Shown here: in pieces, positions 1 to 64,000 of the stretch
How positions within the stretch are numbered: the first letter of the stretch is position 1
Layout: every line of letters starts with the position of its first letter
Translations under genes and position numbers: made by a program
Origin: Plantibacter sp. VKM Ac-2880
Lineage (GTDB): Bacteria; Actinomycetota; Actinomycetes; Actinomycetales; Microbacteriaceae
Assembly (NCBI RefSeq): GCF_015351235.1
Contig: NZ_JADKSJ010000001.1
Location: 976,289 to 1,040,288, forward strand
Direction: 5' to 3'
DNA length: 64,000 nucleotides
Notes under the pieces: generated by a model
Database searches by the model: none
Told to the model about the DNA's origin: nothing
Seen by the model: only the letters and a program-made list of their open reading frames with translations

Positions 1-1094
<1,094 letters not shown>

Positions 1095-1335
1095 GAGGGC
1101 AGGACTCCAAAGGAAGAGGGGGGATGCCGGACCCACCAATCTTAGCGGCGCGCGGTGACGAACAGATCCTCGGATGGGCGTCGGAGGTCGAGGCCGATTC
1201 GTCACGGTGTGGTGCTGGATTCGGGGTCGCTTCACGAGCTTCGAGATGGACCGTGACGAACGGCGTGATGGCTGCGTCCTATCACCAACGAAGCGATCAA
1301 CCGCTCGCTCGAGACGAACCAGGAAGGGCAACACC

Positions 1336-1794
1336 ATGTCGAACACCACCTCCTCCCCGAAGCCCACCGTCACGAAGGGTGTCGTCGGTGAGAACAACGC
1401 GGCGACCCAGGCGAACACCTACGGCAAGACGGTGATCGACAACGGTGTGGTCGCGAAGATCGCCGGCATCGCCGCCCGCGAGGTCCGCGGCGTGCACGCC
1501 CTCGGTGGCGGTGCAGCCCGCGCCTTCGGTGCCATCCGCGACGCCATCGGCTCCTCCGACCTGTCGCAGGGCATCCGCGTCGAGGTCGGCGAGACCCAGG
1601 TCGCCGTCGACGTCGTGATCGTCGCCGACTACCCGGTCGACCTGCAGGCCGTCGCCGGCGAGGTCCGCGCTTCGATCATCCGCGCGATCGAGCAGTTCGT
1701 CGGCATGGAGGTCACCGAGGTCAACGTGACCGTCAGTGACGTCTTCATCCCGTCCGAGGACGAGGACCAGGACGCTGAGGCGCGAGTCCAGTGA
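1336..1794 (+). CDS. Asp23/Gls24 family envelope stress response protein
   Basis: Asp23-type protein of 152 residues. In Firmicutes, Asp23 is a membrane-associated, envelope-linked stress protein anchored by AmaP; the biochemical role in actinobacteria is not defined. The conserved core starts with [22 protein letters not shown] and continues through an alpha/beta domain rich in Val/Ile strands (about residues 30-140), then an acidic tail (SEDEDQDAE). The start at 1336 is set by the Shine-Dalgarno AGGAAGG at 1321-1327, eight bases upstream; a longer in-frame reading from 1174 has no such site and looks non-coding. It is the first gene of a six-gene run and its stop overlaps the next GTG start. 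A second, shorter Asp23-like protein is encoded two genes downstream, suggesting a two-paralogue scaffold. Confidence 0.9.
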
Positions 1795-1982
1795 CCGCGA
1801 CCAACACCGGCATCCTGATCGGCGCCGTCCTCGCCCTCAGCTGGGTGGCCTTCGGGTTCTGGGCGTTCGTGTTCGTCGCGGTCGCGATGGGGATCGGTGC
1901 CCTCGTGGCCCGCATCGTCACCGGCCAGACCGATCTGAACGCGATCGTCGACGCCGTCCGCGGGAAGCGCGTCTCGTCATGA
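1791..1982 (+). CDS. Small two-helix membrane protein (DUF2273-like)
   Basis: A 63-residue protein, almost entirely hydrophobic between residues 7 and 43 (GILIGAVLALSWVAFGFWAF and VFVAVAMGIGALVARIV), compatible with two membrane helices joined by a tight turn, and a short basic cytoplasmic tail ending GKRVSS. Small DUF2273-type membrane proteins are habitual neighbours of Asp23 and AmaP genes, and size, hydrophobicity and position fit that family. It starts with GTG within the stop of the upstream Asp23 gene (GTGA overlap) and ends within the start of the next gene (ATGA overlap), so translation is coupled on both sides. The molecular function is unknown; by context it is part of the membrane anchor for the Asp23 proteins. 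Confidence 0.75.
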   Translation: MTATNTGILIGAVLALSWVAFGFWAFVFVAVAMGIGALVARIVTGQTDLNAIVDAVRGKRVSS

Positions 1983-2392
1983 CCACCGCCGTCCTCGACC
2001 GCGGGGTCACCCCGGTCGCCGAAGCGCCCGTCGTGCACCCGCACGGCGGGCCGGGCCGGACGCGGATCACCGCGAAGGCCCTCGAGCACGTCGCCGTCAA
2101 CATCGCGGCCGAATCGCTCGGGGTCCCGGCGGGACGCGTGAAGGTCGACCTCGCCGACGACCGGGGCGCGCTCGCGCTCATCGTCACCTCACCGATGAGC
2201 GCGATCCCGTTGGCGCGCGTCTCGGCCACTCCCGAGGCGTTCCAGCGTTCAGGGGGTTCCATCGTCGAGCGGGTCTCAGCCGCCACCACGGCCATCGCCG
2301 CCCGCGTCGAACAGTTGTCCGGCTCGCACGTCTCCCGGGTCTCCATCCGCGTGAGCGGACTGGAGATCGACCAGGAAGGACGGATCTCATGA
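1979..2392 (+). CDS. Second, divergent Asp23-like protein
   Basis: A 137-residue soluble protein beginning MTTAVLDRGVTP. After an extended N-terminal stretch of about 30 residues, the segment GRTRITAKALEHVAVNIAAE has the layout of the Asp23 start ([18 protein letters not shown] in the upstream paralogue) and is followed by a similar strand-helix pattern ending SRVSIRVSGLEI. I infer a diverged Asp23 domain. The start codon overlaps the preceding stop (ATGA), as does its own stop with the next start, which makes it an obligate part of the operon. Two Asp23-type proteins made next to membrane-anchor proteins suggest a hetero-oligomeric layer under the membrane. The family call is by pattern, so a profile search against Asp23 would settle it. 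Confidence 0.7.
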   Translation: MTTAVLDRGVTPVAEAPVVHPHGGPGRTRITAKALEHVAVNIAAESLGVPAGRVKVDLADDRGALALIVTSPMSAIPLARVSATPEAFQRSGGSIVERVSAATTAIAARVEQLSGSHVSRVSIRVSGLEIDQEGRIS

Positions 2393-2997
2393 CCGCCACC
2401 GCAGCCACGACCCCGGCCGCCGGCCCGACGAAGGTGCTCCGCCGCCTAGCTCGCCGCGAACTGCACTCGCCGCGTTCCACGGCCGCGATCCTCCTCGCCG
2501 TCCTCCTCGTGCTCGTCGCGCTCTGGATCGCCGTCGAGACGGTCCTCGCCCTCATCGGCGTCCGCCCGCTCCTCGTCGCTCCGGGCGAGATCCCGAACGC
2601 TGCCGCGAGTCTGCCGACCACGCAGCCCGTCATCCTCGGCGTCGCGGGTGCGCTCGTGCTCCTCCTCGGCGTGCTCCTCCTCGGGATCGCCCTCGGACCC
2701 GGGCGTCGACACCGTCACCTCTTGTCGACCGGTCGCGTCCTCGCGGTCGTCGACGACGAGGTCATCGCCTCCGCCCTCGCACAGCGCGCCTCGACGGCGG
2801 CCGGCACGCACCCGGACGGCACCTCGGTGGCGGTCGGGCGACGGTCCGCGGCGATCCGCATCACCCCGGCCAGCGGTCTGCCCGTCGACCGCTCGGAGGT
2901 CGACCGCGCCGTCGCAGCAGACCTCGACGCGTTCGGGCTGCAGCCGTCGCTCCGGGCGACCACCTCCATCTCGTCGAACGGGAAGGTCGGACAGTGA
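2389..2997 (+). CDS. DUF6286-like bitopic/polytopic membrane protein of the Asp23 operon
   Basis: A 202-residue protein with a basic, Ala/Thr/Pro-rich N-terminus (VLRRLARRELHSPRS), two membrane helices at about residues 31-57 and 80-102, and a soluble C-terminal domain of about 95 residues. Similar proteins annotated DUF6286 sit in actinobacterial Asp23 loci. The C-terminal domain has a strand-helix pattern (VDRSEVDRAVAADLDAFGL) resembling the helper domains of AmaP-like proteins. Start and stop overlap neighbouring genes by four bases, so it is translationally coupled. Role inferred from context: membrane platform interacting with the two Asp23-like proteins. No catalytic motif is visible. 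The domain name is from memory of the family and not tested. Confidence 0.65.
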   Translation: MTATAATTPAAGPTKVLRRLARRELHSPRSTAAILLAVLLVLVALWIAVETVLALIGVRPLLVAPGEIPNAAASLPTTQPVILGVAGALVLLLGVLLLGIALGPGRRHRHLLSTGRVLAVVDDEVIASALAQRASTAAGTHPDGTSVAVGRRSAAIRITPASGLPVDRSEVDRAVAADLDAFGLQPSLRATTSISSNGKVGQ

Positions 2998-3617
2998 ACT
3001 CCACCAACCGCGGACTCAACCGCCTGTTCATCCTGATCATCGGACTCGTCCTGGTCGTCCTCGGGGCTGCGGCGCTCGCGGCCGTCACCGTGCCCGTCGT
3101 CGCCGACTGGTGGCGCGACAACCGGGGTGCCGTGCTCGACACGATCGACGGCTGGTTCGCCTGGAACCCGTTCGTGGCGGTGCCGGGCACGGACGCCGGT
3201 CGGACGGCCTCGATCATCGTCCCGATCGCCGGGATCGTGCTGCTCGTGATCGTCGCCGCCCTGCTCATCTCGTTCGTCCTGCGCCAGGGCCGTGGCCGGT
3301 CCGGTGTCGTGCACCGCGCGACCGTGGAGCACGGCGACATCGTGCTCGAGACCGACGTCGCGGCCAACGCCCTCGGCGATGCGCTCGACGACACCGAGGC
3401 GTTCTCGGCCGTCCGCGTCTCCGCTTGGGACGTGAACCGGGCGCAGGCGCTCAAGGTCGCGGTGACCTGCCGGCGCGGCGTCTCGCCCCGGACGGCGGTG
3501 GAGACCGTCAGCTCGGCCGTCGAATCGCTCGACCGCCTCCTCGGCGTCGAACTCCCCGTCCTCGTCGAGGTCGGTGGCGGCTTCCGAGCCGCCAAACCGA
3601 AACGCGTCCTGCAGTGA
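2994..3617 (+). CDS. AmaP-like alkaline-shock membrane anchor protein
   Basis: A 207-residue protein with an N-terminal helix right after a short basic start (residues 12-34), a 40-residue loop containing the Trp-rich DWWRDN and DGWFAWNPF, a second helix (about 70-92), then a soluble domain of about 110 residues. This is the architecture of AmaP, which has two N-terminal membrane helices and tethers Asp23 to the membrane in Staphylococcus. The gene closes the chain of ATGA-type overlaps begun at 1791. A perfect 7-bp inverted repeat spans its stop codon (3611-3627). By analogy it would recruit the Asp23-like products to the inner membrane face. Supported by architecture and operon context rather than by a motif. 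Confidence 0.65.
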   Translation: MNSTNRGLNRLFILIIGLVLVVLGAAALAAVTVPVVADWWRDNRGAVLDTIDGWFAWNPFVAVPGTDAGRTASIIVPIAGIVLLVIVAALLISFVLRQGRGRSGVVHRATVEHGDIVLETDVAANALGDALDDTEAFSAVRVSAWDVNRAQALKVAVTCRRGVSPRTAVETVSSAVESLDRLLGVELPVLVEVGGGFRAAKPKRVLQ

Positions 3618-3627
3618 TCGTCACTGC
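3611..3627 (+). terminator. Short inverted repeat at the stop codon of the AmaP-like gene
   Basis: GCAGTGA-TCG-TCACTGC is a perfect 7-bp inverted repeat with a 3-base loop, overlapping the TGA at 3615-3617. It has no T-run and is short, so it is at best a partial terminator or an mRNA 3'-end stabiliser that separates the five-gene block from the following small gene. Confidence 0.35.
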
Positions 3628-3760
3628 TCCGGACGCGGCGGTGCAATTGCAAGCCCCCGTCCGAATCGGGCGATCCGCAGCAGGGAATCGCAGAATGCAG
3701 TGAGCACCACCGCCACTGTCGAACGCCCCACGGCGCATCCGTGGGAGAGGGAGCAACACC

Positions 3761-3979
3761 ATGGGTAAGAAGATCCTCCTCATCATCGTCGGCCTCATCG
3801 CCTTCGGCGCCTACACGCTCGGCGCGAAGGCCGGGCGTACGCGGTACCGCGAGATCAAGCACGCCGCTGAAGAGTTCTGGAACGACCCGCGCGTCGAGAA
3901 GGCGCGCAAGCAGGCCGTGAAGAAGGCGAAGAAGGCCACGGCGAAGGCGCAGAAGGAAGTCCAGAAGAAGCTCCACTGA
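3761..3979 (+). CDS. Small YtxH-like membrane protein with a lysine-rich cytoplasmic helix
   Basis: A 72-residue protein: one N-terminal membrane helix (residues 5-24, ILLIIVGLIAFGAYTLGAKA) followed by a long, highly charged amphipathic region rich in Lys and Ala (ARKQAVKKAKKATAKAQKEV). Single-helix YtxH-type proteins with this layout are common stress-associated membrane proteins; the function is unknown. The start is supported by the purine-rich GGGAGAGGGAG ending about nine bases before ATG. It lies 143 bases after the AmaP-like gene, so it is either the distal gene of the operon or has its own promoter; no convincing one is visible. A very strong hairpin at 4037-4088 follows. Confidence 0.75.
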   Translation: MGKKILLIIVGLIAFGAYTLGAKAGRTRYREIKHAAEEFWNDPRVEKARKQAVKKAKKATAKAQKEVQKKLH

Positions 3980-4036
3980 GCGGAGCTCCACTGAGTCGAG
4001 CAGGCCCCGGGTCATCCGCCCCGTCGGCCCGTCACC

Positions 4037-4088
4037 GCGAGAACGCCGTTCGCCCGCCTGGACTCAGGTGGGCGAACGGCGTTCTCGC
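4037..4088. terminator. Bidirectional terminator hairpin
   Basis: A 24-bp inverted repeat with a 4-base loop (GACT at 4061-4064) and a single G-T position; arms begin GCGAGAACGCC and end GGCGTTCTCGC. It lies between the convergent ends of the gene at 3761-3979 and the oxidoreductase at 4105-4962, so it can end transcription from both sides. Confidence 0.85.
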
Positions 4089-4104
4089 GTCGGTGCGGTG
4101 CAGA

Positions 4105-4962
4105 TCAGCCGGCGAGCGGACGGAGCCCCTCGACCAGCGGCGTCGTCGGGCTACCGATCAGGCGGCTGAGGTCGCCGCTCGTGTCACCGAGCAGGCCGTC
4201 GCGGGTGTTGCCGTCGAGCGCGACCACGAATCCTGCGGTGCCCTCGTCGAGACCGGCGGCCAGCAGCGCCTTCGTGTGGTCCTCGGGGGAGAGGTCCTGG
4301 TACACGACCTCACGGCCGATGACCTCGCCGATCGCCTGGGCCAACTCGGGCTGGGACCAGGCGACGTCACCGGAGAGCTCGTACACGGCGCCCTCGTGGC
4401 CGTCGGTCGTGAGGACCACCGCCGCTGCTTCGGCGTAGTCGGTGCGCGAAGCGCTCGACACCAGCCCGTCGCCGACGCTCCCGACGAAGGATCCGGTCGC
4501 CTTGGCCTGGTCGACGGCCTGGCCGTAGTTCTCCGTGTACCAACCGTTGCGCAGGATGGTGAACGGGACGCCGGAAGCGCGGATGAGTTCCTCGGTCGCT
4601 TTGTGCTCCGGCGCGAGGATGAGGGGCGAGGTGTCGGCCTTCGAGGCACTCGTGTAGACGATGCGGGCGACGTCGGCGCGCTTAGCTGCGTCGATGACGT
4701 TGGCGTGCTGGGCGACGCGCTGACCGACCTCGCTGCTGGAGACGAGCAGGACGGTGTCGCCGGCCTCGAGGGCGGCGTCGAGGGTCGCCGGGTCGGCGAA
4801 GTCGACCTTCGCGGTGCGCACACCCTGTGCGGCGAGGTCGGCGAGGGCCTCGGTGCGGCGGCCGGTGGCGACGATGGAGGCGGGATCGGTTCCACGGGCG
4901 AGCAGGTGCTCGACGACGAGGTGGCCGAGGTGGCCGGTGGCTCCGGTGACGACGAGAGACAT
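4105..4962 (-). CDS. NmrA/QorB-type NAD(P)-dependent oxidoreductase
   Basis: Atypical short-chain dehydrogenase of 285 residues that most resembles QorB/YtfG NAD(P)H:quinone reductases and NmrA-like redox sensors. The Rossmann motif VTGATGHLG (5-13) is intact and ends the first strand; the second strand carries GRRTEAL, an arginine pattern usually favouring NADPH. YTSASKAD and RNGWYTENY are typical NmrA-family segments; no YxxxK catalytic pair of classical SDRs is seen in the usual place. The gene is divergent from an HxlR regulator (5077-5448); 114 bp lie between them, containing inverted-repeat candidates. HxlR regulators commonly control adjacent quinone or aldehyde reductases, so a role in detoxifying quinone-like electrophiles is inferred. 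Confidence 0.85.
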   Translation of the reverse strand: MSLVVTGATGHLGHLVVEHLLARGTDPASIVATGRRTEALADLAAQGVRTAKVDFADPATLDAALEAGDTVLLVSSSEVGQRVAQHANVIDAAKRADVARIVYTSASKADTSPLILAPEHKATEELIRASGVPFTILRNGWYTENYGQAVDQAKATGSFVGSVGDGLVSSASRTDYAEAAAVVLTTDGHEGAVYELSGDVAWSQPELAQAIGEVIGREVVYQDLSPEDHTKALLAAGLDEGTAGFVVALDGNTRDGLLGDTSGDLSRLIGSPTTPLVEGLRPLAG

Positions 4963-5013
4963 GATGGTCCTTTCGTTGGGGTTCGCTGAGGAGGAACCCG
5001 CTCGCCATCACAT

Positions 5014-5054
5014 TACTTCCCGATCTGCAGTACCCACTTTCAGGTAAGCTACTG
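5014..5054. promoter_or_regulatory. Candidate HxlR operator region
   Basis: Three overlapping dyads lie between the divergent oxidoreductase and HxlR genes: TACT-N11-AGTA (5014-5032), CAGTA-N17-TACTG (5028-5054) and TACC-N8-GGTA (5031-5046). TACT/AGTA and TACC/GGTA half-sites are typical of HxlR-family operators. Which dyad is used cannot be told from sequence. Confidence 0.5.
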
Positions 5055-5076
5055 TCCTCGACGTAAGGAATGTGCC

Positions 5077-5448
5077 ATGACAAGCGGAACCGTTCAGCTG
5101 GGAAGACGCCCGGGATTCACCGACGGCATCCTGCCTGCGGCGTGCCCGTCGCGCACGGTGCTCGACCACGTCACGAGCAAGTGGGGTGTGCTCGTCCTGC
5201 TCGCCCTGTCCGACGGCACCCATCGCTGGGGCGAGTTGCGGCGGGTGGTCCAGGGCATCAGCGAGAAGATGCTCGCGCAGACCCTGCGGACCCTCGAGGA
5301 GGACGGGCTCGTCGTCCGGGTCGCCCACCCCGAGATCCCGCCCCGGGTCGAATACAGCCTGAGTGACCGGGGCCGGGACCTCAACGAGCACCTGATGCCG
5401 CTCATGGAGTGGATCGACGGGAACGCGTCGGAGATCCTCGGTCGTTAG
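5077..5448 (+). CDS. HxlR-family winged-helix transcriptional regulator
   Basis: A 123-residue protein with the HxlR domain across residues 20-110: the hallmark CPSRTVLDHVTSKWGVLVLL (a cysteine at the N-terminal helix followed by K-W-G-x-L-L), the recognition helix region ISEKMLAQTLRTLEEDGLV, and the wing PRVEYSLSDRGRDL. The N-terminal Cys (about residue 23) is the redox- or electrophile-sensing position in family members such as YodB and HypR. The start is supported by TAAGGAA at 5064-5070. It is divergent from the NmrA-type oxidoreductase, its probable target, and its stop overlaps the stop of the convergent DUF1537 gene by four bases. Likely a repressor released by quinones or aldehydes; the ligand is inferred, not shown. 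Confidence 0.9.
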   Translation: MTSGTVQLGRRPGFTDGILPAACPSRTVLDHVTSKWGVLVLLALSDGTHRWGELRRVVQGISEKMLAQTLRTLEEDGLVVRVAHPEIPPRVEYSLSDRGRDLNEHLMPLMEWIDGNASEILGR

Positions 5449-6698
5449 GCGGTCCGCCCGAGCGCCGTAAGGACGTCGACGAGGGTCGACGGATCGCCGA
5501 CGTTGCCCGGCACGACGACGTAGAGCTTCTCCTCGTCCTCCGGGGTCACCACGCTCCAGACGCTCACGCCCGGCAGCACCTGGCCGAGCACCCGCGCGCG
5601 CCGTGCACCGAGCCCGACCCGGGCGACCTCGGCGGAGGTGATGCCGCCCTTCGACACGACGACCTCCACCGATCGTCGGAGCGCGGCGGTCGCCGACGTC
5701 AGCGCGATCATCACGCGCTCGCCGTGGTCGAGCGTGTTGTGCGCGGCGTCCCGTTCCCGCTCCGACGAGATGGCGGCGAACCCCGTCGCGGCGAGTCTCG
5801 GTCGAGCGACCTCCGCCACGGCCCGTCCGGTGGCGACCGGATCCTGGAGGGCGTCGCTCGTGGGGACGGTCTCGGCGGGGCCGAACGCCGCCTCGACGGG
5901 CGCGAGCTGTCGCGTCGCACCGATGGTGTGGGAGCCGCAGACGAGAAGCACGGCGATGGGCTCTGACACGAGCGGCGAGGGCAGCAGGCCGTCGCTCTCG
6001 ACGCCCGCTATGGCCGCCGCGAGGGGTGACGCAGACCGGACGACCACGTCGGCTCCGTCGGCCCAGGCCGCCGTGACGGCCTGCGCGATGATCCGGACGT
6101 CGTCTCCGGTCTCCGCGTCCGGAAGGAGCACCGTGCCGGGAACGGCGTCACGGAGCGCTGCACGGAACTCGGTGGCACCGTCGCGGAGACCCGCCAGGCC
6201 GAAGTGGGCGGCCTCCCGCCCGGACTGTTCGCGCACGTAGTCCGGCAGGTGTCCCGAGCGGAACGGGAACACGGGGTCCTGGGCGTACTCCGTCTCGTGG
6301 GCGGGCAGCGTCTCGTCACCGATCCGGACGTAGTGGGTGCCGTCGATCGTCGTGCGCCCACCCTCCGGGAAGGCCGGGACGAACACGATGACGCTGCGGT
6401 CCCCGGTGAAGACGGCGGTCTCGGGGAACACATGCCCGCGCAGGGTCGAGTCGCCGCGGAGCACGACATGGATACGTTCTCCCAGACGACGCCCGGCCTC
6501 CGCCGCCTGGTCACGAGTGCGTTCGAGGAGCGACACGGCCTCGTCCTCCGGGACGGCGCGGGTGTTGGTGAGCAGGTAGACGGCGTCGGCGGATCCGAGT
6601 GCGGTCTCCAGGAGGTCGGCGTCCCACTCGAGGAGCACGTCGACGCCGGACGCCGACTGCGTGCCCGTGGGGTCGTCGTCGAGGATGAGGGTCTTCAT
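5445..6698 (-). CDS. Four-carbon acid sugar kinase (DUF1537 / OtnK-DtnK type)
   Basis: ATP-dependent kinase of the DUF1537 family, whose characterised members phosphorylate 3-oxo-tetronates or D-threonate during breakdown of four-carbon acid sugars. The N-terminal family signature DDDPTGTQS is present (about residues 7-15), as is the C-terminal ATP-binding part (SKGGITSAEVARVGLG and VVVPGNVG). Length 417 residues is normal. The start at 6698 is fixed by AGGAGGT seven bases upstream; a longer reading from 6761 lacks this. It follows the dehydrogenase gene by 49 bases in one operon, which matches the LtnD-OtnK pairing of L-threonate/erythronate pathways; the decarboxylase/aldolase and isomerase partners (OtnC, OtnI) are absent here. 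Substrate is inferred. Confidence 0.88.
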   Translation of the reverse strand: MKTLILDDDPTGTQSASGVDVLLEWDADLLETALGSADAVYLLTNTRAVPEDEAVSLLERTRDQAAEAGRRLGERIHVVLRGDSTLRGHVFPETAVFTGDRSVIVFVPAFPEGGRTTIDGTHYVRIGDETLPAHETEYAQDPVFPFRSGHLPDYVREQSGREAAHFGLAGLRDGATEFRAALRDAVPGTVLLPDAETGDDVRIIAQAVTAAWADGADVVVRSASPLAAAIAGVESDGLLPSPLVSEPIAVLLVCGSHTIGATRQLAPVEAAFGPAETVPTSDALQDPVATGRAVAEVARPRLAATGFAAISSERERDAAHNTLDHGERVMIALTSATAALRRSVEVVVSKGGITSAEVARVGLGARRARVLGQVLPGVSVWSVVTPEDEEKLYVVVPGNVGDPSTLVDVLTALGRTA

Positions 6699-6747
6699 GC
6701 GGTGACCTCCTGATCGGCTGGGTGTGCGGTGTCGGTCCGGAGCCCGC

Positions 6748-7635
6748 TCACGCGTCGGCATCCTGGTAGGTCTCGATCACCCGGGAGTCATCGCGTGCGC
6801 CGAGGCCGGATGCTGCTGCGGCGAGGAAGCGTTCGCGCGCTGCGTCGAGGACGGGGGTCGCGGCTCCTGCCGCGCTCGCCGCATCGGCGACGAGGCCGGT
6901 GTCCTTCACGAAGATGTCGACGCGGCTCATGACCGGTGCGTCGGTGTCCTGCAGCATGCGGGGGCCGCGGTCCGACAGCATCCAGGAGGCGGCTGCGCCG
7001 GACTCGACGAGGGGGAGGACGGCCTGTGGGTCGAGGCCGAGCGAGGAGGCCAGCGCCAGGGCCTCGGCGGCGGCGGCGATGTGGACGGCGCAGAGGTGCT
7101 GGTTCACGACCTTGATGGCCTGGCCGTCACCGATGGCCTCGCCGACGATCCTGGCGGTGCCGAGGGCGGCGAGTGGCCCGGCGGCTGCGGCCGTCGCGGA
7201 GGGGGAGCCGGAGACGAACATGGTGAGCTCGCCGGTGCTGGCGCGTGCCACGCCGCCGGTGACCGGGGCGTCGACGACTGCTGCGCCCGCGGCTTCCAGG
7301 CGGGCTGCCTGGTCGATGACGGAGGCGGGTCCGACGGTGCTCATGATGATCCAGGTCTGGCCGGCGGCGTCCGTCTCGGCGAGGGCGATGTCGACGAGTT
7401 CGGCGAGCTGATCGGGTGTGGCGACCATGACGACGACGGTGTCGGCACGCGGCGCCTCGGTGATCGACCCGACCGCGGTGACGCCGGCGGCGGACGCGCG
7501 TTCCCGAGCGGCGGGGAAGGGGTCGACGCCCGTGACCTGGTGTCCTGCCGCCGCGAGCTGGGTGGCCATCGGGAGGCCGATCGCGCCGGTGCCGACGAAG
7601 GTGATGGTCGATGCGGGCTGTGGCGTCGATGCCAT
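6748..7635 (-). CDS. NAD-binding beta-hydroxyacid dehydrogenase (LtnD/GarR-like)
   Basis: Beta-hydroxyacid dehydrogenase of 295 residues, the family containing 3-hydroxyisobutyrate, tartronate semialdehyde and L-threonate dehydrogenases. The N-terminal Rossmann motif VGTGAIGLPMA fits the family (GxGxxGxxMA); the mid segment TGGVARASTGELTMFVSG carries the substrate-binding signature; GQAIKVVNQHL supplies the catalytic lysine. Because the next gene is a DUF1537 kinase, the most likely activity is C2 oxidation of L-threonate or D-erythronate to a 2-oxo acid. The ATG at 7635 is preceded by GGAGGAC; an in-frame upstream start would lie inside the operator. A palindromic ATTGGT-N3-ACCAAT operator (7651-7665) overlaps the -10 region, indicating repression by the GntR protein encoded at 9794-10501. 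Confidence 0.88.
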   Translation of the reverse strand: MASTPQPASTITFVGTGAIGLPMATQLAAAGHQVTGVDPFPAARERASAAGVTAVGSITEAPRADTVVVMVATPDQLAELVDIALAETDAAGQTWIIMSTVGPASVIDQAARLEAAGAAVVDAPVTGGVARASTGELTMFVSGSPSATAAAAGPLAALGTARIVGEAIGDGQAIKVVNQHLCAVHIAAAAEALALASSLGLDPQAVLPLVESGAAASWMLSDRGPRMLQDTDAPVMSRVDIFVKDTGLVADAASAAGAATPVLDAARERFLAAAASGLGARDDSRVIETYQDADA

Positions 7636-7650
7636 GGAGTCCTCCAGGGG

Positions 7651-7669
7651 ATTGGTTGGACCAATCGTA
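7651..7669 (-). promoter_or_regulatory. GntR/FadR-type operator and -10 of the dehydrogenase-kinase operon
   Basis: ATTGGT-TGG-ACCAAT (7651-7665) is a perfect 6+6 palindrome with the FadR-family core TGGT-N3-ACCA. On the minus strand the -10-like TACGAT (7664-7669) overlaps its upstream edge, so a bound repressor would cover the transcription start. The same palindrome, with one mismatch, precedes the gntR gene at 10514-10528. Confidence 0.75.
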
Positions 7670-7712
7670 CCGGCGGGGGTGTGCAGAGGCAAGCATCAGA
7701 GCCACACCTCCG

Positions 7713-7915
7713 CCGGTCACTGAGCTTGTCGAAGTGCCCACGAGGAACCCTTCGACAAGCTCAGGGACCAGAGTGTTCTGGACACAACTTTCCGGTCACT
7801 GAGCCTGTCGACGTGCCCACGAAGAACCCTTCGACAAGCTCAGGGACCAGAGTGTTCTGGACACAACTCCTCGGTCACTGAGCTTGTCGACGTGCCCACG
7901 AAGAACCCTCCGACA
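7713..7915. repeat. Tandem array of a 79-bp repeat containing TGAGCTTGTCGAAG palindromes
   Basis: Two full copies (7713-7791, 7792-7870) and a diverging partial third copy (from 7871). Each unit carries TGAGCTTGTCGAAG, a 15-base gap, and its inverse CTTCGACAAGCTCA, followed by GGGACCAGAGTGTTCTGGAC, itself containing the short palindrome CCAGAGTGTTCTGG. Copies differ at few positions, mostly in one palindrome arm (CTTGTCGAAG vs CCTGTCGACG). The HNH gene reads into copies two and three. Confidence 0.9.
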
Positions 7916-9229
7916 CTTCGGCAGGCTCAGTGCGGCGCAGCTCAGGGATCGGAGATGGTCAGAACGGCGCAGGGCCCGTGCCGTTCGATGGCGTTTGCCG
8001 TCGGGTGTCGTCCAGTCGAGGACCCCGCTCGGTCGGTGCTCGAGGTTCCAGCCCGGGAGGTGCTTCATCCGGTGGTGATGTCGGCACAAGCACGCGAGAT
8101 TGCCGACGTCTGTCGTGCCGCCGTCTTCCCACGCGAGTGAGTGGTCGAGGTCGCAGGCCCGCGCGCGCCTCCCGCAGCCCGGTGCGCGGCAGGTGCCGTC
8201 CCGCAGGCGCACCGCGCGCTGGAGATCGGCGGGCACTCGGTACTGGTCGCGACTCACGGAGAGGACGGTTCCGGTTTCCGGCTGGACGAGGATTCGGGTG
8301 AAGGAGGGTGCGTTGACCGCGATGCGCGCTGCGGTCTCGGGGTCGATCGGACCGTACCCGTCGAGCGTGGCGGGTGCGTCGGAGACGCCGGCCAGGCTCA
8401 AAGCCGGGACGGTGATCTGCACGGTTGGCTTGATGTGCTCCTGGACCTCGATCGGGTGTGGGAGCACCCGGTTCGACATCACGTCTTCCGGCGTCACTCC
8501 GGCGAGGGCTAGCGCTGCGAGGGCGTCGGCCTGCAGCTGTCCGCAGGTGCGAGCACCGCCGGCCTTGCGTGATTCGGCAGCCGCTGCCTCGACCCGTTCG
8601 ACGATGCCCTGCGCGATGGGTGCGGTGGTGAACAGGTGTACCCACGCCATGCCGTCGGCGGCGGGCTCGAACTCCACCCGACGGTCGGCCTCCGAGCGGA
8701 TTGTGCGGGCGGTGATCGACTCGGGGTGGAGTCGTTCGCGGATGACACGGGCGCGCTTGCGGAGGTTGGCGTTGGTCAGCTGCTCCGCGACCGGCAACAC
8801 CGCCTCCAGGAACGCCCCCCGCCCGGCGGTTGGCACGTCGCTGAGTTGGTCGATGATGGTCTGGGCGTGCCGGGCGGAGATACGGCCATCCTCGAGCGAG
8901 GCGAGCACGGCGGGTGCCTCGTTGACGAGCCGTTCGGCGTCGTTCGTCGCCCGCTGGACCGTCTGCTCAGGTGTCCGTGTCGCCATGGCGAGCGCCGCAC
9001 AGGTGGAGCGGCGGGAGAGGGCCCGGCGTTCGGCCGGCGGGTACACGGCCGGGACGACGGAGTCGGCGAGGGCGTCGGCGTAGGCCGCCGAGCGGGCCAA
9101 GAGTCGCGCCGCCCGCGCGGCCAGTACAGCCTGCTTCCGGCAGATCTCCGCGTACTCGTCCGAGAACTCCGCGAGCTGCGCGGCGTACTCATCGCCAGCT
9201 CGAACTGCGGAAAAGGTGCTCTCGGTCAT
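7796..9229 (-). CDS. DUF222 / 13E12-repeat family protein with C-terminal HNH endonuclease domain
   Basis: A 477-residue protein with an N-terminal helical DUF222 (REP13E12-type) region over about residues 20-320 and an HNH nuclease motif near residues 345-390: CRAPGC, then CDLDHSLAWEDGGTT, then CLCRHHHRMKH, giving the zinc ligands and the catalytic His. Such genes are multicopy in many actinobacteria and behave like selfish or defence-related elements; no function is established. The last 40 or so residues (including SLSLSKG) are translated 79-bp repeat DNA, so the C-terminus has been extended by repeat insertion. It separates a dehydrogenase-kinase operon from its likely GntR regulator and is flanked by repeat arrays on both sides, consistent with an inserted unit. 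Confidence 0.88.
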   Translation of the reverse strand: MTESTFSAVRAGDEYAAQLAEFSDEYAEICRKQAVLAARAARLLARSAAYADALADSVVPAVYPPAERRALSRRSTCAALAMATRTPEQTVQRATNDAERLVNEAPAVLASLEDGRISARHAQTIIDQLSDVPTAGRGAFLEAVLPVAEQLTNANLRKRARVIRERLHPESITARTIRSEADRRVEFEPAADGMAWVHLFTTAPIAQGIVERVEAAAAESRKAGGARTCGQLQADALAALALAGVTPEDVMSNRVLPHPIEVQEHIKPTVQITVPALSLAGVSDAPATLDGYGPIDPETAARIAVNAPSFTRILVQPETGTVLSVSRDQYRVPADLQRAVRLRDGTCRAPGCGRRARACDLDHSLAWEDGGTTDVGNLACLCRHHHRMKHLPGWNLEHRPSGVLDWTTPDGKRHRTARALRRSDHLRSLSCAALSLPKCRRVLRGHVDKLSDRGVVSRTLWSLSLSKGSSWARRQAQ

Positions 9230-9335
9230 GGATCAAGTCCACCATGAACCACTGACATTCCAGATGCTGAGCTGTCACGGTTGCGGAAGTTCTCCGTGTG
9301 CCCTTCGACAAGCTCAGGGACCGAACACCGAAGGC

Positions 9336-9468
9336 GGTGCGCGAGGCTCTAGGGCCGAACGCGGGGGCGGTGCGCGAGGCTCTGGGGCCGAACGCCGAGA
9401 CGGTGCGCGAGGCTCCGGGGCCGAACGCTGAAGGCGGTGCGCGAGGCTCTGGGACTGGCATCGCCGGC
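9336..9468. repeat. 33-bp tandem repeat, four copies
   Basis: Units start with GGTGCGCGAGGCTCTGGGGC at 9336, 9369, 9402 and 9436 (spacing 33, 33, 34). They follow directly on a palindromic CTTCGACAAGCTCAGGGACC copy and each ends in a CCGAACGC variant. Not seen elsewhere in the window. Confidence 0.85.
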
Positions 9469-9514
9469 GCACAGCTCTCCCGGTCACTGAGCTTGTCGAA
9501 GTGCCCTCACGGAG

Positions 9515-9690
9515 CCCTTCGACAAGCTCAGGGACCGAGACTTGAGCAGCCCTTCGACAGGCTCAGGGACCGAGACTTGAGCAGCCCTTCGACAGGCTCA
9601 GGGCCGAGACTCGAGGAGCCCTTCGACAGGCTCAGGGACCGAGACTCGAGCAGCCCTTCGACAGGCTCGGGGGCCGAGACTCGAGGCTCA
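9515..9690. repeat. 35-bp tandem array of the CCCTTCGACAGGCTCAGGG element, five copies
   Basis: Copies of CCCTTCGACAGGCTCAGGG followed by ACCGAGACTTGAGCAG begin at 9515, 9550, 9585, 9619 and 9654. All are in the same orientation, in contrast to the inverted pairs at 7.7-7.9 kb. An oppositely oriented copy (TGAGCTTGTCGAAG) sits just upstream at 9487-9500. Confidence 0.88.
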
Positions 9691-9793
9691 TCGACCGGCT
9701 CGGAGGGGACGGTGTGCTGGATGGAGGTCTGCCGTGGGCACCTCGACAAGCTCGGTGAGCGGAACCGGGTCTCGGTTCGGAGGACCGAGCAGG

Positions 9794-10501
9794 TCAGCCC
9801 AAGCGGTCGTCCACGCCGAGCTGCAACCAGTCCTCGAAGTGCTGATGCATCGCCCGCCGCGCGGCCTCGCCGTCCCGCGCTGCCAGGGCCTCGACCACTG
9901 CGTAGTGCACGCTGTCCGTCCGTCGAATGCCACGATCGTCGGGCTGCTCCACCTCGACCGCCTGGAGGCGACGCTGCCGGATCGTCTCCCGCAGCACATG
10001 GCTGAACCCGTCGTGCATGAGCCGGAGGATCGGATCGTCGACGATCGAGTTCAACCGGGTGTGGAAGGTCACGTCCGCCTCCAGCGCCTGCTCGTGATCC
10101 TCGGCCAGCGTCGCTGCGATCATCCGGTCGACGTCTGCGCGCAGGAGCTCGACCTGCTCGTCACTCACCAACCCGGCGGCGGCCTCCGCGACGGTCTCCT
10201 CGAGGAGCATCCGCGACCGCGCGAACTGCGCATCCGTGAGGTACCCGAGCTGGCGGGAGATCGTGAACCAGCTGCGGACGAAGTCGTCTCCGGGGGCGTC
10301 GATGTACGTGCCTCTGCCCTGGGTGCGATGCAGGAAGCCGAGCCGTTCGAGCACGGCGAGTTGCTCGCGAAGGGCTCCCCGGCTCATCTGCAGGGCTTCG
10401 CCGAGTTCACGTTCCGGTGGCAGTCGTCGAGCGGTGGTGCCCGGCTCGGGGGTCGCCAGCTCCACAAGCTTCCCGACGAGCGCCTCGAGCGGCTCCGACA
10501 T
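9794..10501 (-). CDS. FadR-subfamily GntR transcriptional regulator (FCD domain)
   Basis: A 235-residue regulator with an N-terminal winged helix (about residues 4-70; RLPPERELGEALQMSRGALREQLAVLERLGFL is the classic GntR helix-turn-helix, cited here in two parts: RLPPERELGEALQMSR and GALREQLAVLERLGFL) and a C-terminal all-helical FCD ligand domain with HTRLNSIVDDP and HYAVVEAL carrying metal-ligand-type histidines. FCD ligands are usually small organic acids. GAGGGGG precedes the ATG. An operator ATTGGT-CCG-ACCAGT lies 13 bases upstream of its start and matches the palindrome in front of the dehydrogenase-kinase operon, so it probably represses itself and that operon, with a sugar acid as inducer. 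The split position, beyond an HNH gene, is unusual. Confidence 0.9.
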   Translation of the reverse strand: MSEPLEALVGKLVELATPEPGTTARRLPPERELGEALQMSRGALREQLAVLERLGFLHRTQGRGTYIDAPGDDFVRSWFTISRQLGYLTDAQFARSRMLLEETVAEAAAGLVSDEQVELLRADVDRMIAATLAEDHEQALEADVTFHTRLNSIVDDPILRLMHDGFSHVLRETIRQRRLQAVEVEQPDDRGIRRTDSVHYAVVEALAARDGEAARRAMHQHFEDWLQLGVDDRLG

Positions 10502-10513
10502 GCTGCCCCCTCG

Positions 10514-10538
10514 ATTGGTCCGACCAGTGACGATGGTA
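10514..10538 (-). promoter_or_regulatory. Autoregulatory operator and -10 of the gntR gene
   Basis: ATTGGT-CCG-ACCAGT (10514-10528) differs from the perfect palindrome at 7651-7665 by one half-site base and by the spacer. On the minus strand TACCAT (10533-10538) is a suitable -10, placing the operator at the transcription start. The core TGGTCCGACC is the one recognised by E. coli FadR-type proteins. Confidence 0.7.
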
Positions 10539-10548
10539 GCCGGTGGTG

Positions 10549-10622
10549 CCCTTCGACAGGCTCAGGGACCGGAGGGGTTCAGGGACCGGAGGGGTTCAGG
10601 GACCGGAGGGGGGTCGGGGACC
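10549..10622. repeat. Palindromic-element copy plus 17-bp tandem repeat
   Basis: CCCTTCGACAGGCTCAGGGACC is followed by three head-to-tail copies of TTCAGGGACCGGAGGGG, the last degenerate (GGTCGGGGACCGGAAG). The 17-bp unit looks like the right half of the palindromic element amplified by slippage. Confidence 0.8.
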
Positions 10623-10645
10623 GGAAGTCACTTCGTCGACGCAAG

Positions 10646-10677
10646 CACGCCCGCCCCGACGGATCGGGACGGGCGTG
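10646..10677 (-). terminator. Terminator hairpin of purSQ
   Basis: CACGCCCG-c-CCCGA, loop CGGA, TCGGG-a-CGGGCGTG: 13 paired bases with one internal mismatch, 17 bases beyond the purQ stop on the minus strand. GC-rich, without a long T-run, as is usual in this genome. Confidence 0.7.
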
Positions 10678-10694
10678 GAGACGACGTCTGCTGG

Positions 10695-11396
10695 CTAGAC
10701 GGCCTGGAGGGCCTGCACCGCACTGGTGAAGAAGGCGAGACCGTCGACACCGGAACGCATGGCGAGCGGGGTGTCGGGACCGAAGCCCGGCTCGATGGCG
10801 TGCTCGGGGTGCGGCATGAGCCCCACCACGTTGCCGGCCGGGTTCGTGAGGCCGGCGATGTCGTCGAGCGAGCCGTTCGGGTTGACGCCGGCGTAGCGGA
10901 ACGCGACGAGCCCCTCGCCCTCGACGCGCTTGAGCGTCTCGGCGTCGGCGATGTAGCCACCGTCGGCGTTCTTCAGGGGGATCGTGATCTCCTGCCCCTT
11001 CGAGAACTGGTGGGTCCAAGCGGTGTCGGCGTTCTCGACCGTGAGCAGCTGGTCGCGACGGATGAACTGCTGGTGGGCGTTCCGGATGAGGCCGCCGGGC
11101 AAGAGGTGCGCCTCGACGAGCATCTGGAAGCCGTTGCAGATCCCGAGGATGGGCATGCCCTTCCCGGCCGCGTCCTTGAGTTCCGTCATGATGGGCGACA
11201 CGGCGGCGATCGCACCGGCCCGCAGGTAGTCGCCGTAGCTGAAGCCTCCGGGGAGGATCACCGCGTCGACACCCTTGAGGTCGTGGTCGCCGTGCCAGAG
11301 CGCGACGGGCTCCGCATCGGCCATACGGACGGCGCGCTGCGCGTCGCGGTCGTCGAGCGAACCCGGGAAGGTGATGACGCCGACGCGGGTGGTCAT
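10695..11396 (-). CDS. purQ: Phosphoribosylformylglycinamidine synthase glutaminase subunit PurQ
   Basis: Class I glutamine amidotransferase subunit that supplies ammonia to PurL. The 233-residue product shows [13 protein letters not shown] (oxyanion strand region), the nucleophile elbow ILGICNGFQ with the catalytic Cys, and the C-terminal His-x-Glu of the triad in MPHPEHA. The start ATG overlaps the purS stop (ATGA), giving translational coupling and a 1:1 output typical of the PurLQS complex. purL is at 1-1094 on the same strand, separated by about 20 unrelated genes, whereas in many actinobacteria the three are closer. Followed by a hairpin at 10646-10677. Confidence 0.97.
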
Positions 11397-11653
11397 GCCT
11401 CGGGGCCCTCGGGGTAGTGGATCGCCACGACGTCTTCGATCACGGCGTTCGACAGGATGTCGTCGGCGATCTGCTGCACCGTCGCGCGCGTCGCGTCGGT
11501 GATGGGGCCGTCGACCGTGAGCTCGAAGCGCTTCCCGATGCGGACATCGGTGAACTCGCTCTTGCCGAGACGCGCGAGGGCGCCGGCGACGGCCTTGCCC
11601 TGGGGGTCCAGCAGTTCGGCTTTCGGCATGACTTCTACGACGATGGTCGGCAC
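11393..11653 (-). CDS. purS: Phosphoribosylformylglycinamidine synthase subunit PurS
   Basis: The small structural subunit (86 residues) of the three-part FGAM synthase; PurS dimers bridge PurL and PurQ. The protein begins [20 protein letters not shown], a textbook PurS start, and contains GKRFELTV and the C-terminal strand VVAIHYPEG. The initiation codon is GTG at 11653, preceded by a weak AGAGA. A -10-like TAGACT on the minus strand (11692-11697) lies 38 bases upstream; no good -35 partner is seen. The gene is first in a purS-purQ operon with a four-base overlap. Length and sequence leave no alternative. Confidence 0.95.
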
Positions 11654-11709
11654 GGAGATCTCTTTCGTTGCGACGCGGCGGGGATGCGAACAGTCTAGCG
11701 TCGAGCGAA

Positions 11710-11746
11710 CGACACCCGTCCGATGCGGCGCATCGAACGGGTGTCG
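11710..11746 (-). terminator. Terminator hairpin of the APC permease operon
   Basis: CGACACCCGT-c-CGATG, loop CGGCG, CATCG-a-ACGGGTGTCG: 15 paired bases with one mismatch, starting 11 bases beyond the permease stop. It also insulates the purS promoter just downstream. Confidence 0.75.
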
Positions 11747-11757
11747 GGCTCGACCGG

Positions 11758-13335
11758 TCACTCGGGCAGCGCGGCGTCCGCCTCGTTCGCGTCGCCCGCG
11801 ATGCCACGGGCGAGGGTCTTGTTGCGGAAGAAGTCCGGACGGAGCTTCGCCTGGATGAACATGATGACGATGCCCGCCAGGATGATGATCATGCCGAGGA
11901 TGAACACGAGGCCGACGCCACCGATGTTCGACCCGGAACCGTAGGACGGGTCGGCGCTCTCGATGATGGTCGTGAAGAACAGCACGCCCAGGATGAGGCC
12001 ACCGAGGAGCGGTGCGATGAACTGGAAGAAGCAGTTCCGCACGCTCGAGAACCACTGCTTCCGGAAGTACCAGACGCACGCGAACGCGGTGAGTCCGTAG
12101 TAGAAGCAGATCATCATGCCGAGCGTGGTGATGGTGTCCCACAGCACGTCCTCGGAGATGAACCGCATGACCGCGTAGAACACCGAGGCGACGACGCTGG
12201 AGACGATCGTGGCGTAGCCGGGGGTGAAGAACTTCGGGTGCACCTTGGAGAACTTCGGCGACAAGGCGCCGTAGTGGCCCATGGCGAGCAGGGTGCGCGC
12301 CGGTGAGACGAAGGTCGACTGCAGGGAGGCCGCCGAGGACGACAGCACGGCGATCGACACGAGGATCGCCAGGGGCCCGAGGATGGGGCCGGCGAGCGAG
12401 AAGAACACGTTGCCCTGGATGTCCTCGTTGCCGAGCCCGAACTCCCCGTCGCCGACGCCGGCGTAGTTGATGAGGGCGACCGACAGGAACAGGTACAGGA
12501 CGACGATGATGACGACGGTGGCGGTGGCCGCCTTGCCGGGCGTCGAACTCGACCCCTTCGTCTCCTCGCTCATCGTCAGGGTGACGTCCCAACCCCAGAA
12601 GATGAAGATCGAGAGCGACAGGCCCGCGGCGAACGCGCTGAACGAGCCGACCGCGAACGGGTTGAACCAGTCGAGCGAGATCGGCAGGGCGTCGAACGCG
12701 TCGCCGCCCGCGACATGCGCGAACGCGACGATGCCGAACAGCACCATGACGAGGAGTTGGAAGCCCACGAGCACGTACTGCAGCTTCTGCGTCGTCTGCA
12801 TGTCGCGATAGGAGATGAGCGTCGCACCGAGCATGAACGCGAGACAGGTGATGACGTTGATGAACGGGTTCGACGTCAGGCCGGCGATGTCGGGGTTCTG
12901 GAAGATCTGCGACAGCATCAGGTAGAAGAAGTCGACCGCGATGCCGGCGAGGTTCGACAGCACGACGATCGTCGCCGCGATGAGGCCCCACCCGGCCATC
13001 CAGCCGACCCAGGGGCCGAACGCGCGCGTCGCCCAGGTGAACGAGGTGCCGGAGTCGGGCATGCGGCTGTTGAGCTCGCGATAGCCGAAGGCGACGAGCA
13101 GCATCGGGATGAAGCCCACGAGGAAGATCGCAGGTACGTGGGTGCCGACCTCCGCGACCGTCGGGCCGAGTGCTCCGGTCAGGGTGTACGCGGGGGCGAT
13201 GCACGAGATGCCGATGACGATCGCGCCGACGAGGCCGACGGTCCCGGCTCCGAGCCCCTTCTTGGAGAGGGCGCCGGTCGCCGTCGTCTCGGGGTGGGCG
13301 ACGTCGCGTGCCGGGGTGGATTCGGGAGGAGTCAT
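11758..13335 (-). CDS. APC-superfamily amino acid/polyamine permease
   Basis: A 525-residue integral membrane transporter of the amino acid-polyamine-organocation superfamily with about 12 predicted helices. The first helix motif [17 protein letters not shown] and the conserved [16 protein letters not shown] (TM2-TM3 loop with the Pro-Asp-Ser-Gly pattern) are typical of actinobacterial APC permeases linked to amine catabolism. It overlaps the upstream UspA gene by four bases. The context (amine oxidase, succinate semialdehyde dehydrogenase, GABA aminotransferase and a PucR regulator, all within 8 kb) suggests uptake of putrescine, GABA or a related amine. Substrate not provable from sequence. 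A terminator hairpin follows. Confidence 0.88.
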
Positions 13336-14228
13336 GTCGGGTCTCCGAGGGTCAGCACGGAGTCGCGGGGCACGACCACCATGGGTACGGGCAGCTCGCG
13401 CAGCATCTTCGCTGCGGTGGAGCCGAGGAAGAGGTGCTTCGGAGTGGCGAGCCGGCTGGACCCGACGAGGACGATCTCCGCCGGCTTCCAGTCGAGCCCG
13501 GCGACGGCGTCCTCGATGCGGCTGCCGGAAGCGATCTCCGTGGTGACGTCGACGTCGGACGGCAGATGCTCGGTCGCGTACGCGAGCACCTCCGCCGCGT
13601 GTACCTCGGCCCGGGTGGTCGCGTCGGGGTGCTCCGCACCCTCCGGCTGGTCGAGGGCGACGAGCGACACGAGACGGAGCGGGATGACCGCGTTCTTCGC
13701 GACGACGATCGCCGCGTCGAGCAGCTGGTGTGCGCCGGCCCTGGTGCCGATGGCGCAGGTGATGCGACTCACCGTGCCGCCGGTCGGCTGTGCCTCGAGG
13801 AGGTCGCGGCTCCCGACCGGTGCGAGGGCGACCGGAACGACCGCCGAGTGCAGGAGGGTGTTCGCGACGCTCCCGAGGGTGAACCGCCCGAGGAGTCCGC
13901 CGCGGGCGGCGCCGATGATGATCAGACCGCCCTCGAGGATGCGGGAGGCCTCCAGCAGGCCCTCGGCGAACGACTCGTCGTACACGAGGTGGGTCTTCGC
14001 CGTGACATCGGACGGGATAGCGTCCAAGGCCTCGGCGAGCCAGCGTTCGGCGGTCTCGCGGAGGAACCGTTCATAGCCGGGGTCCGCCGGCGTGATCGTC
14101 GGACGCTCCTCGTTGGCGAGCACGAGGACGATGTCGAGACGGGCACCCGTCGTCCTCGCGATCCTGATGCCGAGCGCGAGCGCATCCCGACCGGCCGGGG
14201 TGTCGGTGTAGCCGACGATGTATCTCAT
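13332..14228 (-). CDS. Tandem UspA-domain universal stress protein
   Basis: A 298-residue protein with two UspA alpha/beta domains. Domain one begins MRYIVGYTDTPAGRDAL and has IIIGAARGGLLGRFTLGSVA, close to the ATP-binding G-x2-G-x9-G(S/T) pattern; domain two ends with IVLVGSSRLATPKHLFLGST and VPMVVVPR. Both keep most of the nucleotide-binding motif, so ATP or AMP binding is plausible. The start at 14228 is the only one that yields a full domain one. The stop overlaps the permease ATG (ATGA), so it is co-translated with the transporter; UspA proteins encoded with permeases are thought to modulate them, but that is an inference here. The upstream 263 bases contain palindromic repeats. Confidence 0.9.
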   Translation of the reverse strand: MRYIVGYTDTPAGRDALALGIRIARTTGARLDIVLVLANEERPTITPADPGYERFLRETAERWLAEALDAIPSDVTAKTHLVYDESFAEGLLEASRILEGGLIIIGAARGGLLGRFTLGSVANTLLHSAVVPVALAPVGSRDLLEAQPTGGTVSRITCAIGTRAGAHQLLDAAIVVAKNAVIPLRLVSLVALDQPEGAEHPDATTRAEVHAAEVLAYATEHLPSDVDVTTEIASGSRIEDAVAGLDWKPAEIVLVGSSRLATPKHLFLGSTAAKMLRELPVPMVVVPRDSVLTLGDPT

Positions 14229-14274
14229 CTGGTGTTCGCTTTCGATCGGGTGCGAGCGTGTGATGGCGGTTCCT

Positions 14275-14485
14275 GCCTTCGACAAGCTCAGGAACCGTCG
14301 GTCGAAGAACAGGGACCGGGACCGGGATGCACGGCGGTGTGCGGGTGTTTCGTTGGTGCAGGGTATCGACGGGGGTGGCCCTTCGACAAGCTCAGGGACC
14401 GGACGGCGGGTGGAGCGGACTGTGGGCGGGGAGCCTGTCGAGGTGCGGGCGCGCCCTTCGACAGGCTCAGGGACCGAGGTGGTCG
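14275..14485. repeat. Scattered palindromic-element copies between the UspA and amine oxidase genes
   Basis: Copies CCTTCGACAAGCTCAGGAACC (14276), CCCTTCGACAAGCTCAGGGACC (14379) and CCCTTCGACAGGCTCAGGGACC (14454) in one orientation, and GAGCCTGTCGAGGTGC (about 14430) in the other. The last two form an inverted pair just beyond the amine oxidase stop and may act as its terminator. Confidence 0.8.
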
Positions 14486-14491
14486 GAGACG

Positions 14492-15850
14492 CTACGCCTG
14501 GTGGTGGGCGATGATCGCCGCGGCGGTGTCGGCGCCCTTGCGGATCGCGCCGTCGACATGCTGGTACCCCTCGGCCGCGAGGTCGCTCGTCGACCAGTAG
14601 ATCGGTCCGACGGGCGTCGACTGCATGGCACCGTAGCGGGACAGTCCGCCGAGGTCGAAGCTCGCGGCGTAGGCACCGCGCGTCCACTCCTCGCTGCCCC
14701 AGTCGCTCTCGTAGTACACGACGGGCGACAGCGCCTGCTCGCCGTAGTAGTGGGAGAGGGACGTGAGGATGCGCTCTCGGCGCTCCTCGGCGCTCAGCTT
14801 GAAGACTTCGTCGGCGCGTTCGTCCGAGACGAACCCGACGAGGGTGCCGCGTGGGTCTTCGTGGTTGGTGTTGTCGTACGCCTCGTGGACGAGCTCGTAC
14901 GGGCTGAACGCGGTGGCGGAGAGCCCGTCCTCGCGCCAGAACGGCGTCTCGTACACCGCGTGCACCTTGATGACGAGGCCGAGTGACATGTGCTGGTGCA
15001 TCTGGTGGCTGAGTCGCGGCAGCGGCGGCTGGAAGTCGATCCGCGAGTACAGGTTCGGCGGGACCGCGACGATGGCGTAGCGCGCGTTGACCGTCACCTT
15101 GTCGGCCTCGGCGGAGACGCCGGTATCAGACCACTCGAGTCGGCGGACGGGGGAGGACAGGTGGACGTCGTCGCCGAGGGCCTCGGCGAGCTTGATCGGG
15201 ACCTGCTGCAGGCCGCCGACGACCCGCTTGTCGAGGATGAAGTCCGCCTCGACGAGGTGGGTGAAGCTGCCCGCCGACGCCGCCATGAGCAGTGCCTGCA
15301 GCAGCGAGAAGGAGTGCGAGGGCTTCGTGAGCATCGCGGCGGCGATGAACAGGGCGATGTTGTCGCGTGCTTCGACGTCGTCGGTCTGCTCCGCCAGCCA
15401 GGCGCTCCAGGAGATGCGGTCGTACTCGGTCGCCTGCTCGTGCGCCCACGGCTCGGTGACCCCGACCTGTTCCACGAGCTCGTCGAGGAGGGTGATCAGA
15501 CGCTCCATCTCGGCGGCCGTCGACTCGGCCACTGGGAAGATGTCGCCGGTGAAGCGGGTCCGCACGCCGTCGGCGTTGACGTAGACGCTGTCGCCCTCGC
15601 GGTAGCGGGAGTAGGTGTCGAGCCCCAGCTCGTCGAGCGTGGCGAGGAGCGCCGTCTGGTCGGGGGAGACCCATTGGCCGCCGAGCTCCAGCATCGCGCC
15701 GTCGATGTGGTTCGTCCACAGCCGACCACCCACGCGGTCGCGAGCCTCCAGGACGGCGACGGACAGGCCAGCCGCGCGGAGCTTGGTGGCGGCGGTGAGC
15801 CCGGAGGCCCCGGCGCCGATGATGACGACGTCGCGTTCGATAGCGCTCAT
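14492..15850 (-). CDS. puo: Flavin-dependent amine oxidase, putrescine-oxidase type
   Basis: FAD-dependent amine oxidase of 452 residues, the usual length of bacterial putrescine oxidases, which convert putrescine with O2 to 4-aminobutanal, ammonia and H2O2. The FAD-binding motif IIGAGASGLTAA (10-21) and VLEARDRVGGR (38-48) are intact, LELGGQW follows, and the C-terminal FAD site reads YWSTSDLAAEGYQHVDGA. The start at 15850 has AGGAAGA at proper spacing; the longer in-frame reading translates a palindromic repeat (SLSLSKG) and is not real. The gene sits directly upstream of the UspA-permease pair and downstream of gabD/gabT on the same strand, giving a putrescine-to-succinate route. Substrate assignment rests on family resemblance plus this context. 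Confidence 0.82.
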   Translation of the reverse strand: MSAIERDVVIIGAGASGLTAATKLRAAGLSVAVLEARDRVGGRLWTNHIDGAMLELGGQWVSPDQTALLATLDELGLDTYSRYREGDSVYVNADGVRTRFTGDIFPVAESTAAEMERLITLLDELVEQVGVTEPWAHEQATEYDRISWSAWLAEQTDDVEARDNIALFIAAAMLTKPSHSFSLLQALLMAASAGSFTHLVEADFILDKRVVGGLQQVPIKLAEALGDDVHLSSPVRRLEWSDTGVSAEADKVTVNARYAIVAVPPNLYSRIDFQPPLPRLSHQMHQHMSLGLVIKVHAVYETPFWREDGLSATAFSPYELVHEAYDNTNHEDPRGTLVGFVSDERADEVFKLSAEERRERILTSLSHYYGEQALSPVVYYESDWGSEEWTRGAYAASFDLGGLSRYGAMQSTPVGPIYWSTSDLAAEGYQHVDGAIRKGADTAAAIIAHHQA

Positions 15851-15869
15851 GAGGGTGTCTTCCTGTTCA

Positions 15870-15896
15870 TGGCCCTTCGACAAGCTCAGGGACCGG
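15870..15896. repeat. Palindromic-element copy upstream of the amine oxidase
   Basis: A single CCCTTCGACAAGCTCAGGGACC copy 20 bases upstream of the amine oxidase start, between it and gabD. The rest of 15897-16074 is GC-rich and G-biased, without a recognisable gene or promoter. Confidence 0.8.
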
Positions 15897-16074
15897 GATG
15901 GTGCTCGGGGACCGGGGCGGTGCGGGTGATGCACGGGAACGGGTGGTGCGGGTGGACCGGGTGATGCTGGCGGCCGGGGTGCGCGGGTGGGTGACCTGGT
16001 CGGGATCCGCGTCGATAGTCGAGTATGGCGGTTCGCGCCGTCGGATGGAACCTCCGGTGTCGATCTCGACGGTC

Positions 16075-16117
16075 GATCCGGCGGACGGCGACGCTTTCGG
16101 TCGTCACCCGCCGGATC
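16075..16117 (-). terminator. Probable terminator of gabD
   Basis: GATCCGGCGG and CCGCCGGATC form a perfect 10-bp stem around a 23-base loop that can pair further (GGCGACG with CGTCACC, one mismatch). It begins 15 bases past the gabD stop on the minus strand. Confidence 0.6.
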
Positions 16118-16131
16118 GGCGGCGGCGACCG

Positions 16132-17598
16132 TCAGTCGATGGGGGTCATCGTGTACTTCGGGTACAGGTACTCGTGGATGCCCTCGAGTCCACCCTCTCG
16201 GCCGATGCCGGACTGCTTGATGCCGCCGAACGGTGCAGCCGCGTTGGAGATGACGCCGACGTTCAGGCCCATCATGCCGGTCTCCAGCTTGCCGATCATG
16301 CGCTGTCCGCGCGCGAGGTCGGTGGTGAAGACGTAGGAGACGAGGCCGTACTCGGTGTCATTCGCGAGGCGCACGGCGTCGTCCTCGTCGTCGAAGGGGA
16401 CGATCGCGAGGACCGGGCCGAAGATCTCCTCGCGGAGGATGTCGGACCCGGGGACGACGCCCGTGACGACGGTCGGCTGGAAGAACGTCCCGGCCCCCTC
16501 GACGGCCTCGCCACCGGTGAGCACCTCGGCGCCGCGTCCGACGGCGTCGGCGACGAGCGTCTTCGCCTTCGTGACCGCCCGGTCGTCGATGAGTGGGCCG
16601 ATGGTGACGCCGTCCTCGGTGCCGCGGCCGATGCGGAACGCCCGCACCCGCTCGGTGACGCGCTTCGCGAACTCGTCGGCGACGTCGCGGTGGACGATGA
16701 AGCGGTTCGCCGCCGTGCACGCCTGTCCGATGTTCCGGAACTTCGCCGCCATCGCACCGTCCACGGCCTTGTCCAGGTCGGCGTCCTCGAACACCACGAA
16801 CGGGGCGTTGCCGCCGAGCTCCATGGAGGTGCGGAGGACGTTCTTCGCCGACTGCTCGATGAGCTTCTGGCCCACCGGCGTCGAGCCGGTGAAGCTGAGC
16901 TTCCGGAGGCGCGGGTCGGCGATGATCGGCGCGGACACGGCCGAGGAGCTGGCCGTGGTGATGACGTTCACGACCCCGGCCGGGAGACCGGCGTCCTCGA
17001 GCAGCTTCACGAAGTACAGGGTCGTCAGCGGGGTGAGCTCTGCCGGCTTCACGACGACGGTGCACCCGGCGGCGAGTGCCGGAGCGATCTTGCGGGTCGC
17101 CATCGCGAGGGGGAAGTTCCACGGCGTGATGAGGAAGCAGGGCCCGACGGGGTGCTGCGAGACGGTCATCATGCCGGTGCCCTCGGGGTTGGAACCGTAG
17201 CGACCCGAGATGCGGACGGCCTCCTCCGAGAACCAGCGGAGGAACTCACCGCCGTAGGTGACCTCGCCGTTCGCCTCGGCGAGCGGCTTGCCCATCTCGA
17301 GCGTCATGAGCAGAGCGAACTCGTCGCGACGCTCCTGGAGGAGGTCGAACGCCTTCCTGAGGATGTTCGATCGCGTGCGGGGTGCGGTCGCCGCCCATTC
17401 GTCCTGCGCGGCGACGGCGGCGTCGAGCGCGGCGGTGCCGTCGGCGACGGAGGCGTCGGCGATGGTCTTGATGACGTCGCCCGTGGACGGGTCGCTGACG
17501 GTGAGCGTGCCGCCGTCGGACGCGTCACGCCAGACGCCCCCGATGAAGAGGCCGTTCGGGACCTTGCTGAGCAGTTCGGTTTCGCGTGCATCGGTCAT
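16132..17598 (-). CDS. gabD: NAD(P)-dependent succinate-semialdehyde dehydrogenase
   Basis: Aldehyde dehydrogenase superfamily protein of 488 residues, best fitting succinate-semialdehyde dehydrogenase: LEMGKPLAEANGEV (about 100-113), TPWNFPLAM with the oxyanion Asn, KIAPALAAGCTVVVKPAELT, the catalytic Glu260 in SMELGGNAP and the nucleophile Cys294 in GQACTAANR. These GabD-type patterns favour oxidation of succinic semialdehyde to succinate; the same enzymes often accept 4-aminobutanal, which would fill the one step otherwise missing between putrescine oxidase and gabT. It lies 177 bases downstream of gabT on the same strand, with repeats between. A stem-loop follows. Function of the family is secure, the exact substrate is inferred from context. 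Confidence 0.88.
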   Translation of the reverse strand: MTDARETELLSKVPNGLFIGGVWRDASDGGTLTVSDPSTGDVIKTIADASVADGTAALDAAVAAQDEWAATAPRTRSNILRKAFDLLQERRDEFALLMTLEMGKPLAEANGEVTYGGEFLRWFSEEAVRISGRYGSNPEGTGMMTVSQHPVGPCFLITPWNFPLAMATRKIAPALAAGCTVVVKPAELTPLTTLYFVKLLEDAGLPAGVVNVITTASSSAVSAPIIADPRLRKLSFTGSTPVGQKLIEQSAKNVLRTSMELGGNAPFVVFEDADLDKAVDGAMAAKFRNIGQACTAANRFIVHRDVADEFAKRVTERVRAFRIGRGTEDGVTIGPLIDDRAVTKAKTLVADAVGRGAEVLTGGEAVEGAGTFFQPTVVTGVVPGSDILREEIFGPVLAIVPFDDEDDAVRLANDTEYGLVSYVFTTDLARGQRMIGKLETGMMGLNVGVISNAAAPFGGIKQSGIGREGGLEGIHEYLYPKYTMTPID

Positions 17599-17654
17599 GG
17601 GTGGAGCTCCTTGCTGGGGTCGATGGCGTCGGTGACAGTGTTTCAGCGTGGGTG

Positions 17655-17765
17655 CCCCCCGACAAGCTCGGGGAGCGGGGTTGCGATGTCGTCGTGGCGC
17701 CGGGGGTGCTGGGGAGCGGGCTCGTGGCGTTCCGCCCGTCGACAGGCTCGGGGAGCGCTGCCGAC
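17655..17765. repeat. Degenerate palindromic elements between gabT and gabD
   Basis: CCCCCCGACAAGCTCGGGGAGC (about 17655) and CCCGTCGACAGGCTCGGGGAGC (about 17736) are GC-richer variants of the CTTCGACAAGCTCAGGGACC element. They may weaken or stop gabT read-through into gabD. Confidence 0.7.
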
Positions 17766-17775
17766 GGGTGGGGCG

Positions 17776-19137
17776 TCAGTTCGTGGCGAGCGCCTCGAGC
17801 ACGACGTCGAGTCCCTCGTCGAGCAGCTCGAGCGGGATGGTGAGCGGCGGGAGGAACCGCACCACGTTGCCGTAGGTGCCGCAGGTGAGCACGATCACAC
17901 CGGCCTGGTGCGAGGCCTTCGCGACGCGTGCGGTGAGCGTCGCATCCGGCTCGCAGGTCGCGGGGTCGACGAACTCGACCGCCATCATGGCACCGCGCCC
18001 GCGGATGTCGCCGATGCGCGGGTCGGTCGCCTGTGCATCGGTGAACCGTTCGACGATGCGGGTCTCGATCGCGCGGGCCGCAGCGGCGAGGTCGTCCTCC
18101 TCGTACGCCTCGATGGCGGCGAGGGCGGCGACGCAGGCGAGCGGGTTCCCGCCGTAGGTGCCGCCGAGACCGCCGGCGTGCGGGGCGTCCATGATGTCGG
18201 CACGGCCGGTCACGGCCGAGAGCGGCAACCCGCCCGCGATGCCCTTGGCGGTGATGATGAGGTCCGGGACGACACCGAAGTGCTCGGACGCGAACATGGC
18301 ACCGGTGCGGGCGAACCCGGTCTGCACCTCGTCGGCGATGAAGACGACGTCGTTCGCGCGGGCCCAGTCGAGCAGGGCGGGGAGGAAGCCGTCCGCCGGA
18401 ACGATGAAGCCGCCCTCGCCCTGGATGGGTTCGATGATGATCGCCGCCAGGTTGTCCGCGCCGATCTGCTTCTCGATCTGCGTGATCGCCCGCTGCGCCG
18501 CCTCGGCGCCGGACAGTCCTCCGTCGCGGAACGGGTAGGAGAGGGGTGCGCGGTACACCTCGGAGGCGAACGGCCCGAAGCCGCTCTTGTAGGGCATCGA
18601 CTTCGCGGTGAGGGCCATGGTGAGGTTGGTGCGGCCGTGGTAGGCGTGGTCGAACGCGACGACCGCCTGCTTCTTCGTGTGGCTGCGCGCGATCTTGACG
18701 GCGTTCTCGACGGCTTCCGCGCCGGAGTTGAACAGCGCCGTGCGCTTCGCGTGGTCGCCGGGGGTCAGCCGGTTCAGGGCTTCGGCGACGTCGACGTAGG
18801 AGTCGTAGGGGGTGATCGTGAAACAGGTGTGGGTGAACTCCTGCAGCTGACGGGTCACCGCTTCGACCACGCGCGGGTTGCTGTTGCCGACACCCGTCAC
18901 GGCGATCCCGGAACCGAGGTCGATGAGCGAGTTGCCGTCGACGTCGACGAGGACGCCACCGCCGGCGCTCGCTGCGAAGACGGGCATCGTGGTTCCGACA
19001 CCGGACGCGACCGCAGCGTGCTTCCTGGCCATGAGCTCCTCGGAGATCGGTCCGGGGATGGCGGTGACGAGACGACGCTCCTGGGGGAGCGAGGGTCCGC
19101 CGAGGACGGTCGTGGGGGCGCTGCTCGTGCTCGTCAT
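17776..19137 (-). CDS. gabT: 4-aminobutyrate aminotransferase
   Basis: Class III PLP-dependent aminotransferase (453 residues) converting GABA plus 2-oxoglutarate into succinic semialdehyde and glutamate. Family landmarks are present: FNSGAEAVENAVKIAR (136-151), HAYHGRT, IIEPIQGEGGF, the cofactor Asp in IADEVQTGFARTG (268-280) and the Schiff-base lysine K298 in IITAKGIAGGLP. The start at 19137 is chosen because CGGAGC precedes it and the product then matches the family length. A -10-like TAGCAT is at 19202-19207, with the PucR operator candidate just above its -35 position, an activator-like arrangement. The gene is divergent from the PucR regulator and heads the same-strand series gabT, gabD, amine oxidase. 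Confidence 0.92.
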   Translation of the reverse strand: MTSTSSAPTTVLGGPSLPQERRLVTAIPGPISEELMARKHAAVASGVGTTMPVFAASAGGGVLVDVDGNSLIDLGSGIAVTGVGNSNPRVVEAVTRQLQEFTHTCFTITPYDSYVDVAEALNRLTPGDHAKRTALFNSGAEAVENAVKIARSHTKKQAVVAFDHAYHGRTNLTMALTAKSMPYKSGFGPFASEVYRAPLSYPFRDGGLSGAEAAQRAITQIEKQIGADNLAAIIIEPIQGEGGFIVPADGFLPALLDWARANDVVFIADEVQTGFARTGAMFASEHFGVVPDLIITAKGIAGGLPLSAVTGRADIMDAPHAGGLGGTYGGNPLACVAALAAIEAYEEDDLAAAARAIETRIVERFTDAQATDPRIGDIRGRGAMMAVEFVDPATCEPDATLTARVAKASHQAGVIVLTCGTYGNVVRFLPPLTIPLELLDEGLDVVLEALATN

Positions 19138-19230
19138 CGATGCTCCGTTCGATCTGGCGGTCGGGCGTCGTTCCTCGACGTCGGCCGCTCGTGATGCAGC
19201 CATGCTAGGCAGCGCCGGTCCGCCGAACAC

Positions 19231-19260
19231 TCGACATCGTGTCGATATTGCCCGACATCA
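19231..19260. promoter_or_regulatory. Candidate PucR operator between gabT and the regulator gene
   Basis: TCGACA-TCG-TGTCGA (19231-19245) is a 6+6 inverted repeat, and its left part CGACATC recurs exactly 21 bases on (19253-19259), two helix turns away and abutting the regulator's -35. Placement between divergent promoters fits combined activation of gabT and autoregulation. Confidence 0.55.
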
Positions 19261-19289
19261 TTGGACGGATTGGCACCGCGACGTAGACT
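19261..19289 (+). promoter_or_regulatory. Promoter of the pucR-type gene (leaderless)
   Basis: TTGGAC (19261-19266), 17-base spacer, TAGACT (19284-19289), then six bases to the GTG at 19296. The transcript would start at or next to the start codon. Confidence 0.75.
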
Positions 19290-19295
19290 CACGCC

Positions 19296-20867
19296 GTGGC
19301 CCCGTCGTTGCAGCACCTCCTCGATCGTCATGCCCTCGGCCTCCGGCTCGTCGTCGCCGGGACGGCGGGGTCGCTCGACCGCCCGGTGGCGTGGGTGTCG
19401 AGCTCCGACCTGCCGGACCCGACGCCGTTCCTCATCGCGGACCAGATCGTCCTGACGACCGGGACGCAGTTCGGTACGGCGGTGTCCGCCACGCAGGTGG
19501 AGGCGTACGTCGCCCGCCTCGCGGCGGCAGGAGTCGCCGGCCTCGGGTTCGGCACCGAGGTCATCACCGCCGGCCCGCCGTCGGAACTCGCCCAGGCCTG
19601 TGCCGAGCAGGGCGTCCCGCTGTTCGAGGTGCCCTACCGCACCCCGTTCATCGCAGTCATCCGTTATGCCGCCGACCTCATCGCCGAAGCCGACCGGGAG
19701 CGGGACGCCTGGGCCCTCGCCGCGCAGCGGTCCATCGCCTTCGCAGCGCTCCGCCCGGACGCCTCGCCCGCGGTCGTGACGGAGCTCGCCCGTGTGCTCG
19801 GCGCTTGGGTGGTGCTGCTCGACGCCCACGCCGCGACCATCGCCGACGCCGCTGCCGACGGCGGGCGACTCCGGGTTGGAGACCGCCTCCTCGAGCGGGT
19901 CGCGGAGGAGGCGCAGGGGCTCCTCCGACGCGGCCAACGCTCGGGGGCGACCTTCACGAGCCCGAACGGGACGGTCTCGCTCCAGACGCTCGGTCGCCGC
20001 GGAGACCTCCGCGGGGTGCTCGCGATCGGCGGTGCCGCCGGCCCGCTCGACGCAGCAGCCCAGGGCGTCGTGACCTCCGTCGTCGCGATCACCGGCCTCA
20101 CCCTGGAACAGGGCGGGGCGCTCGGACGGGCCGGTCGGTCGTTGCGGGTCGGCGTCTGGCGGTTGCTGCTCGCCGGTGAGCCCGACGTCGCCAGGGCCGT
20201 CGCGGAGGACCTCGCGACCCCCCTCCCGACAGGCACGGTCCGTGTCGGTGTCGCGACCGCCGCCGAGGACGGCCGTGATGCGCTGCTCAGCGAGCTCGAG
20301 CGCGCAGCGGCGCTCGCCACCGGGGACCTGTTCGTGGCGGAACACGATGGCCGACTGTCCCTGCTCGCGTCCGACGCTCCCGGTACGGACGCCGTGCTCG
20401 AGGGGCTGTTCGGCGGCACGCCCGGCCGTCACCTCGGGCTGTCGCGTGCCGTCGGACTCGCCGACCTCGCCCTCGGCACTGGGCAGGCGGTGTCGGCCCA
20501 CGCGCAGGCGATGGCCGAGGGGCAGCCGATCGAGCGGTTCGGGGCGGTCGCGGTCGGCGGGATGACCGGTCTCCTCGACGCTGCACGGTCACGTCCGATC
20601 GCCGAGGACGTCCTGGGGCCCGTGCTGCTCGCCGATCGCGAGGAGGGCTCAGCACTCGTCGAGAGTCTCCGGCAGTGGCTCGAGGCCAACGGGCAGTGGG
20701 ATCCGGCCGCGAAACGCCTCGGGATCCATCGGCACACCCTGCGCAACCGGATCACCAGGGTGGAGCGGCTGCTGGGGCGCCCGCTCGACACCTTCGCGGC
20801 ACGGATCGAGGTCTGGCTCGCCCTCGTGAGTCTCGACGGCGCGGGCGTGGGCAGCGCAGGGGACTGA
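19296..20867 (+). CDS. PucR-family transcriptional regulator of GABA/polyamine genes
   Basis: A 523-residue PucR-type regulator: N-terminal PucR sensing domain (about 1-130; LDRPVAWVSSSDLPDPTPFL), a central GGDEF-like CdaR region (about 280-400), and a C-terminal helix-turn-helix (RQWLEANGQWDPAAKRLGIH then RHTLRNRITRVERLLGRPLD, about 452-495) in which the HRHTLRNRI recognition helix is nearly invariant in the family. PucR proteins activate purine, GABA or proline catabolism; as I recall, the GABA regulator of Corynebacterium glutamicum is of this type. It is divergent from gabT and has a leaderless GTG start set by TTGGAC-N17-TAGACT. Likely an activator responding to GABA or an intermediate; the ligand is inferred from the neighbours. 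Confidence 0.9.
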   Translation: MAPSLQHLLDRHALGLRLVVAGTAGSLDRPVAWVSSSDLPDPTPFLIADQIVLTTGTQFGTAVSATQVEAYVARLAAAGVAGLGFGTEVITAGPPSELAQACAEQGVPLFEVPYRTPFIAVIRYAADLIAEADRERDAWALAAQRSIAFAALRPDASPAVVTELARVLGAWVVLLDAHAATIADAAADGGRLRVGDRLLERVAEEAQGLLRRGQRSGATFTSPNGTVSLQTLGRRGDLRGVLAIGGAAGPLDAAAQGVVTSVVAITGLTLEQGGALGRAGRSLRVGVWRLLLAGEPDVARAVAEDLATPLPTGTVRVGVATAAEDGRDALLSELERAAALATGDLFVAEHDGRLSLLASDAPGTDAVLEGLFGGTPGRHLGLSRAVGLADLALGTGQAVSAHAQAMAEGQPIERFGAVAVGGMTGLLDAARSRPIAEDVLGPVLLADREEGSALVESLRQWLEANGQWDPAAKRLGIHRHTLRNRITRVERLLGRPLDTFAARIEVWLALVSLDGAGVGSAGD

Positions 20868-20887
20868 GTCGGGGTGCGTCCGGCCCG

Positions 20888-22036
20888 CTACTCGGACGCC
20901 GCCGCCGGGTGCTCCTCGTGGAGCGAACGGAGGGCGGTGACGACGTCGTCGTGCCAGCGGCGCGCGGCCGGCAGCACCCCGCCGAAGATCGGGGTGTCGT
21001 GCGTCGCGCCGAGGTACAGCACACCGCTCGCGTCGACGCCGTCGGCACGGAGGGCGGCGAGGTAGGCCGCACCGTCGCCGCGCAGCGGGTCGTATTCGGC
21101 CGTGAGGATGACCGCCCGGGGGAGGCCGGCGTGCGAGCGCGCGAGCAGCGGCGACGCATGGGGCTCCTTCGCCTGACGGCGGTCGAGGAGGTACGTCTTC
21201 GCCACGGACCGCAGCTCCTTGATCGCGAAGAAGCGCGGAATGCCCATCTCACGGACGGGTCGGAGGTCGATGTGACCTCCGGTGAGGTCGGTGACGGGCA
21301 CCTCGAGCAGTTGGAGACGGATCGGGCGCCGGCCGCGCTCACGGTTCACCAGGGTGAGTGCCGCAGCGATGCTGCCGCCCGCCGACACGCCTGCGACGGC
21401 GATGCGCTCGGCGTCGATCCCGAGTGTCGTCGCCTCGGCGAAGAGCCATTCGAGCGCCGCATGCGCCTGCTCGAGTTGCGTCGGGTACCGGTGTTCCGGC
21501 GCGAGCGCGTAGTCGACGGCCGCGATCACGACGCCCGCGTCCGCCGCCCGCCGCCGGAAGCCCGCGTCGGTCGTCGGGTAGTCGATGCCGCCGATCCGGA
21601 ACGCCCCGCCGAAGCAGGACAGGACGGCGGGCACCAGCGCCCCCTGGTCCGAGGTCGGCGGGTAGTAGAGCCGGACACGGACGTCGGGGAACCCGGTGAC
21701 GGCGACGGTGTGCTCCTCGATGCGCAAGGTCGGGCCCGGCACACCGACCGTGGCGAGTTCCTTCTTGTCCCAGTTGAGGGCCGCCTTGCGGTGCTGCTTG
21801 CGGGTCTTCTTGCGGCGAGGGGCCGCCGTGGTGGCCTTCGCCGTCGTCTTCGCCGTCGCCTTCGCCGTCGCCTGCGGCCGGCCAGGTTCCGGCGTGGTCC
21901 CCGGGGTCGGCTGCGGCCGCCTCACGGTCGTCGTCTTCGGCCGGAGGAAGAACGCCTTCGCCTGCTCGAGCACACTCGAGATGAGGTAGGCGCGGTGCGT
22001 CCGCGCCCGTTCCACGAAGATGGGATCGAGGGGCAT
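20888..22036 (-). CDS. Alpha/beta hydrolase of the hormone-sensitive-lipase (acetyl esterase) family
   Basis: A 382-residue HSL-type hydrolase with altered motifs. The oxyanion-hole HGGG motif reads CFGGAF, and the nucleophile elbow GDSAGG reads GVSAGG; catalytic Asp is in EYDPLRGDG and His in GATHDTPIF, so a full Ser-Asp-His triad is still present. Residues about 35-95 are a low-complexity linker rich in Thr, Ala, Lys and Pro (ATAKATAKTTAKATTAAPRR) not usual for the family. AGGTGA precedes the ATG and a -10-like TAGACT is at 22077-22082 (minus strand). It ends 20 bases from the convergent PucR gene. Probably an intracellular carboxylester hydrolase; substrate unknown. Confidence 0.82.
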   Translation of the reverse strand: MPLDPIFVERARTHRAYLISSVLEQAKAFFLRPKTTTVRRPQPTPGTTPEPGRPQATAKATAKTTAKATTAAPRRKKTRKQHRKAALNWDKKELATVGVPGPTLRIEEHTVAVTGFPDVRVRLYYPPTSDQGALVPAVLSCFGGAFRIGGIDYPTTDAGFRRRAADAGVVIAAVDYALAPEHRYPTQLEQAHAALEWLFAEATTLGIDAERIAVAGVSAGGSIAAALTLVNRERGRRPIRLQLLEVPVTDLTGGHIDLRPVREMGIPRFFAIKELRSVAKTYLLDRRQAKEPHASPLLARSHAGLPRAVILTAEYDPLRGDGAAYLAALRADGVDASGVLYLGATHDTPIFGGVLPAARRWHDDVVTALRSLHEEHPAAASE

Positions 22037-22225
22037 GTCGGGTCACCTGCTGTCGTCGGGACGGTGGGGTCACAGCAGTCTAGAGGCGGCGGCCCGAGCC
22101 GTTCGAGTGGTGGCGGAGCGGCGGCCGGTCGCATCCGTCGCCGGTGGTTCACCCGCTGTTCACCGGGCGTCCCGGCCCCGTTCGAGTGCCACTCGTAGCG
22201 TGGCGGGGACGCCAACGGGGGAACC

Positions 22226-23353
22226 ATGCACACGACGCTCACCGCTCACGTCGGCAAGGACGTCTTCGTCCGGCCGTCGCCCGTCGCCATGGTCTGGCAG
22301 GGGCCGGGCACGCGGCACCAGGCGATGGCGGTCCCGGGTGTCACGCTCGGGTCGGGAGACGTGCTCGTGGAGGTGGAGCTCGCGACGGTGTGCGGCTCCG
22401 ACGTCCACACCGTCCTCGGGCACCGTGAAGCGGCGACGCCCCTCGTCCTCGGGCATGAGCAGGTCGGTCGTGTCGTCGCGGTCGGCGGCCCGGTGACGGC
22501 GATGGACGGCACGCTCCTCGTGGCCGGCATGCGCGTCGTGTGGTCGATCGTCGTGAGCTGCGGCGTCTGTGACCGGTGCTCCGCCGACCTCCAGCAGACC
22601 TGCCGCCGACGCGCCACGTACGGACACGACCGCGTGCACCGCGGGTGGGAGTTGAGCGGTGGGTTCGCGACCCACGTCGAACTCCTGGAGGGGACGGCCA
22701 TCGTGATCGTCGGGGAGACGCCGCCCGCCGCCGTCTTCGCGCCCGCCTCCTGCGCGACGGCCACCGCGATCGCCGCACTCGACGCCGCTGGGCGCGACCT
22801 GACCGGAACCGCGGTCCTCGTCACCGGCGCGGGGATGCTCGGGCTCACGGTCACGGCCATCGCGACGGACGCCGGCGCGCGCGTCGTGGTGAGCGACCCG
22901 GACCCGGCTCGTCGGTCGCTCGCCGGGCGCTTCGGGGCGGTCGCCACCGTCGACCCGGCGGCCGGCGCGGCCGAGCATCTCGACCTCGCGCGTCTCGCGG
23001 TGGGTGTCGAGGGCTTCCCGGTCGCCCTCGAGGTGTCCGGTGAGGCGAGCGGCGTCGACGCCGCGATCGAGGCCCTGTCGATCGGCGGGACGGCGGTGCT
23101 CGTGGGCAGCGAATCACCCGGCGCGCCGCTCGGTATCGACGTCGAGCGCATCGTCCGCGGGCTCCTGACCGTGCGCGGTGTGCACGACTCCCGACCACGT
23201 GACCTGCAACGAGCGGTCGACTTCCTGACCGGCGCCTGGCGGCGCTACCCCTTCGCCGAGCTCGTCGGTGCCGAGTTCGCGCTGGACGACGTCGACGAGG
23301 CGCTCGTCGCCGCAGCGTCCGGTGCGTTCCCCCGGGTCGGGGTGCGACCCTGA
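22226..23353 (+). CDS. Zinc-dependent alcohol dehydrogenase, HpnZ-like
   Basis: Medium-chain dehydrogenase of 375 residues. Catalytic-zinc ligands are in ATVCGSDVHTVLG and VLGHEQVG; the structural zinc loop has four cysteines in SCGVCDRCSADLQQTC; the cofactor motif is VTGAGMLGLT and the following VVVSDPDPARR has an acidic residue favouring NAD+. The pattern WSIVVSCG, YGHD, GGFATH and APASCATATAIAAL closely follows the alcohol dehydrogenases proposed to be associated with phosphonate catabolism (HpnZ). No other phosphonate gene is seen in the window, so that physiological link is not supported here. GGGGGAA precedes the ATG. It is divergent from the lipase-like gene. Confidence 0.82.
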   Translation: MHTTLTAHVGKDVFVRPSPVAMVWQGPGTRHQAMAVPGVTLGSGDVLVEVELATVCGSDVHTVLGHREAATPLVLGHEQVGRVVAVGGPVTAMDGTLLVAGMRVVWSIVVSCGVCDRCSADLQQTCRRRATYGHDRVHRGWELSGGFATHVELLEGTAIVIVGETPPAAVFAPASCATATAIAALDAAGRDLTGTAVLVTGAGMLGLTVTAIATDAGARVVVSDPDPARRSLAGRFGAVATVDPAAGAAEHLDLARLAVGVEGFPVALEVSGEASGVDAAIEALSIGGTAVLVGSESPGAPLGIDVERIVRGLLTVRGVHDSRPRDLQRAVDFLTGAWRRYPFAELVGAEFALDDVDEALVAAASGAFPRVGVRP

Positions 23354-23522
23354 GTCACCACCGGTCAGAGCCGCGCATCGCAGGGTGCGTCGGCCATTCA
23401 TCGCCGACGCACGACGTGACCCCTTCGAGCGCCCCCCATTCCGGGGGCCAGCACAGCTGCATTCCCGCGGATTCCCGCCGGTTCCGGGCCCGAAACCGCC
23501 CCGGATCACCCACCTTGTGGGG

Positions 23523-23528
23523 TATCCT
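23523..23528 (+). promoter_or_regulatory. -10 element giving a leaderless transcript
   Basis: TATCCT followed by six bases and the ATG at 23535; no Shine-Dalgarno is present upstream. Confidence 0.65.
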
Positions 23529-23534
23529 CGCCCC

Positions 23535-24239
23535 ATGACGGTCACGACTCGCCACCCTGGTGTGGTCCGGGTGGGTGGCCGCCTCATGGTCGTGGATCCA
23601 TTCGCGGAACGAGGCGAGCTCACCGCGGGTCAGGAGCGCGTCCACCAGCTCCGACGTCGGATCACCATCCTCCTCGGCACGTTCCTCCTCCTGGTCGGCT
23701 TCGTCGTCGGCGCGGTCGTGGGTGTGCTCGTCGAGTGGATGCTCGTCCACGACGAGACCCGGTCCGTCTCACTCCCCGGCTTCGACCCGGAATGGGTCCC
23801 GGGACTCGACGTCGTCGGCGCACTGCTCGGCGTGATCCTCGTCGCCGTCCTCCTGCTCGTCTGGGCCGAGCGGCGGAACCACCATCGTCGGCTGGACGGC
23901 GGTCACCAGCCGTCGCGCTGGGTCGACCCGCTCAACGACCACCTGATCGGCCTGAGCGACGACGTCTCCTGGACATCACTCTGGACGCTCACCCGCATGT
24001 ACGCCACCGCCGAACGGTTGCAGCGCGAGCTCGTGGAGCGCAGCGCGGCTCGACGCGAGGTGGGGGCCGACGACGAGTGCGACCTCCTTGAAGCGCGGCT
24101 CGCTGCCGACGACGCGCGAGACGCGCTCGAGAAGACGGCCCAACTCATGGGTGTCATCGTGCCGGAGGGGCCGCTGCCCGACGCGCAGGCCATCGCGGCC
24201 GACGGAGCGCGACTCCGGGCCCGTCGACGGATGCTCTGA
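23535..24239 (+). CDS. Two-helix membrane protein of unknown function
   Basis: A 234-residue protein, not recognised as any named family. A basic N-terminus is followed by two membrane helices (about residues 44-66, RITILLGTFLLLVGFVVGAV; and 91-110, VVGALLGVILVAVLLLVWAE) and a cytoplasmic C-terminal domain of about 120 residues that is helical and charged (LQRELVERSAARREVGADDE; DDARDALEKTAQLMGV). The ATG at 23535 sits six bases after TATCCT and lacks a ribosome-binding site, so it should be translated from a leaderless message; longer in-frame readings start inside the preceding gene. It ends two bases before the stop of the convergent purC. Confidence 0.75.
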   Translation: MTVTTRHPGVVRVGGRLMVVDPFAERGELTAGQERVHQLRRRITILLGTFLLLVGFVVGAVVGVLVEWMLVHDETRSVSLPGFDPEWVPGLDVVGALLGVILVAVLLLVWAERRNHHRRLDGGHQPSRWVDPLNDHLIGLSDDVSWTSLWTLTRMYATAERLQRELVERSAARREVGADDECDLLEARLAADDARDALEKTAQLMGVIVPEGPLPDAQAIAADGARLRARRRML

Positions 24240-24241
24240 GC

Positions 24242-25168
24242 TCAGCGAGCGGCCGGGAGACCGGTCAAACGCTCGAGGAGTTCGCGGTACCGTGCCGCGG
24301 TCTGCGTGACGATCTCGGACGGCAGGGTCGGTGGCGTGGGGGTCGCCTCGTCGTGCTGGTCCCAGTTGTGGGCGAGCCAGTCGCGCACGATCTGCTTGTC
24401 GAAGCTGGCCATCCGCTCGGTCGGGTCGTCGCCGGCGAGGTAGACGTCGCGATCCCAGTAGCGGCTGGAGTCGGAGGTGAGCACCTCGTCGCCGAGCGTG
24501 ATGACGCCGGTCTCGGGGTTCCGGCCGAACTCGAACTTCGTGTCGGCGAGGATCACCCCGTGGCGTTCGGCGGTGATCGACGCCGTCCGGTAGATCTCGA
24601 GCGACAGGTCCTTCAGGGCGACTGCGTCGTCCTCGCCGATGAGCTCGACCATGCGACTGAACGAGATGTTCTCGTCGTGCTCGCCGAGCGGCGCCTTGTA
24701 CGCGGGCGTGAAGAGCGGCTCCGGCAGCTGGTCGCCGTCACGCAGGCCGTCCGGCAGGGGAATGCCGCAGACGGTGCGGCTGGCGACGTACTCCTTCCAA
24801 CCTGAGCCCGTGAGGTAGCCGCGCACGACGCACTCGACGGGGAACATGTCGAGCTTCCGGACGAGCATCGCCCGACCGGCGAACGCTGCGGGAATGGTCG
24901 ACACCGCGACGCCCGAGTCGTCGAGCCGGTGGTCGGGGACGAGGTGGTTCGGCACGTTCCGCAGCTGGTCGAACCACCAGAGGCTGAGGCTGGTGAGGAG
25001 CTCGCCCTTGCCGGGGATGCCCGGTTCGAGCACGTGGTCGAACGCGCTCACGCGGTCGCTCGCCACGACGAGCAGGACGTCCTCGGGGCCGTCGGCCGGT
25101 TCGTACAGGTCCCGGACCTTGCCCGAGTAGACGTGGTTCCAGTCGTTGGTGTCCGAGGATGCGCTCAC
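24242..25168 (-). CDS. purC: Phosphoribosylaminoimidazole-succinocarboxamide synthase PurC
   Basis: SAICAR synthetase (308 residues): ATP-dependent joining of CAIR and aspartate in purine synthesis. Recognisable segments are YSGKVRDLYE (nucleotide site), ASDRVSAFDHVL, the signature VECVVRGYLTGSGWKEY, and GVILADTKFEFG. The length is that of the longer actinobacterial/yeast-like form. The GTG start at 25168 is deduced from GATACT at 25175-25180 (minus strand), six bases away, which would make the mRNA leaderless; no Shine-Dalgarno is present. The gene stands alone among non-purine genes, with its stop abutting the convergent membrane protein gene. Confidence 0.96.
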   Translation of the reverse strand: MSASSDTNDWNHVYSGKVRDLYEPADGPEDVLLVVASDRVSAFDHVLEPGIPGKGELLTSLSLWWFDQLRNVPNHLVPDHRLDDSGVAVSTIPAAFAGRAMLVRKLDMFPVECVVRGYLTGSGWKEYVASRTVCGIPLPDGLRDGDQLPEPLFTPAYKAPLGEHDENISFSRMVELIGEDDAVALKDLSLEIYRTASITAERHGVILADTKFEFGRNPETGVITLGDEVLTSDSSRYWDRDVYLAGDDPTERMASFDKQIVRDWLAHNWDQHDEATPTPPTLPSEIVTQTAARYRELLERLTGLPAAR

Positions 25169-25174
25169 CCCACC

Positions 25175-25180
25175 AGTATC
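25175..25180 (-). promoter_or_regulatory. -10 element of purC (leaderless)
   Basis: Minus-strand GATACT, six bases before the GTG start codon at 25168. An identical hexamer and spacing precede the gene at 58657-59139. Confidence 0.65.
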
Positions 25181-25417
25181 GTGCATCGGCGAGCCGGGGG
25201 ACCGACGGCCGGCTTGCGAGGGTAGGTGCATGGGCGTATATTCCACCCGCCCCCTCGGCTGGCACGTGCCGGGTGCCGTCGCCCCACTCCACGAGCAGTC
25301 GGCCACCCCTTCGGTGTCCACCCTCCGCTCGACCTCCTCCGCCGGAACCGGCTGAACGGTCGGGGACACCTGACCAGCCAGCGCCCGCGCGACCTCCTCC
25401 CCGCAGAAAGAGACACC

Positions 25418-26989
25418 ATGTCCACCTCCTCGTCCACGCCACCGCAGGGTGTCAGCGGTCCGACCCCGGGAGCGGTGCGGCCGTGGCCGGCCCTCTGGTC
25501 CCTGGTCATCGGCTTCTTCATGATCCTCATCGACACCACCATCGTGTCGGTCGCGAACCCAGCGATCATGCGCGGCCTCGACACCGACATCAACAACGTC
25601 ATCTGGGTGACGAGCGCGTACCTGCTCGCCTACGCGGTGCCGTTGCTCATCACCGGCCGCCTCGGCGACCGCTTCGGGCCGAAGAACCTCTACCTCGTCG
25701 GCCTCGTCGTCTTCACGCTCGCGTCGCTCTGGTGCGGGTTCTCCGGCACCATCGAGATGCTGATCGTCGCGCGCGTCGTGCAGGGGCTCGGTGCCGCGCT
25801 CATGACCCCGCAGACGATGGCCGTCATCACGCGTATCTTCCCGCCCGACCGCCGCGGTGCGGCCATGGGTCTCTGGGGTGCGACCGCCGGTGTCGCGACC
25901 CTCGTCGGCCCGATCCTCGGCGGGGTGCTCGTCGACGGCTTCGGTTGGGAGTGGATCTTCTTCATCAACGTGCCCGTCGGCATCGTCGGGTTCGTCATGG
26001 TCTGGCGCAACGTGCCCGCCCTCGCCACGCACCCGCACCGCTTCGACATCCTCGGCGTCGTGCTCAGCGGGCTCGGCATGTTCCTGCTGGTGTTCGGCAT
26101 CCAGGAGGGCCAGAGCTACGAGTGGGGGACGATCGCCGGCCCGATCACCGTGTGGAGCCTCATCATCGCGGGGGTCGTCGTGCTGGCCCTCTTCGTCGTC
26201 TGGCAGGCCGTCATGAAGGGCGAGCCGCTGCTCCCGCTGGCGCTCTTCCGCGACCGCAACTTCTCGGTCGGCAACCTCGCGATCTCGACGATCGGCTTCA
26301 CGGTGACGAGCCTGTCGCTGCCGCTCGTGTTCTTCTACCAGACGGTGCGCGGGCTGACGCCGACGCAGTCGGCGCTCATGCTCGTCCCGATGGCCGTCCT
26401 GTCAGCCGGGCTGGCGCCGGTCGTCGGTCGGGCCATCGACCGCGTGAACCCGAAGTGGTTCGCGCTCGCCGGGCTCCTGCTGCTCGCTCTGTCGCTCGGG
26501 TGGTACTCGATCCTGCTGACGCCCGAGCAGCCGATCCTCATGCTGCTGCTCCCGAGCGCCGTCCTCGGTCTGGCGAACGGGTTCATGTGGGGTCCGGTCT
26601 CGAACCTCACCACCCGTGGTCTGCCGCAGCACCAGGCGGGCGCCGGCTCGGGTGTCTTCAACACCACCCGTCAGATCGGTGCCGTCCTCGGCAGCGCCGC
26701 CATCGCCGCCCTCATCCAGGGCCGACTCGCGGCGGAACTCCCGGCGGCTCCCGGTGGGGCGACCGGCGGCGTGAGCGAGGTGACCGGTGGGGAGCTCCCC
26801 GAGGCCCTGCATGCGGGCTTCACCGCGGCGATGTCGCAGTCGCTGCTCCTCCCGGCGGGGTTCGCCCTCCTCGGTGCGATCATCGTCCTGTTCTTCCAGA
26901 AGCCGAAGGCTGCGGCGTGGTCGACGCCCGAGACCCAGCACGGCCAAGCCGCTGCGGCCGCCGAGGCTGCGCGGGTCGAGACGGAGTAG
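25418..26989 (+). CDS. DHA2-type (14-helix) MFS drug exporter
   Basis: Major facilitator transporter of 523 residues with about 14 helices, the DHA2/EmrB-QacA layout. Motif A between TM2 and TM3 reads GRLGDRFGPKNLYLVG; motif B in TM4 includes RVVQGLGAALMTPQ; the DHA2-specific motif C in TM5 appears as LVGPILGGVLVDGFGWEWIFFINVPVG. The first helix contains IDTTIVSVANPAI, the D-x-T-IVNVALP motif of the family with a conservative change. These proteins extrude lipophilic drugs or metabolites with the proton gradient. Start at 25418 after AGAAAGAG. Upstream 25169-25417 holds no other gene. It is not adjacent to any regulator, so substrate and control are unknown. Confidence 0.92.
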   Translation: MSTSSSTPPQGVSGPTPGAVRPWPALWSLVIGFFMILIDTTIVSVANPAIMRGLDTDINNVIWVTSAYLLAYAVPLLITGRLGDRFGPKNLYLVGLVVFTLASLWCGFSGTIEMLIVARVVQGLGAALMTPQTMAVITRIFPPDRRGAAMGLWGATAGVATLVGPILGGVLVDGFGWEWIFFINVPVGIVGFVMVWRNVPALATHPHRFDILGVVLSGLGMFLLVFGIQEGQSYEWGTIAGPITVWSLIIAGVVVLALFVVWQAVMKGEPLLPLALFRDRNFSVGNLAISTIGFTVTSLSLPLVFFYQTVRGLTPTQSALMLVPMAVLSAGLAPVVGRAIDRVNPKWFALAGLLLLALSLGWYSILLTPEQPILMLLLPSAVLGLANGFMWGPVSNLTTRGLPQHQAGAGSGVFNTTRQIGAVLGSAAIAALIQGRLAAELPAAPGGATGGVSEVTGGELPEALHAGFTAAMSQSLLLPAGFALLGAIIVLFFQKPKAAAWSTPETQHGQAAAAAEAARVETE

Positions 26990-27017
26990 CCGGACGCTGC
27001 GGCGGCACCGGGTCGGG

Positions 27018-27518
27018 TCAGGGGGCATCGAGCTCCGTGACCGTCCTGGTGTCGCCGTTCCAGAACCGGAGGCCGAGGACCTCGCCGTCCGGAAGCGGTC
27101 CGAGCGAGGCCAGCGCCTCGAGCGCGGCTCCGGTCTGCTCCGTGACGATGCGTCGGGAGAGCGTGACGTGCGGCGTCCAGGCTCCCGGTCGCGTGTGGTC
27201 GAACCCACCCTCGACCACGGCGGCGACCCGATGGTGCAGCTCGAGGAGGTCCAGGGTCGGCACGACGCCGAGCGCGAGCACCGCGCCCGATCGGCGCGGG
27301 AAGGTCAGCGGCGCCCCGAGCCGGACGGTGAACGGCTCGAAGGCCGGCCGCCCGTGCAGGTCCAGTCTCTCCCCGGCGAGCAGGGTGATGTGCGGGCGGT
27401 TGCTGGCGCCCTGATGCGTCGACAGGCTCGGCAGGCCGAGGTCCGACAGGGCACGCCACCGCACTCGGACGGCCTCATCGAGTTCGTCGTCGAAGGTCAG
27501 ATCGACGCTGTGCACCAT
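27018..27518 (-). CDS. 2H phosphoesterase / 2'-5' RNA ligase-like protein
   Basis: A 166-residue protein with the two H-x-T motifs that define 2H phosphoesterases: RPHITLLAG in the first half and TPHVTLSR in the second, about 85 residues apart. LigT-like members open or form 2',5'-phosphodiester or cyclic phosphate bonds in RNA or nucleotides; the physiological substrate in actinobacteria is usually unknown. The ATG shares its A with the TGA of the upstream gene (TGATG), which indicates translational coupling with the MSMEG_6728-like protein. A longer in-frame reading from 27650 is antisense-like Arg/Gly-rich sequence and was not used. Confidence 0.83.
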   Translation of the reverse strand: MVHSVDLTFDDELDEAVRVRWRALSDLGLPSLSTHQGASNRPHITLLAGERLDLHGRPAFEPFTVRLGAPLTFPRRSGAVLALGVVPTLDLLELHHRVAAVVEGGFDHTRPGAWTPHVTLSRRIVTEQTGAALEALASLGPLPDGEVLGLRFWNGDTRTVTELDAP

Positions 27519-27967
27519 CAGTCCGTCGCCACCGGCCAGACGTAGTCCAGCGTCGCCGGGTCGTCGGGGAACACCTCCGTGTAGAACTCCGGAGCCTTCG
27601 CGAGGAGCTTCGACCGGTGCGAGCGATGCACCTCGGGTCGTCCGAGCCACGGTGGCAGTGGGAACTCGTCCGCTTCGTAGGCCTCGAGGTCCTCCGGGGC
27701 GTCGGCGAGCGCGAGCAGGGTCTTCTCGAGACAGGTGTCAGCATGGCCGCGTGCCATCCAGACCGCGCAGGTGGCGACCTGGTAGTCCATGAGCGCCGGG
27801 CGGTACCCGCGCCACATCGCCGTCACCGGGTGGTGCTGCCACCCGTAGCCGGGGACGATGAGCGCCTTCATGACCTGCAGCGTCTCCACCCGCTGTTTCC
27901 CCAACCGCTTGTCGTCGAGGACCTCGGCGCTGGCGTGGAAGTCGGGGTACGGAAGGAACGTCTGCAC
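27518..27967 (-). CDS. MSMEG_6728-family protein, resembling pyrimidine-dimer DNA glycosylase-type proteins
   Basis: A 149-residue protein whose start QTFLPYPDFHASAEVLDDKR and following LGKQRVETLQ are the hallmark of actinobacterial MSMEG_6728-type proteins, related to the pyrimidine dimer DNA glycosylase fold family. The conserved N-terminal Thr/Phe and the GKQRVE helix are where the phage T4 endonuclease V-like enzymes carry their active site, but activity has not been shown for this subfamily. I start it at the second GTG (27967), which gives the conserved N-terminus; the first GTG (27982) would add five residues. Translationally coupled to the 2H phosphoesterase gene, hinting at a joint nucleic-acid repair or processing role. 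Confidence 0.75.
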   Translation of the reverse strand: MQTFLPYPDFHASAEVLDDKRLGKQRVETLQVMKALIVPGYGWQHHPVTAMWRGYRPALMDYQVATCAVWMARGHADTCLEKTLLALADAPEDLEAYEADEFPLPPWLGRPEVHRSHRSKLLAKAPEFYTEVFPDDPATLDYVWPVATD

Positions 27968-28019
27968 CGCACCAGTCAACACCGGACGGGTTCTCGGTGG
28001 CAGGGCTTGCGGTCGGGCC

Positions 28020-28871
28020 TCAGTCGGCGGGGAAGAACGGGGTCACGGCGGCGCCGAAGGACCGCGGCTGCTCGACCCAGGGGTAGTGGCCGCAGCCGTC
28101 GAGCACGATCGCCTGCCCGAGTGGGAACCGCTTCGCGAGGTCGAGGACCGGTGCGAGTCCCGTGAGGCCGTCCTCGGATCCGGCGACGACGAGCACGGGC
28201 GCGGCGAGGTGACGGAGCGCGTCACGGAGGTCCTCGACCTCGTCGGGCGTCGGCGTGTGGACGAAGGCGTCCTGGGCGACCGGGTGCCAGGCGCCCAGTC
28301 GCTCGTGCTCCTGCGCCGTCTCGTTCCAGTCGCCCCAGGCGATGGGGGCGACCGCGGGGAAGAGCCGGTTGCCGGTCGCCGAGTCCGGTGCGGCGAGCAG
28401 AGCGGGGAGCGCGTCGAGGAAGTCCTGGTACCAGTCCGCAGCGGCGTGCCGGGCGATGATCTCGGCGCTGTCGTCGTCGGCGTCCACCAGCCAGGTGGCC
28501 GGAGGGGTGACGAGGCACAGACGGTCGAGGTGCTGCGGGTACCGGGCGGCGTAGCTGATCGCGACCCGCGTGCCGGCGGAGTGGGCGAGCAGCTCGAAGC
28601 GGTCGAGGCCCAACCACAGCCGGACCGCTTCCACGTCCTCGGCGAGTTCCGGCCACGTCGCCGTCGTCCCGGCCGGGCCGGCGTCCGACTCGCCGACCCC
28701 GCGCTGGTGGAGGACGATGAGCCGCCGGCGTGCGCTCAGGCCGCCGAGGTCGCCGAGGTAGACCGGGTGACGCGCCGGTCCGCCGGCGAGCACGACCAGC
28801 GGCGGGAGGGACTCGTCGCCGATGAGGTCGACGTGCAGGCGCGTGCCGTCGTGACTCGTGAGGCTCGGCAT
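28020..28871 (-). CDS. Alpha/beta hydrolase, proline-iminopeptidase-like
   Basis: A 283-residue alpha/beta hydrolase. The oxyanion strand carries VVLAGGPARHPVYL, RGVGESDAG follows as in prolyl aminopeptidases (HG-G-P and DQRGxGxS motifs), the nucleophile elbow is LLAHSAGTRVAI (AHSAG in place of GGSWG), and the last part has GCGHYPWVEQP with the catalytic His. The elbow differs from true proline iminopeptidases, so an esterase, lactonase or epoxide hydrolase role is equally possible. It starts 20 bases after the purD stop on the same strand and is probably cotranscribed with it. No signal peptide is visible, so cytoplasmic. Confidence 0.82.
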   Translation of the reverse strand: MPSLTSHDGTRLHVDLIGDESLPPLVVLAGGPARHPVYLGDLGGLSARRRLIVLHQRGVGESDAGPAGTTATWPELAEDVEAVRLWLGLDRFELLAHSAGTRVAISYAARYPQHLDRLCLVTPPATWLVDADDDSAEIIARHAAADWYQDFLDALPALLAAPDSATGNRLFPAVAPIAWGDWNETAQEHERLGAWHPVAQDAFVHTPTPDEVEDLRDALRHLAAPVLVVAGSEDGLTGLAPVLDLAKRFPLGQAIVLDGCGHYPWVEQPRSFGAAVTPFFPAD

Positions 28872-28890
28872 GGTGTCGGTCGTCGTCGCG

Positions 28891-30156
28891 TCAGGAGACG
28901 CGGGCGGCGATGTCGGTGCGGTACTGCCCGCCCTCGAGCTCGATGCGCGACAGTGCCTCGTAGGCCCGGCCCCGCGCTTCGGCGAAGGTCGACCCGAGCG
29001 CCACCACGTTGAGCACGCGTCCGCCGGTGGCGACGAGTCCGCCGTCGACGTCCGCCGTCGCTGCGTGCACCAGGTGCACGCCCTCCACGGCGACCGCGGC
29101 GTCGAGCCCGGTGATCCCGCGTCCGGTGACCGGCGTCTCCGGGTAGTTCTGGCTCGCGAGCACCACGGTGACCGCGCTGGCTTCGGCGAACGCGGGGCGC
29201 GGCTGCTCACCGAGGGTGCCGGTCGCCGAACCGAGGAGGAGCGCCGACAGCGGCGTCACCAGGCGGGGGAGGACGACCTGCGTCTCGGGGTCGCCGAACC
29301 GGGCGTTGAACTCGATCACCCGGATCCCGCGCTCGGTGAGGATGAGGCCGGCGTAGAGCAGCCCCTGGAACGGGTTGCCCTCAGAGGCCAGCTGACGGAC
29401 GACCGGCACCGCGACCGTCTCGAGCACCTCGTGGACGAAGGCGGTCTCGCTGCCGAAGCGGTTGTCGAGCCACGGCAGCGGCGAGTAGGCGCCCATGCCG
29501 CCGGTGTTCGGTCCGGCGTCGCCGTCGAGCAGGCGCTTGTAGTCCTGTGCCGGGGAGAGGGGGAGGACCGTCTCTCCGTCGGTGATGAAGAAGAGGGAGA
29601 CCTCCTGGCCGTCGAGGAACTCCTCCACGAGGATGCCGCCGTAGCCGAGCCAGTTGGTCGCGTGCTGGATGGCCGCTTCGCGGTCGTGGGTGACGAGGAC
29701 GCCCTTGCCGGCGGCGAGGCCGTCGGCCTTGACGACGTAGGGGGCGCCGAACTCGTCGAGGGCGGCGATCGCCGCGTCGAGGTCCTCCGCCCGGACCGCG
29801 CGGCCCGTGGGCACTCCGGCTTCGTCCATGATGCGCTTGGCGAAGGACTTGGAGCCCTCGAGGGCGGCGGCGGAGCGGTTGGGGCCGAAGACCGGGATGC
29901 CGGCAGCGCGCAGCTTGTCGGCCACGCCGGCGACGAGCGGCGCCTCCGGGCCGATGACGACGAGGTCGACCGCTTCGTCGCGGGCGAAGTCGCGCACGAT
30001 CGACGGGTTCTCCTGGTCGAGGCCGACCACGGTCACGTCGCCCGCGATCCCCGCGTTGCCGGGTGCGGCGATGATGTGGTGCCCCGCCTCTTCGGAAAGG
30101 AGAGCCTTGATGATGGCGTGCTCGCGGGCACCGGAACCGAGGACGAGGATCTTCAC
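28891..30156 (-). CDS. purD: Phosphoribosylamine-glycine ligase PurD
   Basis: GAR synthetase (421 residues) of the ATP-grasp superfamily, joining phosphoribosylamine and glycine. The N-terminus [13 protein letters not shown] is diagnostic, as are [14 protein letters not shown], the ATP-grasp segment [28 protein letters not shown] and [13 protein letters not shown] with the magnesium-binding Glu/Asn. Start is a GTG at 30156 with no ribosome-binding site; minus-strand TAAGCT lies six bases upstream, so the mRNA is expected to be leaderless. Only 38 bp separate this start from the divergent sterol-carrier-like gene, whose promoter overlaps. Confidence 0.97.
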
Positions 30157-30162
30157 CCGTCT

Positions 30163-30168
30163 AGCTTA
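30163..30168 (-). promoter_or_regulatory. -10 element of purD (leaderless)
   Basis: Minus-strand TAAGCT, six bases before the purD GTG. Its -35 window overlaps the -10 of the divergent gene. Confidence 0.7.
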
Positions 30169-30181
30169 AGGCGCAATGCCC

Positions 30182-30187
30182 TAGCCT
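30182..30187 (+). promoter_or_regulatory. -10 element of the sterol-carrier-like gene (leaderless)
   Basis: TAGCCT, seven bases before the ATG at 30195; 14 bp from the opposing purD -10, so the two promoters share one short segment. Confidence 0.65.
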
Positions 30188-30194
30188 CGGATGC

Positions 30195-30560
30195 ATGGTC
30201 AGACCCAGGATCACGGACGCCGTCGGCCGTGCCGCGCTCGAGCAGGCGCTCGGTGACGGTCCCGTGGCGCGCACCGACACGGCGACCGCGGTGCGGTACC
30301 TGCTGGAGCTGCTCGTCGAGCGGGCGCCGGGCAACACCGTCGAGGTGCGGGTGCCGCCGTTCGGAGCGGTGCAGTGCATCGAGGGCCCGCGCCACACCCG
30401 GGGAACACCGCCGAACGTCGTCGAGATGGACGCGTCCACCTGGCTCGCCCTCGCCTCCGGTCGCATCGACTGGGCGACGGCGATGGCCGGAGGGACGGTC
30501 CACGCCTCGGGGCAACGGGCGGACCTCTCCGGTCTCGTGCCCCTGCTCCTGCCGCGCTGA
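30195..30560 (+). CDS. Sterol-carrier-family (SCP-x/MDMPI C-terminal-like) protein
   Basis: A 121-residue protein matching the actinobacterial sterol carrier family protein habitually found near purD, purM and purF. It consists of a short helical N-terminus ([15 protein letters not shown]) and the SCP2-like core [35 protein letters not shown] and [15 protein letters not shown]. The W-x-x-L-A-x-G-R motif is the conserved heart of this group. The ligand is unknown; SCP2 folds bind lipids or hydrophobic metabolites. The ATG is seven bases after TAGCCT and has no ribosome-binding site. Divergent from purD with interlocked promoters, suggesting coordinated or competing expression. Confidence 0.8.
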
Positions 30561-30605
30561 CCTGAGGCGCCGACCACCACCGGGCCGCCTGCAGTGGCCT
30601 CCGGG

Positions 30606-30611
30606 TACATT
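30606..30611 (+). promoter_or_regulatory. -10 element of the glycosyltransferase gene (leaderless)
   Basis: TACATT, six bases before the GTG at 30618; it decides that start over the in-frame ATG-like site at 30594, which would lie upstream of the promoter. Confidence 0.65.
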
Positions 30612-30617
30612 GGTGCG

Positions 30618-31676
30618 GTGACCTCCAACATCGATCCCTCGCCGAGCCGTCCCGACGACGCCGAGCCTCTCGGCACCCACGATCCCGTCCACGCCGTCGA
30701 GGAGACGACGCTCGACGCGACGATCGTCATCCCCACGTACAACGGCGAGATGTACCTGGAGCAGATCCTCATCGCGATCGAGGGGCAGGAGTACGACGGG
30801 ACCTTCGAGACCCTGGTGATCGACTCCGGTTCGACCGACCGCACCCTCGACATCGTCGCCGCGCACCCGGACGTCCGCCTGCACATCATCCCGAACAGTG
30901 AGTTCGGTCACGGCCGGACCCGCCAGCTAGCTGCGCGGCTCGCGCGGGGGAAGTACGTCGCCTACCTGACGCACGACGCGATCCCCGGCGACTCCCGTTG
31001 GTTACACGAACTCACCGCGCCACTCGACCCCGATGGCATGGACGTCGTCGCGGTCATGGGCAAGCAGATCGCCCGCCCGACCTGCTTCCCGCTGCTGAAG
31101 TACGAGATCACCGACGTCTTCAACAACTTCGGGCCCGACTTCGGGACGACGGTCTTCGCGAACGACGGCTTCGCCGACGGGAACGGCGGCCTGCTCGACG
31201 CCCTGGCGTTCTACTCCGACGTCAACTCGGCCACACGGCGGGACCTCCTGCTCGGCGACATCCCCTACCGCGACCTGCCGTACTCGGAGGACATGGCGTT
31301 CGGCGCCGACATCATCGCGGCGGGCCTGCGGAAGGCGTACGCGCCGCGCGGATGGGTGATCCACTCCAACGACCTCACGCTCGACGAGTACCGCAAGCGC
31401 ATCTTCGACGAGACGACGGCGCTCCGCCGGATCGGCAAACCGGTCGCTCGACTGCGGCGCTCGCGGCAGATCGGGTACACCGTCGTCGGTGCCCTGCGCG
31501 ACGCGAAGCGGATCGTCCGTGACCGGCAGTACGGCTGGAAGCGCCGTGCGTACTGGTTCGTCATGAACCCCGCGTACCACGTGGCGAAGTGGAGCAGCTA
31601 CTACGTCGCCTCCCGCGTCGACCTGAACGATGAGGCCGCCATGCGCGCCGGATCGCTGGAGCACAGCCGCAAGTAG
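30618..31676 (+). CDS. Family 2 glycosyltransferase, rhamnosyltransferase-like
   Basis: A 352-residue GT-A-type glycosyltransferase. The N-terminal nucleotide-sugar domain has TIVIPTYNGEMYLEQILIAI and LVIDSGSTDRTLDI (the GT2 D-S-G-S-T-D motif), with YLTHDAIPGD as the T-H-D-A variant of the DxD metal site common in rhamnosyltransferases. YSEDMAFGADI supplies the E-D acceptor-site motif. The C-terminus is basic and aromatic (RRAYWFVMNPAYHVAKWSSY), suited to peripheral membrane contact. Rhamnosyl transfer to a cell-wall glycan is the best guess for this family. GTG start chosen from the leaderless promoter TACATT. Confidence 0.87.
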   Translation: MTSNIDPSPSRPDDAEPLGTHDPVHAVEETTLDATIVIPTYNGEMYLEQILIAIEGQEYDGTFETLVIDSGSTDRTLDIVAAHPDVRLHIIPNSEFGHGRTRQLAARLARGKYVAYLTHDAIPGDSRWLHELTAPLDPDGMDVVAVMGKQIARPTCFPLLKYEITDVFNNFGPDFGTTVFANDGFADGNGGLLDALAFYSDVNSATRRDLLLGDIPYRDLPYSEDMAFGADIIAAGLRKAYAPRGWVIHSNDLTLDEYRKRIFDETTALRRIGKPVARLRRSRQIGYTVVGALRDAKRIVRDRQYGWKRRAYWFVMNPAYHVAKWSSYYVASRVDLNDEAAMRAGSLEHSRK

Positions 31677-31709
31677 CCCGTCACGTGCTCGCCCGCGGTC
31701 GAGGGGCGC

Positions 31710-32855
31710 TCAGCCGATCTCGCGGAGCAGAGCGAGCCGACTGCGCGTCCGGACCGCGTCGCGGGCGAAACCACCCCGACCGAGCCCGGGAGCGGCGATG
31801 AAGGTCTCCCGGTCGGTCGCCGCGACGGCGTGCAGTTCGACGCCGAGGTCGCAGAGGGCGTCGACGAGGTGCACGAACCGGGCGCGAGCCTCACGGGTGA
31901 GGTCGTGGGACGCCGGCAGCGCGTCGAGCACCCACCGGTCGTAGTCCGCCGCCCAGGCGAGGTAGTCACCGACGGAGGTCGGACGCTCGAGGAGCTCCGC
32001 GCCGGTGAACCAGACGGTGCCGTCGCCCGCGGCGGCCGCGTGGAAGGTGTGCCCGCTGATCGCGAGCGTCGTCGCCTCGTCGGGCCCGGGACGGTTGAGC
32101 CCGACGGCGGCGAGGTGGGCGTCCGCGGCCTCGCCGGCGACGGACCAGCTGCCCCGGGCGAAGCCGTCGCGTCGCCGAATCGGGGAGGAACGGCGGTGAT
32201 CCGTCGACCCCGCGAGCTCGACCACGGTCATGTTCGCCTCGATCATCGCGATGCCCGGCTCGAAGAGGTGGTGGTACACCGGATCGGGTAGGAGGTCCTG
32301 AGGCCGGAAGTTCGAACTCGTCAGCAGGGTCACCTGCCGAGCGAACAGCGCCTCGAGGAGTCGGATCATGAGCATGCCGTCACCCGGATCGTGCACGTGG
32401 AACTCGTCGAAGAGCACGACGTCGACGTCGTCCAGCAGCTCGTCGACGGCCTGCTCGACCGCGTTCACGACCGCTCCGGCGGCCGCGCGGGAGCCGGCGC
32501 CCGGTTCACCCGTCGCCCGTGCGGTGTCGGCGGCCTCGGTGCGGAGCCGATGGATCGAGGCGTGCAGCCCGCGGAAGAAGGAGTGGAAGTGGACCCGTCG
32601 TCTCCGCGGCGTCGGCAGGGCGGCGAAGAACGTGTCGAGCAGCCAGGTCTTCCCGCGACCGGCGGCACCCCAGAGGTACAGGTGGGCGGGCTCGTCCCCG
32701 CCGATCGGCAGCGCCGCCAGCCGGCGCACCACCTCGAGCTGTTCGGGCTCCAGCGTGAACCCGGCGTCGCTGGCTGCGGCGTCGACCGCCGCGAGCAGAT
32801 CCCGTTCGGACGCGTCGTCGGACGGGATCGCCCCGGTCGTCTCGATCGTGTCCAC
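31710..32855 (-). CDS. zapE: ZapE/AFG1-family ATPase
   Basis: AFG1-like P-loop ATPase of 381 residues, annotated as cell division protein ZapE in relatives, where it acts at the Z-ring. The Walker A motif reads LWGAAGRGKTWLLDTFF (about 63-79), Walker B is DVVLFDEFHVHDPGDGM, and sensor-1 follows as VTLLTSSNFRPQDLLP; FHSFFRGLH matches the conserved HFHxFM-x2-VH segment. The GTG start at 32855 lies six bases after minus-strand TACGAT, so the mRNA is leaderless. Divergent from a membrane protein gene. The enzymatic call is secure; a cell-division role is by homology only. Confidence 0.87.
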   Translation of the reverse strand: MDTIETTGAIPSDDASERDLLAAVDAAASDAGFTLEPEQLEVVRRLAALPIGGDEPAHLYLWGAAGRGKTWLLDTFFAALPTPRRRRVHFHSFFRGLHASIHRLRTEAADTARATGEPGAGSRAAAGAVVNAVEQAVDELLDDVDVVLFDEFHVHDPGDGMLMIRLLEALFARQVTLLTSSNFRPQDLLPDPVYHHLFEPGIAMIEANMTVVELAGSTDHRRSSPIRRRDGFARGSWSVAGEAADAHLAAVGLNRPGPDEATTLAISGHTFHAAAAGDGTVWFTGAELLERPTSVGDYLAWAADYDRWVLDALPASHDLTREARARFVHLVDALCDLGVELHAVAATDRETFIAAPGLGRGGFARDAVRTRSRLALLREIG

Positions 32856-32861
32856 CGCTCG

Positions 32862-32867
32862 ATCGTA
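32862..32867 (-). promoter_or_regulatory. -10 element of the ZapE-type gene (leaderless)
   Basis: Minus-strand TACGAT, six bases before the GTG at 32855. Confidence 0.65.
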
Positions 32868-32938
32868 GTCGCCGACGGATGTCGGCCGGCGTTCACCAAC
32901 GGTTCACGGTGGCCGGGATCGTGGGGGAGAATGGACTC

Positions 32939-33397
32939 ATGACAGATGCCACCGGGCAGCCAGCGCCGGAAGCTCAGCTCCCCTCCGAATCCGCCACCGA
33001 CACCGAGGTAGCGACCGTGTACTCCTCGGGGTCCGTCGCCGTCCGCCGCTCGCCCCGCTACTGGCGGTTCCTCGTCATCGGGGCCTTCGTGGGGATCATC
33101 GCGGCCCTCGTCCTCACCTTCGCGTTCCCGACGAGCCCCGACTATTCGCTCACCCAGGTCTTCGGCTTCCTGTTGCTCGTGTGCATCGTGGTCTTCGGTG
33201 CCGCCGCCCTCGGGATCGGCCTGCTCATCGACCGCTCGATGGCCCGACGGACGCGGATCGTCCGAGCGGATAGAGTTGACGTGCATCCAGCCGGAACCCC
33301 CGCGGCAGACGCGGAGCCGACCGGTTCCGCGAGTGCCGAGCCAGGTGAGTCCGGCCCCCCGAATCCACCCACCGCAGAAGGTTCAGGACGGTCATGA
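32939..33397 (+). CDS. Two-helix membrane protein upstream of purM
   Basis: A 152-residue protein with an acidic, Pro/Ser-rich N-terminus, a motif SVAVRRSPRYWRFLVIGAF leading into the first membrane helix (about residues 41-63), a short loop (PTSPDYSLTQ) and a second helix (about 72-98), then a Pro/Ala/Glu-rich disordered tail. Similar potassium-transporter-Trk-like or hypothetical proteins precede purM in actinobacteria; function unknown. GAGAAT six bases before the ATG suggests a leaderless start. Its TGA overlaps the purM ATG (ATGA), so purM translation depends on it. Confidence 0.72.
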   Translation: MTDATGQPAPEAQLPSESATDTEVATVYSSGSVAVRRSPRYWRFLVIGAFVGIIAALVLTFAFPTSPDYSLTQVFGFLLLVCIVVFGAAALGIGLLIDRSMARRTRIVRADRVDVHPAGTPAADAEPTGSASAEPGESGPPNPPTAEGSGRS

Positions 33398-34512
33398 CCT
33401 CATCCACCACCTATCGGGAAGCCGGTGTCGACACCGCAGCCGGTGACCGCGCCGTCGACCTCATGAAGGCGGCCGTCGCCAAGACGCACGGCCCCGAGGT
33501 CTTCGGTGGGTTCGGTGGCTTCGCCGGCCTCTTCGACGCGTCGGCGCTCACGTCCTTCCGTCGCCCGCTGCTCGCGACCTCCACCGACGGCGTCGGCACG
33601 AAGGTCGCGATCGCGCAGGCGATCGACAAGCACGACACCATCGGTCAGGACCTCGTCGGCATGGTCGTCGACGACATCGTCGTGGTGGGCGCGAAGCCGC
33701 TCTTCATGACCGACTACATCGCCTGCGGCAAGGTGCACCCCGAGCGCATCGCCTCGATCGTGTCGGGCATCGCCCGCGCCTGCTCCGACACCGGGACCGC
33801 GCTCATCGGCGGCGAGACGGCCGAGCACCCGGGGCTCCTGGGGGTCGACGACTACGACGTCGCCGGAGCCTGCACCGGAGCGGTCGAAGCGGATGCGATC
33901 CTCGGTGAGCACCGGGTGGAGGACGGCGACGTCATCCTCGCCCTCGCGTCCTCCGGTCTGCACTCCAACGGCTTCTCCCTCGTCCGCCACATCCTGGCTC
34001 AGGCTGGTGTCGGTTACGGCGACCACAGCGACGAGCTCGGCACCACCTTTGGTGAGGCGCTCCTCGAACCGACGCGTCTCTACACCCTCCCGCTCCTGCG
34101 CCTGCTCGACGCCCCCGCGTTCGCCGGCGGTGTGCACTCGCTCAGCCATGTCACGGGCGGCGGCATCGCCGCGAACCTCGCACGCGTCCTCCCGAAGGGC
34201 TCCTGGGCTGAGGTCGATCGCTCCACGTGGAGCCCGGCTCCCGTGTTCCGCACGCTGAGTGACCTCGCGGGCTCCACGCTGGAGTCCAGCGAAGGCACCT
34301 GGAACCTCGGTGTTGGGTTCTTCGCCGTCGTGTCGCCCGCCCTGGCCGCCGACATCACCACCGCACTCGAGGCCGACGGCATCGCGACCTGGCAGGTCGG
34401 AACCGTGCACCTCGGTGCAGACGCCGCCACCCACGACCTCACCGGCTTCGAGCAGGGCGCGAAGGGGGTCGACGGCGGCGCCGTCCGCCTCGTCGGCGCC
34501 TACCGCGACTGA
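33394..34512 (+). CDS. purM: Phosphoribosylformylglycinamidine cyclo-ligase PurM
   Basis: AIR synthetase (372 residues) closing the imidazole ring in purine synthesis. Family landmarks: GVDTAAGDRAVDLMK near the start, FGGFAGLFD, LLATSTDGVGTKVAIA (metal and nucleotide site), DDIVVVGAKPLFMTDYIACG, ALIGGETAEHPGL and SHVTGGGIAANLARVLP. The ATG overlaps the stop of the upstream membrane protein gene. purF follows after 73 bp and may be cotranscribed; AAGGAG precedes purF. A -10-like TAGAGT inside the upstream gene (33269-33274) could be an additional promoter for purMF. Confidence 0.97.
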   Translation: MTSSTTYREAGVDTAAGDRAVDLMKAAVAKTHGPEVFGGFGGFAGLFDASALTSFRRPLLATSTDGVGTKVAIAQAIDKHDTIGQDLVGMVVDDIVVVGAKPLFMTDYIACGKVHPERIASIVSGIARACSDTGTALIGGETAEHPGLLGVDDYDVAGACTGAVEADAILGEHRVEDGDVILALASSGLHSNGFSLVRHILAQAGVGYGDHSDELGTTFGEALLEPTRLYTLPLLRLLDAPAFAGGVHSLSHVTGGGIAANLARVLPKGSWAEVDRSTWSPAPVFRTLSDLAGSTLESSEGTWNLGVGFFAVVSPALAADITTALEADGIATWQVGTVHLGADAATHDLTGFEQGAKGVDGGAVRLVGAYRD

Positions 34513-34585
34513 CGCCACCGCCGCACGTTCCCGCTTCCCTCCGTTCCGTCACTCGCCCAGCACGAACCACAAGGAGTCCCCACGC

Positions 34586-36043
34586 ATGTGCGGCATCGTC
34601 GGCATCGTCTCAACCGAGCCTGCCAACCAGCAGGTCTACGACAGCCTCCTGCTCCTGCAGCACCGCGGTCAGGACTCCACCGGTATCGCCACCGCCGACG
34701 GCAGCACCTTCCACATGGTGAAGGCGAAGGGGCAGGTGCGGGAAGCCTTCCGCACGCGCGACATGCGCTCGCTGCTCGGCAACATGGGGCTCGGCCACGT
34801 GCGCTACGCGACGAAGGGCGACGCCGCCAACGAGAGCGAGGCGCAGCCGTTCTACGTGAACGCGCCCTACGGCATCACGCTCATCCACAACGGCAACCTC
34901 ACGAACACGCGTGAGCTCAGCAAGGACCTGTTCCACGTCGACCGCCGTCACGTGAACTCCACGAGTGACACCGAACTCCTCCTCAACGTCCTCGCGACGG
35001 AGCTGCAGGGGCAGATCAGCGGCCTCGACCTCGACCCCGACCAGGTGTTCAACGCCGTGGAGAACGTCCACGAGCGCGTCGAGGGCTCCTACGCGACGAT
35101 CGCCCTCATCGCCGGCCACGGGCTGCTCGCCTTCCGCGACCCGTTCGGCATCCGCCCGCTCATCCTCGGGAAGCGCCAGACGGGCTTGGTCGGGAACGAC
35201 TGGGTCGTCGCCTCGGAGTCGCTCGTCCTCGAGGCCGGCGGCTACGAGACCGTGCGCGAGATCGCCCCGGGCGAGGCCGTCTTCATCACCGCCTCCGGCG
35301 AGCTCTACTCCCGCCAGTGCGCCAAGAACCCGCGGCTCGTCCCGTGCTCCTTCGAGTACGTCTACCTTGCGCGGCCCGACTCGGTCATGAACGGCATCTC
35401 GGTCTACGAGGCACGGCTGCGGCTCGGCAACCGGCTCGCCGACACGATCGCCGAGTACACGCCGATGGGCGACATCGACGTGGTCATGCCGATCCCCGAC
35501 TCCTCACGGCCCGCGGCCATGCAGGTGGCGCAGAAGCTCGGCATCGAGTACCGCGAGGGGTTCTACAAGAACCGATACGTCGGCCGCACCTTCATCATGC
35601 CGGGCCAGGCCCAGCGGAAGAAGAGCGTGCGCCAGAAGCTCAACGCCATGGGGTCGGAGTTCAAGGGCAAGAACATCCTCATCGTGGACGACTCGATCGT
35701 CCGCGGGACCACCTCGAAAGAGATCGTCGACATGGCCCGGCTCGCCGGTGCCAACAAGGTGACGTTCACCTCCGCGGCCCCGCCCGTCCGGTACCCGCAC
35801 GTGTACGGCATCAACATGCCGTCTCGGCAGGAACTCGTCGCGCACGGGAAGAAGATCCCCGACATCGCGCGCGAGCTGGGTGCCGACAACCTCATCTACC
35901 AGGAGGTCGCCGACATGAAGGCCGCCATCCTCGAGGGGTCCGGCATCAGCGACCTGGAGATGAGCTGCTTCACCGGGGAGTACGTGACGGGCACCGTCTC
36001 CGAGGAGTACCTCGAGTGGGTCGAGCGCTCGCAGCTCTCCTGA
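34586..36043 (+). CDS. purF: Amidophosphoribosyltransferase PurF
   Basis: Glutamine PRPP amidotransferase (485 residues), the committed step of purine synthesis. Processing to expose Cys2 as nucleophile is expected, since the N-terminus is MCGIVGIV without a propeptide. The glutaminase domain shows LQHRGQDSTGIA and GHVRYATKGD; HNGNLTN and NSTSDTELLL follow; the phosphoribosyltransferase domain carries the PRPP motif ILIVDDSIVRGTT. Cys residues at RQCAKNPRLVPCSFEYVY and in MSCFTGEYV resemble the iron-sulfur-cluster PurF class (Bacillus type), so a [4Fe-4S] cluster is plausible. Start supported by AAGGAG (34571-34576). A strong bidirectional terminator follows at 36066-36111. Confidence 0.97.
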   Translation: MCGIVGIVSTEPANQQVYDSLLLLQHRGQDSTGIATADGSTFHMVKAKGQVREAFRTRDMRSLLGNMGLGHVRYATKGDAANESEAQPFYVNAPYGITLIHNGNLTNTRELSKDLFHVDRRHVNSTSDTELLLNVLATELQGQISGLDLDPDQVFNAVENVHERVEGSYATIALIAGHGLLAFRDPFGIRPLILGKRQTGLVGNDWVVASESLVLEAGGYETVREIAPGEAVFITASGELYSRQCAKNPRLVPCSFEYVYLARPDSVMNGISVYEARLRLGNRLADTIAEYTPMGDIDVVMPIPDSSRPAAMQVAQKLGIEYREGFYKNRYVGRTFIMPGQAQRKKSVRQKLNAMGSEFKGKNILIVDDSIVRGTTSKEIVDMARLAGANKVTFTSAAPPVRYPHVYGINMPSRQELVAHGKKIPDIARELGADNLIYQEVADMKAAILEGSGISDLEMSCFTGEYVTGTVSEEYLEWVERSQLS

Positions 36044-36065
36044 GCGTCTGACCTTCCGCACCTGA

Positions 36066-36111
36066 ACGACGACGGCGCGCGACCCCGGTGGGGATCGCGC
36101 GCCGTCGTCGT
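36066..36111. terminator. Bidirectional terminator after purF
   Basis: A perfect 17-bp stem (ACGACGACGGCGCGCGA with its complement) extended by four inner C-G pairs around a GGT loop, with one bulged A. It lies between the convergent purF and the membrane protein gene at 36122-37312. Confidence 0.88.
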
Positions 36112-36121
36112 GTCGCGGGTG

Positions 36122-37312
36122 TTACTCGGTCGTGCCCGGCTCGGTGGCCGTCGTCGGAGCATCGGTCGGCGTGACCTTCGGCTTCGTCGTGCGCGGCTTC
36201 GCCGGTGCCTTCGCCGCCGGGGCCTTCTGCGTACCGTCCGTGGTGGAGGCGGACGTGGTCCGCTTCGTCCCCGTGGCCTTCGCGGCGGGGGCCTTCGCTC
36301 CGGCTGTCTTTGGTGAGGCGGTCCCGGTGGAGGCGCGGGTCGAGCTCGTCTTCCGAACCGTGGTGCCGGCGGCCGTCGCGGCCTTGGCGGCGGGCTTCCT
36401 CGGGGCCGTCGAGCGCGTCGTCGTCTTCCGCGGTGCACTGACCGTCGCGGCAGGGGCCGCGGCGGCGGACGTCGTCGCCCGGTCGCTCGCGCCGTCGGTG
36501 GTGCCCTCGGAGGACACGTGATCGGTCGGCGTCTCACCGTCCAGTCGTGCCTGCGTCTCGTCGGCGGCCGCCGTCACCGTCTCGGTGTCGCCGGTGGCCG
36601 TGGACTCGAGGACGATGGACTCGGCCGGTTCGCTCGGCGCGTTGTCCGTTGCGGTCGGCAGGCCGGTGCCGGAGAAGACGGCGGCGAACTGCTCGGTCGG
36701 CGTCGGCTCGGTGGTCCGGGGCGGAGCCGGAACGGCAGTGGCGGTGGTCTCAGGCGACGGCTGCTCCTGCGTGCCGTACTGCTGGGTGCCGGTGTACGCC
36801 TGGGTCGCCGATTCGGGCGACGGCTGGGCGCCGTATCCGGGCGTCGGGCCGGTCTGGTACTGCGCGGTGTCGTACGAGCCCGTCTGGCGCTGGTACTGCG
36901 TCGGGTCGTATGCGGGCGCCTGGACGGTCTGCCCGTTCTGGTACACGGAGGGGTCGTAAGCGGCGGTCTGGCCGCCGGTGTACTGCTGGCCCTGCTCGTA
37001 CGTGGGCTGGGCGGCGGCCGCACGTGCCGCGGCGCGCTGCTGCTGACGGTCGACCAGACGGGCGACCTCGGCGTCGATCGCATCCTCGGTGATGTGCTTG
37101 GACGGCCCGTAGGCGTCGAGACCGACGAACAGGACCGCGATCCCCATCACGAAGATCGGCCAGATCGGCCAGAAGTAGCCCCAGGCGCCCGTGAGGAGCC
37201 AGATGACGACGAGGAGGACGGAGACAGCACCCCAGACGGCGAGGAACTGCTTGAAATCGTGTTGCGCCTTCAGGCGCTTCTTGGCGGCACTACGGAGCTC
37301 GTCGGTGTTCAT
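36122..37312 (-). CDS. 2TM-domain protein with Tyr/Gln repeats and a basic histone-like tail
   Basis: A 396-residue protein of three parts. Residues 1-70 hold a charged start and two adjacent membrane helices (FLAVWGAVSVLLVVIWLLTG and WPIFVMGIAVLFVGLDAYG) of 2TM type. Residues 100-200 are Tyr/Gln/Pro-rich with loose repeats (AYDPSVYQNGQ, AYDPTQYQRQ, YDTAQYQTGP). Residues about 275-385 are Ala/Lys/Pro/Thr-rich and strongly basic (APRKPAAKAATAAGTTVRK; AKAPAAKATGTKRT), like linker-histone tails. The last residues are acidic. Such a tail at the cytoplasmic membrane face could bind DNA, RNA or acidic polymers, but no function is known. Leaderless start: minus-strand TAGCCT six bases before the ATG. 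Confidence 0.75.
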   Translation of the reverse strand: MNTDELRSAAKKRLKAQHDFKQFLAVWGAVSVLLVVIWLLTGAWGYFWPIWPIFVMGIAVLFVGLDAYGPSKHITEDAIDAEVARLVDRQQQRAAARAAAAQPTYEQGQQYTGGQTAAYDPSVYQNGQTVQAPAYDPTQYQRQTGSYDTAQYQTGPTPGYGAQPSPESATQAYTGTQQYGTQEQPSPETTATAVPAPPRTTEPTPTEQFAAVFSGTGLPTATDNAPSEPAESIVLESTATGDTETVTAAADETQARLDGETPTDHVSSEGTTDGASDRATTSAAAAPAATVSAPRKTTTRSTAPRKPAAKAATAAGTTVRKTSSTRASTGTASPKTAGAKAPAAKATGTKRTTSASTTDGTQKAPAAKAPAKPRTTKPKVTPTDAPTTATEPGTTE

Positions 37313-37318
37313 CCGTCC

Positions 37319-37324
37319 AGGCTA
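37319..37324 (-). promoter_or_regulatory. -10 element of the 2TM gene (leaderless)
   Basis: Minus-strand TAGCCT, six bases before the ATG at 37312. Confidence 0.65.
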
Positions 37325-37432
37325 GTCTCCGCCTCGTCAGAACTCCATTTGCCCAGGGTCGTCGGAGAAACCCCTCAGCTGCAGGCGACGGCTCCGGCGA
37401 CGGACGCCACTCGACGAACGGGGAGGACGCGA

Positions 37433-37648
37433 CTACGCGCCCTTCGCCTCGCCGTCGGCGTACTTGTCGGCGTACTCAGCCCACTTCGCGATCTCGTCGT
37501 CGTAGCTCTCGTCGACACCCGTGTTCGGGCCGTCGGCGGAGTGTCCCGTGAGCTCGCGCTCCAGCGCGTTGTAGTTCACGTCCGGGCTGAACGACTTGAG
37601 CTCACGAGCGATCTTCGTGTGCTTTGCCTTTTGACGGCCACGACCCAT
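37433..37648 (-). CDS. DUF3073 protein
   Basis: A 71-residue soluble protein, MGRGRQKAKHTKIARELKSF at the start, then SPDVNYNALERELTG and the acidic aromatic end YDDEIAKWAEYADKYAD. This is the conserved actinobacterial DUF3073 family, long known to sit beside purM/purF (as in Streptomyces), which is also its position here. The basic N-terminus and acidic C-terminus suggest nucleic-acid or ribosome contacts, but function is unknown. GAGGGGG precedes the ATG. Upstream on the minus strand a TAGTCT -10-like element (near 37727-37732) leaves an untranslated leader of roughly 75 bases. Confidence 0.9.
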   Translation of the reverse strand: MGRGRQKAKHTKIARELKSFSPDVNYNALERELTGHSADGPNTGVDESYDDEIAKWAEYADKYADGEAKGA

Positions 37649-37855
37649 GCGAGACCCCCTCATGATTTTCTGACCGGCCGCGCTTGCGGGGCGTCCGGGG
37701 CTTTCGCCTACCAGGGAACGATAAAGACTAGCGTTCAGCTTACCATGCTGCCCGTGGCCGGAGCGCTCGTGCGGGAGGACCCGCTCGGCGGGCGGCCTGC
37801 ACGGCGTGCCGCGCCGGGGGTGGGCCTGCGCGACGACTGGTGGGACGATGGTGGC

Positions 37856-38440
37856 ATGACCGGAACCCTGCACATCACGGGAGACCAGGACGCCGACCGA
37901 CTGCTGTCCTCGGATCCGCTCGCCCTCCTCATCGGCATGCTCCTCGACCAGCAGGTCCCCATGGAGACTGCCTTCGCCGGCCCGCTGAAGATCCGCGACC
38001 GCCTCGGCTCCTTCGATGCTGCGAGCATCGCGTACACCGATCCCGAGGCGTTCGCCGCGGTGTTCTCGACGAGTCCGGCCGTCCACCGCTTCCCCGGTTC
38101 GATGGCGAAGCGCGTGCAGCAGCTGTGCTCCGCGATCGTCGAGCAGTGGGACGGCGACGCCGAAGCGATCTGGACCCGAGGCGGACCGGACGGTCAGGAG
38201 GTCCTCACGCGCCTGCTGGCCCTGCCGGGCTTCGGCGACCAGAAGGCGAGGATCTTCCTCGCGCTCCTCGGCAAGCGCTACGGCCTGAGCGCCGACGGCT
38301 GGCGCGAGGCGTCGGAACCCTACGGCGAGGACGGCAGTCTGCGATCCGTCGCCGACATCGTCGACCCGGAGTCGCTCGCGCAGGTCCGAGCCGTCAAGCA
38401 GGCGGCCAAGGCGGCGGCGAAGCGCGCCAAGGAGCAGTGA
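37856..38440 (+). CDS. HhH-GPD-type base-excision-repair-like protein
   Basis: A 194-residue helical protein of the HhH-GPD-like group. It starts MTGTLHITGDQDADRLLSSD, and has LALLIGMLLDQQVPMETAFA, the family's DQQ-x5-A helix, and a helix-hairpin-helix LLALPGFGDQKARIFLALLG with the LPGFGxxKA hairpin. The Lys in GDQKARIFLAL occupies the position of the catalytic Lys in bifunctional glycosylases, but no equivalent of the usual downstream catalytic Asp is obvious, so activity is uncertain. C-terminus is Lys/Ala-rich (KQAAKAAAKRAKEQ). Start at 37856 follows GACGAT by six bases, consistent with a leaderless message. Four bases separate it from the next gene, so it heads an operon with the UspA and crcB genes. 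Confidence 0.83.
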   Translation: MTGTLHITGDQDADRLLSSDPLALLIGMLLDQQVPMETAFAGPLKIRDRLGSFDAASIAYTDPEAFAAVFSTSPAVHRFPGSMAKRVQQLCSAIVEQWDGDAEAIWTRGGPDGQEVLTRLLALPGFGDQKARIFLALLGKRYGLSADGWREASEPYGEDGSLRSVADIVDPESLAQVRAVKQAAKAAAKRAKEQ

Positions 38441-38444
38441 GGAC

Positions 38445-38969
38445 ATGAGCTCCCCGCAGCAGGGTACGGCGATGGTCGTCGGCGTCACACCGCATCAGCC
38501 TGATACCGTCCTGCTCGAGGCGGCGTCGTTCGCGCAGGCGTTCGGCTGTCGGCTCCTGCTCGCCCACGTCGACGCGAGCCGGTTCGTGGTCGTCGAGAAC
38601 GCCGACGGGTCCGTCACCTCGATGCCCTTCGACGCCGATCTCCACGATTTCGACCCGGAGCCCGGCGACCCGGGGATCGCGATCACGGCGCACCGCGTGC
38701 TCGATCCCCTCGGGGTGCCGTGGGAGCTGACCCAGCTGGCCGGTGATCCGGCGCGAGCTCTCGGGCGGCTCGCGGACTCGGTCGGAGCCCGGGCGATCAT
38801 CGTCGGTACCCGGGAACGCGGGCTGCGAAAGGGGATCCTCGAGTTCCTCACCGGTTCCGTGGCCGCCGCGCTCGCGCATCGCCAGGCTCGGCCGGTGATC
38901 GTGGTCCCGCTCGCCCCGAGCTCTTCCGCGGACCCGTTGTGGGACGCGTCCCTGGGCGAACCGCAATGA
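38445..38969 (+). CDS. Single-domain universal stress protein
   Basis: UspA-domain protein of 174 residues. The nucleotide-binding signature GTRERGLRKGILEFLTGSVA (G-x2-R-G-x-R-x8-GSVA) is close to the ATP-binding G-2x-G-9x-GS motif, and ARPVIVVPLAP forms the last strand. An insertion around residues 48-75 (ENADGSVTSMPFDADLHDFD) is longer than usual. AGGAC precedes the ATG, and its stop overlaps the start of the first crcB gene. UspA proteins linked with CrcB channels are common in actinobacteria; a direct functional link is not established. Confidence 0.88.
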   Translation: MSSPQQGTAMVVGVTPHQPDTVLLEAASFAQAFGCRLLLAHVDASRFVVVENADGSVTSMPFDADLHDFDPEPGDPGIAITAHRVLDPLGVPWELTQLAGDPARALGRLADSVGARAIIVGTRERGLRKGILEFLTGSVAAALAHRQARPVIVVPLAPSSSADPLWDASLGEPQ

Positions 38970-39436
38970 CCGCAGGCGCTGCGACCCCGCGCCCGCCGCA
39001 TCTCCGACCGGCCGTCATGGCGATGGTCGCGCTGGGCGGTGCCATCGGCACGGGCGCGCGGGAGGCCATCTCGCTCGCCGTTCCGCCGGTCGACGGCGTC
39101 CCCGTCGCGATCCTCGGCATCAACATCGTCGGGGCGTTCCTCCTCGGCGTCCTCCTCGAGACCTTGCTCCTGCGCGGTCCCGACGTCGGTCGGCGGCGCG
39201 ACCTGCGGTTGTTCCTCGGAACCGGCGTCCTCGGCGGGTTCACGACCTACAGTGCCCTGGCAGTTGACAGCGGGCTCCTGCTGCTCGGCGGCCGGCCGGT
39301 CGTCGGTGTCCTGTACGTGGTCGGCAGCGTGGTGCTCGGTGTCCTCGCGAGCGCGCTCGGGATCGCCCTCGCCCGACGGGCCCGTGGTCGGGGCACGACA
39401 GCCGGACCGGTGCCCGACGGCGGCGAGGCCGCATGA
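38966..39436 (+). CDS. crcB: Fluoride channel subunit CrcB/FluC (first copy)
   Basis: Dual-topology fluoride exporter subunit of 156 residues with four membrane helices. The first helix has MVALGGAIGTGAREAI (the G-A-x-G-A-x-x-R motif), the second NIVGAFLLGVLLE (N-x-x-G-x-F-x-L-G), and the third GVLGGFTTYSALAVD, the fluoride-lining G-G-x-T-T-F/Y-S-T/A-F motif with Tyr and Ala replacing Phe and Thr. It overlaps the next crcB gene by four bases; in Gram-positives, paired crcB genes make heteromeric channels. C-terminus is longer than in the partner (RARGRGTTAGPVPDGGEAA). No fluoride riboswitch is visible upstream. Confidence 0.92.
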   Translation: MTAGAATPRPPHLRPAVMAMVALGGAIGTGAREAISLAVPPVDGVPVAILGINIVGAFLLGVLLETLLLRGPDVGRRRDLRLFLGTGVLGGFTTYSALAVDSGLLLLGGRPVVGVLYVVGSVVLGVLASALGIALARRARGRGTTAGPVPDGGEAA

Positions 39437-39813
39437 CCCCGCTGCTGTTCCTCGGGATCGCCGCGGCCGGTGGCGTCGGTGCGGCGGCGAGGCTCGTGGT
39501 CGACGGCGTCATCCGTTCACGGCTCGGCGGTGCGGCGCCATGGGGCACCGCGGTGATCAACGTCACCGGATCGCTGCTCCTGGGCTTCGTGACCGCGCTC
39601 GCCCTCGGCGGGGTCGTCGACGACAGCTGGCGGCTCGTCCTCGGCGGTGGACTGCTCGGCGGCTACACGACGTTCAGCACCGCGAGCATCGAGACGGTCC
39701 GGCTGCTCCAGGACGGGCACACACGGGCGGGCGTCGTGAACGCGCTCGGCATGCTGGTCGTCGCGGTGCTCGCCGCTCTGCTCGGCTTCTGGGTCGGTTC
39801 GCTCGTCGCCTGA
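39433..39813 (+). CDS. crcB: Fluoride channel subunit CrcB/FluC (second copy)
   Basis: CrcB subunit of 126 residues, the canonical length. Motifs are the better conserved of the pair: IAAAGGVGAAARLVVDG (helix 1), WGTAVINVTGSLLLGF (helix 2, N-x-x-G-S-x-x-L-G) and GGLLGGYTTFSTASIE (helix 3, G-G-x-T-T-F-S-T-x-x-x-E), which hold the Phe-box and sodium-site residues. Together with the first copy it should form an inverted heterodimer giving two fluoride pores. Translationally coupled to the first copy by an ATGA overlap and ends the operon. Confidence 0.94.
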   Translation: MTPLLFLGIAAAGGVGAAARLVVDGVIRSRLGGAAPWGTAVINVTGSLLLGFVTALALGGVVDDSWRLVLGGGLLGGYTTFSTASIETVRLLQDGHTRAGVVNALGMLVVAVLAALLGFWVGSLVA

Positions 39814-39823
39814 GCGACACCCG

Positions 39824-40111
39824 TCACTCGAACCGGCGGTTGTGCCGGACGTTGAGCACGATCGGGATGCCGAGGGCGACGACGAGCAGGAGGATGCTCC
39901 AGAACCCGATCTCCGACCACAGGAGGAACACGCCGAACACGCCGAGACCGCCGGAGAGTCCGCGCAGGATGATCGTGAACTGGGGGAGCCGCTGCGGCCG
40001 CCCCTGCCACATCGGCAGGGGGGAGTCGGGGTTCGTCGCGATGAGTCGCGCCATCGAGAGGGTGCCGAACACGGCCGCGAGGAAGAGCAGCGAGAGACCC
40101 CAGGTGAACAT
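39824..40111 (-). CDS. Small three-helix membrane protein
   Basis: A 95-residue hydrophobic protein with helices at about 3-22 (TWGLSLLFLAAVFGTLSMAR), 45-66 (FTIILRGLSGGLGVFGVFLLW) and 69-87 (IGFWSILLLVVALGIPIVL), and a short basic end (RHNRRFE). Not recognised as a named family. It lies on the opposite strand between the crcB pair and the potassium transporter; its start is 54 bases from the transporter's stop, so it is probably read from the transporter's transcript. Function unknown. Confidence 0.65.
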   Translation of the reverse strand: MFTWGLSLLFLAAVFGTLSMARLIATNPDSPLPMWQGRPQRLPQFTIILRGLSGGLGVFGVFLLWSEIGFWSILLLVVALGIPIVLNVRHNRRFE

Positions 40112-40164
40112 GCCTTCAGTCTGTCAGTTCGTCGGGCACCGGGGAGGCCGCGAGGATGCGCGCC

Positions 40165-42222
40165 TCAGGTCCTGGTGCGGCCCGTGTTGCGGTCGATGTG
40201 CGGCTTCCGCTCGATCGGTTTCTTCACGCGCACGATCTCGCCGCGTCGCTCCTGTCCGGGTAGCGGACGGGACCGGCGGCCGTAGATGAGCTCCGAGGAG
40301 TCGAGCAACCACGGCACGAGGGCCACGGTGACGCCGTGCACGAGCATGATCTGGTTGCGGATCCGTGAAGCCCGCCGGTTGTGGAGGAGGCTCTCCCACC
40401 AGTGGCCGACGATGTACTGCGGCATGTAGACCGTGACGACCTCGGAGCCGTGCTCCGCGCGGTGGGCCTTGATGTACTTCGCGAGCGGCATGGCGAACTC
40501 GCGGTACGGCGACTCGAGGATGACGAGCGGCACGTGGATGTTCTGCTCGATCCACTGCTGCTCGAGCACCTTCGTGGACTCGGGGTCGACCGAGATGTGC
40601 ACGGCCTCGAGGCTGTCGTGCTTGGCCGCGATCGCGTAGTCGAGCGCTTTGAGGATCGGCTTCTGCATCTTGCCGACGAGGACGATCGCGTGGTCGCCCG
40701 TCGCTCCGAAGGTGGTGGTCGGGTCGACCTCGACCTCCTTCTCGACGTCGCGGTAGTAGCGGTTGACGCCCAGCATGAGCACGAAGAGGATCGGCATGAG
40801 CACGAAGACGAGCCACGCGCCGTGGGTGAACTTCGTGATCGTGACGACGATGAGGACGCTCGCGGTGAGGAGCGCGCCGAACGCGTTGATCGCGAGGCCG
40901 CGGTAGACGGAGCCCCGGTTGTCGCAGCCCTCCCGGAGCATGCGCAGCCAGTGCTTCACCATCCCGGTCTGCCCGAGCGTGAACGAGACGAAGACCCCGA
41001 TGATGTACAGCTGGATGAGCTGCGTGAGGTTGGCCTGGTAGACCACGAGGATCGCGCAGGCGGCGAGCCCGAGGATGATCATGCCGTTCGAGAACACGAG
41101 GCGGTCGCCACGGGTGTTGAGCGACTTGGGGGCGTAGGAGTCGCGCGCGAGGACGGATCCGAGGAGCGGGAACCCGTTGAAGGCGGTGTTCGCGGCGAGG
41201 AGGAGGACGCAGGCGGTCGCCGCCTGGATGAGGAAGAACGGGATGCTGTTCGCGCCGAACACCGCGGTCGCGACCTGCGCCATGAGACTCGGCTGCGGCG
41301 TGGTCGCGCAGTTCACGAAGCCTTCGAGGTGGCAGGCGTTCTCGGCGTAGTGCACGCGGGAGATGAGCGCGAGGGCGGTGAGTCCGACGAACAGCACGAT
41401 GGCTGCGCCGCCCATGAGGACGAGGGTCTTCTGCGCGTTCTTGATCTGCGGACGTCGGAACGCGGGGACGCCGTTCGAGACCGCCTCGACGCCGGTGAGC
41501 GCGGAGCAGCCGGAGGAGAAGGCGCGGAGCAGGAGCAGGATGAACGCGGCCTGCGTGAGGCTCTCGCCCTGCACCGTGAACTCGGCGCTCGACGCGACCG
41601 GTGCGTCACCGAGGAAGGTGCGCGCGAGCCCGGCGACGATCATGACGAGCACGCTCGCGATGAAGAAGTAGGTGGGGATCGCGAAGGCCTTGCTGGACTC
41701 GCGGACGCCACGGAGGTTCACGGCCATGAGCACGAGCACGAAGCCGACCGCGAGCTCCACGCGCCACGGGTTCAGCCCGGGGATCGCGGAGATGATGTTG
41801 TCGACGCCGGAGGCGACCGACACGGCGACCGTCAGGACGTAGTCGACGAGCAATGCCGAGGCGACGACGAGGCCGGCCTTCTCGCCGAGGTTGCGGTGCG
41901 CGACCTCGTAGTCACCACCGCCCGAGGGGTACGCCTTGATGAGCTGTCGGTAGCTCGCGACGACCACGACCAGCAGGATCACGACGCACGCGGCGACCCA
42001 GGGCGCGAAGCTCAGGAACGCGAGCCCGCCGAGGGTCAGGATCATGAGGAGTTCCTGCGGAGCGTACGCGACACTCGACAGCGCGTCGCTCGCGAAGATC
42101 GGCAGCGCGAGGCGCTTGGGGAGGAGCTGGCCCTCCAGGTTCTCGGTCGGCAGCGGGTCCCCGATCAACCAGCGTTTTGCTGATCGTGGTTCTGTCCCGG
42201 GCTCGCGACCCTCAGTTGTCAC
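40165..42222 (-). CDS. KimA-like APC-superfamily potassium transporter
   Basis: A 685-residue transporter with about 12 helices and a long cytoplasmic C-terminal region (about residues 490-685). LPIFASDALSSVAYAPQELL (TM1), AYPSGGGDYEVAHRNLG, and TGVEAVSNGVPAFRRPQ are the signature of the KimA/YdaO type high-affinity K+/H+ symporters, which are usually inhibited by c-di-AMP at the C-terminal domain. The C-terminal part (FGATGDHAIVLVGKMQKPIL, then VHISVDPEST) has a UspA/KTN-like alpha-beta look. Start: the GTG at 42222, because the strong promoter TTGACT-N16-TAGTAT lies immediately upstream; an in-frame start at 42291 would be upstream of that promoter. No c-di-AMP riboswitch fits in the remaining space. 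Confidence 0.88.
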   Translation of the reverse strand: MTTEGREPGTEPRSAKRWLIGDPLPTENLEGQLLPKRLALPIFASDALSSVAYAPQELLMILTLGGLAFLSFAPWVAACVVILLVVVVASYRQLIKAYPSGGGDYEVAHRNLGEKAGLVVASALLVDYVLTVAVSVASGVDNIISAIPGLNPWRVELAVGFVLVLMAVNLRGVRESSKAFAIPTYFFIASVLVMIVAGLARTFLGDAPVASSAEFTVQGESLTQAAFILLLLRAFSSGCSALTGVEAVSNGVPAFRRPQIKNAQKTLVLMGGAAIVLFVGLTALALISRVHYAENACHLEGFVNCATTPQPSLMAQVATAVFGANSIPFFLIQAATACVLLLAANTAFNGFPLLGSVLARDSYAPKSLNTRGDRLVFSNGMIILGLAACAILVVYQANLTQLIQLYIIGVFVSFTLGQTGMVKHWLRMLREGCDNRGSVYRGLAINAFGALLTASVLIVVTITKFTHGAWLVFVLMPILFVLMLGVNRYYRDVEKEVEVDPTTTFGATGDHAIVLVGKMQKPILKALDYAIAAKHDSLEAVHISVDPESTKVLEQQWIEQNIHVPLVILESPYREFAMPLAKYIKAHRAEHGSEVVTVYMPQYIVGHWWESLLHNRRASRIRNQIMLVHGVTVALVPWLLDSSELIYGRRSRPLPGQERRGEIVRVKKPIERKPHIDRNTGRTRT

Positions 42223-42230
42223 GAGCGGCG

Positions 42231-42258
42231 ATACTACTCCTTCGTCAAGGGGAGTCAA
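42231..42258 (-). promoter_or_regulatory. Strong promoter of the potassium transporter gene
   Basis: On the minus strand TTGACT (42253-42258), 16-base spacer, TAGTAT (42231-42236), and eight bases to the GTG at 42222. The closest match to the vegetative consensus in the window; the transcript has almost no leader. Confidence 0.8.
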
Positions 42259-42429
42259 GCGGAGATGAGCTGGATGGACAGGCATCGTCACCCGACCGTG
42301 ACGCAGTGTTCATCGAGCGGGGGAGTGGCGGGCCAGGATGGCCGACCAATATCCTGATCGACGGCTGTTGCCTGGCTGTGAGCCGGGAGTGCCGCCCGTG
42401 ATCGACCACCCACCGCAAGGACCTTCATC

Positions 42430-42936
42430 GTGACCACTCACCGTCGTCTCCTCCCACTCGCGCTCGCCTCCCTCGCCGCGGCCCTCACGCTCTCCGGCTG
42501 CAGTGTCGTCGAGGGCATCCTCTCGAAGCCGGCCGAGACCCGTGACGCCCAGTCCGGAGAGATCGTCGGCGGGGGCACCACCGACGTCTTCACGCTCTCC
42601 GTCGGCGACTGCCTGAACGACGAGTCGTCCTCGGAGGAGGTCTCCGAGGTGCCCACCGTGCCGTGCTCCGAACCCCACCAGTACGAGGTGTACGGCGAGG
42701 TCACGCTGACCGGCGACGAATGGCCGGGTGACGAGGCGGTCACGCAGCAGGCCGACGACGGCTGCTCCGCGCAGTTCCAGCCGTTCACCGGGATCGCCTA
42801 CGAGGACTCCACGCTCGAGTTCAACTACTACACGCCGACGAAGGGCAGCTGGGAGGAGATGGACGACCGGCTCGTCACCTGCGTGATCTTCGACACCGCC
42901 GCGACCACGGGCTCGCTCGCCGGCGCCGCGCGCTGA
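42430..42936 (+). CDS. Septum-formation-type lipoprotein
   Basis: A 168-residue exported lipoprotein. The signal peptide (basic HRR, hydrophobic LLPLALASLAAALT) ends at the lipobox LSGC, with Cys near residue 24 as lipid anchor. The mature part carries VGDCLNDES, PTVPCSEPHQYEVYGEVTL and the later CSAQF and VTCVIF; the D-C-x...C-x-x-P-H-x-x-E pattern is that of the actinobacterial Septum_form (DUF4190/SF) domain, whose members are often membrane- or lipid-anchored. Role in septum formation is named from a few examples and is not proven. GTG start. A 22-bp terminator stem follows immediately. Confidence 0.85.
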   Translation: MTTHRRLLPLALASLAAALTLSGCSVVEGILSKPAETRDAQSGEIVGGGTTDVFTLSVGDCLNDESSSEEVSEVPTVPCSEPHQYEVYGEVTLTGDEWPGDEAVTQQADDGCSAQFQPFTGIAYEDSTLEFNYYTPTKGSWEEMDDRLVTCVIFDTAATTGSLAGAAR

Positions 42937-42941
42937 CGCGA

Positions 42942-42991
42942 GGACGACGAAGCGCCCGCCTCCCGATGCGGAGGCGGGCGCTTCGTCGTCC
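42942..42991. terminator. Bidirectional terminator, 22-bp perfect stem
   Basis: Arms starting GGACGACGAAGCGCCCGCC and ending GGCGGGCGCTTCGTCGTCC around the loop CGATGC. It separates the lipoprotein gene from the convergent PadR gene; the strongest hairpin in the window. Confidence 0.9.
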
Positions 42992-42999
42992 GTCGATGG

Positions 43000-43632
43000 T
43001 CAGGAGCTGCGGAGTCGCTCCTGCAGGCGGTCGCGGACGGCGACGAGGTCGGCACGCAGGGCGGAGACGGTCGCCTCGTCGAGGACACCCCCGCGTGCGA
43101 CGTGATCGCGGAGCTCAGCGCGGACGGTCTGCCGGAACTCGTTGATCGACACGTCCGTCTCGTGCAGCGCCAGGCGGCCCTGCACCTTCTGGTCGGCGCT
43201 CTCCTCGGAGGCGGTCGTCCAGCTCGGCCCGGGCTTCGACGACTGCTTCGCCTCACGCGCCGCGGAGGCGAGATCGGCGCGGAGGCTCTTCATGGCCGCC
43301 GTCACCCCACTCCGGACCTCATCGGCGATCCGGCGCACGGAGTCGGTGAGCTGGTCCTCGATGCCGTCGAGTTCGCCGGCGCGTGCCGCGAGTTCCGCTC
43401 GGCCGGCCTCGGTGATCTCGTAGACGGTCTTCCGGCCGTCGCTCGTCTTGGTGACGAGGCCCTCCTCCTCGAGCTTCGCGAGGCGGGGGTAGATGGTGCC
43501 GGCGCTCGGACTGTAGGTGCCGCCGCTCCGATCCGTGAGTGCCTGGATGAGCTCGTATCCGTGCTTGGGCGACTCCTCGAGGAGGCTCAGCAGGTACAGG
43601 CGCAGACTGCCGTGCGCGAAGACGGGGCTCAT
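43000..43632 (-). CDS. PadR-family transcriptional regulator
   Basis: A 210-residue regulator with an N-terminal PadR winged helix: SLRLYLLSLLEESPKHGYEL, then TYSPSAGTIYPRLAKLEEEG (recognition helix with the S-x-G-T-I/L-Y-P motif) and the wing RKTVYEITEAGRAELA. The C-terminal 110 residues are helical and longer than in the minimal family, suited to dimerisation. Its ATG overlaps the stop of the DUF4097 gene upstream, so the two are cotranslated. Two GATATATC palindromes precede that operon (44501-44545) and are the presumed autoregulatory sites. PadR/DUF4097 pairs are common around envelope-stress modules; the ligand is unknown. Confidence 0.9.
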   Translation of the reverse strand: MSPVFAHGSLRLYLLSLLEESPKHGYELIQALTDRSGGTYSPSAGTIYPRLAKLEEEGLVTKTSDGRKTVYEITEAGRAELAARAGELDGIEDQLTDSVRRIADEVRSGVTAAMKSLRADLASAAREAKQSSKPGPSWTTASEESADQKVQGRLALHETDVSINEFRQTVRAELRDHVARGGVLDEATVSALRADLVAVRDRLQERLRSS

Positions 43633-44480
43633 GCTCCGGCCTCGCTCCCGGTCGTCGCGGTGGCGGGCTCGGCCGTCGCACGACGGAGCACGGTGACCGC
43701 ACCGCCGACGGTGTTGAGGCGCACCTCGGCGAACTGGCCGGACAGGGCGCCGGTGTGCGAGTTGTAGCCGCCGCCGCGCAGTCCCTTGAGGACGACGCCG
43801 TCGATGGCGAGGCGGCCGCCGACGGAGTTCGCCGTGTAGCGAGCGGCGAGGTCGTCGTCGAGGCGGACCGTGATCGCGCCGCTCACGGTGTTCAGGTCGA
43901 GCTGCTCCGCGGCGCCGTGGATGTCGAGGAGGAGGTCGGAGGACACGCCGTCGACGGACGCCCTGGTGATGTCGCCCGAGACGGTGACGTCCCCGGACAC
44001 GGTGTGGGCATTGATCCGGCCGGTGTGGTGCTGGACGGTGACCTCACCGCTCACCGAGTTGAGGTCGAGGCGTCCGGTCATGCGGTCGGCCACGAGGTCG
44101 CCCGAGACGGTGTTGAGCTTCACGTCGGCGGTGAGCCCCGAGACGAGGGCACCGGCGCTCACGACGCCGAGCGTGAGGGCGATGTCGCGCGGGACGAGCA
44201 CGCTGACCTGGGCGGTGGCGCGGTTCGCACCGAAGTTCGAGAAGACCTCGAGGAAGTTGTCCCAGCGCAGCTGCGGGTGGTCGATCTCCGCGACGTCGCC
44301 GTCGATGGTGATCTTGAGGTCCTTGCCGGTGACGCCGCCGACCTCGATGCGTGCACCGGGCTCGTCGTGTCCGATGATGTCGACCTGGCCGCCGATGAGG
44401 CCGACCTTCAGCCGCCTCACGAGCTCGAGGTCGATGATGCGGCTCTCGCCGGGGGCGATGATCCACTTCTCCTGTGCCAT
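43629..44480 (-). CDS. DUF4097-family beta-helix protein
   Basis: A 283-residue protein of the DUF4097 (putative adhesin-like) family, forming a right-handed beta-solenoid. Rungs are visible as repeats of the form LNTVSGDL, LNSVSGEVTV, HTVSGDVTV, VDGVSSDLLL, LNTVSGAITV, NSVGGRLAI and LNTVGGAVTV, each about 20 residues apart and with V-S-G-D/E at turns. There is no signal peptide or membrane segment, so it is cytoplasmic, unlike membrane-bound homologues. GGAAGGAAG precedes the ATG. First gene of the PadR operon; a sensory or effector partner of PadR is likely but unproven. Confidence 0.88.
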   Translation of the reverse strand: MAQEKWIIAPGESRIIDLELVRRLKVGLIGGQVDIIGHDEPGARIEVGGVTGKDLKITIDGDVAEIDHPQLRWDNFLEVFSNFGANRATAQVSVLVPRDIALTLGVVSAGALVSGLTADVKLNTVSGDLVADRMTGRLDLNSVSGEVTVQHHTGRINAHTVSGDVTVSGDITRASVDGVSSDLLLDIHGAAEQLDLNTVSGAITVRLDDDLAARYTANSVGGRLAIDGVVLKGLRGGGYNSHTGALSGQFAEVRLNTVGGAVTVLRRATAEPATATTGSEAGA

Positions 44481-44500
44481 GGTGCGCTTCCTTCCGATTG

Positions 44501-44545
44501 AACGCGATATATCGCGTTGAGCTGAAACTCACGATATATCGCGTT
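44501..44545. promoter_or_regulatory. Two PadR operators
   Basis: AACGCGATATATCGCGTT (44501-44518) is a perfect 18-bp palindrome. A second site at 44528-44545 shares 14 identical bases (CGATATATCGCGTT) but has a degenerate left arm. Centres are 27 bp apart, 20 to 60 bp upstream of the DUF4097 start. This AT core is conspicuous in GC-rich surroundings. Confidence 0.82.
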
Positions 44546-44609
44546 CCGTCGGGCGGCAACCCCGGGAACGTCAGGGATCACCCTGAGTCGACCCCGGGAT
44601 CGGCTGCGC

Positions 44610-45251
44610 TCAGTACCAGCGCGAGATGTTCAGCTCGTCGGGTAGCGGGACGTTCTCCGGAGGCGGGGCGTCCTCGCCGGGAGCTGGCGCAGTGTCGAGG
44701 CAGCTGTCGCCTGACACGATGGGGGCGGTCGGCCGCCAGGGATCCGCGTCCTCGTCGTGGAAGGGCGCGTAGGCAACACGGTCGGTCAGCCGAAGGGACA
44801 CGTGCGACTCGAACGCCGCGGTGAAGTCACCGAGCTCCTTCACGGCGAACACACGCGCCGCCCCGAGCTCACCGGAGCGATCGAAGGAGCACGAGACGGC
44901 GACGGGTGTCCACCCGGCGTCCCGAACGGTCTCGAGCAGCGAGCGGGCCTCCTCCAGGGTCGCACCCGGCACCACCGTCCCATCGTCGGCGAGCGGTGCC
45001 TCCCACTCGTCGGCGCGCGTCACGCTGCCGCGCTGCACCGTGACGTTGGCCGAGGTGTCAGGTGCGTGCGCCTCCTGCACGACGCCGCCCGCGAGCAGGG
45101 GATCCGAGGCGAGCCGCATGAGTCGAGCGTCGTCGACGTCGTTCGGGACCACCGCCGGGCGTCCGATGCCGCAACCGGAGCACAGGGCGGTGAGGACCAC
45201 GATCGTGATGGCGGAACGCACCGATCGTCTGCGGGTGCTGCGCTGGGTCAT
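44610..45251 (-). CDS. Exported lipoprotein of unknown function
   Basis: A 213-residue secreted lipoprotein. The N-terminus MTQRSTRRRSVRSAITIVVL gives a strongly basic region followed by a hydrophobic core, and LCSGC is the lipobox (anchor Cys near residue 27). The mature part has two further cysteines (VAVSCSFDR and GDSCLDTA), perhaps a disulphide, and a Pro/Glu-rich C-terminal stretch ending LNISRWY. No domain recognised. It lies between the PadR operon and a small membrane protein gene, on the same strand as both, 70 bases downstream of the latter. Confidence 0.72.
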   Translation of the reverse strand: MTQRSTRRRSVRSAITIVVLTALCSGCGIGRPAVVPNDVDDARLMRLASDPLLAGGVVQEAHAPDTSANVTVQRGSVTRADEWEAPLADDGTVVPGATLEEARSLLETVRDAGWTPVAVSCSFDRSGELGAARVFAVKELGDFTAAFESHVSLRLTDRVAYAPFHDEDADPWRPTAPIVSGDSCLDTAPAPGEDAPPPENVPLPDELNISRWY

Positions 45252-45320
45252 GGCGTGGCTCCCGTCGTCGGCAGGTCGATGCCCACCACGCTAACCGACA
45301 CCAGCGCGACCAGCCAGGGG

Positions 45321-45557
45321 TCAGACGCGCCGGTTGCGTCGGCGGGTGATCAGCATCGCCGCTCCGACGGCGAGCAGCATCGCCACGGGCAGGGCGATCG
45401 CGAGCGGGATGCCGAAGGGGACGTCGAGCAGCGCGGCGACGGCGAGGGCGATGGCGAACCCGAGGCCCACACCGGCGCCGGTCATCGCGCTCATCACGAT
45501 CGGGTCGATGCGGGTGGGTCGAGCGGAGCGGGATGAGGAGGTCGTCTGCGAGGTCAT
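45321..45557 (-). CDS. Small two-helix membrane protein
   Basis: A 78-residue protein: a polar start rich in Ser and Thr, helices at about 20-45 (PIVMSAMTGAGVGLGFAIAL) and 49-70 (FGIPLAIALPVAMLLAVGAA), and a basic tail ITRRRNRRV (positive-inside end). Not a recognised family. Lies 103 bases upstream, in genome order, from the response-regulator stop and reads in the same direction. Function unknown. Confidence 0.62.
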   Translation of the reverse strand: MTSQTTSSSRSARPTRIDPIVMSAMTGAGVGLGFAIALAVAALLDVPFGIPLAIALPVAMLLAVGAAMLITRRRNRRV

Positions 45558-45660
45558 GATCCGAGCTTAGGAAGTGGGCCGTCATCCGACATCCGTCGGC
45601 TGGCGGAGCGCTCCGGTGCAGCCGACTCCACCGAGCGGCGGAGGCGGGAGCCATGCCGCC

Positions 45661-46368
45661 TCATCGCCAGCGGTACTCGAGCTCCGGTCGCCCCGGGGTG
45701 CCGTACCGCGGTGAGCGCTCCACCGCGCCCGTCTCGGCGAGGTATTCGAGGTACCGTCGCGCCGTCACCCGCGAGAGCGAACCGGCGGTGGCCGCCTCAC
45801 TGGCGGACAAGGGCTCGGTCGCCTGCCGCAGCAACTCGGACACCAGCCGGAGGGTGTCCTCCGACAGTCCCTTCGCCAGTTGCGGCCGCGACGACGGCGC
45901 TCGCAGGGTGGCGAGCGTGAGGTCGACCTCGTGCTGACTCGCGACGGCACCCTCGGCGGTCATCGTGCGACGGAAGGTCCGGTACGCCTCGAGCTTGTCG
46001 GCGAACGCCGGAAAGGCGAAGGGCTTGATGAGGTACTGGACGACCCCGGCCGACACCGCCGCCCGCACGATCCGCAGGTCGCGCGCCGCCGTGATCGCGA
46101 TGACGTCGACGTCGATCCCCGCGGTCCGGATGCGCCGGCACAGTTCGAGACCGTGCGCGTCGGGCAGGTTGAGGTCCAGGAGGACGAGGTCGATGCGGTC
46201 GTCAGACGAACGCTGGGCGTCCGCGGCCCGCAGCAGGTGCATCGCGGTGGCCGCGTCCCCGGCGACACCGGCGAGGGTGAACCCGTCCACCCGGCGCAGG
46301 TAGGCGGCGTGGGCCTGCTGCGCGATGGGTTCGTCCTCGACCACCAGGACGCGGATCGACTCGCTCAT
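45661..46368 (-). CDS. CitB/DcuR-type response regulator
   Basis: A 235-residue response regulator with an N-terminal receiver domain: acidic pocket E11-D12, phosphoacceptor Asp65 in LVLLDLNLPDAHG, ITAARD (signalling Thr) and YLIKPFAF with the conserved Lys-Pro. A helical linker leads to a C-terminal DNA-binding region about residues 175-230 (PLSASEAATAGSLSRVTARR then YLEYLAETGAVE) typical of CitT/DcuR/DctR regulators. Its ATG overlaps the histidine kinase stop (ATGA). Together they should sense a C4 or tricarboxylic acid and control the divergent symporter gene at 48226. Confidence 0.92.
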   Translation of the reverse strand: MSESIRVLVVEDEPIAQQAHAAYLRRVDGFTLAGVAGDAATAMHLLRAADAQRSSDDRIDLVLLDLNLPDAHGLELCRRIRTAGIDVDVIAITAARDLRIVRAAVSAGVVQYLIKPFAFPAFADKLEAYRTFRRTMTAEGAVASQHEVDLTLATLRAPSSRPQLAKGLSEDTLRLVSELLRQATEPLSASEAATAGSLSRVTARRYLEYLAETGAVERSPRYGTPGRPELEYRWR

Positions 46369-48023
46369 GCCGTCGCCTCGTCCCGGACGCCGACGGCAGC
46401 CGGCAGGGTCACGACGAACGCCGAGGCCGGTTCGCGCACGACCTCGATGGTGCCACCGAGCCGGGTCACGGCCTGCCGGACGAGCGCCAGCCCGAACCCG
46501 CGACCGTACCGGCCGGGCTCCTTCGTCGACCACCCGCGCACGAAGGCGAGGTCGAGCGCTTCGGGATCGAGCCCGGGACCGCTGTCGGTCACCTGGATCA
46601 CCAGTTCCGTCGCGTCCGTCCCGGCCGTCTGGTCCGTCGCGGACGGATCGGCCAACCCCTGCCCGAGGTAGACCTCCACCCAGGGGCGATCGCCGGACGC
46701 CGCGTCGATGGCGTTGTCGATGAGGTTCCCGAGGATCGTGACGACGACCGCCGGATCCACACGGACCCGTCCGAGTGCCGGGTCGCTCTCCAGGTGCAGC
46801 TCGACCCCCTGCTCGGCGGCCTGCGCCGTCTTCCCGAGCAGCAGGGCGGAGATCACCGGCTCCTGTTCGGCGGCGAGGACCCGGTCGGTCAGGCGCTGGC
46901 TGGCTCCGAGACCCTGGGCGGCGAGTTCGAGCGCCTCGTCGCGGCGATCCAGTTCGATGAGCGAGACGATCGTGTGCAGGCGGTTCGCGAACTCGTGCGT
47001 CTGTGAGCGGAGGGCGTCGCTCATGGTGCGCATCGACGCCAGCTCGCCGCTCAGGTGCTCGATCTCCGTGTGGTCGCGCAGCGTCATCACCCAGCCCCTC
47101 GGGTGCGGGCCGCCGGTGTCGTCCGGGCCGACGGCCGACTCCTGGTTCACCACGAGCACGTGGTCCTGTGTGAGGTGGATCTCGTCGACCGCCTGTCGTC
47201 CGCTGCCGAGGAGCTCGCGCAGGCCGGCGTCGATCGGCAACTCGTCCACCGGGACCGCACCGGGGGAGCGGTCGCCGAGCGGGAGCCCGAGGAGCTCGGC
47301 GGCCTGGTCGTTGACGAGCACCAGGCGCCGTTGACGGTCGACGAGGACGAGTCCCTCGCGGACCGAGTGGAGCACGGACTCGTAGTAGTCGAACATTCGC
47401 GCCAGGTCCTCCGGGCCGCGGGAACCGGTGACCCGCGACAGGTATCGGCGGAGCGTCCAGGAGGCGATGCCGCCCACGACGAGGACGAGCAGTGCCGTGC
47501 CGAGCAGCCACGGCACCCGCGTCTCGAAGGTCTCGGACACGTTGCTCACGGTGACCCCGGCGGCGACCAGTGCCACGACGGTGCCGTCACCGTCCCGGAT
47601 GGGTGCCACGGCGCGCACCGAAGGGCCGAGGGTGCCCGTGTACGTCTCGGTGAAGGTGCGCCCCTCGAGTGCCGGGGCGATGGTGCCGATGAACGGCTTC
47701 CCGATCTGCTCGCGCTCGCGATGCGTGTAGCGGGTGCGGTCGGGAGCCATGATCGTGACGAAGTCGACCCCGGTGTCGCGCATGAGCGCCTCGGCGTAGG
47801 GCTGCAGGGTGTCCTGGGGGCGCCGGGTCGTGACCTGGGCGACGACGAACGGGTTGTCGGCGATGCCGTTCGCGACATCGAGGCACTTCGCGACGGCGCG
47901 TTCCTCGGTCTCGGTGCGGGCCTGGAACCAGAGCAGGACACCGGCGACGAGGGTCATGGCGACGACCGCGACCAGCTGCACGAGGAAGAGGCGTGAGGCG
48001 ATGCTCATGGACCGACCGGCCAT
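46365..48023 (-). CDS. CitA/DcuS-type sensor histidine kinase
   Basis: Membrane sensor kinase of 552 residues: helix one (about 12-34), an extracytoplasmic Cache/PASp domain (about 35-160; RYTHREREQIGKPFIGTIAP is the conserved ligand-domain segment), helix two (about 170-190), a cytoplasmic PAS domain (about 208-315; VREGLVLVDRQRRLVLVND) and the kinase core with phosphoacceptor His343 in SQTHEFANRLHT, ILGNLIDNAIDA (N box) and GLDP...GRGFGLALV (G boxes). RYTHR in the sensor domain matches dicarboxylate/citrate-binding CitA and DcuS. Start at 48023 after GGAGGTGG; an earlier in-frame start lacks a ribosome site. Likely senses C4-dicarboxylates in view of the divergent transporter. Confidence 0.92.
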   Translation of the reverse strand: MAGRSMSIASRLFLVQLVAVVAMTLVAGVLLWFQARTETEERAVAKCLDVANGIADNPFVVAQVTTRRPQDTLQPYAEALMRDTGVDFVTIMAPDRTRYTHREREQIGKPFIGTIAPALEGRTFTETYTGTLGPSVRAVAPIRDGDGTVVALVAAGVTVSNVSETFETRVPWLLGTALLVLVVGGIASWTLRRYLSRVTGSRGPEDLARMFDYYESVLHSVREGLVLVDRQRRLVLVNDQAAELLGLPLGDRSPGAVPVDELPIDAGLRELLGSGRQAVDEIHLTQDHVLVVNQESAVGPDDTGGPHPRGWVMTLRDHTEIEHLSGELASMRTMSDALRSQTHEFANRLHTIVSLIELDRRDEALELAAQGLGASQRLTDRVLAAEQEPVISALLLGKTAQAAEQGVELHLESDPALGRVRVDPAVVVTILGNLIDNAIDAASGDRPWVEVYLGQGLADPSATDQTAGTDATELVIQVTDSGPGLDPEALDLAFVRGWSTKEPGRYGRGFGLALVRQAVTRLGGTIEVVREPASAFVVTLPAAVGVRDEATA

Positions 48024-48107
48024 CGTGCCACCTCCGTCTGCTCCGTCGCGTCGACCCTCCCAGTATCGCGGGGTGTCGGCTCGGCCGCGGCCGTCTGCGG
48101 CGACCAG

Positions 48108-48137
48108 TACGACCACAAGCGGTCACTACGACCACAA
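48108..48137. promoter_or_regulatory. Direct-repeat operator candidate between the sensor kinase and the symporter
   Basis: TACGACCACAA occurs twice (48108-48118 and 48127-48137), 19 bp start to start, 89 to 118 bases upstream of the symporter ATG. The duplicated, non-palindromic layout suits binding of response-regulator protomers in tandem. Confidence 0.55.
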
Positions 48138-48225
48138 CCGGGGCGCGACGGCCGATCGGTCCCAGAGTGGGGCCACTCGACCACCCGCTGCCGCACTGAC
48201 GCGACACCGACGAAACGGATCCGGA

Positions 48226-49548
48226 ATGGCAATGACGCTCTCCTCCCTCAAACGGCTGGACAAGACCCACTACCTCTACATCGCGGTGATCCTCGCGGTG
48301 CTCGCCGGCATCGTCGTCGGCCTCACCGCCCCGGAGTTCGCGAAGGGGTTGAAGCCGGTCGGCGACGCGTTCGTCGCCCTCATCAAGATGATGATCGCCC
48401 CGGTCATCTTCTGCACCATCGTGATCGGCGTCGGCTCCATCGCCAAGGCCGCGACGGTCGGCAAGGTCGGCGGCCTCGCGATGCTCTACTTCATCGTCAT
48501 GTCGACCTTCGCCCTCGCGATCGGCCTCGTCGTCGGCAACCTCATCCAGCCGGGTGCCGGTCTGAACCTCGCTGAGACGAGCTACCAGGTGGAGGGGGAG
48601 GCGAAGAGCACCACCGAGTTCATCCTCGGCATCATCCCCACCACGCTCGTGTCGTCGCTGACGGGCGGCAACATCCTCCAGGTGCTGTTCGTCGCCCTGC
48701 TCGTCGGGTTCGGCCTGCAGAAGATGGGCGCGACGGGCGAGCCGATCCTCCGCGGGATCAAGCTGATCCAGGCGCTCGTGTTCCGCGTGCTCGCGATGAT
48801 CATGTGGATCGCGCCCATCGGGGCCTTCGGTGCGATCGCCGCGGTGACCGGGTCCGCCGGCGCCAGCGCGCTCGTCGGGCTCGCGACGCTCATGATCGCG
48901 TTCTACATCACGTGTGCGGTGTTCATCGTCGTCGTGCTCGGTGGCGTCCTGCGCCTCGCGACCGGGTTCAACATCTTCGCGCTCATGAAATACCTCGGCC
49001 GTGAGTACCTGCTCATCGTCGGTACCTCCTCCTCGGAGGCCGCCCTGCCACGGCTCATCGCGAAGATGGAGCACCTCGGCGTCTCGAAGCCCGTCGTCGG
49101 CATCACCGTCCCGACCGGCTACTCCTTCAACCTCGACGGCACCGCGATCTACCTGACGATGGCGTCGATCTTCATCGCCGACGTCATGGGGGTGCCGATG
49201 AACCTCGGCGAGCAGATCTCCCTGCTCGCGTTCATGATCATCGCGTCGAAGGGTGCGGCCGGCGTCACCGGTGCCGGGCTCGCGACCCTCGCCGGCGGCC
49301 TCCAGGCGAACCGTCCCGACCTCGTTGACGGCGTCGGCCTCATCGTCGGGATCGACCGCTTCATGTCGGAGGCACGCGCCCTCACGAACTTCACCGGCAA
49401 CGCGGTCGCCACGATCATCATCGGCACCTGGGTGAAGGAGGTCGACCGTGCGCAGGTCGTCGAGGTGCTCGCCGGTCGGTCGCGGTTCGACGAGGCGACG
49501 ATGAGCGTGGACGACCACACGGGTGCGGTGGCGGTGGCGAAGCGCTGA
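48226..49548 (+). CDS. dctA: C4-dicarboxylate:cation symporter (DAACS family)
   Basis: Secondary transporter of 440 residues in the dicarboxylate/amino acid:cation symporter family. The helical hairpin HP1 segment YLLIVGTSSSEAALPRLI carries the serine-rich motif, TM7 shows GITVPTGYSFNLDGTAIYLTMA (the NMDGT-type motif as NLDGT), and HP2/TM8 has SKGAAGVTGAG and GIDRFMSEARALTNFTGNAVA with the substrate-binding Arg and Asp/Asn residues of DctA-type carriers. The RA-x-T-N-x-x-G-N pattern favours dicarboxylates over glutamate. Two in-frame ATGs (48226, 48232) are possible. Divergent from the CitA/DcuS-type system, which presumably induces it. A repeat-derived hairpin follows 11 bases after the stop. 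Confidence 0.93.
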   Translation: MAMTLSSLKRLDKTHYLYIAVILAVLAGIVVGLTAPEFAKGLKPVGDAFVALIKMMIAPVIFCTIVIGVGSIAKAATVGKVGGLAMLYFIVMSTFALAIGLVVGNLIQPGAGLNLAETSYQVEGEAKSTTEFILGIIPTTLVSSLTGGNILQVLFVALLVGFGLQKMGATGEPILRGIKLIQALVFRVLAMIMWIAPIGAFGAIAAVTGSAGASALVGLATLMIAFYITCAVFIVVVLGGVLRLATGFNIFALMKYLGREYLLIVGTSSSEAALPRLIAKMEHLGVSKPVVGITVPTGYSFNLDGTAIYLTMASIFIADVMGVPMNLGEQISLLAFMIIASKGAAGVTGAGLATLAGGLQANRPDLVDGVGLIVGIDRFMSEARALTNFTGNAVATIIIGTWVKEVDRAQVVEVLAGRSRFDEATMSVDDHTGAVAVAKR

Positions 49549-49559
49549 TCGCGCCCGTC

Positions 49560-49599
49560 GACAGGCTCAGGGACCGGAGCACCGGACCCTGAGCCTGTC
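49560..49599 (+). terminator. Terminator built from two inverted palindromic-element copies
   Basis: GACAGGCTCAGGGACCGG, loop AGCA, CCGGACCCTGAGCCTGTC: an 18-bp stem with a single mismatch, starting 11 bases after the dctA stop. Each arm is one copy of the intergenic repeat. Confidence 0.72.
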
Positions 49600-49736
49600 C
49601 GCGTCCCGGAGCCTGAGTTCGCTTCCCGGTCCCTGAGTTCGCCTCCGGCCCCTGAGGTCGCCTCCCGGTCCCTGAGCCTGAGTTCGCTTCCCGGTCCCTG
49701 AGTTCGCCTCCGGTCCCTGAGCCTGTCGAAGGGCTA
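49600..49736. repeat. Degenerate short repeats CGGTCCCTGAGTTCGC
   Basis: Five or so copies of TCCCGGTCCCTGAGTTCGCT variants, some reading CCTGAGCCTGAG, ending with a full reverse palindromic element GGTCCCTGAGCCTGTCGAAGGG at 49711-49732. All are in the opposite orientation to the copies at 9.5 kb. Confidence 0.8.
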
Positions 49737-50393
49737 GTTCGCCGGTGAGTCGACGATCGGCTTCGACGGCGGGGTGTCGCCCTCGAGTGTCGCCTCACCG
49801 GCTGCGGGGCGCGCGGTGCTCGGCGCGATCCGGAACAGCGGGATCGTGTAGCCGCAGATCGGCCCGATGAGGACGGCGAAGAGCACCGTTCCGATGCCGA
49901 CGTTGCCGCCGAGGAGCCAGCCGACGCCGAGGACCACCACCTCGACGCCCGTGCGCCCGACCCAGATGGGCCAGCCGGTCACCCGGTGGATGCCGGTCAT
50001 GAGGCCGTCGCGCGGGCCGGGGCCGAAGTTGCCGCCGATGTACAGCCCGGAGGCGACGCCGAGCAGCAGGAGTCCACCGGCGAAGAGGAGGATGCGTGCC
50101 CACAGGTCGAGGTCGGCGGGGATGAGGGCCAGCCCGATGTCGGCCGAAGGCCCGACGAGGAGGACGTTGAGGACGGTGCCGACACCGGGGCGCTGCTTCA
50201 GCGGGATCCAGGCGAGGAGCACGACACCGCCGACGATGATCGTGATGAGCCCGAAGGTCAGGCCGGTGCGCAGGTTGAGCCCCTGGGTGAGGACGTCCCA
50301 GGGGGCCACGCCGACGGCTCCGCGCACGATCATGGCGATGGCGATGCCGTACAGGAAGAGGCCGATGAGGAGTTGGAGCACACGACGGGTCAT
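49734..50393 (-). CDS. YczE/YitT-like five-helix membrane protein
   Basis: A 219-residue integral membrane protein with about five helices, resembling the YczE/YyaS group of uncharacterised membrane proteins. Characteristic stretches are LQLLIGLFLYGIAIAMIVRG followed by VGVAPWDVLTQGL, GGNFGPGPRDGLMTGI in the middle loop, and GTVLFAVLIGPICGYTIPLF near the end; the APWD and GPRDG motifs are conserved in that family. The C-terminal 30 residues are Pro/Glu-rich and polar. It is divergent from a MocR regulator whose operator (50414-50440) lies between them; YczE-type proteins are repeatedly found beside MocR genes. Start 50393 chosen for the basic TRRVLQ beginning. Transport function is inferred only. 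Confidence 0.82.
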   Translation of the reverse strand: MTRRVLQLLIGLFLYGIAIAMIVRGAVGVAPWDVLTQGLNLRTGLTFGLITIIVGGVVLLAWIPLKQRPGVGTVLNVLLVGPSADIGLALIPADLDLWARILLFAGGLLLLGVASGLYIGGNFGPGPRDGLMTGIHRVTGWPIWVGRTGVEVVVLGVGWLLGGNVGIGTVLFAVLIGPICGYTIPLFRIAPSTARPAAGEATLEGDTPPSKPIVDSPAN

Positions 50394-50413
50394 GGTGGAC
50401 AATCCAATTCCAC

Positions 50414-50450
50414 GATTGGCTTTGGCGCTAGAGGCCAATCTGGCTATCGT
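50414..50450 (+). promoter_or_regulatory. MocR promoter overlapping a palindromic operator
   Basis: TTGGCG (50422-50427), 17-base spacer and TATCGT (50445-50450) form a promoter with the ATG six bases on (50457), so the mRNA is leaderless. GATTGGC-N13-GCCAATC (50414-50440) overlaps the -35, indicating autoregulation and control of the divergent membrane protein. Confidence 0.72.
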
Positions 50451-50456
50451 GGTTCA

Positions 50457-51899
50457 ATGGCCTCCATCACCCTGAGCGCACGCTCACTCGCCGCCCTGCT
50501 CGGGCAGTGGAAGAGCGCTGCGCCCGCATACCGCGGTCTCGCGGACCGCATCCGCCTCCTCGTCCTCGACGGCCGCATCCCCGTCGGCACCCGGCTTCCC
50601 GCCGAGCGCGAGTTGGCCGAGCGGCTCGGGTTGAGCCGTACCACGGTGACCGCCGCCTATCGGGAGCTGCGGGAAGCGGGGTATCTCCGCAGCATCCGCG
50701 GCTCGGGCAGTGTCACCCTCCTGCCGTCCGCGCCGGTCTCGCTGGCCCCCGTGCCGCAGGGCGGGTTCCTCGACTTCAGCAAGGCCGCCGTCCCGCCGTG
50801 CCCGGAGATCATCGACGCGGTCCAGGCCGCCGCCGCCGACCTCCCGCGCTACATGCACGACTTCGACTACGACCTCGTCGGCATGCCGGAGCTCCGGCAG
50901 GCGATCGCCGACCGCTACACGGCTCGCGGCCTGCCCACCGACCCCGACGAGATCATGGTGACCGTCGGCGCGCAGCACGCCATCGCCCTCATCGCCCGCA
51001 CCCTGCTGAGTCGCGGCGACCGCGTCCTCGTCGAGATGCCGAGCTACCCGCACGCCTACGAGGCGCTCCGGGCGGCAGGAGCCCGGCTCGGTGCGGCCAC
51101 GGTCTCGTCGGAGACCGGCTGGGACGTCCGCGAACTCGAGCAGTGGTTCGAGCGCACCAGCCCGGCCATGGCCTACCTCATGCCCGACTTCCACAACCCC
51201 ACCGGCGCTTCGATGCCGCTCGAGACCCGTCGACGCGTCGCGGCGGCTGCCCAGCGCCACGGGACGGTGCTCGTCATCGACGAGACCACGGCCGAACTCG
51301 ACATCGACCGGCCCACGGACGAGGGGCTCGACGGCACCCCGTTCGCCGCGCTCGCGGGTGCGCCGGCGTCGATCGTCACGATCGGGTCCGTCGGCAAGAC
51401 GATCTGGGGCGGCCTGCGCATCGGGTGGATCCGGGCTGAGCGGGGCACGATCAGGAAGCTCGTCTCGGCGCGGTCGCTGGGTGACCTCGGCACGCCGATC
51501 CTCGACCAGCTGACGGTCCAGCAGTTGCTGCCGGCGATGGACGGCATCGTCGCGCGACGTGGCCAGGCACTCGGCGAGACCCGCGATCGTCTCGTCGACC
51601 TGCTGGCCGAACGACTGCCGGACTGGACGGTACCGCGCGTCGACGGCGGCATCGCCACGTGGGTGAACCTCGGTGAGGCGGCGTCTTCGCAGCTCTCGCT
51701 CGCGGCTCGCGGTCACGGGCTCGTCATCGTCGCGGGACCACGGTTCGGCATCGACGGTGCGTTCGAGCGCTATCTGCGCATCCCGATCAGCTATCCGTGG
51801 GCGCAGACCGAGCAGGCGGTCGAGCTGTTGACCGAGACGTGGAACTCGGCCATGTTCGGCCACGTCCCCGCTCTGGACTACCTCGAAGACGTGGTCTGA
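50457..51899 (+). CDS. MocR-family regulator (GntR helix-turn-helix fused to an aminotransferase domain)
   Basis: A 480-residue MocR/PdxR-type protein. Residues 20-90 hold a GntR winged helix (IPVGTRLPAERELAERLGLS and RTTVTAAYRELREAGYL); residues 110-470 are a fold type I aminotransferase domain with MPDFHNPTGASMP (cofactor Asn/Pro loop) and VIDETTAELD. The Schiff-base lysine is expected in SVGKTIWGGLRIGWI, and is present as G-K-T, so PLP binding is plausible. Such regulators respond to PLP or PLP-amino acid adducts. Divergent from the YczE-like gene, its likely target. Leaderless start as described for the promoter. Confidence 0.92.
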   Translation: MASITLSARSLAALLGQWKSAAPAYRGLADRIRLLVLDGRIPVGTRLPAERELAERLGLSRTTVTAAYRELREAGYLRSIRGSGSVTLLPSAPVSLAPVPQGGFLDFSKAAVPPCPEIIDAVQAAAADLPRYMHDFDYDLVGMPELRQAIADRYTARGLPTDPDEIMVTVGAQHAIALIARTLLSRGDRVLVEMPSYPHAYEALRAAGARLGAATVSSETGWDVRELEQWFERTSPAMAYLMPDFHNPTGASMPLETRRRVAAAAQRHGTVLVIDETTAELDIDRPTDEGLDGTPFAALAGAPASIVTIGSVGKTIWGGLRIGWIRAERGTIRKLVSARSLGDLGTPILDQLTVQQLLPAMDGIVARRGQALGETRDRLVDLLAERLPDWTVPRVDGGIATWVNLGEAASSQLSLAARGHGLVIVAGPRFGIDGAFERYLRIPISYPWAQTEQAVELLTETWNSAMFGHVPALDYLEDVV

Positions 51900-52041
51900 C
51901 CCGTCGTCGAGAGCACGAGATCGCTCCCCAGGACACGCGGACGCCCCCCGTGTCCACCGCCTGTGCGAGACCGCGGTCGAAGCGTTCTGCGGTGACATAC
52001 TTGCAGAGTCGGCACCTCTCGCATCAACCGAAAGCGGCTCC

Positions 52042-55000
52042 GTGCATCTGCTCTCCGTCCTCAGCATGAAGAACCGCGCGTTGATCGCGCTCGTCACCAT
52101 CGTGGCCGCCGTGTTCGGCGTCCTCGCAGTGAGCGGTCTCAAACAGGAACTCATCCCATCGGTCCAGTTCCCGCAGCTCGCGATCATCACGAGCTACCCG
52201 GGTGCTGCGCCCGAGGTCGTCAACGACGACGTCTCGACGCCGATCGAGACGGCGATCCAGGGGGTGCCCGGCATCGAGTCGACCTCGGCGACGTCGAGCA
52301 CGAACACGAGCCTCATCTCCGCGACCTTCACCTACGGAACGGATCTCGCCACCGCCGAACAGAAGATCACGCAGGCGATCAACCGCATCAAGTCGACCCT
52401 GCCCGACACGGTCGATCCGCAGGTGGTCAGTGGCAGCATCGACGACCTCCCGGTGATCCAGATCGCCGTCTCCGGCGCGGCCGACCAGGACGGTCTGGCC
52501 GAGGTGCTGTCGAGCTCGGTCGTCCCCGACCTGAAGGACGTGGAGGGTGTGCGCGACGCCGCGATCGTCGGCGAGGTGGGCAAGCGGGTGACGATCACCC
52601 CCGACGACGCGAAGTTGGCCCTCGCCGGGCAGACGAGCCGGGTCATCGGCACTACGCTGCAGCAGAACGGCTCCCTCCAGCCCGCGGGCGACATCACGGA
52701 GGACGACAAGACCTTCTCCGTGCAGACGGGCACGAAGCTCACCTCCGTCGACGACATCGCCGCCCTGCCCATCACGGGCTCGTTCGCCGCCGACGGTTCC
52801 GTGCTCACCATCGGCGACGTCGCGACCGTCGCGCTGACGGACGACCCGATCACCTCGATCTCTCGGGTCGACGGCGAGCCGGCACTGACGATCGCCGTCA
52901 CGAAACTGCCCGCCGCGAACACCGTCGAGGTCTCGCAGGGCGTGCGCGACATCCTGCCCGAACTCGAACGGACCATCGGCACCGACGCGAAACTCACCGT
53001 CGTGTTCGACCAGGCCCCCTACATCGAGCAGTCGATCGAAGCGCTCACGACGGAAGGCCTCCTCGGTCTCGTCTTCGCCGTGCTGATCATCCTCGTCTTC
53101 CTCCTCGACGTCCGGGCCACGATCGTGACCGCGATCTCCATCCCGACCTCGGTGCTCATCACCTTCATCGGGCTCCAGGTCGCCGAGTACTCCCTCAACA
53201 TCCTCACCCTCGGTGCACTGACGATCGCGATCGGGCGCGTGGTCGACGACTCCATCGTCGTGATCGAGAACATCAAGCGGCACCTCTCGTTCGGAGACAA
53301 CCGCACCGGGCCGCAGCGCGTCGCGTCGATCCTGAGCGCCGTGCAGGAGGTGGCCGGCGCGATCACCGCCTCGACCGTCACCACCGTGGCCGTGTTCCTT
53401 CCGATCGCGTTCGTCGGCGACGTGACCGGCGAGCTGTTCCGGCCATTCGCCCTCACGGTGACGATCGCCCTGCTCGCATCGTTGCTCGTCGCACTGACCA
53501 TCGTGCCGGTGCTCGCGTACTGGTTCCTCCGCGCCCCGAAGGCCAAGCGGGCGGCCGCGGCCGCCGCGGAGGAGGAGGCACCGGCGGTATCGGCCGGGTC
53601 CGTCCGGAGCCGACGCGAGCGCCGCGTCAGCGTGCAGGACGAGGACGACCTGGAGACGCCCTCGCGGCTCCAGAAGGGCTACCTGCCGATCATCCACTGG
53701 ACGCTCAAGCACTCGGTCACCACACTGGTGCTCTCAGCGGTGGTCCTCCTCGGTACCTCCGCGCTCATCCCCTTCATGAAGACGAACTTCCTGGGAGACT
53801 CGGGCCAGAACACGCTGACCGTCACCCAGACCCTGCCGGTGGGCACGAGTCTCGACGCCCAGGACGCCGCGGCTGAGCAGGTCGAGACCAAGCTGCGCGA
53901 CATCGACGGCATCGACACCGTCCAGCTGTCGATCGGATCGAGCGGCAGCTCGGTGCGCGACGCATTCTCGGGCGGTGGCGGCGGGGCCATCACCTACTCC
54001 ATCACGACGTCCGAGGGCGCCGACCAGACGGCGCTGCAGAAGACGGTCCGCAAGGACTTGGCCGGTCTCGACGACGTCGGCGAGATCGAGGTCGCGGCCT
54101 CGGCGGGCTTCGGCGGCTCAAGCGACATCGAGATCGACATCACCTCCGCCCGGCAGAGCGACCTGGCCGAGGCCGCCGACGCGATCCAGGACGCGGTCAC
54201 CGGGCTCGACGGCGTCGACCAGGTCACGAGCAACCTGAGCGAGTCGCGACCCTTCGTCCAGGTGGCGGTCGACCGCGACGCCGCTGCCGCCGCCGGGTAC
54301 AGCGAGGTCGCCCTCGGCGCCTACATCTCCCAGCTCATGCAGCCGACGACCGTGGGTTCCATCGTCATCGACGACACCACTCTCACCATCTACCTCGACG
54401 CACAGGACCCGCCGACGACCGTCGACGCGCTCGCCGCCACGCAGGTGCCCACGGCCACCGGTCCACGCCGCCTCGACGCCCTCGCCACAGTCTCCCAGGT
54501 CGACGGCCCGTCGAGCATCTCGACCGTGAAGGGGCTGCGTTCGGCGACCGTCAGCGCGACGCCGTCGAGCGACAACCTCGGCACGGCGAGCGCCGAAGTC
54601 CAGAACGCCATCGACGACGTCAAGCTGCCGGCTGGCACCACAGCCACCCTCGGCGGTGTCACGGCCTCGCAGAGCGACGCGTTCGGCCAGCTCGGCCTGG
54701 CGCTCCTGGCCGCCATCCTGATCGTGTACGTGGTCATGGTGGCGACGTTCCGCTCGCTGCGTCAGCCGCTCGAGCTGCTCGTGTCGGTCCCGTTCGCCGC
54801 GACGGGCGCGATCGGACTCCAGATCATCACCGGCATCCCGCTGGGCGTCCCCTCGATCATCGGCGTGCTGATGCTCATCGGCATCGTCGTGACCAACGCG
54901 ATCGTGCTCGTGGACCTCGTGAACCAGTACCGTCGCCGGGGCATGACCGTCGCTGCGGCGGTCGAGCACGGCGCCGCCCGCAGACTGCGTCCGATCCTCA

Positions 55001-56058
55001 TGACGGCACTCGCGACGATCTTCGCGCTCACGCCGATGGCCATGGGGCTCACCGGTCACGGCGGGTTCATCTCCCAGCCGCTCGCGATCGTCGTCATCGG
55101 TGGTCTCGTCTCCTCGACGGTGCTGACCCTCGTCGTGTTGCCGTCGCTCTACAACCTCGTCGAGGGCTTCCGCGAGCGTCGTGAGCTCCGCCGCGCAGCG
55201 GCAGAGAAGCCTCGGGCGCGTTCCGTGGCCGCGATCGAAGGCCCGCGGGCGACGGCGCCGGTCGAGGAGCCCGCGTTCGTCGGCGCCGGTGTCGGCAGCG
55301 TCGATGCAGCAGAGCGCCCGGCCACGACGGAGACCGGATCGAGCGAATCGACCGTGTCGACGGTCACGACCGGTCCGACCGAGGTGACGGCGCCGACCGA
55401 TGTGACGGCGCCGACCGACACTGCCGGGACGACCGAGACGGTCGAAACGGCCAGGCCGGGCACAGGCACCGAATCGATCGACGAGGGCGCGACCGCGGAC
55501 GCGGGCGAGCCGACGGCATCCACGGCCCACGAGGTGCACGGAGCACACGTCGCTACCGGCGACGAGCTCCCACGGACCGAAGCGATCACCCTGCCGGGCG
55601 CCATCACCCTGCCGGGCGCCATCACCGAGGCGACAGCGGCCGAGGCGCCTCACCACGGAGAACACGTCGCCGACGGTGCGCCGACGGACGCCGCACCCAT
55701 CGCGGACACAGGGTCGACCACCCAGGTGGATCGGCCCGCTGACGTAGAGCCGTCGACGGACGCTGAGCCGTCGAGGGACGCTGAGCCGTCTGTGGACGCT
55801 GCGCCGTCGACGGACGCTGAGCCGTCGGTGGACGCTGCGCCGTCGACGGACGCTGAGGCGCTGACGGATCCGGAGGCGACCGCTGCGGGGCAGCCGACGA
55901 CCGAAGCGGCACCGATCGCCGACGAGCAGGCGTCTGAGGCGCCCTCCACGGATGCTCCGTCCGCAGACGAGCCGTCGGCCACGGACGCCCCGTCTCCCGA
56001 CGCGCCGTCGTCCGACGGACCGCAGCGGCCCAAGCGCCGTCGCGCCCAGTGGCCGTGA
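52042..56058 (+). CDS. HAE1-type RND efflux transporter with a 290-residue acidic C-terminal tail
   Basis: Resistance-nodulation-division exporter, 1338 residues. The first 1045 or so make the normal RND core: TM1 (FGVLAVSGLKQELIPSVQFP with its following GAAPEVVNDDVSTPIE), two large extracytoplasmic porter loops, TM2-6 with TLGALTIAIGRVVDDSIVVI (the paired Asp proton relay), and a second half with TM8-12 (ILMTALATIFALTPMAMG). SwrC/YerP proteins of Gram-positives are the closest type. The core is followed by a hydrophilic tail (about 1050-1338) of Thr/Ser/Pro/Asp/Glu-rich sequence containing EPSTDA repeats and ending PKRRRAQWP. No membrane-fusion partner gene is adjacent. GTG start. Substrate unknown. 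Confidence 0.9.
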   Translation: MHLLSVLSMKNRALIALVTIVAAVFGVLAVSGLKQELIPSVQFPQLAIITSYPGAAPEVVNDDVSTPIETAIQGVPGIESTSATSSTNTSLISATFTYGTDLATAEQKITQAINRIKSTLPDTVDPQVVSGSIDDLPVIQIAVSGAADQDGLAEVLSSSVVPDLKDVEGVRDAAIVGEVGKRVTITPDDAKLALAGQTSRVIGTTLQQNGSLQPAGDITEDDKTFSVQTGTKLTSVDDIAALPITGSFAADGSVLTIGDVATVALTDDPITSISRVDGEPALTIAVTKLPAANTVEVSQGVRDILPELERTIGTDAKLTVVFDQAPYIEQSIEALTTEGLLGLVFAVLIILVFLLDVRATIVTAISIPTSVLITFIGLQVAEYSLNILTLGALTIAIGRVVDDSIVVIENIKRHLSFGDNRTGPQRVASILSAVQEVAGAITASTVTTVAVFLPIAFVGDVTGELFRPFALTVTIALLASLLVALTIVPVLAYWFLRAPKAKRAAAAAAEEEAPAVSAGSVRSRRERRVSVQDEDDLETPSRLQKGYLPIIHWTLKHSVTTLVLSAVVLLGTSALIPFMKTNFLGDSGQNTLTVTQTLPVGTSLDAQDAAAEQVETKLRDIDGIDTVQLSIGSSGSSVRDAFSGGGGGAITYSITTSEGADQTALQKTVRKDLAGLDDVGEIEVAASAGFGGSSDIEIDITSARQSDLAEAADAIQDAVTGLDGVDQVTSNLSESRPFVQVAVDRDAAAAAGYSEVALGAYISQLMQPTTVGSIVIDDTTLTIYLDAQDPPTTVDALAATQVPTATGPRRLDALATVSQVDGPSSISTVKGLRSATVSATPSSDNLGTASAEVQNAIDDVKLPAGTTATLGGVTASQSDAFGQLGLALLAAILIVYVVMVATFRSLRQPLELLVSVPFAATGAIGLQIITGIPLGVPSIIGVLMLIGIVVTNAIVLVDLVNQYRRRGMTVAAAVEHGAARRLRPILMTALATIFALTPMAMGLTGHGGFISQPLAIVVIGGLVSSTVLTLVVLPSLYNLVEGFRERRELRRAAAEKPRARSVAAIEGPRATAPVEEPAFVGAGVGSVDAAERPATTETGSSESTVSTVTTGPTEVTAPTDVTAPTDTAGTTETVETARPGTGTESIDEGATADAGEPTASTAHEVHGAHVATGDELPRTEAITLPGAITLPGAITEATAAEAPHHGEHVADGAPTDAAPIADTGSTTQVDRPADVEPSTDAEPSRDAEPSVDAAPSTDAEPSVDAAPSTDAEALTDPEATAAGQPTTEAAPIADEQASEAPSTDAPSADEPSATDAPSPDAPSSDGPQRPKRRRAQWP
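55747..55854 (+). repeat. 18-bp in-frame tandem repeat in the RND tail
   Basis: Six units of GAGCCGTCGACGGACGCT type (18 bp) coding EPSTDA, EPSRDA, EPSVDA and APSTDA variants. The codon frame is kept in every copy, so the array can change in number without frameshift. Confidence 0.88.
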
Positions 56059-56076
56059 AGCCAACCGGCGTGAGCG

Positions 56077-56109
56077 CCCTGCGCTGAGCTCTCCCGGCTC
56101 AGTGCAGGG
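56077..56109. terminator. Bidirectional terminator overlapping the hutH stop
   Basis: CCCTGCGCTGAGC, loop TCTCCCG, GCTCAGTGCAGGG: 13 pairs with one G-T wobble, between the convergent RND gene and hutH. Its right arm includes the hutH stop codon (56099-56101) and final codons. Confidence 0.72.
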
Positions 56110-57724
56110 GGCCCACCGCCTCCGTCGCCGCTGTAACGACGGATCCGGCCTGCACCAGGGCGACGACAGCTTCGATCTCGGGTGACAGGAAGCGGTCGGG
56201 TCCTGCACCCGCGACGTCCGCCCGGACCCGCCGGACCACAGCGCCGGTACCGGTGCCCGGACGGAGCGGCGCCCGCAACTCGAGACCCCGTGCAGCGGTC
56301 ATGACCTCGATCGCGAGCACACGGCCCAAGCCGTCGATCGCCCGACGCAGCTTCCGCGCCGCAGCCCACCCCATCGACACGTGGTCCTCCTGCATGGCGG
56401 ACGACGGAATCGAGTCCACGGATGCTGGATGCGCCAGACGTTTCAGCTCGCTCACGATGCCCGCCGCTGTGTACTGCGCGATCATCAGACCGGAGTCGAC
56501 CCCGACCTCGTGCGCCAGGAACGGCGGCAAGCCGTTGCTGCGCGAACGGTCGAGGAACCGGTCCGTGCGGCGCTCCGACATGGAGGCGACGTCGGCTACG
56601 ACGATCGCCAGGAAGTCCAGCACGTAGGCGACCGGCGCGCCATGGAAGTTCCCGTTCGACTCGACCCGCCCGTCCACCGTCAGCACCGGATTGTCGACGG
56701 CGCTCGCGAGCTCACGCCCGGCGATCAGCTCCGCATGGGCGACCGTGTCGCGCGCGGCACCGTGCACCTGCGGGGCACAACGCAGCGAGTACGCGTCCTG
56801 CACCCGGGTGCATTCCGGGCCGCGGTGACTGGCTACGATCGGCGAGCCGTCGAGCATCAGGCGCAGGTTCGCGGCGCTGTCGGCCTGACCCGCCTGCGGG
56901 CGCAGCGCCTGGAGGTCGGCGGCGAACACCGCGTCCGTGCCGAGCAGGCCCTCGACGCTCATCGCCGCGGCCACATCGGCGGTCTGCAACAGCATCCTGA
57001 GGTCGTGCACGGCCAAGGCCAGCATGCCGAGCATGCCGTCGGTGCCGTTGATGAGCGCCAGCCCCTCCTTCTCGGCGAGCCGCACCGGCGTGAGCCCCGC
57101 GTCGGCCAACGCCTCCCCGGCCGGACGGTGCGCCCCGGCGGCGTCGACGACCTCACCCTCGCCCATCAGTGCGAGGGCGGCGTGCGCGAGGGGCGCGAGG
57201 TCACCGGAGCATCCGAGCGACCCGTACTCGCGGACCACCGGGGTGATGCCGGCGTTCAGCATCGCCGCGTACGCGCGGACGGTGTCGACGCGGACGCCCG
57301 TCCGACCCGTCATGAGGGTGGAGAGCCGCAGCGTCATCAGCGAACGCACGACCTCCGCTTCGACGGGTTCGCCGCTGCCCGCCGCATGCGAACGGACGAG
57401 GCTGGCCTGCAACTGCGCCCGGCGGTCGGGGTCGATGAACGTGGTCGCGAGTGCGCCGAAGCCGGTGGAGATGCCGTAGTGGGGCTCCGGATCGGATGCC
57501 AAAGCCTCGACGATCCGACGGGATGCCGCGACGCCATCGAGTGCCGCTTCGTCGAGGTCGATCACGGCGCCGTGCCGCGCGATCGCGACGACGTCGTCGA
57601 TCGACAACGGCCCTGCGCCGAGGAGGACGGGCCGGTCGCGCCCCTCCAGCCGAACCCCGCCGGGTGCCGTCGAACCGTCGGGTGCCGTCGAACCGTCGGG
57701 TGTCTCCGTCGTGCCTGGGTGCAT
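56099..57724 (-). CDS. hutH: Histidine ammonia-lyase
   Basis: MIO-dependent ammonia-lyase (541 residues) converting histidine to urocanate. YGISTGFG (83-90) carries the catalytic Tyr; the MIO-forming tripeptide is Cys172-Ser173-Gly174 within GSLGCSGDLAPLAH rather than the usual Ala-Ser-Gly, an allowed variation in the family pattern; NGTDGM, FHGAPVAY, and SVDSIPSSAMQEDHVSMG (active-site Gln/Glu region) follow. The start at 57724 has GGAGG six bases upstream; the ATG at 57730 directly abuts that site and is less likely. The N-terminus (TPDGSTAPDGSTAPGG) is an added repeat. Divergent from an IclR regulator. No hutU, hutI or hutG is in the window, so the rest of the pathway is elsewhere. Confidence 0.92.
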   Translation of the reverse strand: MHPGTTETPDGSTAPDGSTAPGGVRLEGRDRPVLLGAGPLSIDDVVAIARHGAVIDLDEAALDGVAASRRIVEALASDPEPHYGISTGFGALATTFIDPDRRAQLQASLVRSHAAGSGEPVEAEVVRSLMTLRLSTLMTGRTGVRVDTVRAYAAMLNAGITPVVREYGSLGCSGDLAPLAHAALALMGEGEVVDAAGAHRPAGEALADAGLTPVRLAEKEGLALINGTDGMLGMLALAVHDLRMLLQTADVAAAMSVEGLLGTDAVFAADLQALRPQAGQADSAANLRLMLDGSPIVASHRGPECTRVQDAYSLRCAPQVHGAARDTVAHAELIAGRELASAVDNPVLTVDGRVESNGNFHGAPVAYVLDFLAIVVADVASMSERRTDRFLDRSRSNGLPPFLAHEVGVDSGLMIAQYTAAGIVSELKRLAHPASVDSIPSSAMQEDHVSMGWAAARKLRRAIDGLGRVLAIEVMTAARGLELRAPLRPGTGTGAVVRRVRADVAGAGPDRFLSPEIEAVVALVQAGSVVTAATEAVGPLH

Positions 57725-57859
57725 GTCCATCCTCCGATGCAACACCCGTGGGCCTGGTGGGGCGGTGCGCGTAGAGTCGTCCGTGTCTGGGATGCCAGAC
57801 GCCCGGCACGGCGCAGCATGGAGCCACGCCAGGGCGCGCGGGCGGGGGAGGAGCGGGCC

Positions 57860-58612
57860 ATGAGTCAGGTACCGGCAGCGGACGCCACCCTGCGCGTGCT
57901 GAGCCACCTCGCGGCGGCCCGTGGTCCGCTCCCCGCCGCGGCCATCGCGTCGGCGCTCGGCCTCCCGCGATCGACGGTCTACCACCTGCTCGGCGTGCTG
58001 CAGGAGCACGGCTTCGTCGTCCATCTGCCGGAGGCCCGCCGCTACGGACTGGGGGTCGCGGCCTTCGAACTCTCCGGCGGCTACGCCAGGCAGGAACCGC
58101 TCAGCATGCTCTGCCGACCGCTGTTGGCGGAGCTGGTCGATCGCCTCGGCGAGAGCGCCCACCTCGCGGTGCTGCACGGTCGTGACGTGCTGTACATCGT
58201 CGAGGAACGGGCTCCTCGGCGGCCGCACCTCGTCACCGAGGTGGGAGTCCGGTTGCCTGCCCACCTCACCGCGAGCGGTTGCGCGATCCTTGCCGCGCTG
58301 CCGCCTGGCCAGCTGCGTGCGTTGTTCCCCGACCAGGCGGCGTTCGTCGACCGCACCGGCCACGGCCCCAAACGGTACCGGGAGCTGCGTCAGCTCCTCG
58401 CCCGGACGGCCCAGGACGGCTTCGCGCGGGAGGAGGGCGGTGTGACGGTCGGCCTCGCGAGTGTGGGGGTGGTCGTCCGTGACCACACCGGATGGCCGGC
58501 TGCGGCGATCGCCGTCACCTACGACGCGGACGACGGGCCGGATCCGGCGTGGTTGGCGAAGGAGATCGGGCCGGCCGCCGCCGAGCTCTCCCGTCGCATC
58601 CGCGGTCGCTGA
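57860..58612 (+). CDS. IclR-family transcriptional regulator
   Basis: A 250-residue IclR-type regulator with an N-terminal winged helix (ATLRVLSHLAAARGPLPAAA and GLPRSTVYHLLGVLQEHGFV, about residues 8-60) and an effector-binding GAF-like domain (about 75-245) containing SAHLAVLHGRDVLYIVEE, LTASGCAILAALPPGQL and GFAREEGGVTVGLASVGV, standard family segments. GGGGAGGAG precedes the ATG. Divergent from hutH, 135 bp apart, so a role in controlling histidine breakdown is likely, with urocanate or histidine as possible ligand (inference). A -10-like TAGAGT lies near 57771. Confidence 0.9.
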   Translation: MSQVPAADATLRVLSHLAAARGPLPAAAIASALGLPRSTVYHLLGVLQEHGFVVHLPEARRYGLGVAAFELSGGYARQEPLSMLCRPLLAELVDRLGESAHLAVLHGRDVLYIVEERAPRRPHLVTEVGVRLPAHLTASGCAILAALPPGQLRALFPDQAAFVDRTGHGPKRYRELRQLLARTAQDGFAREEGGVTVGLASVGVVVRDHTGWPAAAIAVTYDADDGPDPAWLAKEIGPAAAELSRRIRGR

Positions 58613-58656
58613 CCAGCCGGTCGGATCGGACCCGGGGCGGACCGCCTCCCTCGGCG

Positions 58657-59139
58657 TCAGTCGACGGAGCGCAGGATGAGTTCGAGCAACGCGGTCGCGT
58701 AGGCGTCGGGAGCGGTCGCCGCACTGAACCGACGCAGCTCGCCGCCGAGCTCGACGACGACCGTGTACGCCTCGGCGTCGCCGAGGGACAGGAGGACGTC
58801 GAGCTCCTCGTCGAGGGTCTGCTCCGCATCGGCGGGGTTCGGCACGGACACCGCCCGCTCGAGGGACCGGAACGATCCGCGCAGCAGGGCACGCAACTGG
58901 TGCTCCGAGGGAAGCCAGAGCGTCTCCTCCTGGTCGACCGAGTCGAGCGCCCACTCGGTCGTGCCGTTGAAGCCGAAGCTGCGCCCACCGGGGTGCTCGT
59001 GCACTTCGACGGTCATCTCGCTCACGGTGAAGACGTCGCCGGCGAGCTCGCCACCGTCGATGGTGAAGCGGTCGCCGGGTTCGGGCGTCCAGCGGAGACC
59101 GGCGGTACGGAGCGCTCTGGCGAGTTCAGCGGAGATCAT
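58657..59139 (-). CDS. Conserved actinobacterial protein of unknown function
   Basis: A 160-residue soluble protein with a well-marked core: ISAELARALRTAGLRWTPEP, GDRFTIDGGELAGDVFTVSE, then FNGTTEWALDSVDQEETLWL and SEHQLRALL. Proteins with this pattern are frequent in actinobacteria and, as I recall, sometimes carry the label pilus assembly protein CpaE; nothing in the sequence (no P-loop, no receiver domain) supports that label. The ATG is preceded by minus-strand GATACT at six bases (59146-59151), so translation is leaderless. It is convergent with the IclR gene and 96 bases from the divergent AraC gene. Function unknown. Confidence 0.78.
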   Translation of the reverse strand: MISAELARALRTAGLRWTPEPGDRFTIDGGELAGDVFTVSEMTVEVHEHPGGRSFGFNGTTEWALDSVDQEETLWLPSEHQLRALLRGSFRSLERAVSVPNPADAEQTLDEELDVLLSLGDAEAYTVVVELGGELRRFSAATAPDAYATALLELILRSVD

Positions 59140-59145
59140 CCGTCC

Positions 59146-59151
59146 AGTATC
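59146..59151 (-). promoter_or_regulatory. -10 element of the 58657-59139 gene (leaderless)
   Basis: Minus-strand GATACT, six bases before the ATG at 59139; identical hexamer and spacing to the purC promoter. Confidence 0.65.
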
Positions 59152-59235
59152 GCCGACCACGGTCCGACGGAACCCGCAACCCCTCGATTCGGAGGGTTCG
59201 CTCTGCGAGGGTGGGTGTCCTGTCCGAAGGGTCCG

Positions 59236-60201
59236 ATGATGCCCGAGCACGATGACCGCCAGCCGGCGCGTTGTCCTGCGCGCGGACGCGTCACGACCAC
59301 CCGGCTCTCGGGTGCGGCGGGCATGCAGGAGGCCTCCGGCGCCATCCGCTTCGTCGACGGCGACCCGGACCACTTCTCCATGACCATCGACGCCGTGGCG
59401 CTCGGTGACTACGTGGTCCACCGCAATCGCGTCGGTCCCGGCACCTTCGACGTCCTCGACGCCGCCGGATCGGAGGAGCCGGTCGCGATGATCGTCCTCC
59501 TCACCGACGGCGCGGTGAGTCTGATCCACGGTCGGCAACAGCTCGATCTGCATCCCGGCGGCGGCGCGCTCGCCGTGTCGGAGGAGGTCTACCGCACGAC
59601 CGTCGACGAGCAGGCCACCTACCTGCACGTCTTCGTCCCGCTGCGCGCGCTGCGTCGCCTGGGTATCACGCCGACGCCGTTCGGGGCGCTCGCCCCGTCA
59701 CCGCTGTTGCGGGCGATCGCCGCCTTCTTCGACGAGGTCGTCTCCGGTTTCGAGCCGATCGGTGGTGCCGCACAGCTGCGCCTGTGTCGCGTGATCGACA
59801 CGATGCTCGCCACGCTGTACGCCGAGAACGACCTCTTCCAGGCGGACACCGACGCCGGACGTGTCCCGATCCGGTTGCGGATCATGGAGCACATCGCCGT
59901 CTCGTTCGCGGAGCGCGAGCTGCGACCGGAGACGCTCGCGCGCCGCTTCAACATGTCGACCCGGTCCCTGCAACGGGTGTTCGAGGGCTCGGGCACGAGC
60001 GCCGCCGGCGAGATCGCCGAACGCCGACTCCAGCTCGCCCTCGCGCTCCTCTCGGACCCCGACCACCGGACGTTGTCGATCGCGGAGGTCGCAGCCCGCT
60101 GCGGGTACCACTCGCAGGCGCACCTCCGTCGCGCGGTCGTGGCGCACACCGGCTTCAGTCCGACGCAGGTGCGGGAGCAGTCGACGGCGGGCGGCTCCTG
60201 A
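59236..60201 (+). CDS. AraC-family transcriptional regulator
   Basis: A 321-residue AraC/XylS-type regulator. The N-terminal half is a cupin-like ligand domain resembling AraC_binding_2 (VHRNRVGPGTFDVLDAAGSE; LIHGRQQLDLHPGGGALAVS). The C-terminal DNA-binding domain has two helix-turn-helix units: ELRPETLARRFNMSTRSLQR with VFEGSG, and LSIAEVAARCGYHSQAHLRR then FSPTQVRE. Two consecutive ATGs (59236, 59239) are possible starts; GAAGG precedes them. The neighbours (an unknown protein and an antibiotic-monooxygenase-like protein) do not reveal its target. A weak hairpin at 60200-60234 follows. Confidence 0.88.
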   Translation: MMPEHDDRQPARCPARGRVTTTRLSGAAGMQEASGAIRFVDGDPDHFSMTIDAVALGDYVVHRNRVGPGTFDVLDAAGSEEPVAMIVLLTDGAVSLIHGRQQLDLHPGGGALAVSEEVYRTTVDEQATYLHVFVPLRALRRLGITPTPFGALAPSPLLRAIAAFFDEVVSGFEPIGGAAQLRLCRVIDTMLATLYAENDLFQADTDAGRVPIRLRIMEHIAVSFAERELRPETLARRFNMSTRSLQRVFEGSGTSAAGEIAERRLQLALALLSDPDHRTLSIAEVAARCGYHSQAHLRRAVVAHTGFSPTQVREQSTAGGS

Positions 60202-60234
60202 CCGACGCGGGCCGGTCCGGTGGCCTCGGCGGTC
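60200..60234. terminator. Imperfect hairpin between convergent genes
   Basis: GACCG-a-CG-c-GGGCC ... GGCC-t-CG-g-CGGTC: about 11 pairs with two symmetric mismatches, between the AraC gene and the convergent membrane protein gene. Confidence 0.45.
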
Positions 60235-60847
60235 AGCTCGCGGGACGACGATCCCGACGCGGGGCCGTCAGCCACGGACGGAGCATCCTCGTGACGAGCG
60301 GCAGGAGCCAGTAGGTCATGATCGGCGTGAGGATGAGTGTCGAGATGAGGACGTGCAGGAAGACGCCGAGCGGTTCCCATCCGGGGACGAGACCCGTCAC
60401 CAGGAGCGTGAAGACGAGGTTCAGGGGGAAGAACCCCAGCCAGATGCTCACCGCCTGCTTCCACCGCGGGGGCGCGGGTGGCACGGGGTCGGGATCGTTC
60501 GACCGTTCGGCCTCCTCGACGCGCAGGATGCCCTCCGGCGCGTCGAACCACCCCTCGATCCCGCTGCGCCGCTCCACCCGTGACTGCTCCATGAACTCCC
60601 GCCCGCTCGACAACCACCAGGCGCGCTCCTTCGACTCCTCCCAGTCGGTGAGGGTCTGCTCGTCGGCGAAGCGGTAGAGCATGTACCAGATGTCGCTCTC
60701 GGCCCCCGCTCGCACCCAGCCGGAGCCGAGGAAGCCGGGGTAGCGGTTGGCGAGGTTGATGCCCGCCTGGACCCAGATGGTGGCCTCGGAGATCGACGCC
60801 GGGTTGACGCGTCGCTCGATCGAGACGGTGATGGGATCGTGTTCCAT
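60233..60847 (-). CDS. Antibiotic-biosynthesis-monooxygenase-like domain with C-terminal membrane helices
   Basis: A 204-residue protein. Residues 1-110 form an ABM-like ferredoxin fold (ITVSIERRVNPASISEATIW, then YPGFLGSGWVRAGAESDIWY and RFADEQTLTDWEES with the conserved W-E-x-S), and residues about 125-190 include two membrane helices (AVSIWLGFFPLNLVFTLLVT and VFLHVLISTLILTPIMTYWL). This fused, membrane-anchored ABM type is widespread and functionally undefined; the domain can bind heme or act without cofactor. Start at 60847; GGAGGG directly abuts the ATG, so it cannot act as a normal ribosome site. Divergent from the Nudix gene, 64 bp apart. Confidence 0.83.
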   Translation of the reverse strand: MEHDPITVSIERRVNPASISEATIWVQAGINLANRYPGFLGSGWVRAGAESDIWYMLYRFADEQTLTDWEESKERAWWLSSGREFMEQSRVERRSGIEGWFDAPEGILRVEEAERSNDPDPVPPAPPRWKQAVSIWLGFFPLNLVFTLLVTGLVPGWEPLGVFLHVLISTLILTPIMTYWLLPLVTRMLRPWLTAPRRDRRPAS

Positions 60848-60899
60848 CCCTCCAGTAGACCGCACTCGTGTTTCGATCTCGTGTCCCGGTCGTGCGCCG

Positions 60900-60905
60900 T
60901 AGAGT
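60900..60905 (+). promoter_or_regulatory. -10 element of the Nudix gene (leaderless)
   Basis: TAGAGT, six bases before the ATG at 60912. Confidence 0.65.
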
Positions 60906-60911
60906 CGAGGC

Positions 60912-61397
60912 ATGGCGACTCCTGACTTCGTACTGGCCCTCCGCGAGCGGATCGGTCACGCGCCGCTCTGGTTGACTGGGGTGACCGCCGTCGTCCTCCG
61001 CGGGCTCGGGACACCGGGCGCCGAGGTGCTGCTCGTCCGGCGAGCCGACAACGGTGCCTGGACGCCCGTCACCGGGATCATCGACCCGGGGGAGGAGCCC
61101 GCGGTCGCCGCCGAACGCGAGGTGCTCGAGGAGGCCGCGGTGGTCGCCGTCGCCGAGCGGCTGTCGCAGGTGCAGGTGCTCCCGCAGAACGTCTACGAGA
61201 ACGGCGACATCACCCAGTACATCGACCTCGTGTTCCGCTGCCGGTACGAGTCCGGTGAGCCCTACCCGGCGGACGGCGAGAACTCCGAGGCGCGGTGGTT
61301 CCCGCTCGATGCGCTGCCGGCCGAGGTCTCGCAGAACTTCCGCACCAGGATCGCCCTCGCGGCCTCCGACACCCCGGAGGCCCACTTCGTGCGCTGA
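60912..61397 (+). CDS. Nudix hydrolase
   Basis: A 161-residue Nudix protein. The Nudix box reads GIIDPGEEPAVAAEREVLEEAAV (given here as GIIDPGEEPAVAAER and EVLEEAAV, about residues 56-78), with the metal-binding REVLEE intact and Ala in place of the final conserved Gly. FRCRYESGEPYPADGENSEA gives the E-x-x-E substrate-side loop. Members with this layout cleave nucleoside diphosphate derivatives; no specificity motif is evident. Leaderless start at 60912. Fifteen bases separate its stop from that of the convergent GH15 gene. Confidence 0.9.
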   Translation: MATPDFVLALRERIGHAPLWLTGVTAVVLRGLGTPGAEVLLVRRADNGAWTPVTGIIDPGEEPAVAAEREVLEEAAVVAVAERLSQVQVLPQNVYENGDITQYIDLVFRCRYESGEPYPADGENSEARWFPLDALPAEVSQNFRTRIALAASDTPEAHFVR

Positions 61398-61412
61398 GCC
61401 GTCGACGGCCGG

Positions 61413-63188
61413 TCAGCGCGCGGCGGCGGCGGCGGCGATGGCGTCGGCTGCGCGGACGAGTCCGAGGTGCGACAGCGCCTGCGGGGTGTTGCCGACCTGC
61501 CTGCCCTCCTGCACGTCGTACTCCTCGGACAGGAGACCCAGGTCGTTGCGGAACGACAGCAGGCGGTCCATCAGCGTCCGGGCGTCGTCCAGCCGTCCGG
61601 AGCTCGCGTACTGCTGGACAAGCCAGAACGAGCACGCCAGGAACGGGTGCTCCTCGCCGGGGAGTCCGTCGACGCCGCTGGTGGTCCGGTAGCGGAGGAG
61701 GAGACCGTCCTGCAGGAGGTCCTCCTCGATGGCCGCGACCGTCTTGAGCATCCGTGGGTCGTCCGGCGCGACGTATCCGATCTGCGCGAGGACGAGGAGC
61801 GACGCGTCGACCTCCGTCGTCCCGGCGTGCTGCACGTAGCACCCGCGGGCGTGGTCGACGTTCTCGCGTTCGATGGTCTCCCGCAGGGTCTCTCGGAGGG
61901 CCTCCCAGCGCTTGACGGGACCGTCGAGGCCGTGCTCCCGGACCGCTCTGACGCCGCGGTCGAGCGCCGCCCAGATCATCGCCCGCGAGTGGGTGAAGTG
62001 CTGCTCCTCGCCACGGACCTCCCAGATGCCGCGGTCCGGACGGTTCCAGTGCTCCTCCAGCTCGCCGAGCAGCGCACGCTGCAGGCTCCACGAGAAGTCG
62101 TCCTCGGCGAGCCCCACCGAGCGTGCCTCGTCGAGGGCGATCATGACCGAACCGAACACGTCGCCCTGGTACTGCGTGTAGGCGCCGTTGCCGACGCGCA
62201 CGGGTGCGGCACCGAGGTACCCGGGCAGGCTGTCGAGCTCCTCCTCGACGAGATGGCGTTCACCCGCGAGGCCGTACATGATCTGCAGGTCGTTCGGGTC
62301 GCCGGCGATCGCGCGCAGCAGCCACCCCCGCCAGTCGTGCGCCTCCTCGGTGAACCCGTGTTGCATGAGGGCTTCGAGGGTCAGGGACGCGTCGCGCAGC
62401 CAGACGTAGCGGTAGTCCCAGTTGCGGACCCCGCCGAACGACTCGGGCAGGCTCGTGGTCGCGGCCGCGACGATGCCGCCGGTGTCCTCGTGCGTGAGGG
62501 CCCGGAGCACCAGCAGCGAGCGGACCACCGCCTCCTCGTATTCGGCGGCCGGGTCGCAGCGGGCGGCCCAGTCCCGCCACCAGTCGGCCGTGTGGTCGAT
62601 CCGTCGGCCGACGTCGACGGGCTCCGGCACGTCCCGGTGCGAGGGGTACCAGGTGAGCGTCAGGTCGACGGTGTCGCCGGCGGATACCTGGATGGACGCC
62701 GAGTGGGCGTGGTCGGAGGCGGTCAGGCGCACCCCGCGGAGGACGACCGCGTCAGGACCGGCGACCGCGACGATGCCGGAGCGGTCGGGCAACTGACGGA
62801 CCCACGGCACCGCGTCGGCGTATCCGAAGCGGATGCGGACGTCGACGTCGACGCTGACGGTGCCGCGGACGCCCTCGATCCGGCGGATGACGTCGGCTCG
62901 TCGATCCCCGTGCGGCATGACGTCCGTGACGCGGATCTCGCCGTCGCCCGTCGTCCAGGTGGTCTCGAGGACGAAGGTGTCGTCGAGGTAGCGGCGGGTC
63001 GCCCGGGCGTCCGGAGCGGCCGGGCGGACACTCCACCGGCCGTGGTCCTCGGTGCCGAGCAGAGCGCCGAACATGGAGGCGGAGTCGAAGCGGGGGAGGC
63101 AGAGCCAGTCGATGCTGCCCTCCGTCGAGACGAGTGCTGCGGTGTGGCAATCGCCGATGAGGGCGTAGTCCTCGATGGGGCTGGGCAT
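61413..63188 (-). CDS. Glycoside hydrolase family 15 protein (glucoamylase/trehalase type)
   Basis: A 591-residue cytoplasmic GH15 enzyme. The N-terminal part IEDYALIGDCHTAALVSTEG and SIDWLCLPRFDSASMFGALL is the conserved beta-domain; the (alpha/alpha)6 barrel carries GVRNWDYRYVWLRDASLTLE, with the general-acid region, and GEEHPFLACSFWLVQQYA, with the general base Glu. Actinobacterial proteins of this form include trehalases and glucan or dextran glucosidases, so trehalose or an alpha-glucan is the probable substrate. ATG at 63188 gives the conserved start PSPIEDYALIGD; an in-frame GTG at 63209 is the alternative. No signal peptide. Confidence 0.9.
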   Translation of the reverse strand: MPSPIEDYALIGDCHTAALVSTEGSIDWLCLPRFDSASMFGALLGTEDHGRWSVRPAAPDARATRRYLDDTFVLETTWTTGDGEIRVTDVMPHGDRRADVIRRIEGVRGTVSVDVDVRIRFGYADAVPWVRQLPDRSGIVAVAGPDAVVLRGVRLTASDHAHSASIQVSAGDTVDLTLTWYPSHRDVPEPVDVGRRIDHTADWWRDWAARCDPAAEYEEAVVRSLLVLRALTHEDTGGIVAAATTSLPESFGGVRNWDYRYVWLRDASLTLEALMQHGFTEEAHDWRGWLLRAIAGDPNDLQIMYGLAGERHLVEEELDSLPGYLGAAPVRVGNGAYTQYQGDVFGSVMIALDEARSVGLAEDDFSWSLQRALLGELEEHWNRPDRGIWEVRGEEQHFTHSRAMIWAALDRGVRAVREHGLDGPVKRWEALRETLRETIERENVDHARGCYVQHAGTTEVDASLLVLAQIGYVAPDDPRMLKTVAAIEEDLLQDGLLLRYRTTSGVDGLPGEEHPFLACSFWLVQQYASSGRLDDARTLMDRLLSFRNDLGLLSEEYDVQEGRQVGNTPQALSHLGLVRAADAIAAAAAAR

Positions 63189-63236
63189 GACCCCATGCTG
63201 CCACGCCACGTCGGGAGCGCCTGGGAGCGATGCCCC

Positions 63237-63265
63237 GTGACTTCTCAGGGTCGATCAGGTAATGT
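63237..63265 (+). promoter_or_regulatory. Promoter of the helicase-type gene
   Basis: GTGACT (63237-63242), 17-base spacer, TAATGT (63260-63265). Transcription from about 63272 would give an untranslated leader of roughly 220 bases, the longest in the window. Confidence 0.6.
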
Positions 63266-63308
63266 AGCGAAGTCGGCTCTAGACACCGCGTTTGTACCGC
63301 GGAGGGTT

Positions 63309-63368
63309 ATGTCAGTCTGGTGGGCCGGTTTCGTCGGAGAGAACTCCGCGAACACACACACGATGTGA
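63309..63368 (+). CDS. Putative 19-residue leader peptide (uORF)
   Basis: A small reading frame MSVWWAGFVGENSANTHTM inside the leader of the downstream gene. CGGAGGG ends two bases before its ATG, a spacing shorter than ideal. It contains two adjacent Trp codons (TGG TGG) at positions 4-5 and ends 125 bases before the main ATG. A hairpin within it (63330-63352: TTCG-t-CGGAG, loop AGAA, CTCCG-CGAA) could respond to ribosome position. It may be a regulatory uORF or chance; no homology is known to me. Confidence 0.4.
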   Translation: MSVWWAGFVGENSANTHTM

Positions 63369-63493
63369 ACGGTCCCGGCCATTGATCGCCCGGGTATGAG
63401 CATGCCGCAGCGCAGCCGAGGTTTCGGATGGCGCTGTGTGAGTCATGCAGGTCGTTCATGCGAACGAGTAATAACCCGGAAAGCAATTTCTCC

Positions 63494-64000
63494 ATGCCCA
63501 AGAACAACACCCCCGCCGGCAAACGCCCGGCCAAGAACTTCGACCCCAAGTCCAAGTACGGCGAGAACAAGCGGCCCTTCGGCTCACGTCCCGGCGCGAA
63601 GTCCGGCAGCAAGAGCGAAGGCCACCGCGGGTACCGTCCCGACGCCGGTGGAGCGCCGCAGAAGTCCCGTTGGAACGCCGACGAGCGCGCCGAGCGCGCC
63701 GCCCGCTTCGAGTCGGAGGAACGCGGCGACCGTGCACCCCGTGGCGACCGGAACGAGCGTCCTGCGTACAACCGTGGAGGCGACCGCAACGAGCGTCCCG
63801 CCTACAACCGCGGTGAGCGCACGGAGCGTCCGTCGTACGGTGACCGCAACGAGCGTCCGGCGTACAACCGTGGTGGCGACCGCAATGAGCGTCCTGCGTA
63901 CAACCGCGGTGAGCGGACCGAGCGTCCGTCGTACGGTGACCGGAACGAGCGTCCGGCGTACAACCGTGGTGGCGACCGCAATGAGCGTCCTGCGTACAAC
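63494..64000 (+). CDS. N-terminal part of an RG/NR-rich RNA-binding protein, probably a DEAD-box helicase (runs off the window)
   Basis: The first 169 codons of a gene continuing past the right edge. The product begins MPKNNTPAGKRPAKNFDPKS, is basic and disordered, and from about residue 85 is made of repeats such as GDRNERPAYNRG and RTERPSYGDRNERPAYNRGG. In nucleotides the period is 96 bp (units beginning 63821 and 63917). Microbacteriaceae DEAD/DEAH RNA helicases often carry such N-terminal extensions, which is why I propose that identity; the helicase core itself is not in the window. A weak GGAAAG lies upstream of the ATG. Long leader and uORF suggest post-transcriptional control. Confidence 0.6.
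   Translation, partial: MPKNNTPAGKRPAKNFDPKSKYGENKRPFGSRPGAKSGSKSEGHRGYRPDAGGAPQKSRWNADERAERAARFESEERGDRAPRGDRNERPAYNRGGDRNERPAYNRGERTERPSYGDRNERPAYNRGGDRNERPAYNRGERTERPSYGDRNERPAYNRGGDRNERPAYN
63821..64000 (+). repeat. 96-bp coding tandem repeat at the window edge
   Basis: Unit one 63821-63916 and a second, incomplete unit from 63917 encode RTERPSYGDRNERPAYNRGG then DRNERPAYNRGE. Third-position differences (CGCAAC vs CGGAAC) show the copies are not brand-new. Half-units (NERPAYNRGG) also precede 63821. Confidence 0.85.

Follow-up and report, generated by a model that had tools for sequence, protein, structure and literature searches.

What is the long leader of an RNA helicase gene for, and is it read by ribosomes as a short peptide gene or does it act through its fold? 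The question is raised by the last part of the window (the whole 64,000-nucleotide stretch of Plantibacter sp. VKM Ac-2880 DNA analysed here), where the original prediction saw ribosome-controlled expression of a helicase-type gene through a short upstream open reading frame (uORF) with tandem Trp codons. Part of that reading stands, as a long, probably regulatory leader does precede an RNA-helicase gene, but the Trp-Trp uORF mechanism does not, and a covarying RNA structure is found instead. Comparison of homologous sequences indicates that what is conserved in the leader is a folded RNA, with which the message begins, and not a peptide gene. On balance, we favour the view that this RNA is a cis-regulatory leader that controls the initiation of helicase translation.

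The helicase gene and the start of its message

The gene (63494..64000 on the + strand, continuing past the window; in the window's own genome, L004:3783-6185) codes for a DEAD-box RNA helicase of 800 residues that matches the Pfam profiles DEAD (1.4e-42) and Helicase_C (3.9e-27); its NCBIfam matches are CshA/RhlE/DbpA-like, every one of them below the curated cut-offs. The helicase ATG lies at 63494, and an additional in-frame ATG is found at 63428. The N-terminal part of the protein (63760-64000; L004:4032-4730) contains Arg/Tyr-rich units, such as RDNERPAYNRG and RTERPSYG, which are repeated in tandem over a long stretch at periods of about 96, 60, 36 and 27 bp, and the helicase core begins near residue 415; the copy number of these repeats may differ among strains.

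That the gene has a long leader was borne out. The leader covers about 222 nt (63272..63493, + strand), its start being placed by the conserved spacing to a -10 box, and it is delimited as a structured RNA by the covariance model R1 and by DNA matches. The inferred promoter has the -10 box TAATGT (63260..63265, + strand), and in 98 of 99 leaders a TANNNT element ends 5-7 nt upstream of a conserved GTCGG, the distance being exactly 6 nt in 86 of them; five shifted windows of the same width give TANNNT in only 0-4 of the 99. This fixed distance implies that the conserved RNA begins within 0-2 bases of the 5' end of the message, and we infer that transcription starts at about 63271/63272. A generic sigma-70 promoter scan returned no promoter at the leader. 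A search for intrinsic terminators between 63150 and 63600 found none, which favours translational control. Taken by itself, the leader from Plantibacter sp. VKM Ac-2880 folds only modestly better than shuffles, with a z of -1.95 and 5 of 200 shuffles folding equally well or better. Further upstream in the window, ARAGORN calls a tRNA-SeC at 60116-60215, within a stretch rich in long open frames; the call is probably false.

Distribution of the leader

Searched as DNA, 63240-63560 found matches in 67 of 150 genomes of the family, the best matches spanning 63259-63400 and nine of the 67 covering only the gene start. An exact pattern scan of genome contigs, which requires a conserved string and so selects for conservation, gave 77 loci: 74 with Microbacteriaceae names, which we take to belong to that family, one named Micrococcales, one Corynebacterium-like and one from a Rhodoferax MAG. 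The same pattern had no exact match in viral contigs. Loci named as Plantibacter have the same leaders as the window's genus mates, in keeping with the placement of the window in this genus of Microbacteriaceae. The covariance model R1, built from leaders of the pattern scan, matches 270 of 398 Microbacteriaceae genomes in 66 of 85 genera at E 0.01; the 128 genomes with no match at this threshold, about a third of the family, include several small ones. In an order-wide search of 297 genomes R1 matched 21, of which 20 fall within Microbacteriaceae, and the single match outside the family, a marginal one in G565 (E 0.005), has no helicase-like frame behind it. A broader model, R2, matched 32 of 396 genomes across the order, 31 of them Microbacteriaceae, the other being a marginal match (G410, E 0.0053). 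R2 also matches 76 of the 77 pattern loci, some of which belong to its training set; the exception is the Rhodoferax MAG (L078), which was rejected as a chance pattern match.

Downstream of the 77 pattern loci, a helicase is found at 62; at ten others the sequence ends early but shows an N-terminal helicase motif, and at five nothing is found, four of these having less than 190 nt of downstream sequence. Among the 71 downstream proteins with a core of at least 300 aa, 70 carry the GKT, DEAD, SAT and HRxGR motifs, and the 71st lacks only a literal DEAD. A covarying fold is fixed upstream of one gene type, as in structured cis-regulatory mRNA leaders in general.

Mimicry of 23S rRNA by the leader was also considered and rejected, the local alignment scores for two leaders being 21-22 against shuffled means of 20.5-21.2. 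The window's own assembly (G000) has no 23S rRNA match, whereas the other six of the seven Plantibacter genomes searched do; this is probably an assembly gap.

Conserved helices of the leader

The leaders were aligned in three sets: A2, with 31 of 37 non-redundant leaders, six with long inserts having been left out; A3, with 100 leaders aligned to R1 and hence biased toward helices P1, P2, P3, P5 and P6 but not toward P4; and A4, from which 29 of the 100 leaders, including those with long inserts, were left out. In A2 the P1-P2-P3-P5-P6 set is paired in 96.6% of cells, against 92.8% in shuffled alignments, and 35 cells show double changes where shuffling gives 9.3. The strongest covariation is that of P2 (63280-63284 with 63315-63319, + strand), where the pair at columns 14/129 is, in 100 leaders, AU in 28, GC in 23, UA in 23, CG in 14, GU in 11 and another combination in one. 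The P3 hairpin (63286-63290 with 63298-63302, + strand) has double changes at three of its five pairs in the 31 leaders. The P5 hairpin, CACA-CGA-UGUG (63357..63367, + strand), is paired in 87.9% of cells of the same leaders, and an A-U to G-C double change occurs in two of the 31; Herbiconiux versions with GUCG/CGAC were noted by eye. P6 (63374..63394, + strand; CCCGG at 63374-63378 with CCGGG at 63390-63394) is paired in 98.7% of cells in the 31 leaders. Comparison thus gives strong covariation support to P2 and P3, and less to P5. The hairpin that had been noticed inside the uORF, a variable stem-loop that we call SLv (63330..63352, + strand), also withstood comparison, since folding of the homologues gives at least five pairs in 95 of 100, with a mean z of -3.1 against dinucleotide shuffles. 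Agreia/Subtercola-type leaders (L034, L040, L053, L083 and L115) have inserts of about 50-105 nt in SLv and keep the remaining core.

Two further helices draw on one strand. The nearly invariant GGGCCGG (63322..63328, + strand) can pair with UCGGCUC (63273..63279, + strand), close to the start of the message, to form P1, or, through 63322-63327, with CGGUCC (63370..63375, + strand) to form P4, whose end is overlapped by the 5' end of P6; P1 and P4 exclude one another. Across 100 leaders P1 is paired in 98.6% of cells and P4 in 99.2%. P1 has four double-change cells, three of them from one genus, and one of its seven pairs is unpaired in nine leaders; P4 has A-U for G-C at one pair in four leaders from four genera and at another pair in three leaders of one genus. 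The column triple 7/137/373, which takes in both helices, reads C-G-C in 64 of the 100 leaders, C-G-U in 26 and U-A-U in three, the last being leaders of one genus in which the A at column 137 faces U on both sides and P1 and P4 pairing are both kept. At columns 10/135/376, five leaders have an A on the common strand, which is matched in P4 in four of the five and in P1 in one, making P1 the weaker helix. When the helices are scored in combination, P1 with P2 is paired in 97.9% of cells (90.1% shuffled; partners slid out of register, 24-59%) and P2 with P4 in 98.2% (89.4% shuffled; slid partners, 34-50%), and in neither case does any of 500 shuffles reach the observed value. Folding energies favour P4 in 35 of 37 leaders, with a mean advantage of about 6 kcal/mol over P1, which would therefore need kinetics or a partner to form. 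The compensations are few, with more of them in P4, so that P1 and P4 as exclusive alternatives have fewer events behind them than P2 and P3. In leaders of the genus g85 (L157-L166) the P4 region appears by eye to be remodelled (GGGGCC GAUGGU ... ACCAUC ... GGCCCC), and in some of these leaders the P3-P2 loop lacks GGGUU.

The proposed uORF

The 19-codon frame on which the original prediction rested (MSVWWAGFVGENSANTHTM; 63309..63368, + strand, from an ATG at 63309 to a TGA at 63366-63368), with its tandem Trp codons, is present in the sequence, but it is not conserved in relatives. Likewise, the GGAGGG proposed as its ribosome-binding site is there, but ends 2 nt from the ATG, which is close for a Shine-Dalgarno sequence, and its first GG lies within helix P3. 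Neither the frame nor the codons were kept when the uORF was compared upstream of orthologues. At the aligned position, the 100 leaders have ATG in four, TTG in 63 and GTG in 14. The four ATG leaders are one of Plantibacter (L005) and L178, L191 and L192, the latter three with unrelated peptides. Frames of at least ten codons start from this position in 25 of the 100, with differing peptides, and Trp-Trp frames of at least eight codons are found in three (L005, L023 and L029). Even within Plantibacter the 19-codon frame closes in only two of seven genomes, the stop being lost in the other five, where the frame runs for at least 99 codons. The uORF ATG belongs to the loop between P3 and P2, which in Plantibacter is GGGTTATGTC; in other genera the commonest form is GGGTTTGTAAG, in which a TTG start would run immediately into TAA. 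The conservation of the TGGTGGGCC stretch is, as far as comparison tells, that of the P2, P1 and P4 strands and not of the Trp codons.

Three features could be read in favour of a ribosome-read uORF: the ATG frame with TGGTGG in Plantibacter; TTG frames with VWWAGF in L023 and L029, of 24 and 19 codons, the latter being LSVWWAGFAHGSRVHIHTL; and a three-codon frame, ATG-GGT-TTG-TAA, one step upstream of the uORF position, which is held by the loop GGATGGGTTTGTAAG in 38 of the 100 A3 leaders. The three-codon frame is, however, absent from loops with a second base other than T, such as GGAAGGG, and its ATG varies between genera, so that it too is probably incidental. The leader was thus rejected as a member of the attenuator or peptide-leader class, for which a conserved start and reading frame are expected. 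We judge the uORF to be incidental, and this comparison of sequences has refuted it as a conserved mechanism.

A link between the loop and the ribosome-binding site

The same loop offers another role. Its element GGGUUAU (63304..63310, + strand), which overlaps the uORF ATG, is complementary over 7 nt in Plantibacter to AUAACCC (63471-63477), and this candidate 3' strand of a pseudoknot is followed directly by the likely Shine-Dalgarno sequence of the helicase gene, GGAAAG (63478-63483; the whole element, 63471..63483, + strand). The association was tabulated for 92 of the 100 leaders, eight being dropped in which the helicase start could not be placed. GGGUU is present in the loop of 55 and missing in 37. 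AACCC or AGCCC lies just upstream of the helicase Shine-Dalgarno sequence in 54 of the 55 GGGUU leaders, compared with seven of the 37 others, in a count that ignores relatedness. The strand of P6, which is equally complementary, shows no link with A[AG]CCC (48/68 vs 13/24). Moreover, Clavibacter has a matched change, with GGAUU in the loop and AGGAAUCCC, containing AAUCC, at the site. This co-occurrence of GGGUU with A[AG]CCC, together with the matched pair in Clavibacter, suggests a pseudoknot that masks translation.

Other analyses bear on this suggestion. Swapping loops and ribosome-binding sites in silico revealed no energetic preference for native combinations, as 433 of 5000 permutations were as good for all 93 leaders, 3228 of 5000 within the GGGUU group and 3477 of 5000 within the rest. 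On a tree of 71 helicases, which left out 18 of 89 with a core of less than 300 aa and 13 of 102 in which no core was found, there are five supported independent contrasts; in two to four of these (mean 3.4) loop and site change together and in none do they oppose, a number of contrasts too small for significance. With strict AACCC on the same tree, one contrast opposes in two of 200 random pairings. Taken together, these comparisons make the pseudoknot a good, although unproven, hypothesis where the main clade is concerned. The divergent clade may mask its ribosome-binding site by other means. In the Mycetocola-type leaders L029, L069 and L086, which have no GGGUU, an AGCAA loop was seen by eye to be complementary, with one G-U pair, to the UUGUU that immediately precedes the start codon, and might form a pseudoknot in place of the usual one. 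An alternative pairing of AACCC with the 3' strand of P6 (P7) was rejected, since 1934 of 5000 permutations were as good in 37 leaders and AACCC does not track the strand.

Discussion

How might such an RNA control the helicase gene? P1, made of the first bases of the transcript and GGGCCGG, would form first, as the RNA emerges during transcription, and could later be displaced by P4, in which GGGCCGG pairs with CGGYCC. The GGGUU of the loop would pair with the AACCC beside the Shine-Dalgarno sequence and cover the ribosome-binding site, and the balance between these states would set the output of helicase. Going by the identity of the gene, we guess that the sensor is most likely the helicase itself: with helicase to spare, the masked state would persist or be restored, and with the helicase engaged on other RNA, as might happen in the cold, the site would open. 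Given that the leader RNA goes with a single type of helicase gene, autoregulation is the idea that needs the fewest assumptions, and regulation of the helicase by itself via the predicted switch is plausible. The full form of this proposal, a family-wide switch that reads the activity of its own helicase, with unwinding exchanging P1 and P4 and free helicase closing the pseudoknot at the ribosome-binding site, we put forward only tentatively. If true, the switch would be a direct cellular gauge of spare RNA-unwinding capacity.

Alternatively, temperature itself could shift the fold with no protein involved, in a cold-sensing leader of the cspA/crhR sort, a reading that we consider rather unlikely. 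DEAD-box helicases are often cold-induced, and the leader precedes one. crhR, moreover, is described in PMC3485376 as both temperature-regulated and autoregulated. However, in 37 leaders between 5 and 37 °C the predicted probability of being unpaired stays at about 0.1 for ACCC and at 0.46-0.54 for the Shine-Dalgarno sequence, and this small effect of temperature, in a calculation that is free of pseudoknots, speaks against a simple thermometer. Less likely still is a leader of the riboswitch or r-protein type, in which a small molecule or another protein would bind the conserved 5' domain. Strong conservation of bases, helices that exclude one another and the link to the ribosome-binding site are riboswitch-like traits, but the leader was found in a single family and, where the gene is visible, to a single gene type, and it has no Rfam match. 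That the leader serves mainly to set mRNA stability or to yield a trans-acting RNA, pairing at the ribosome-binding site being secondary, seems improbable, because the strong 5' fold could protect the message but the association of the loop with the motif at the ribosome-binding site points to translation. Finally, attenuation by the Trp-Trp uORF, or regulation by any other short uORF, deserves hardly any credence given the erratic start codons, peptides and stops described above.

We return to the reading that we favour, a folded leader that acts on translation initiation, and to its place among known systems. Rfam 15 gave no match up to E 5 on 62900-64000 and none at the gathering threshold in eight homologous loci. 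No report of the leader was found among the open-access papers that literature searches listed, although a 2017 survey of 224 candidate RNAs may describe it, and the leader is not described in the available sections of PMC8632094 and PMC6429828. We rate it as a new RNA family of the structured cis-regulatory leader kind. It adds to those known a family that has no Rfam 15 match and that accompanies one gene type across a large family of bacteria. Should the helicase be the sensor, the leader would be a compact system in which a DEAD-box protein remodels a defined RNA and the result shows as gene expression, and the way in which bacteria set the level of an RNA helicase would become directly testable.

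Translational riboswitches such as SAM-II and preQ1-II sequester the ribosome-binding site in a pseudoknot. The helicase leader resembles them, with no claim of membership, in its conserved fold, in a possible alternative pairing and in a candidate pseudoknot that would mask the ribosome-binding site; it differs in having no known ligand. In Bacillales, the uORFC-6-1 motif is a structured leader before hflX, a gene described as an RNA helicase in PMC8632094, but that motif is a candidate uORF whose peptide region is conserved, before another gene and in another phylum, whereas the uORF of the Plantibacter leader is not conserved. The DEAD-box helicase gene crhR of Synechocystis is a precedent for autoregulation of a bacterial RNA helicase, through transcriptional and post-transcriptional steps, while neither temperature sensing nor the control of transcript stability by temperature depends on CrhR, according to PMC3485376. 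Its host is unrelated, and the likeness drawn here is one of gene type; for the helicase studied here, autoregulation is our proposal. A further parallel, described in PMC5874925, is the feedback of RNase J (and RNase E) through the 5' UTR: there the gene codes for a ribonuclease, the proposed route is mRNA decay, and enzyme and RNA are both different, but RNA-processing machinery would in each case adjust the synthesis of its own enzyme through the leader of its message.
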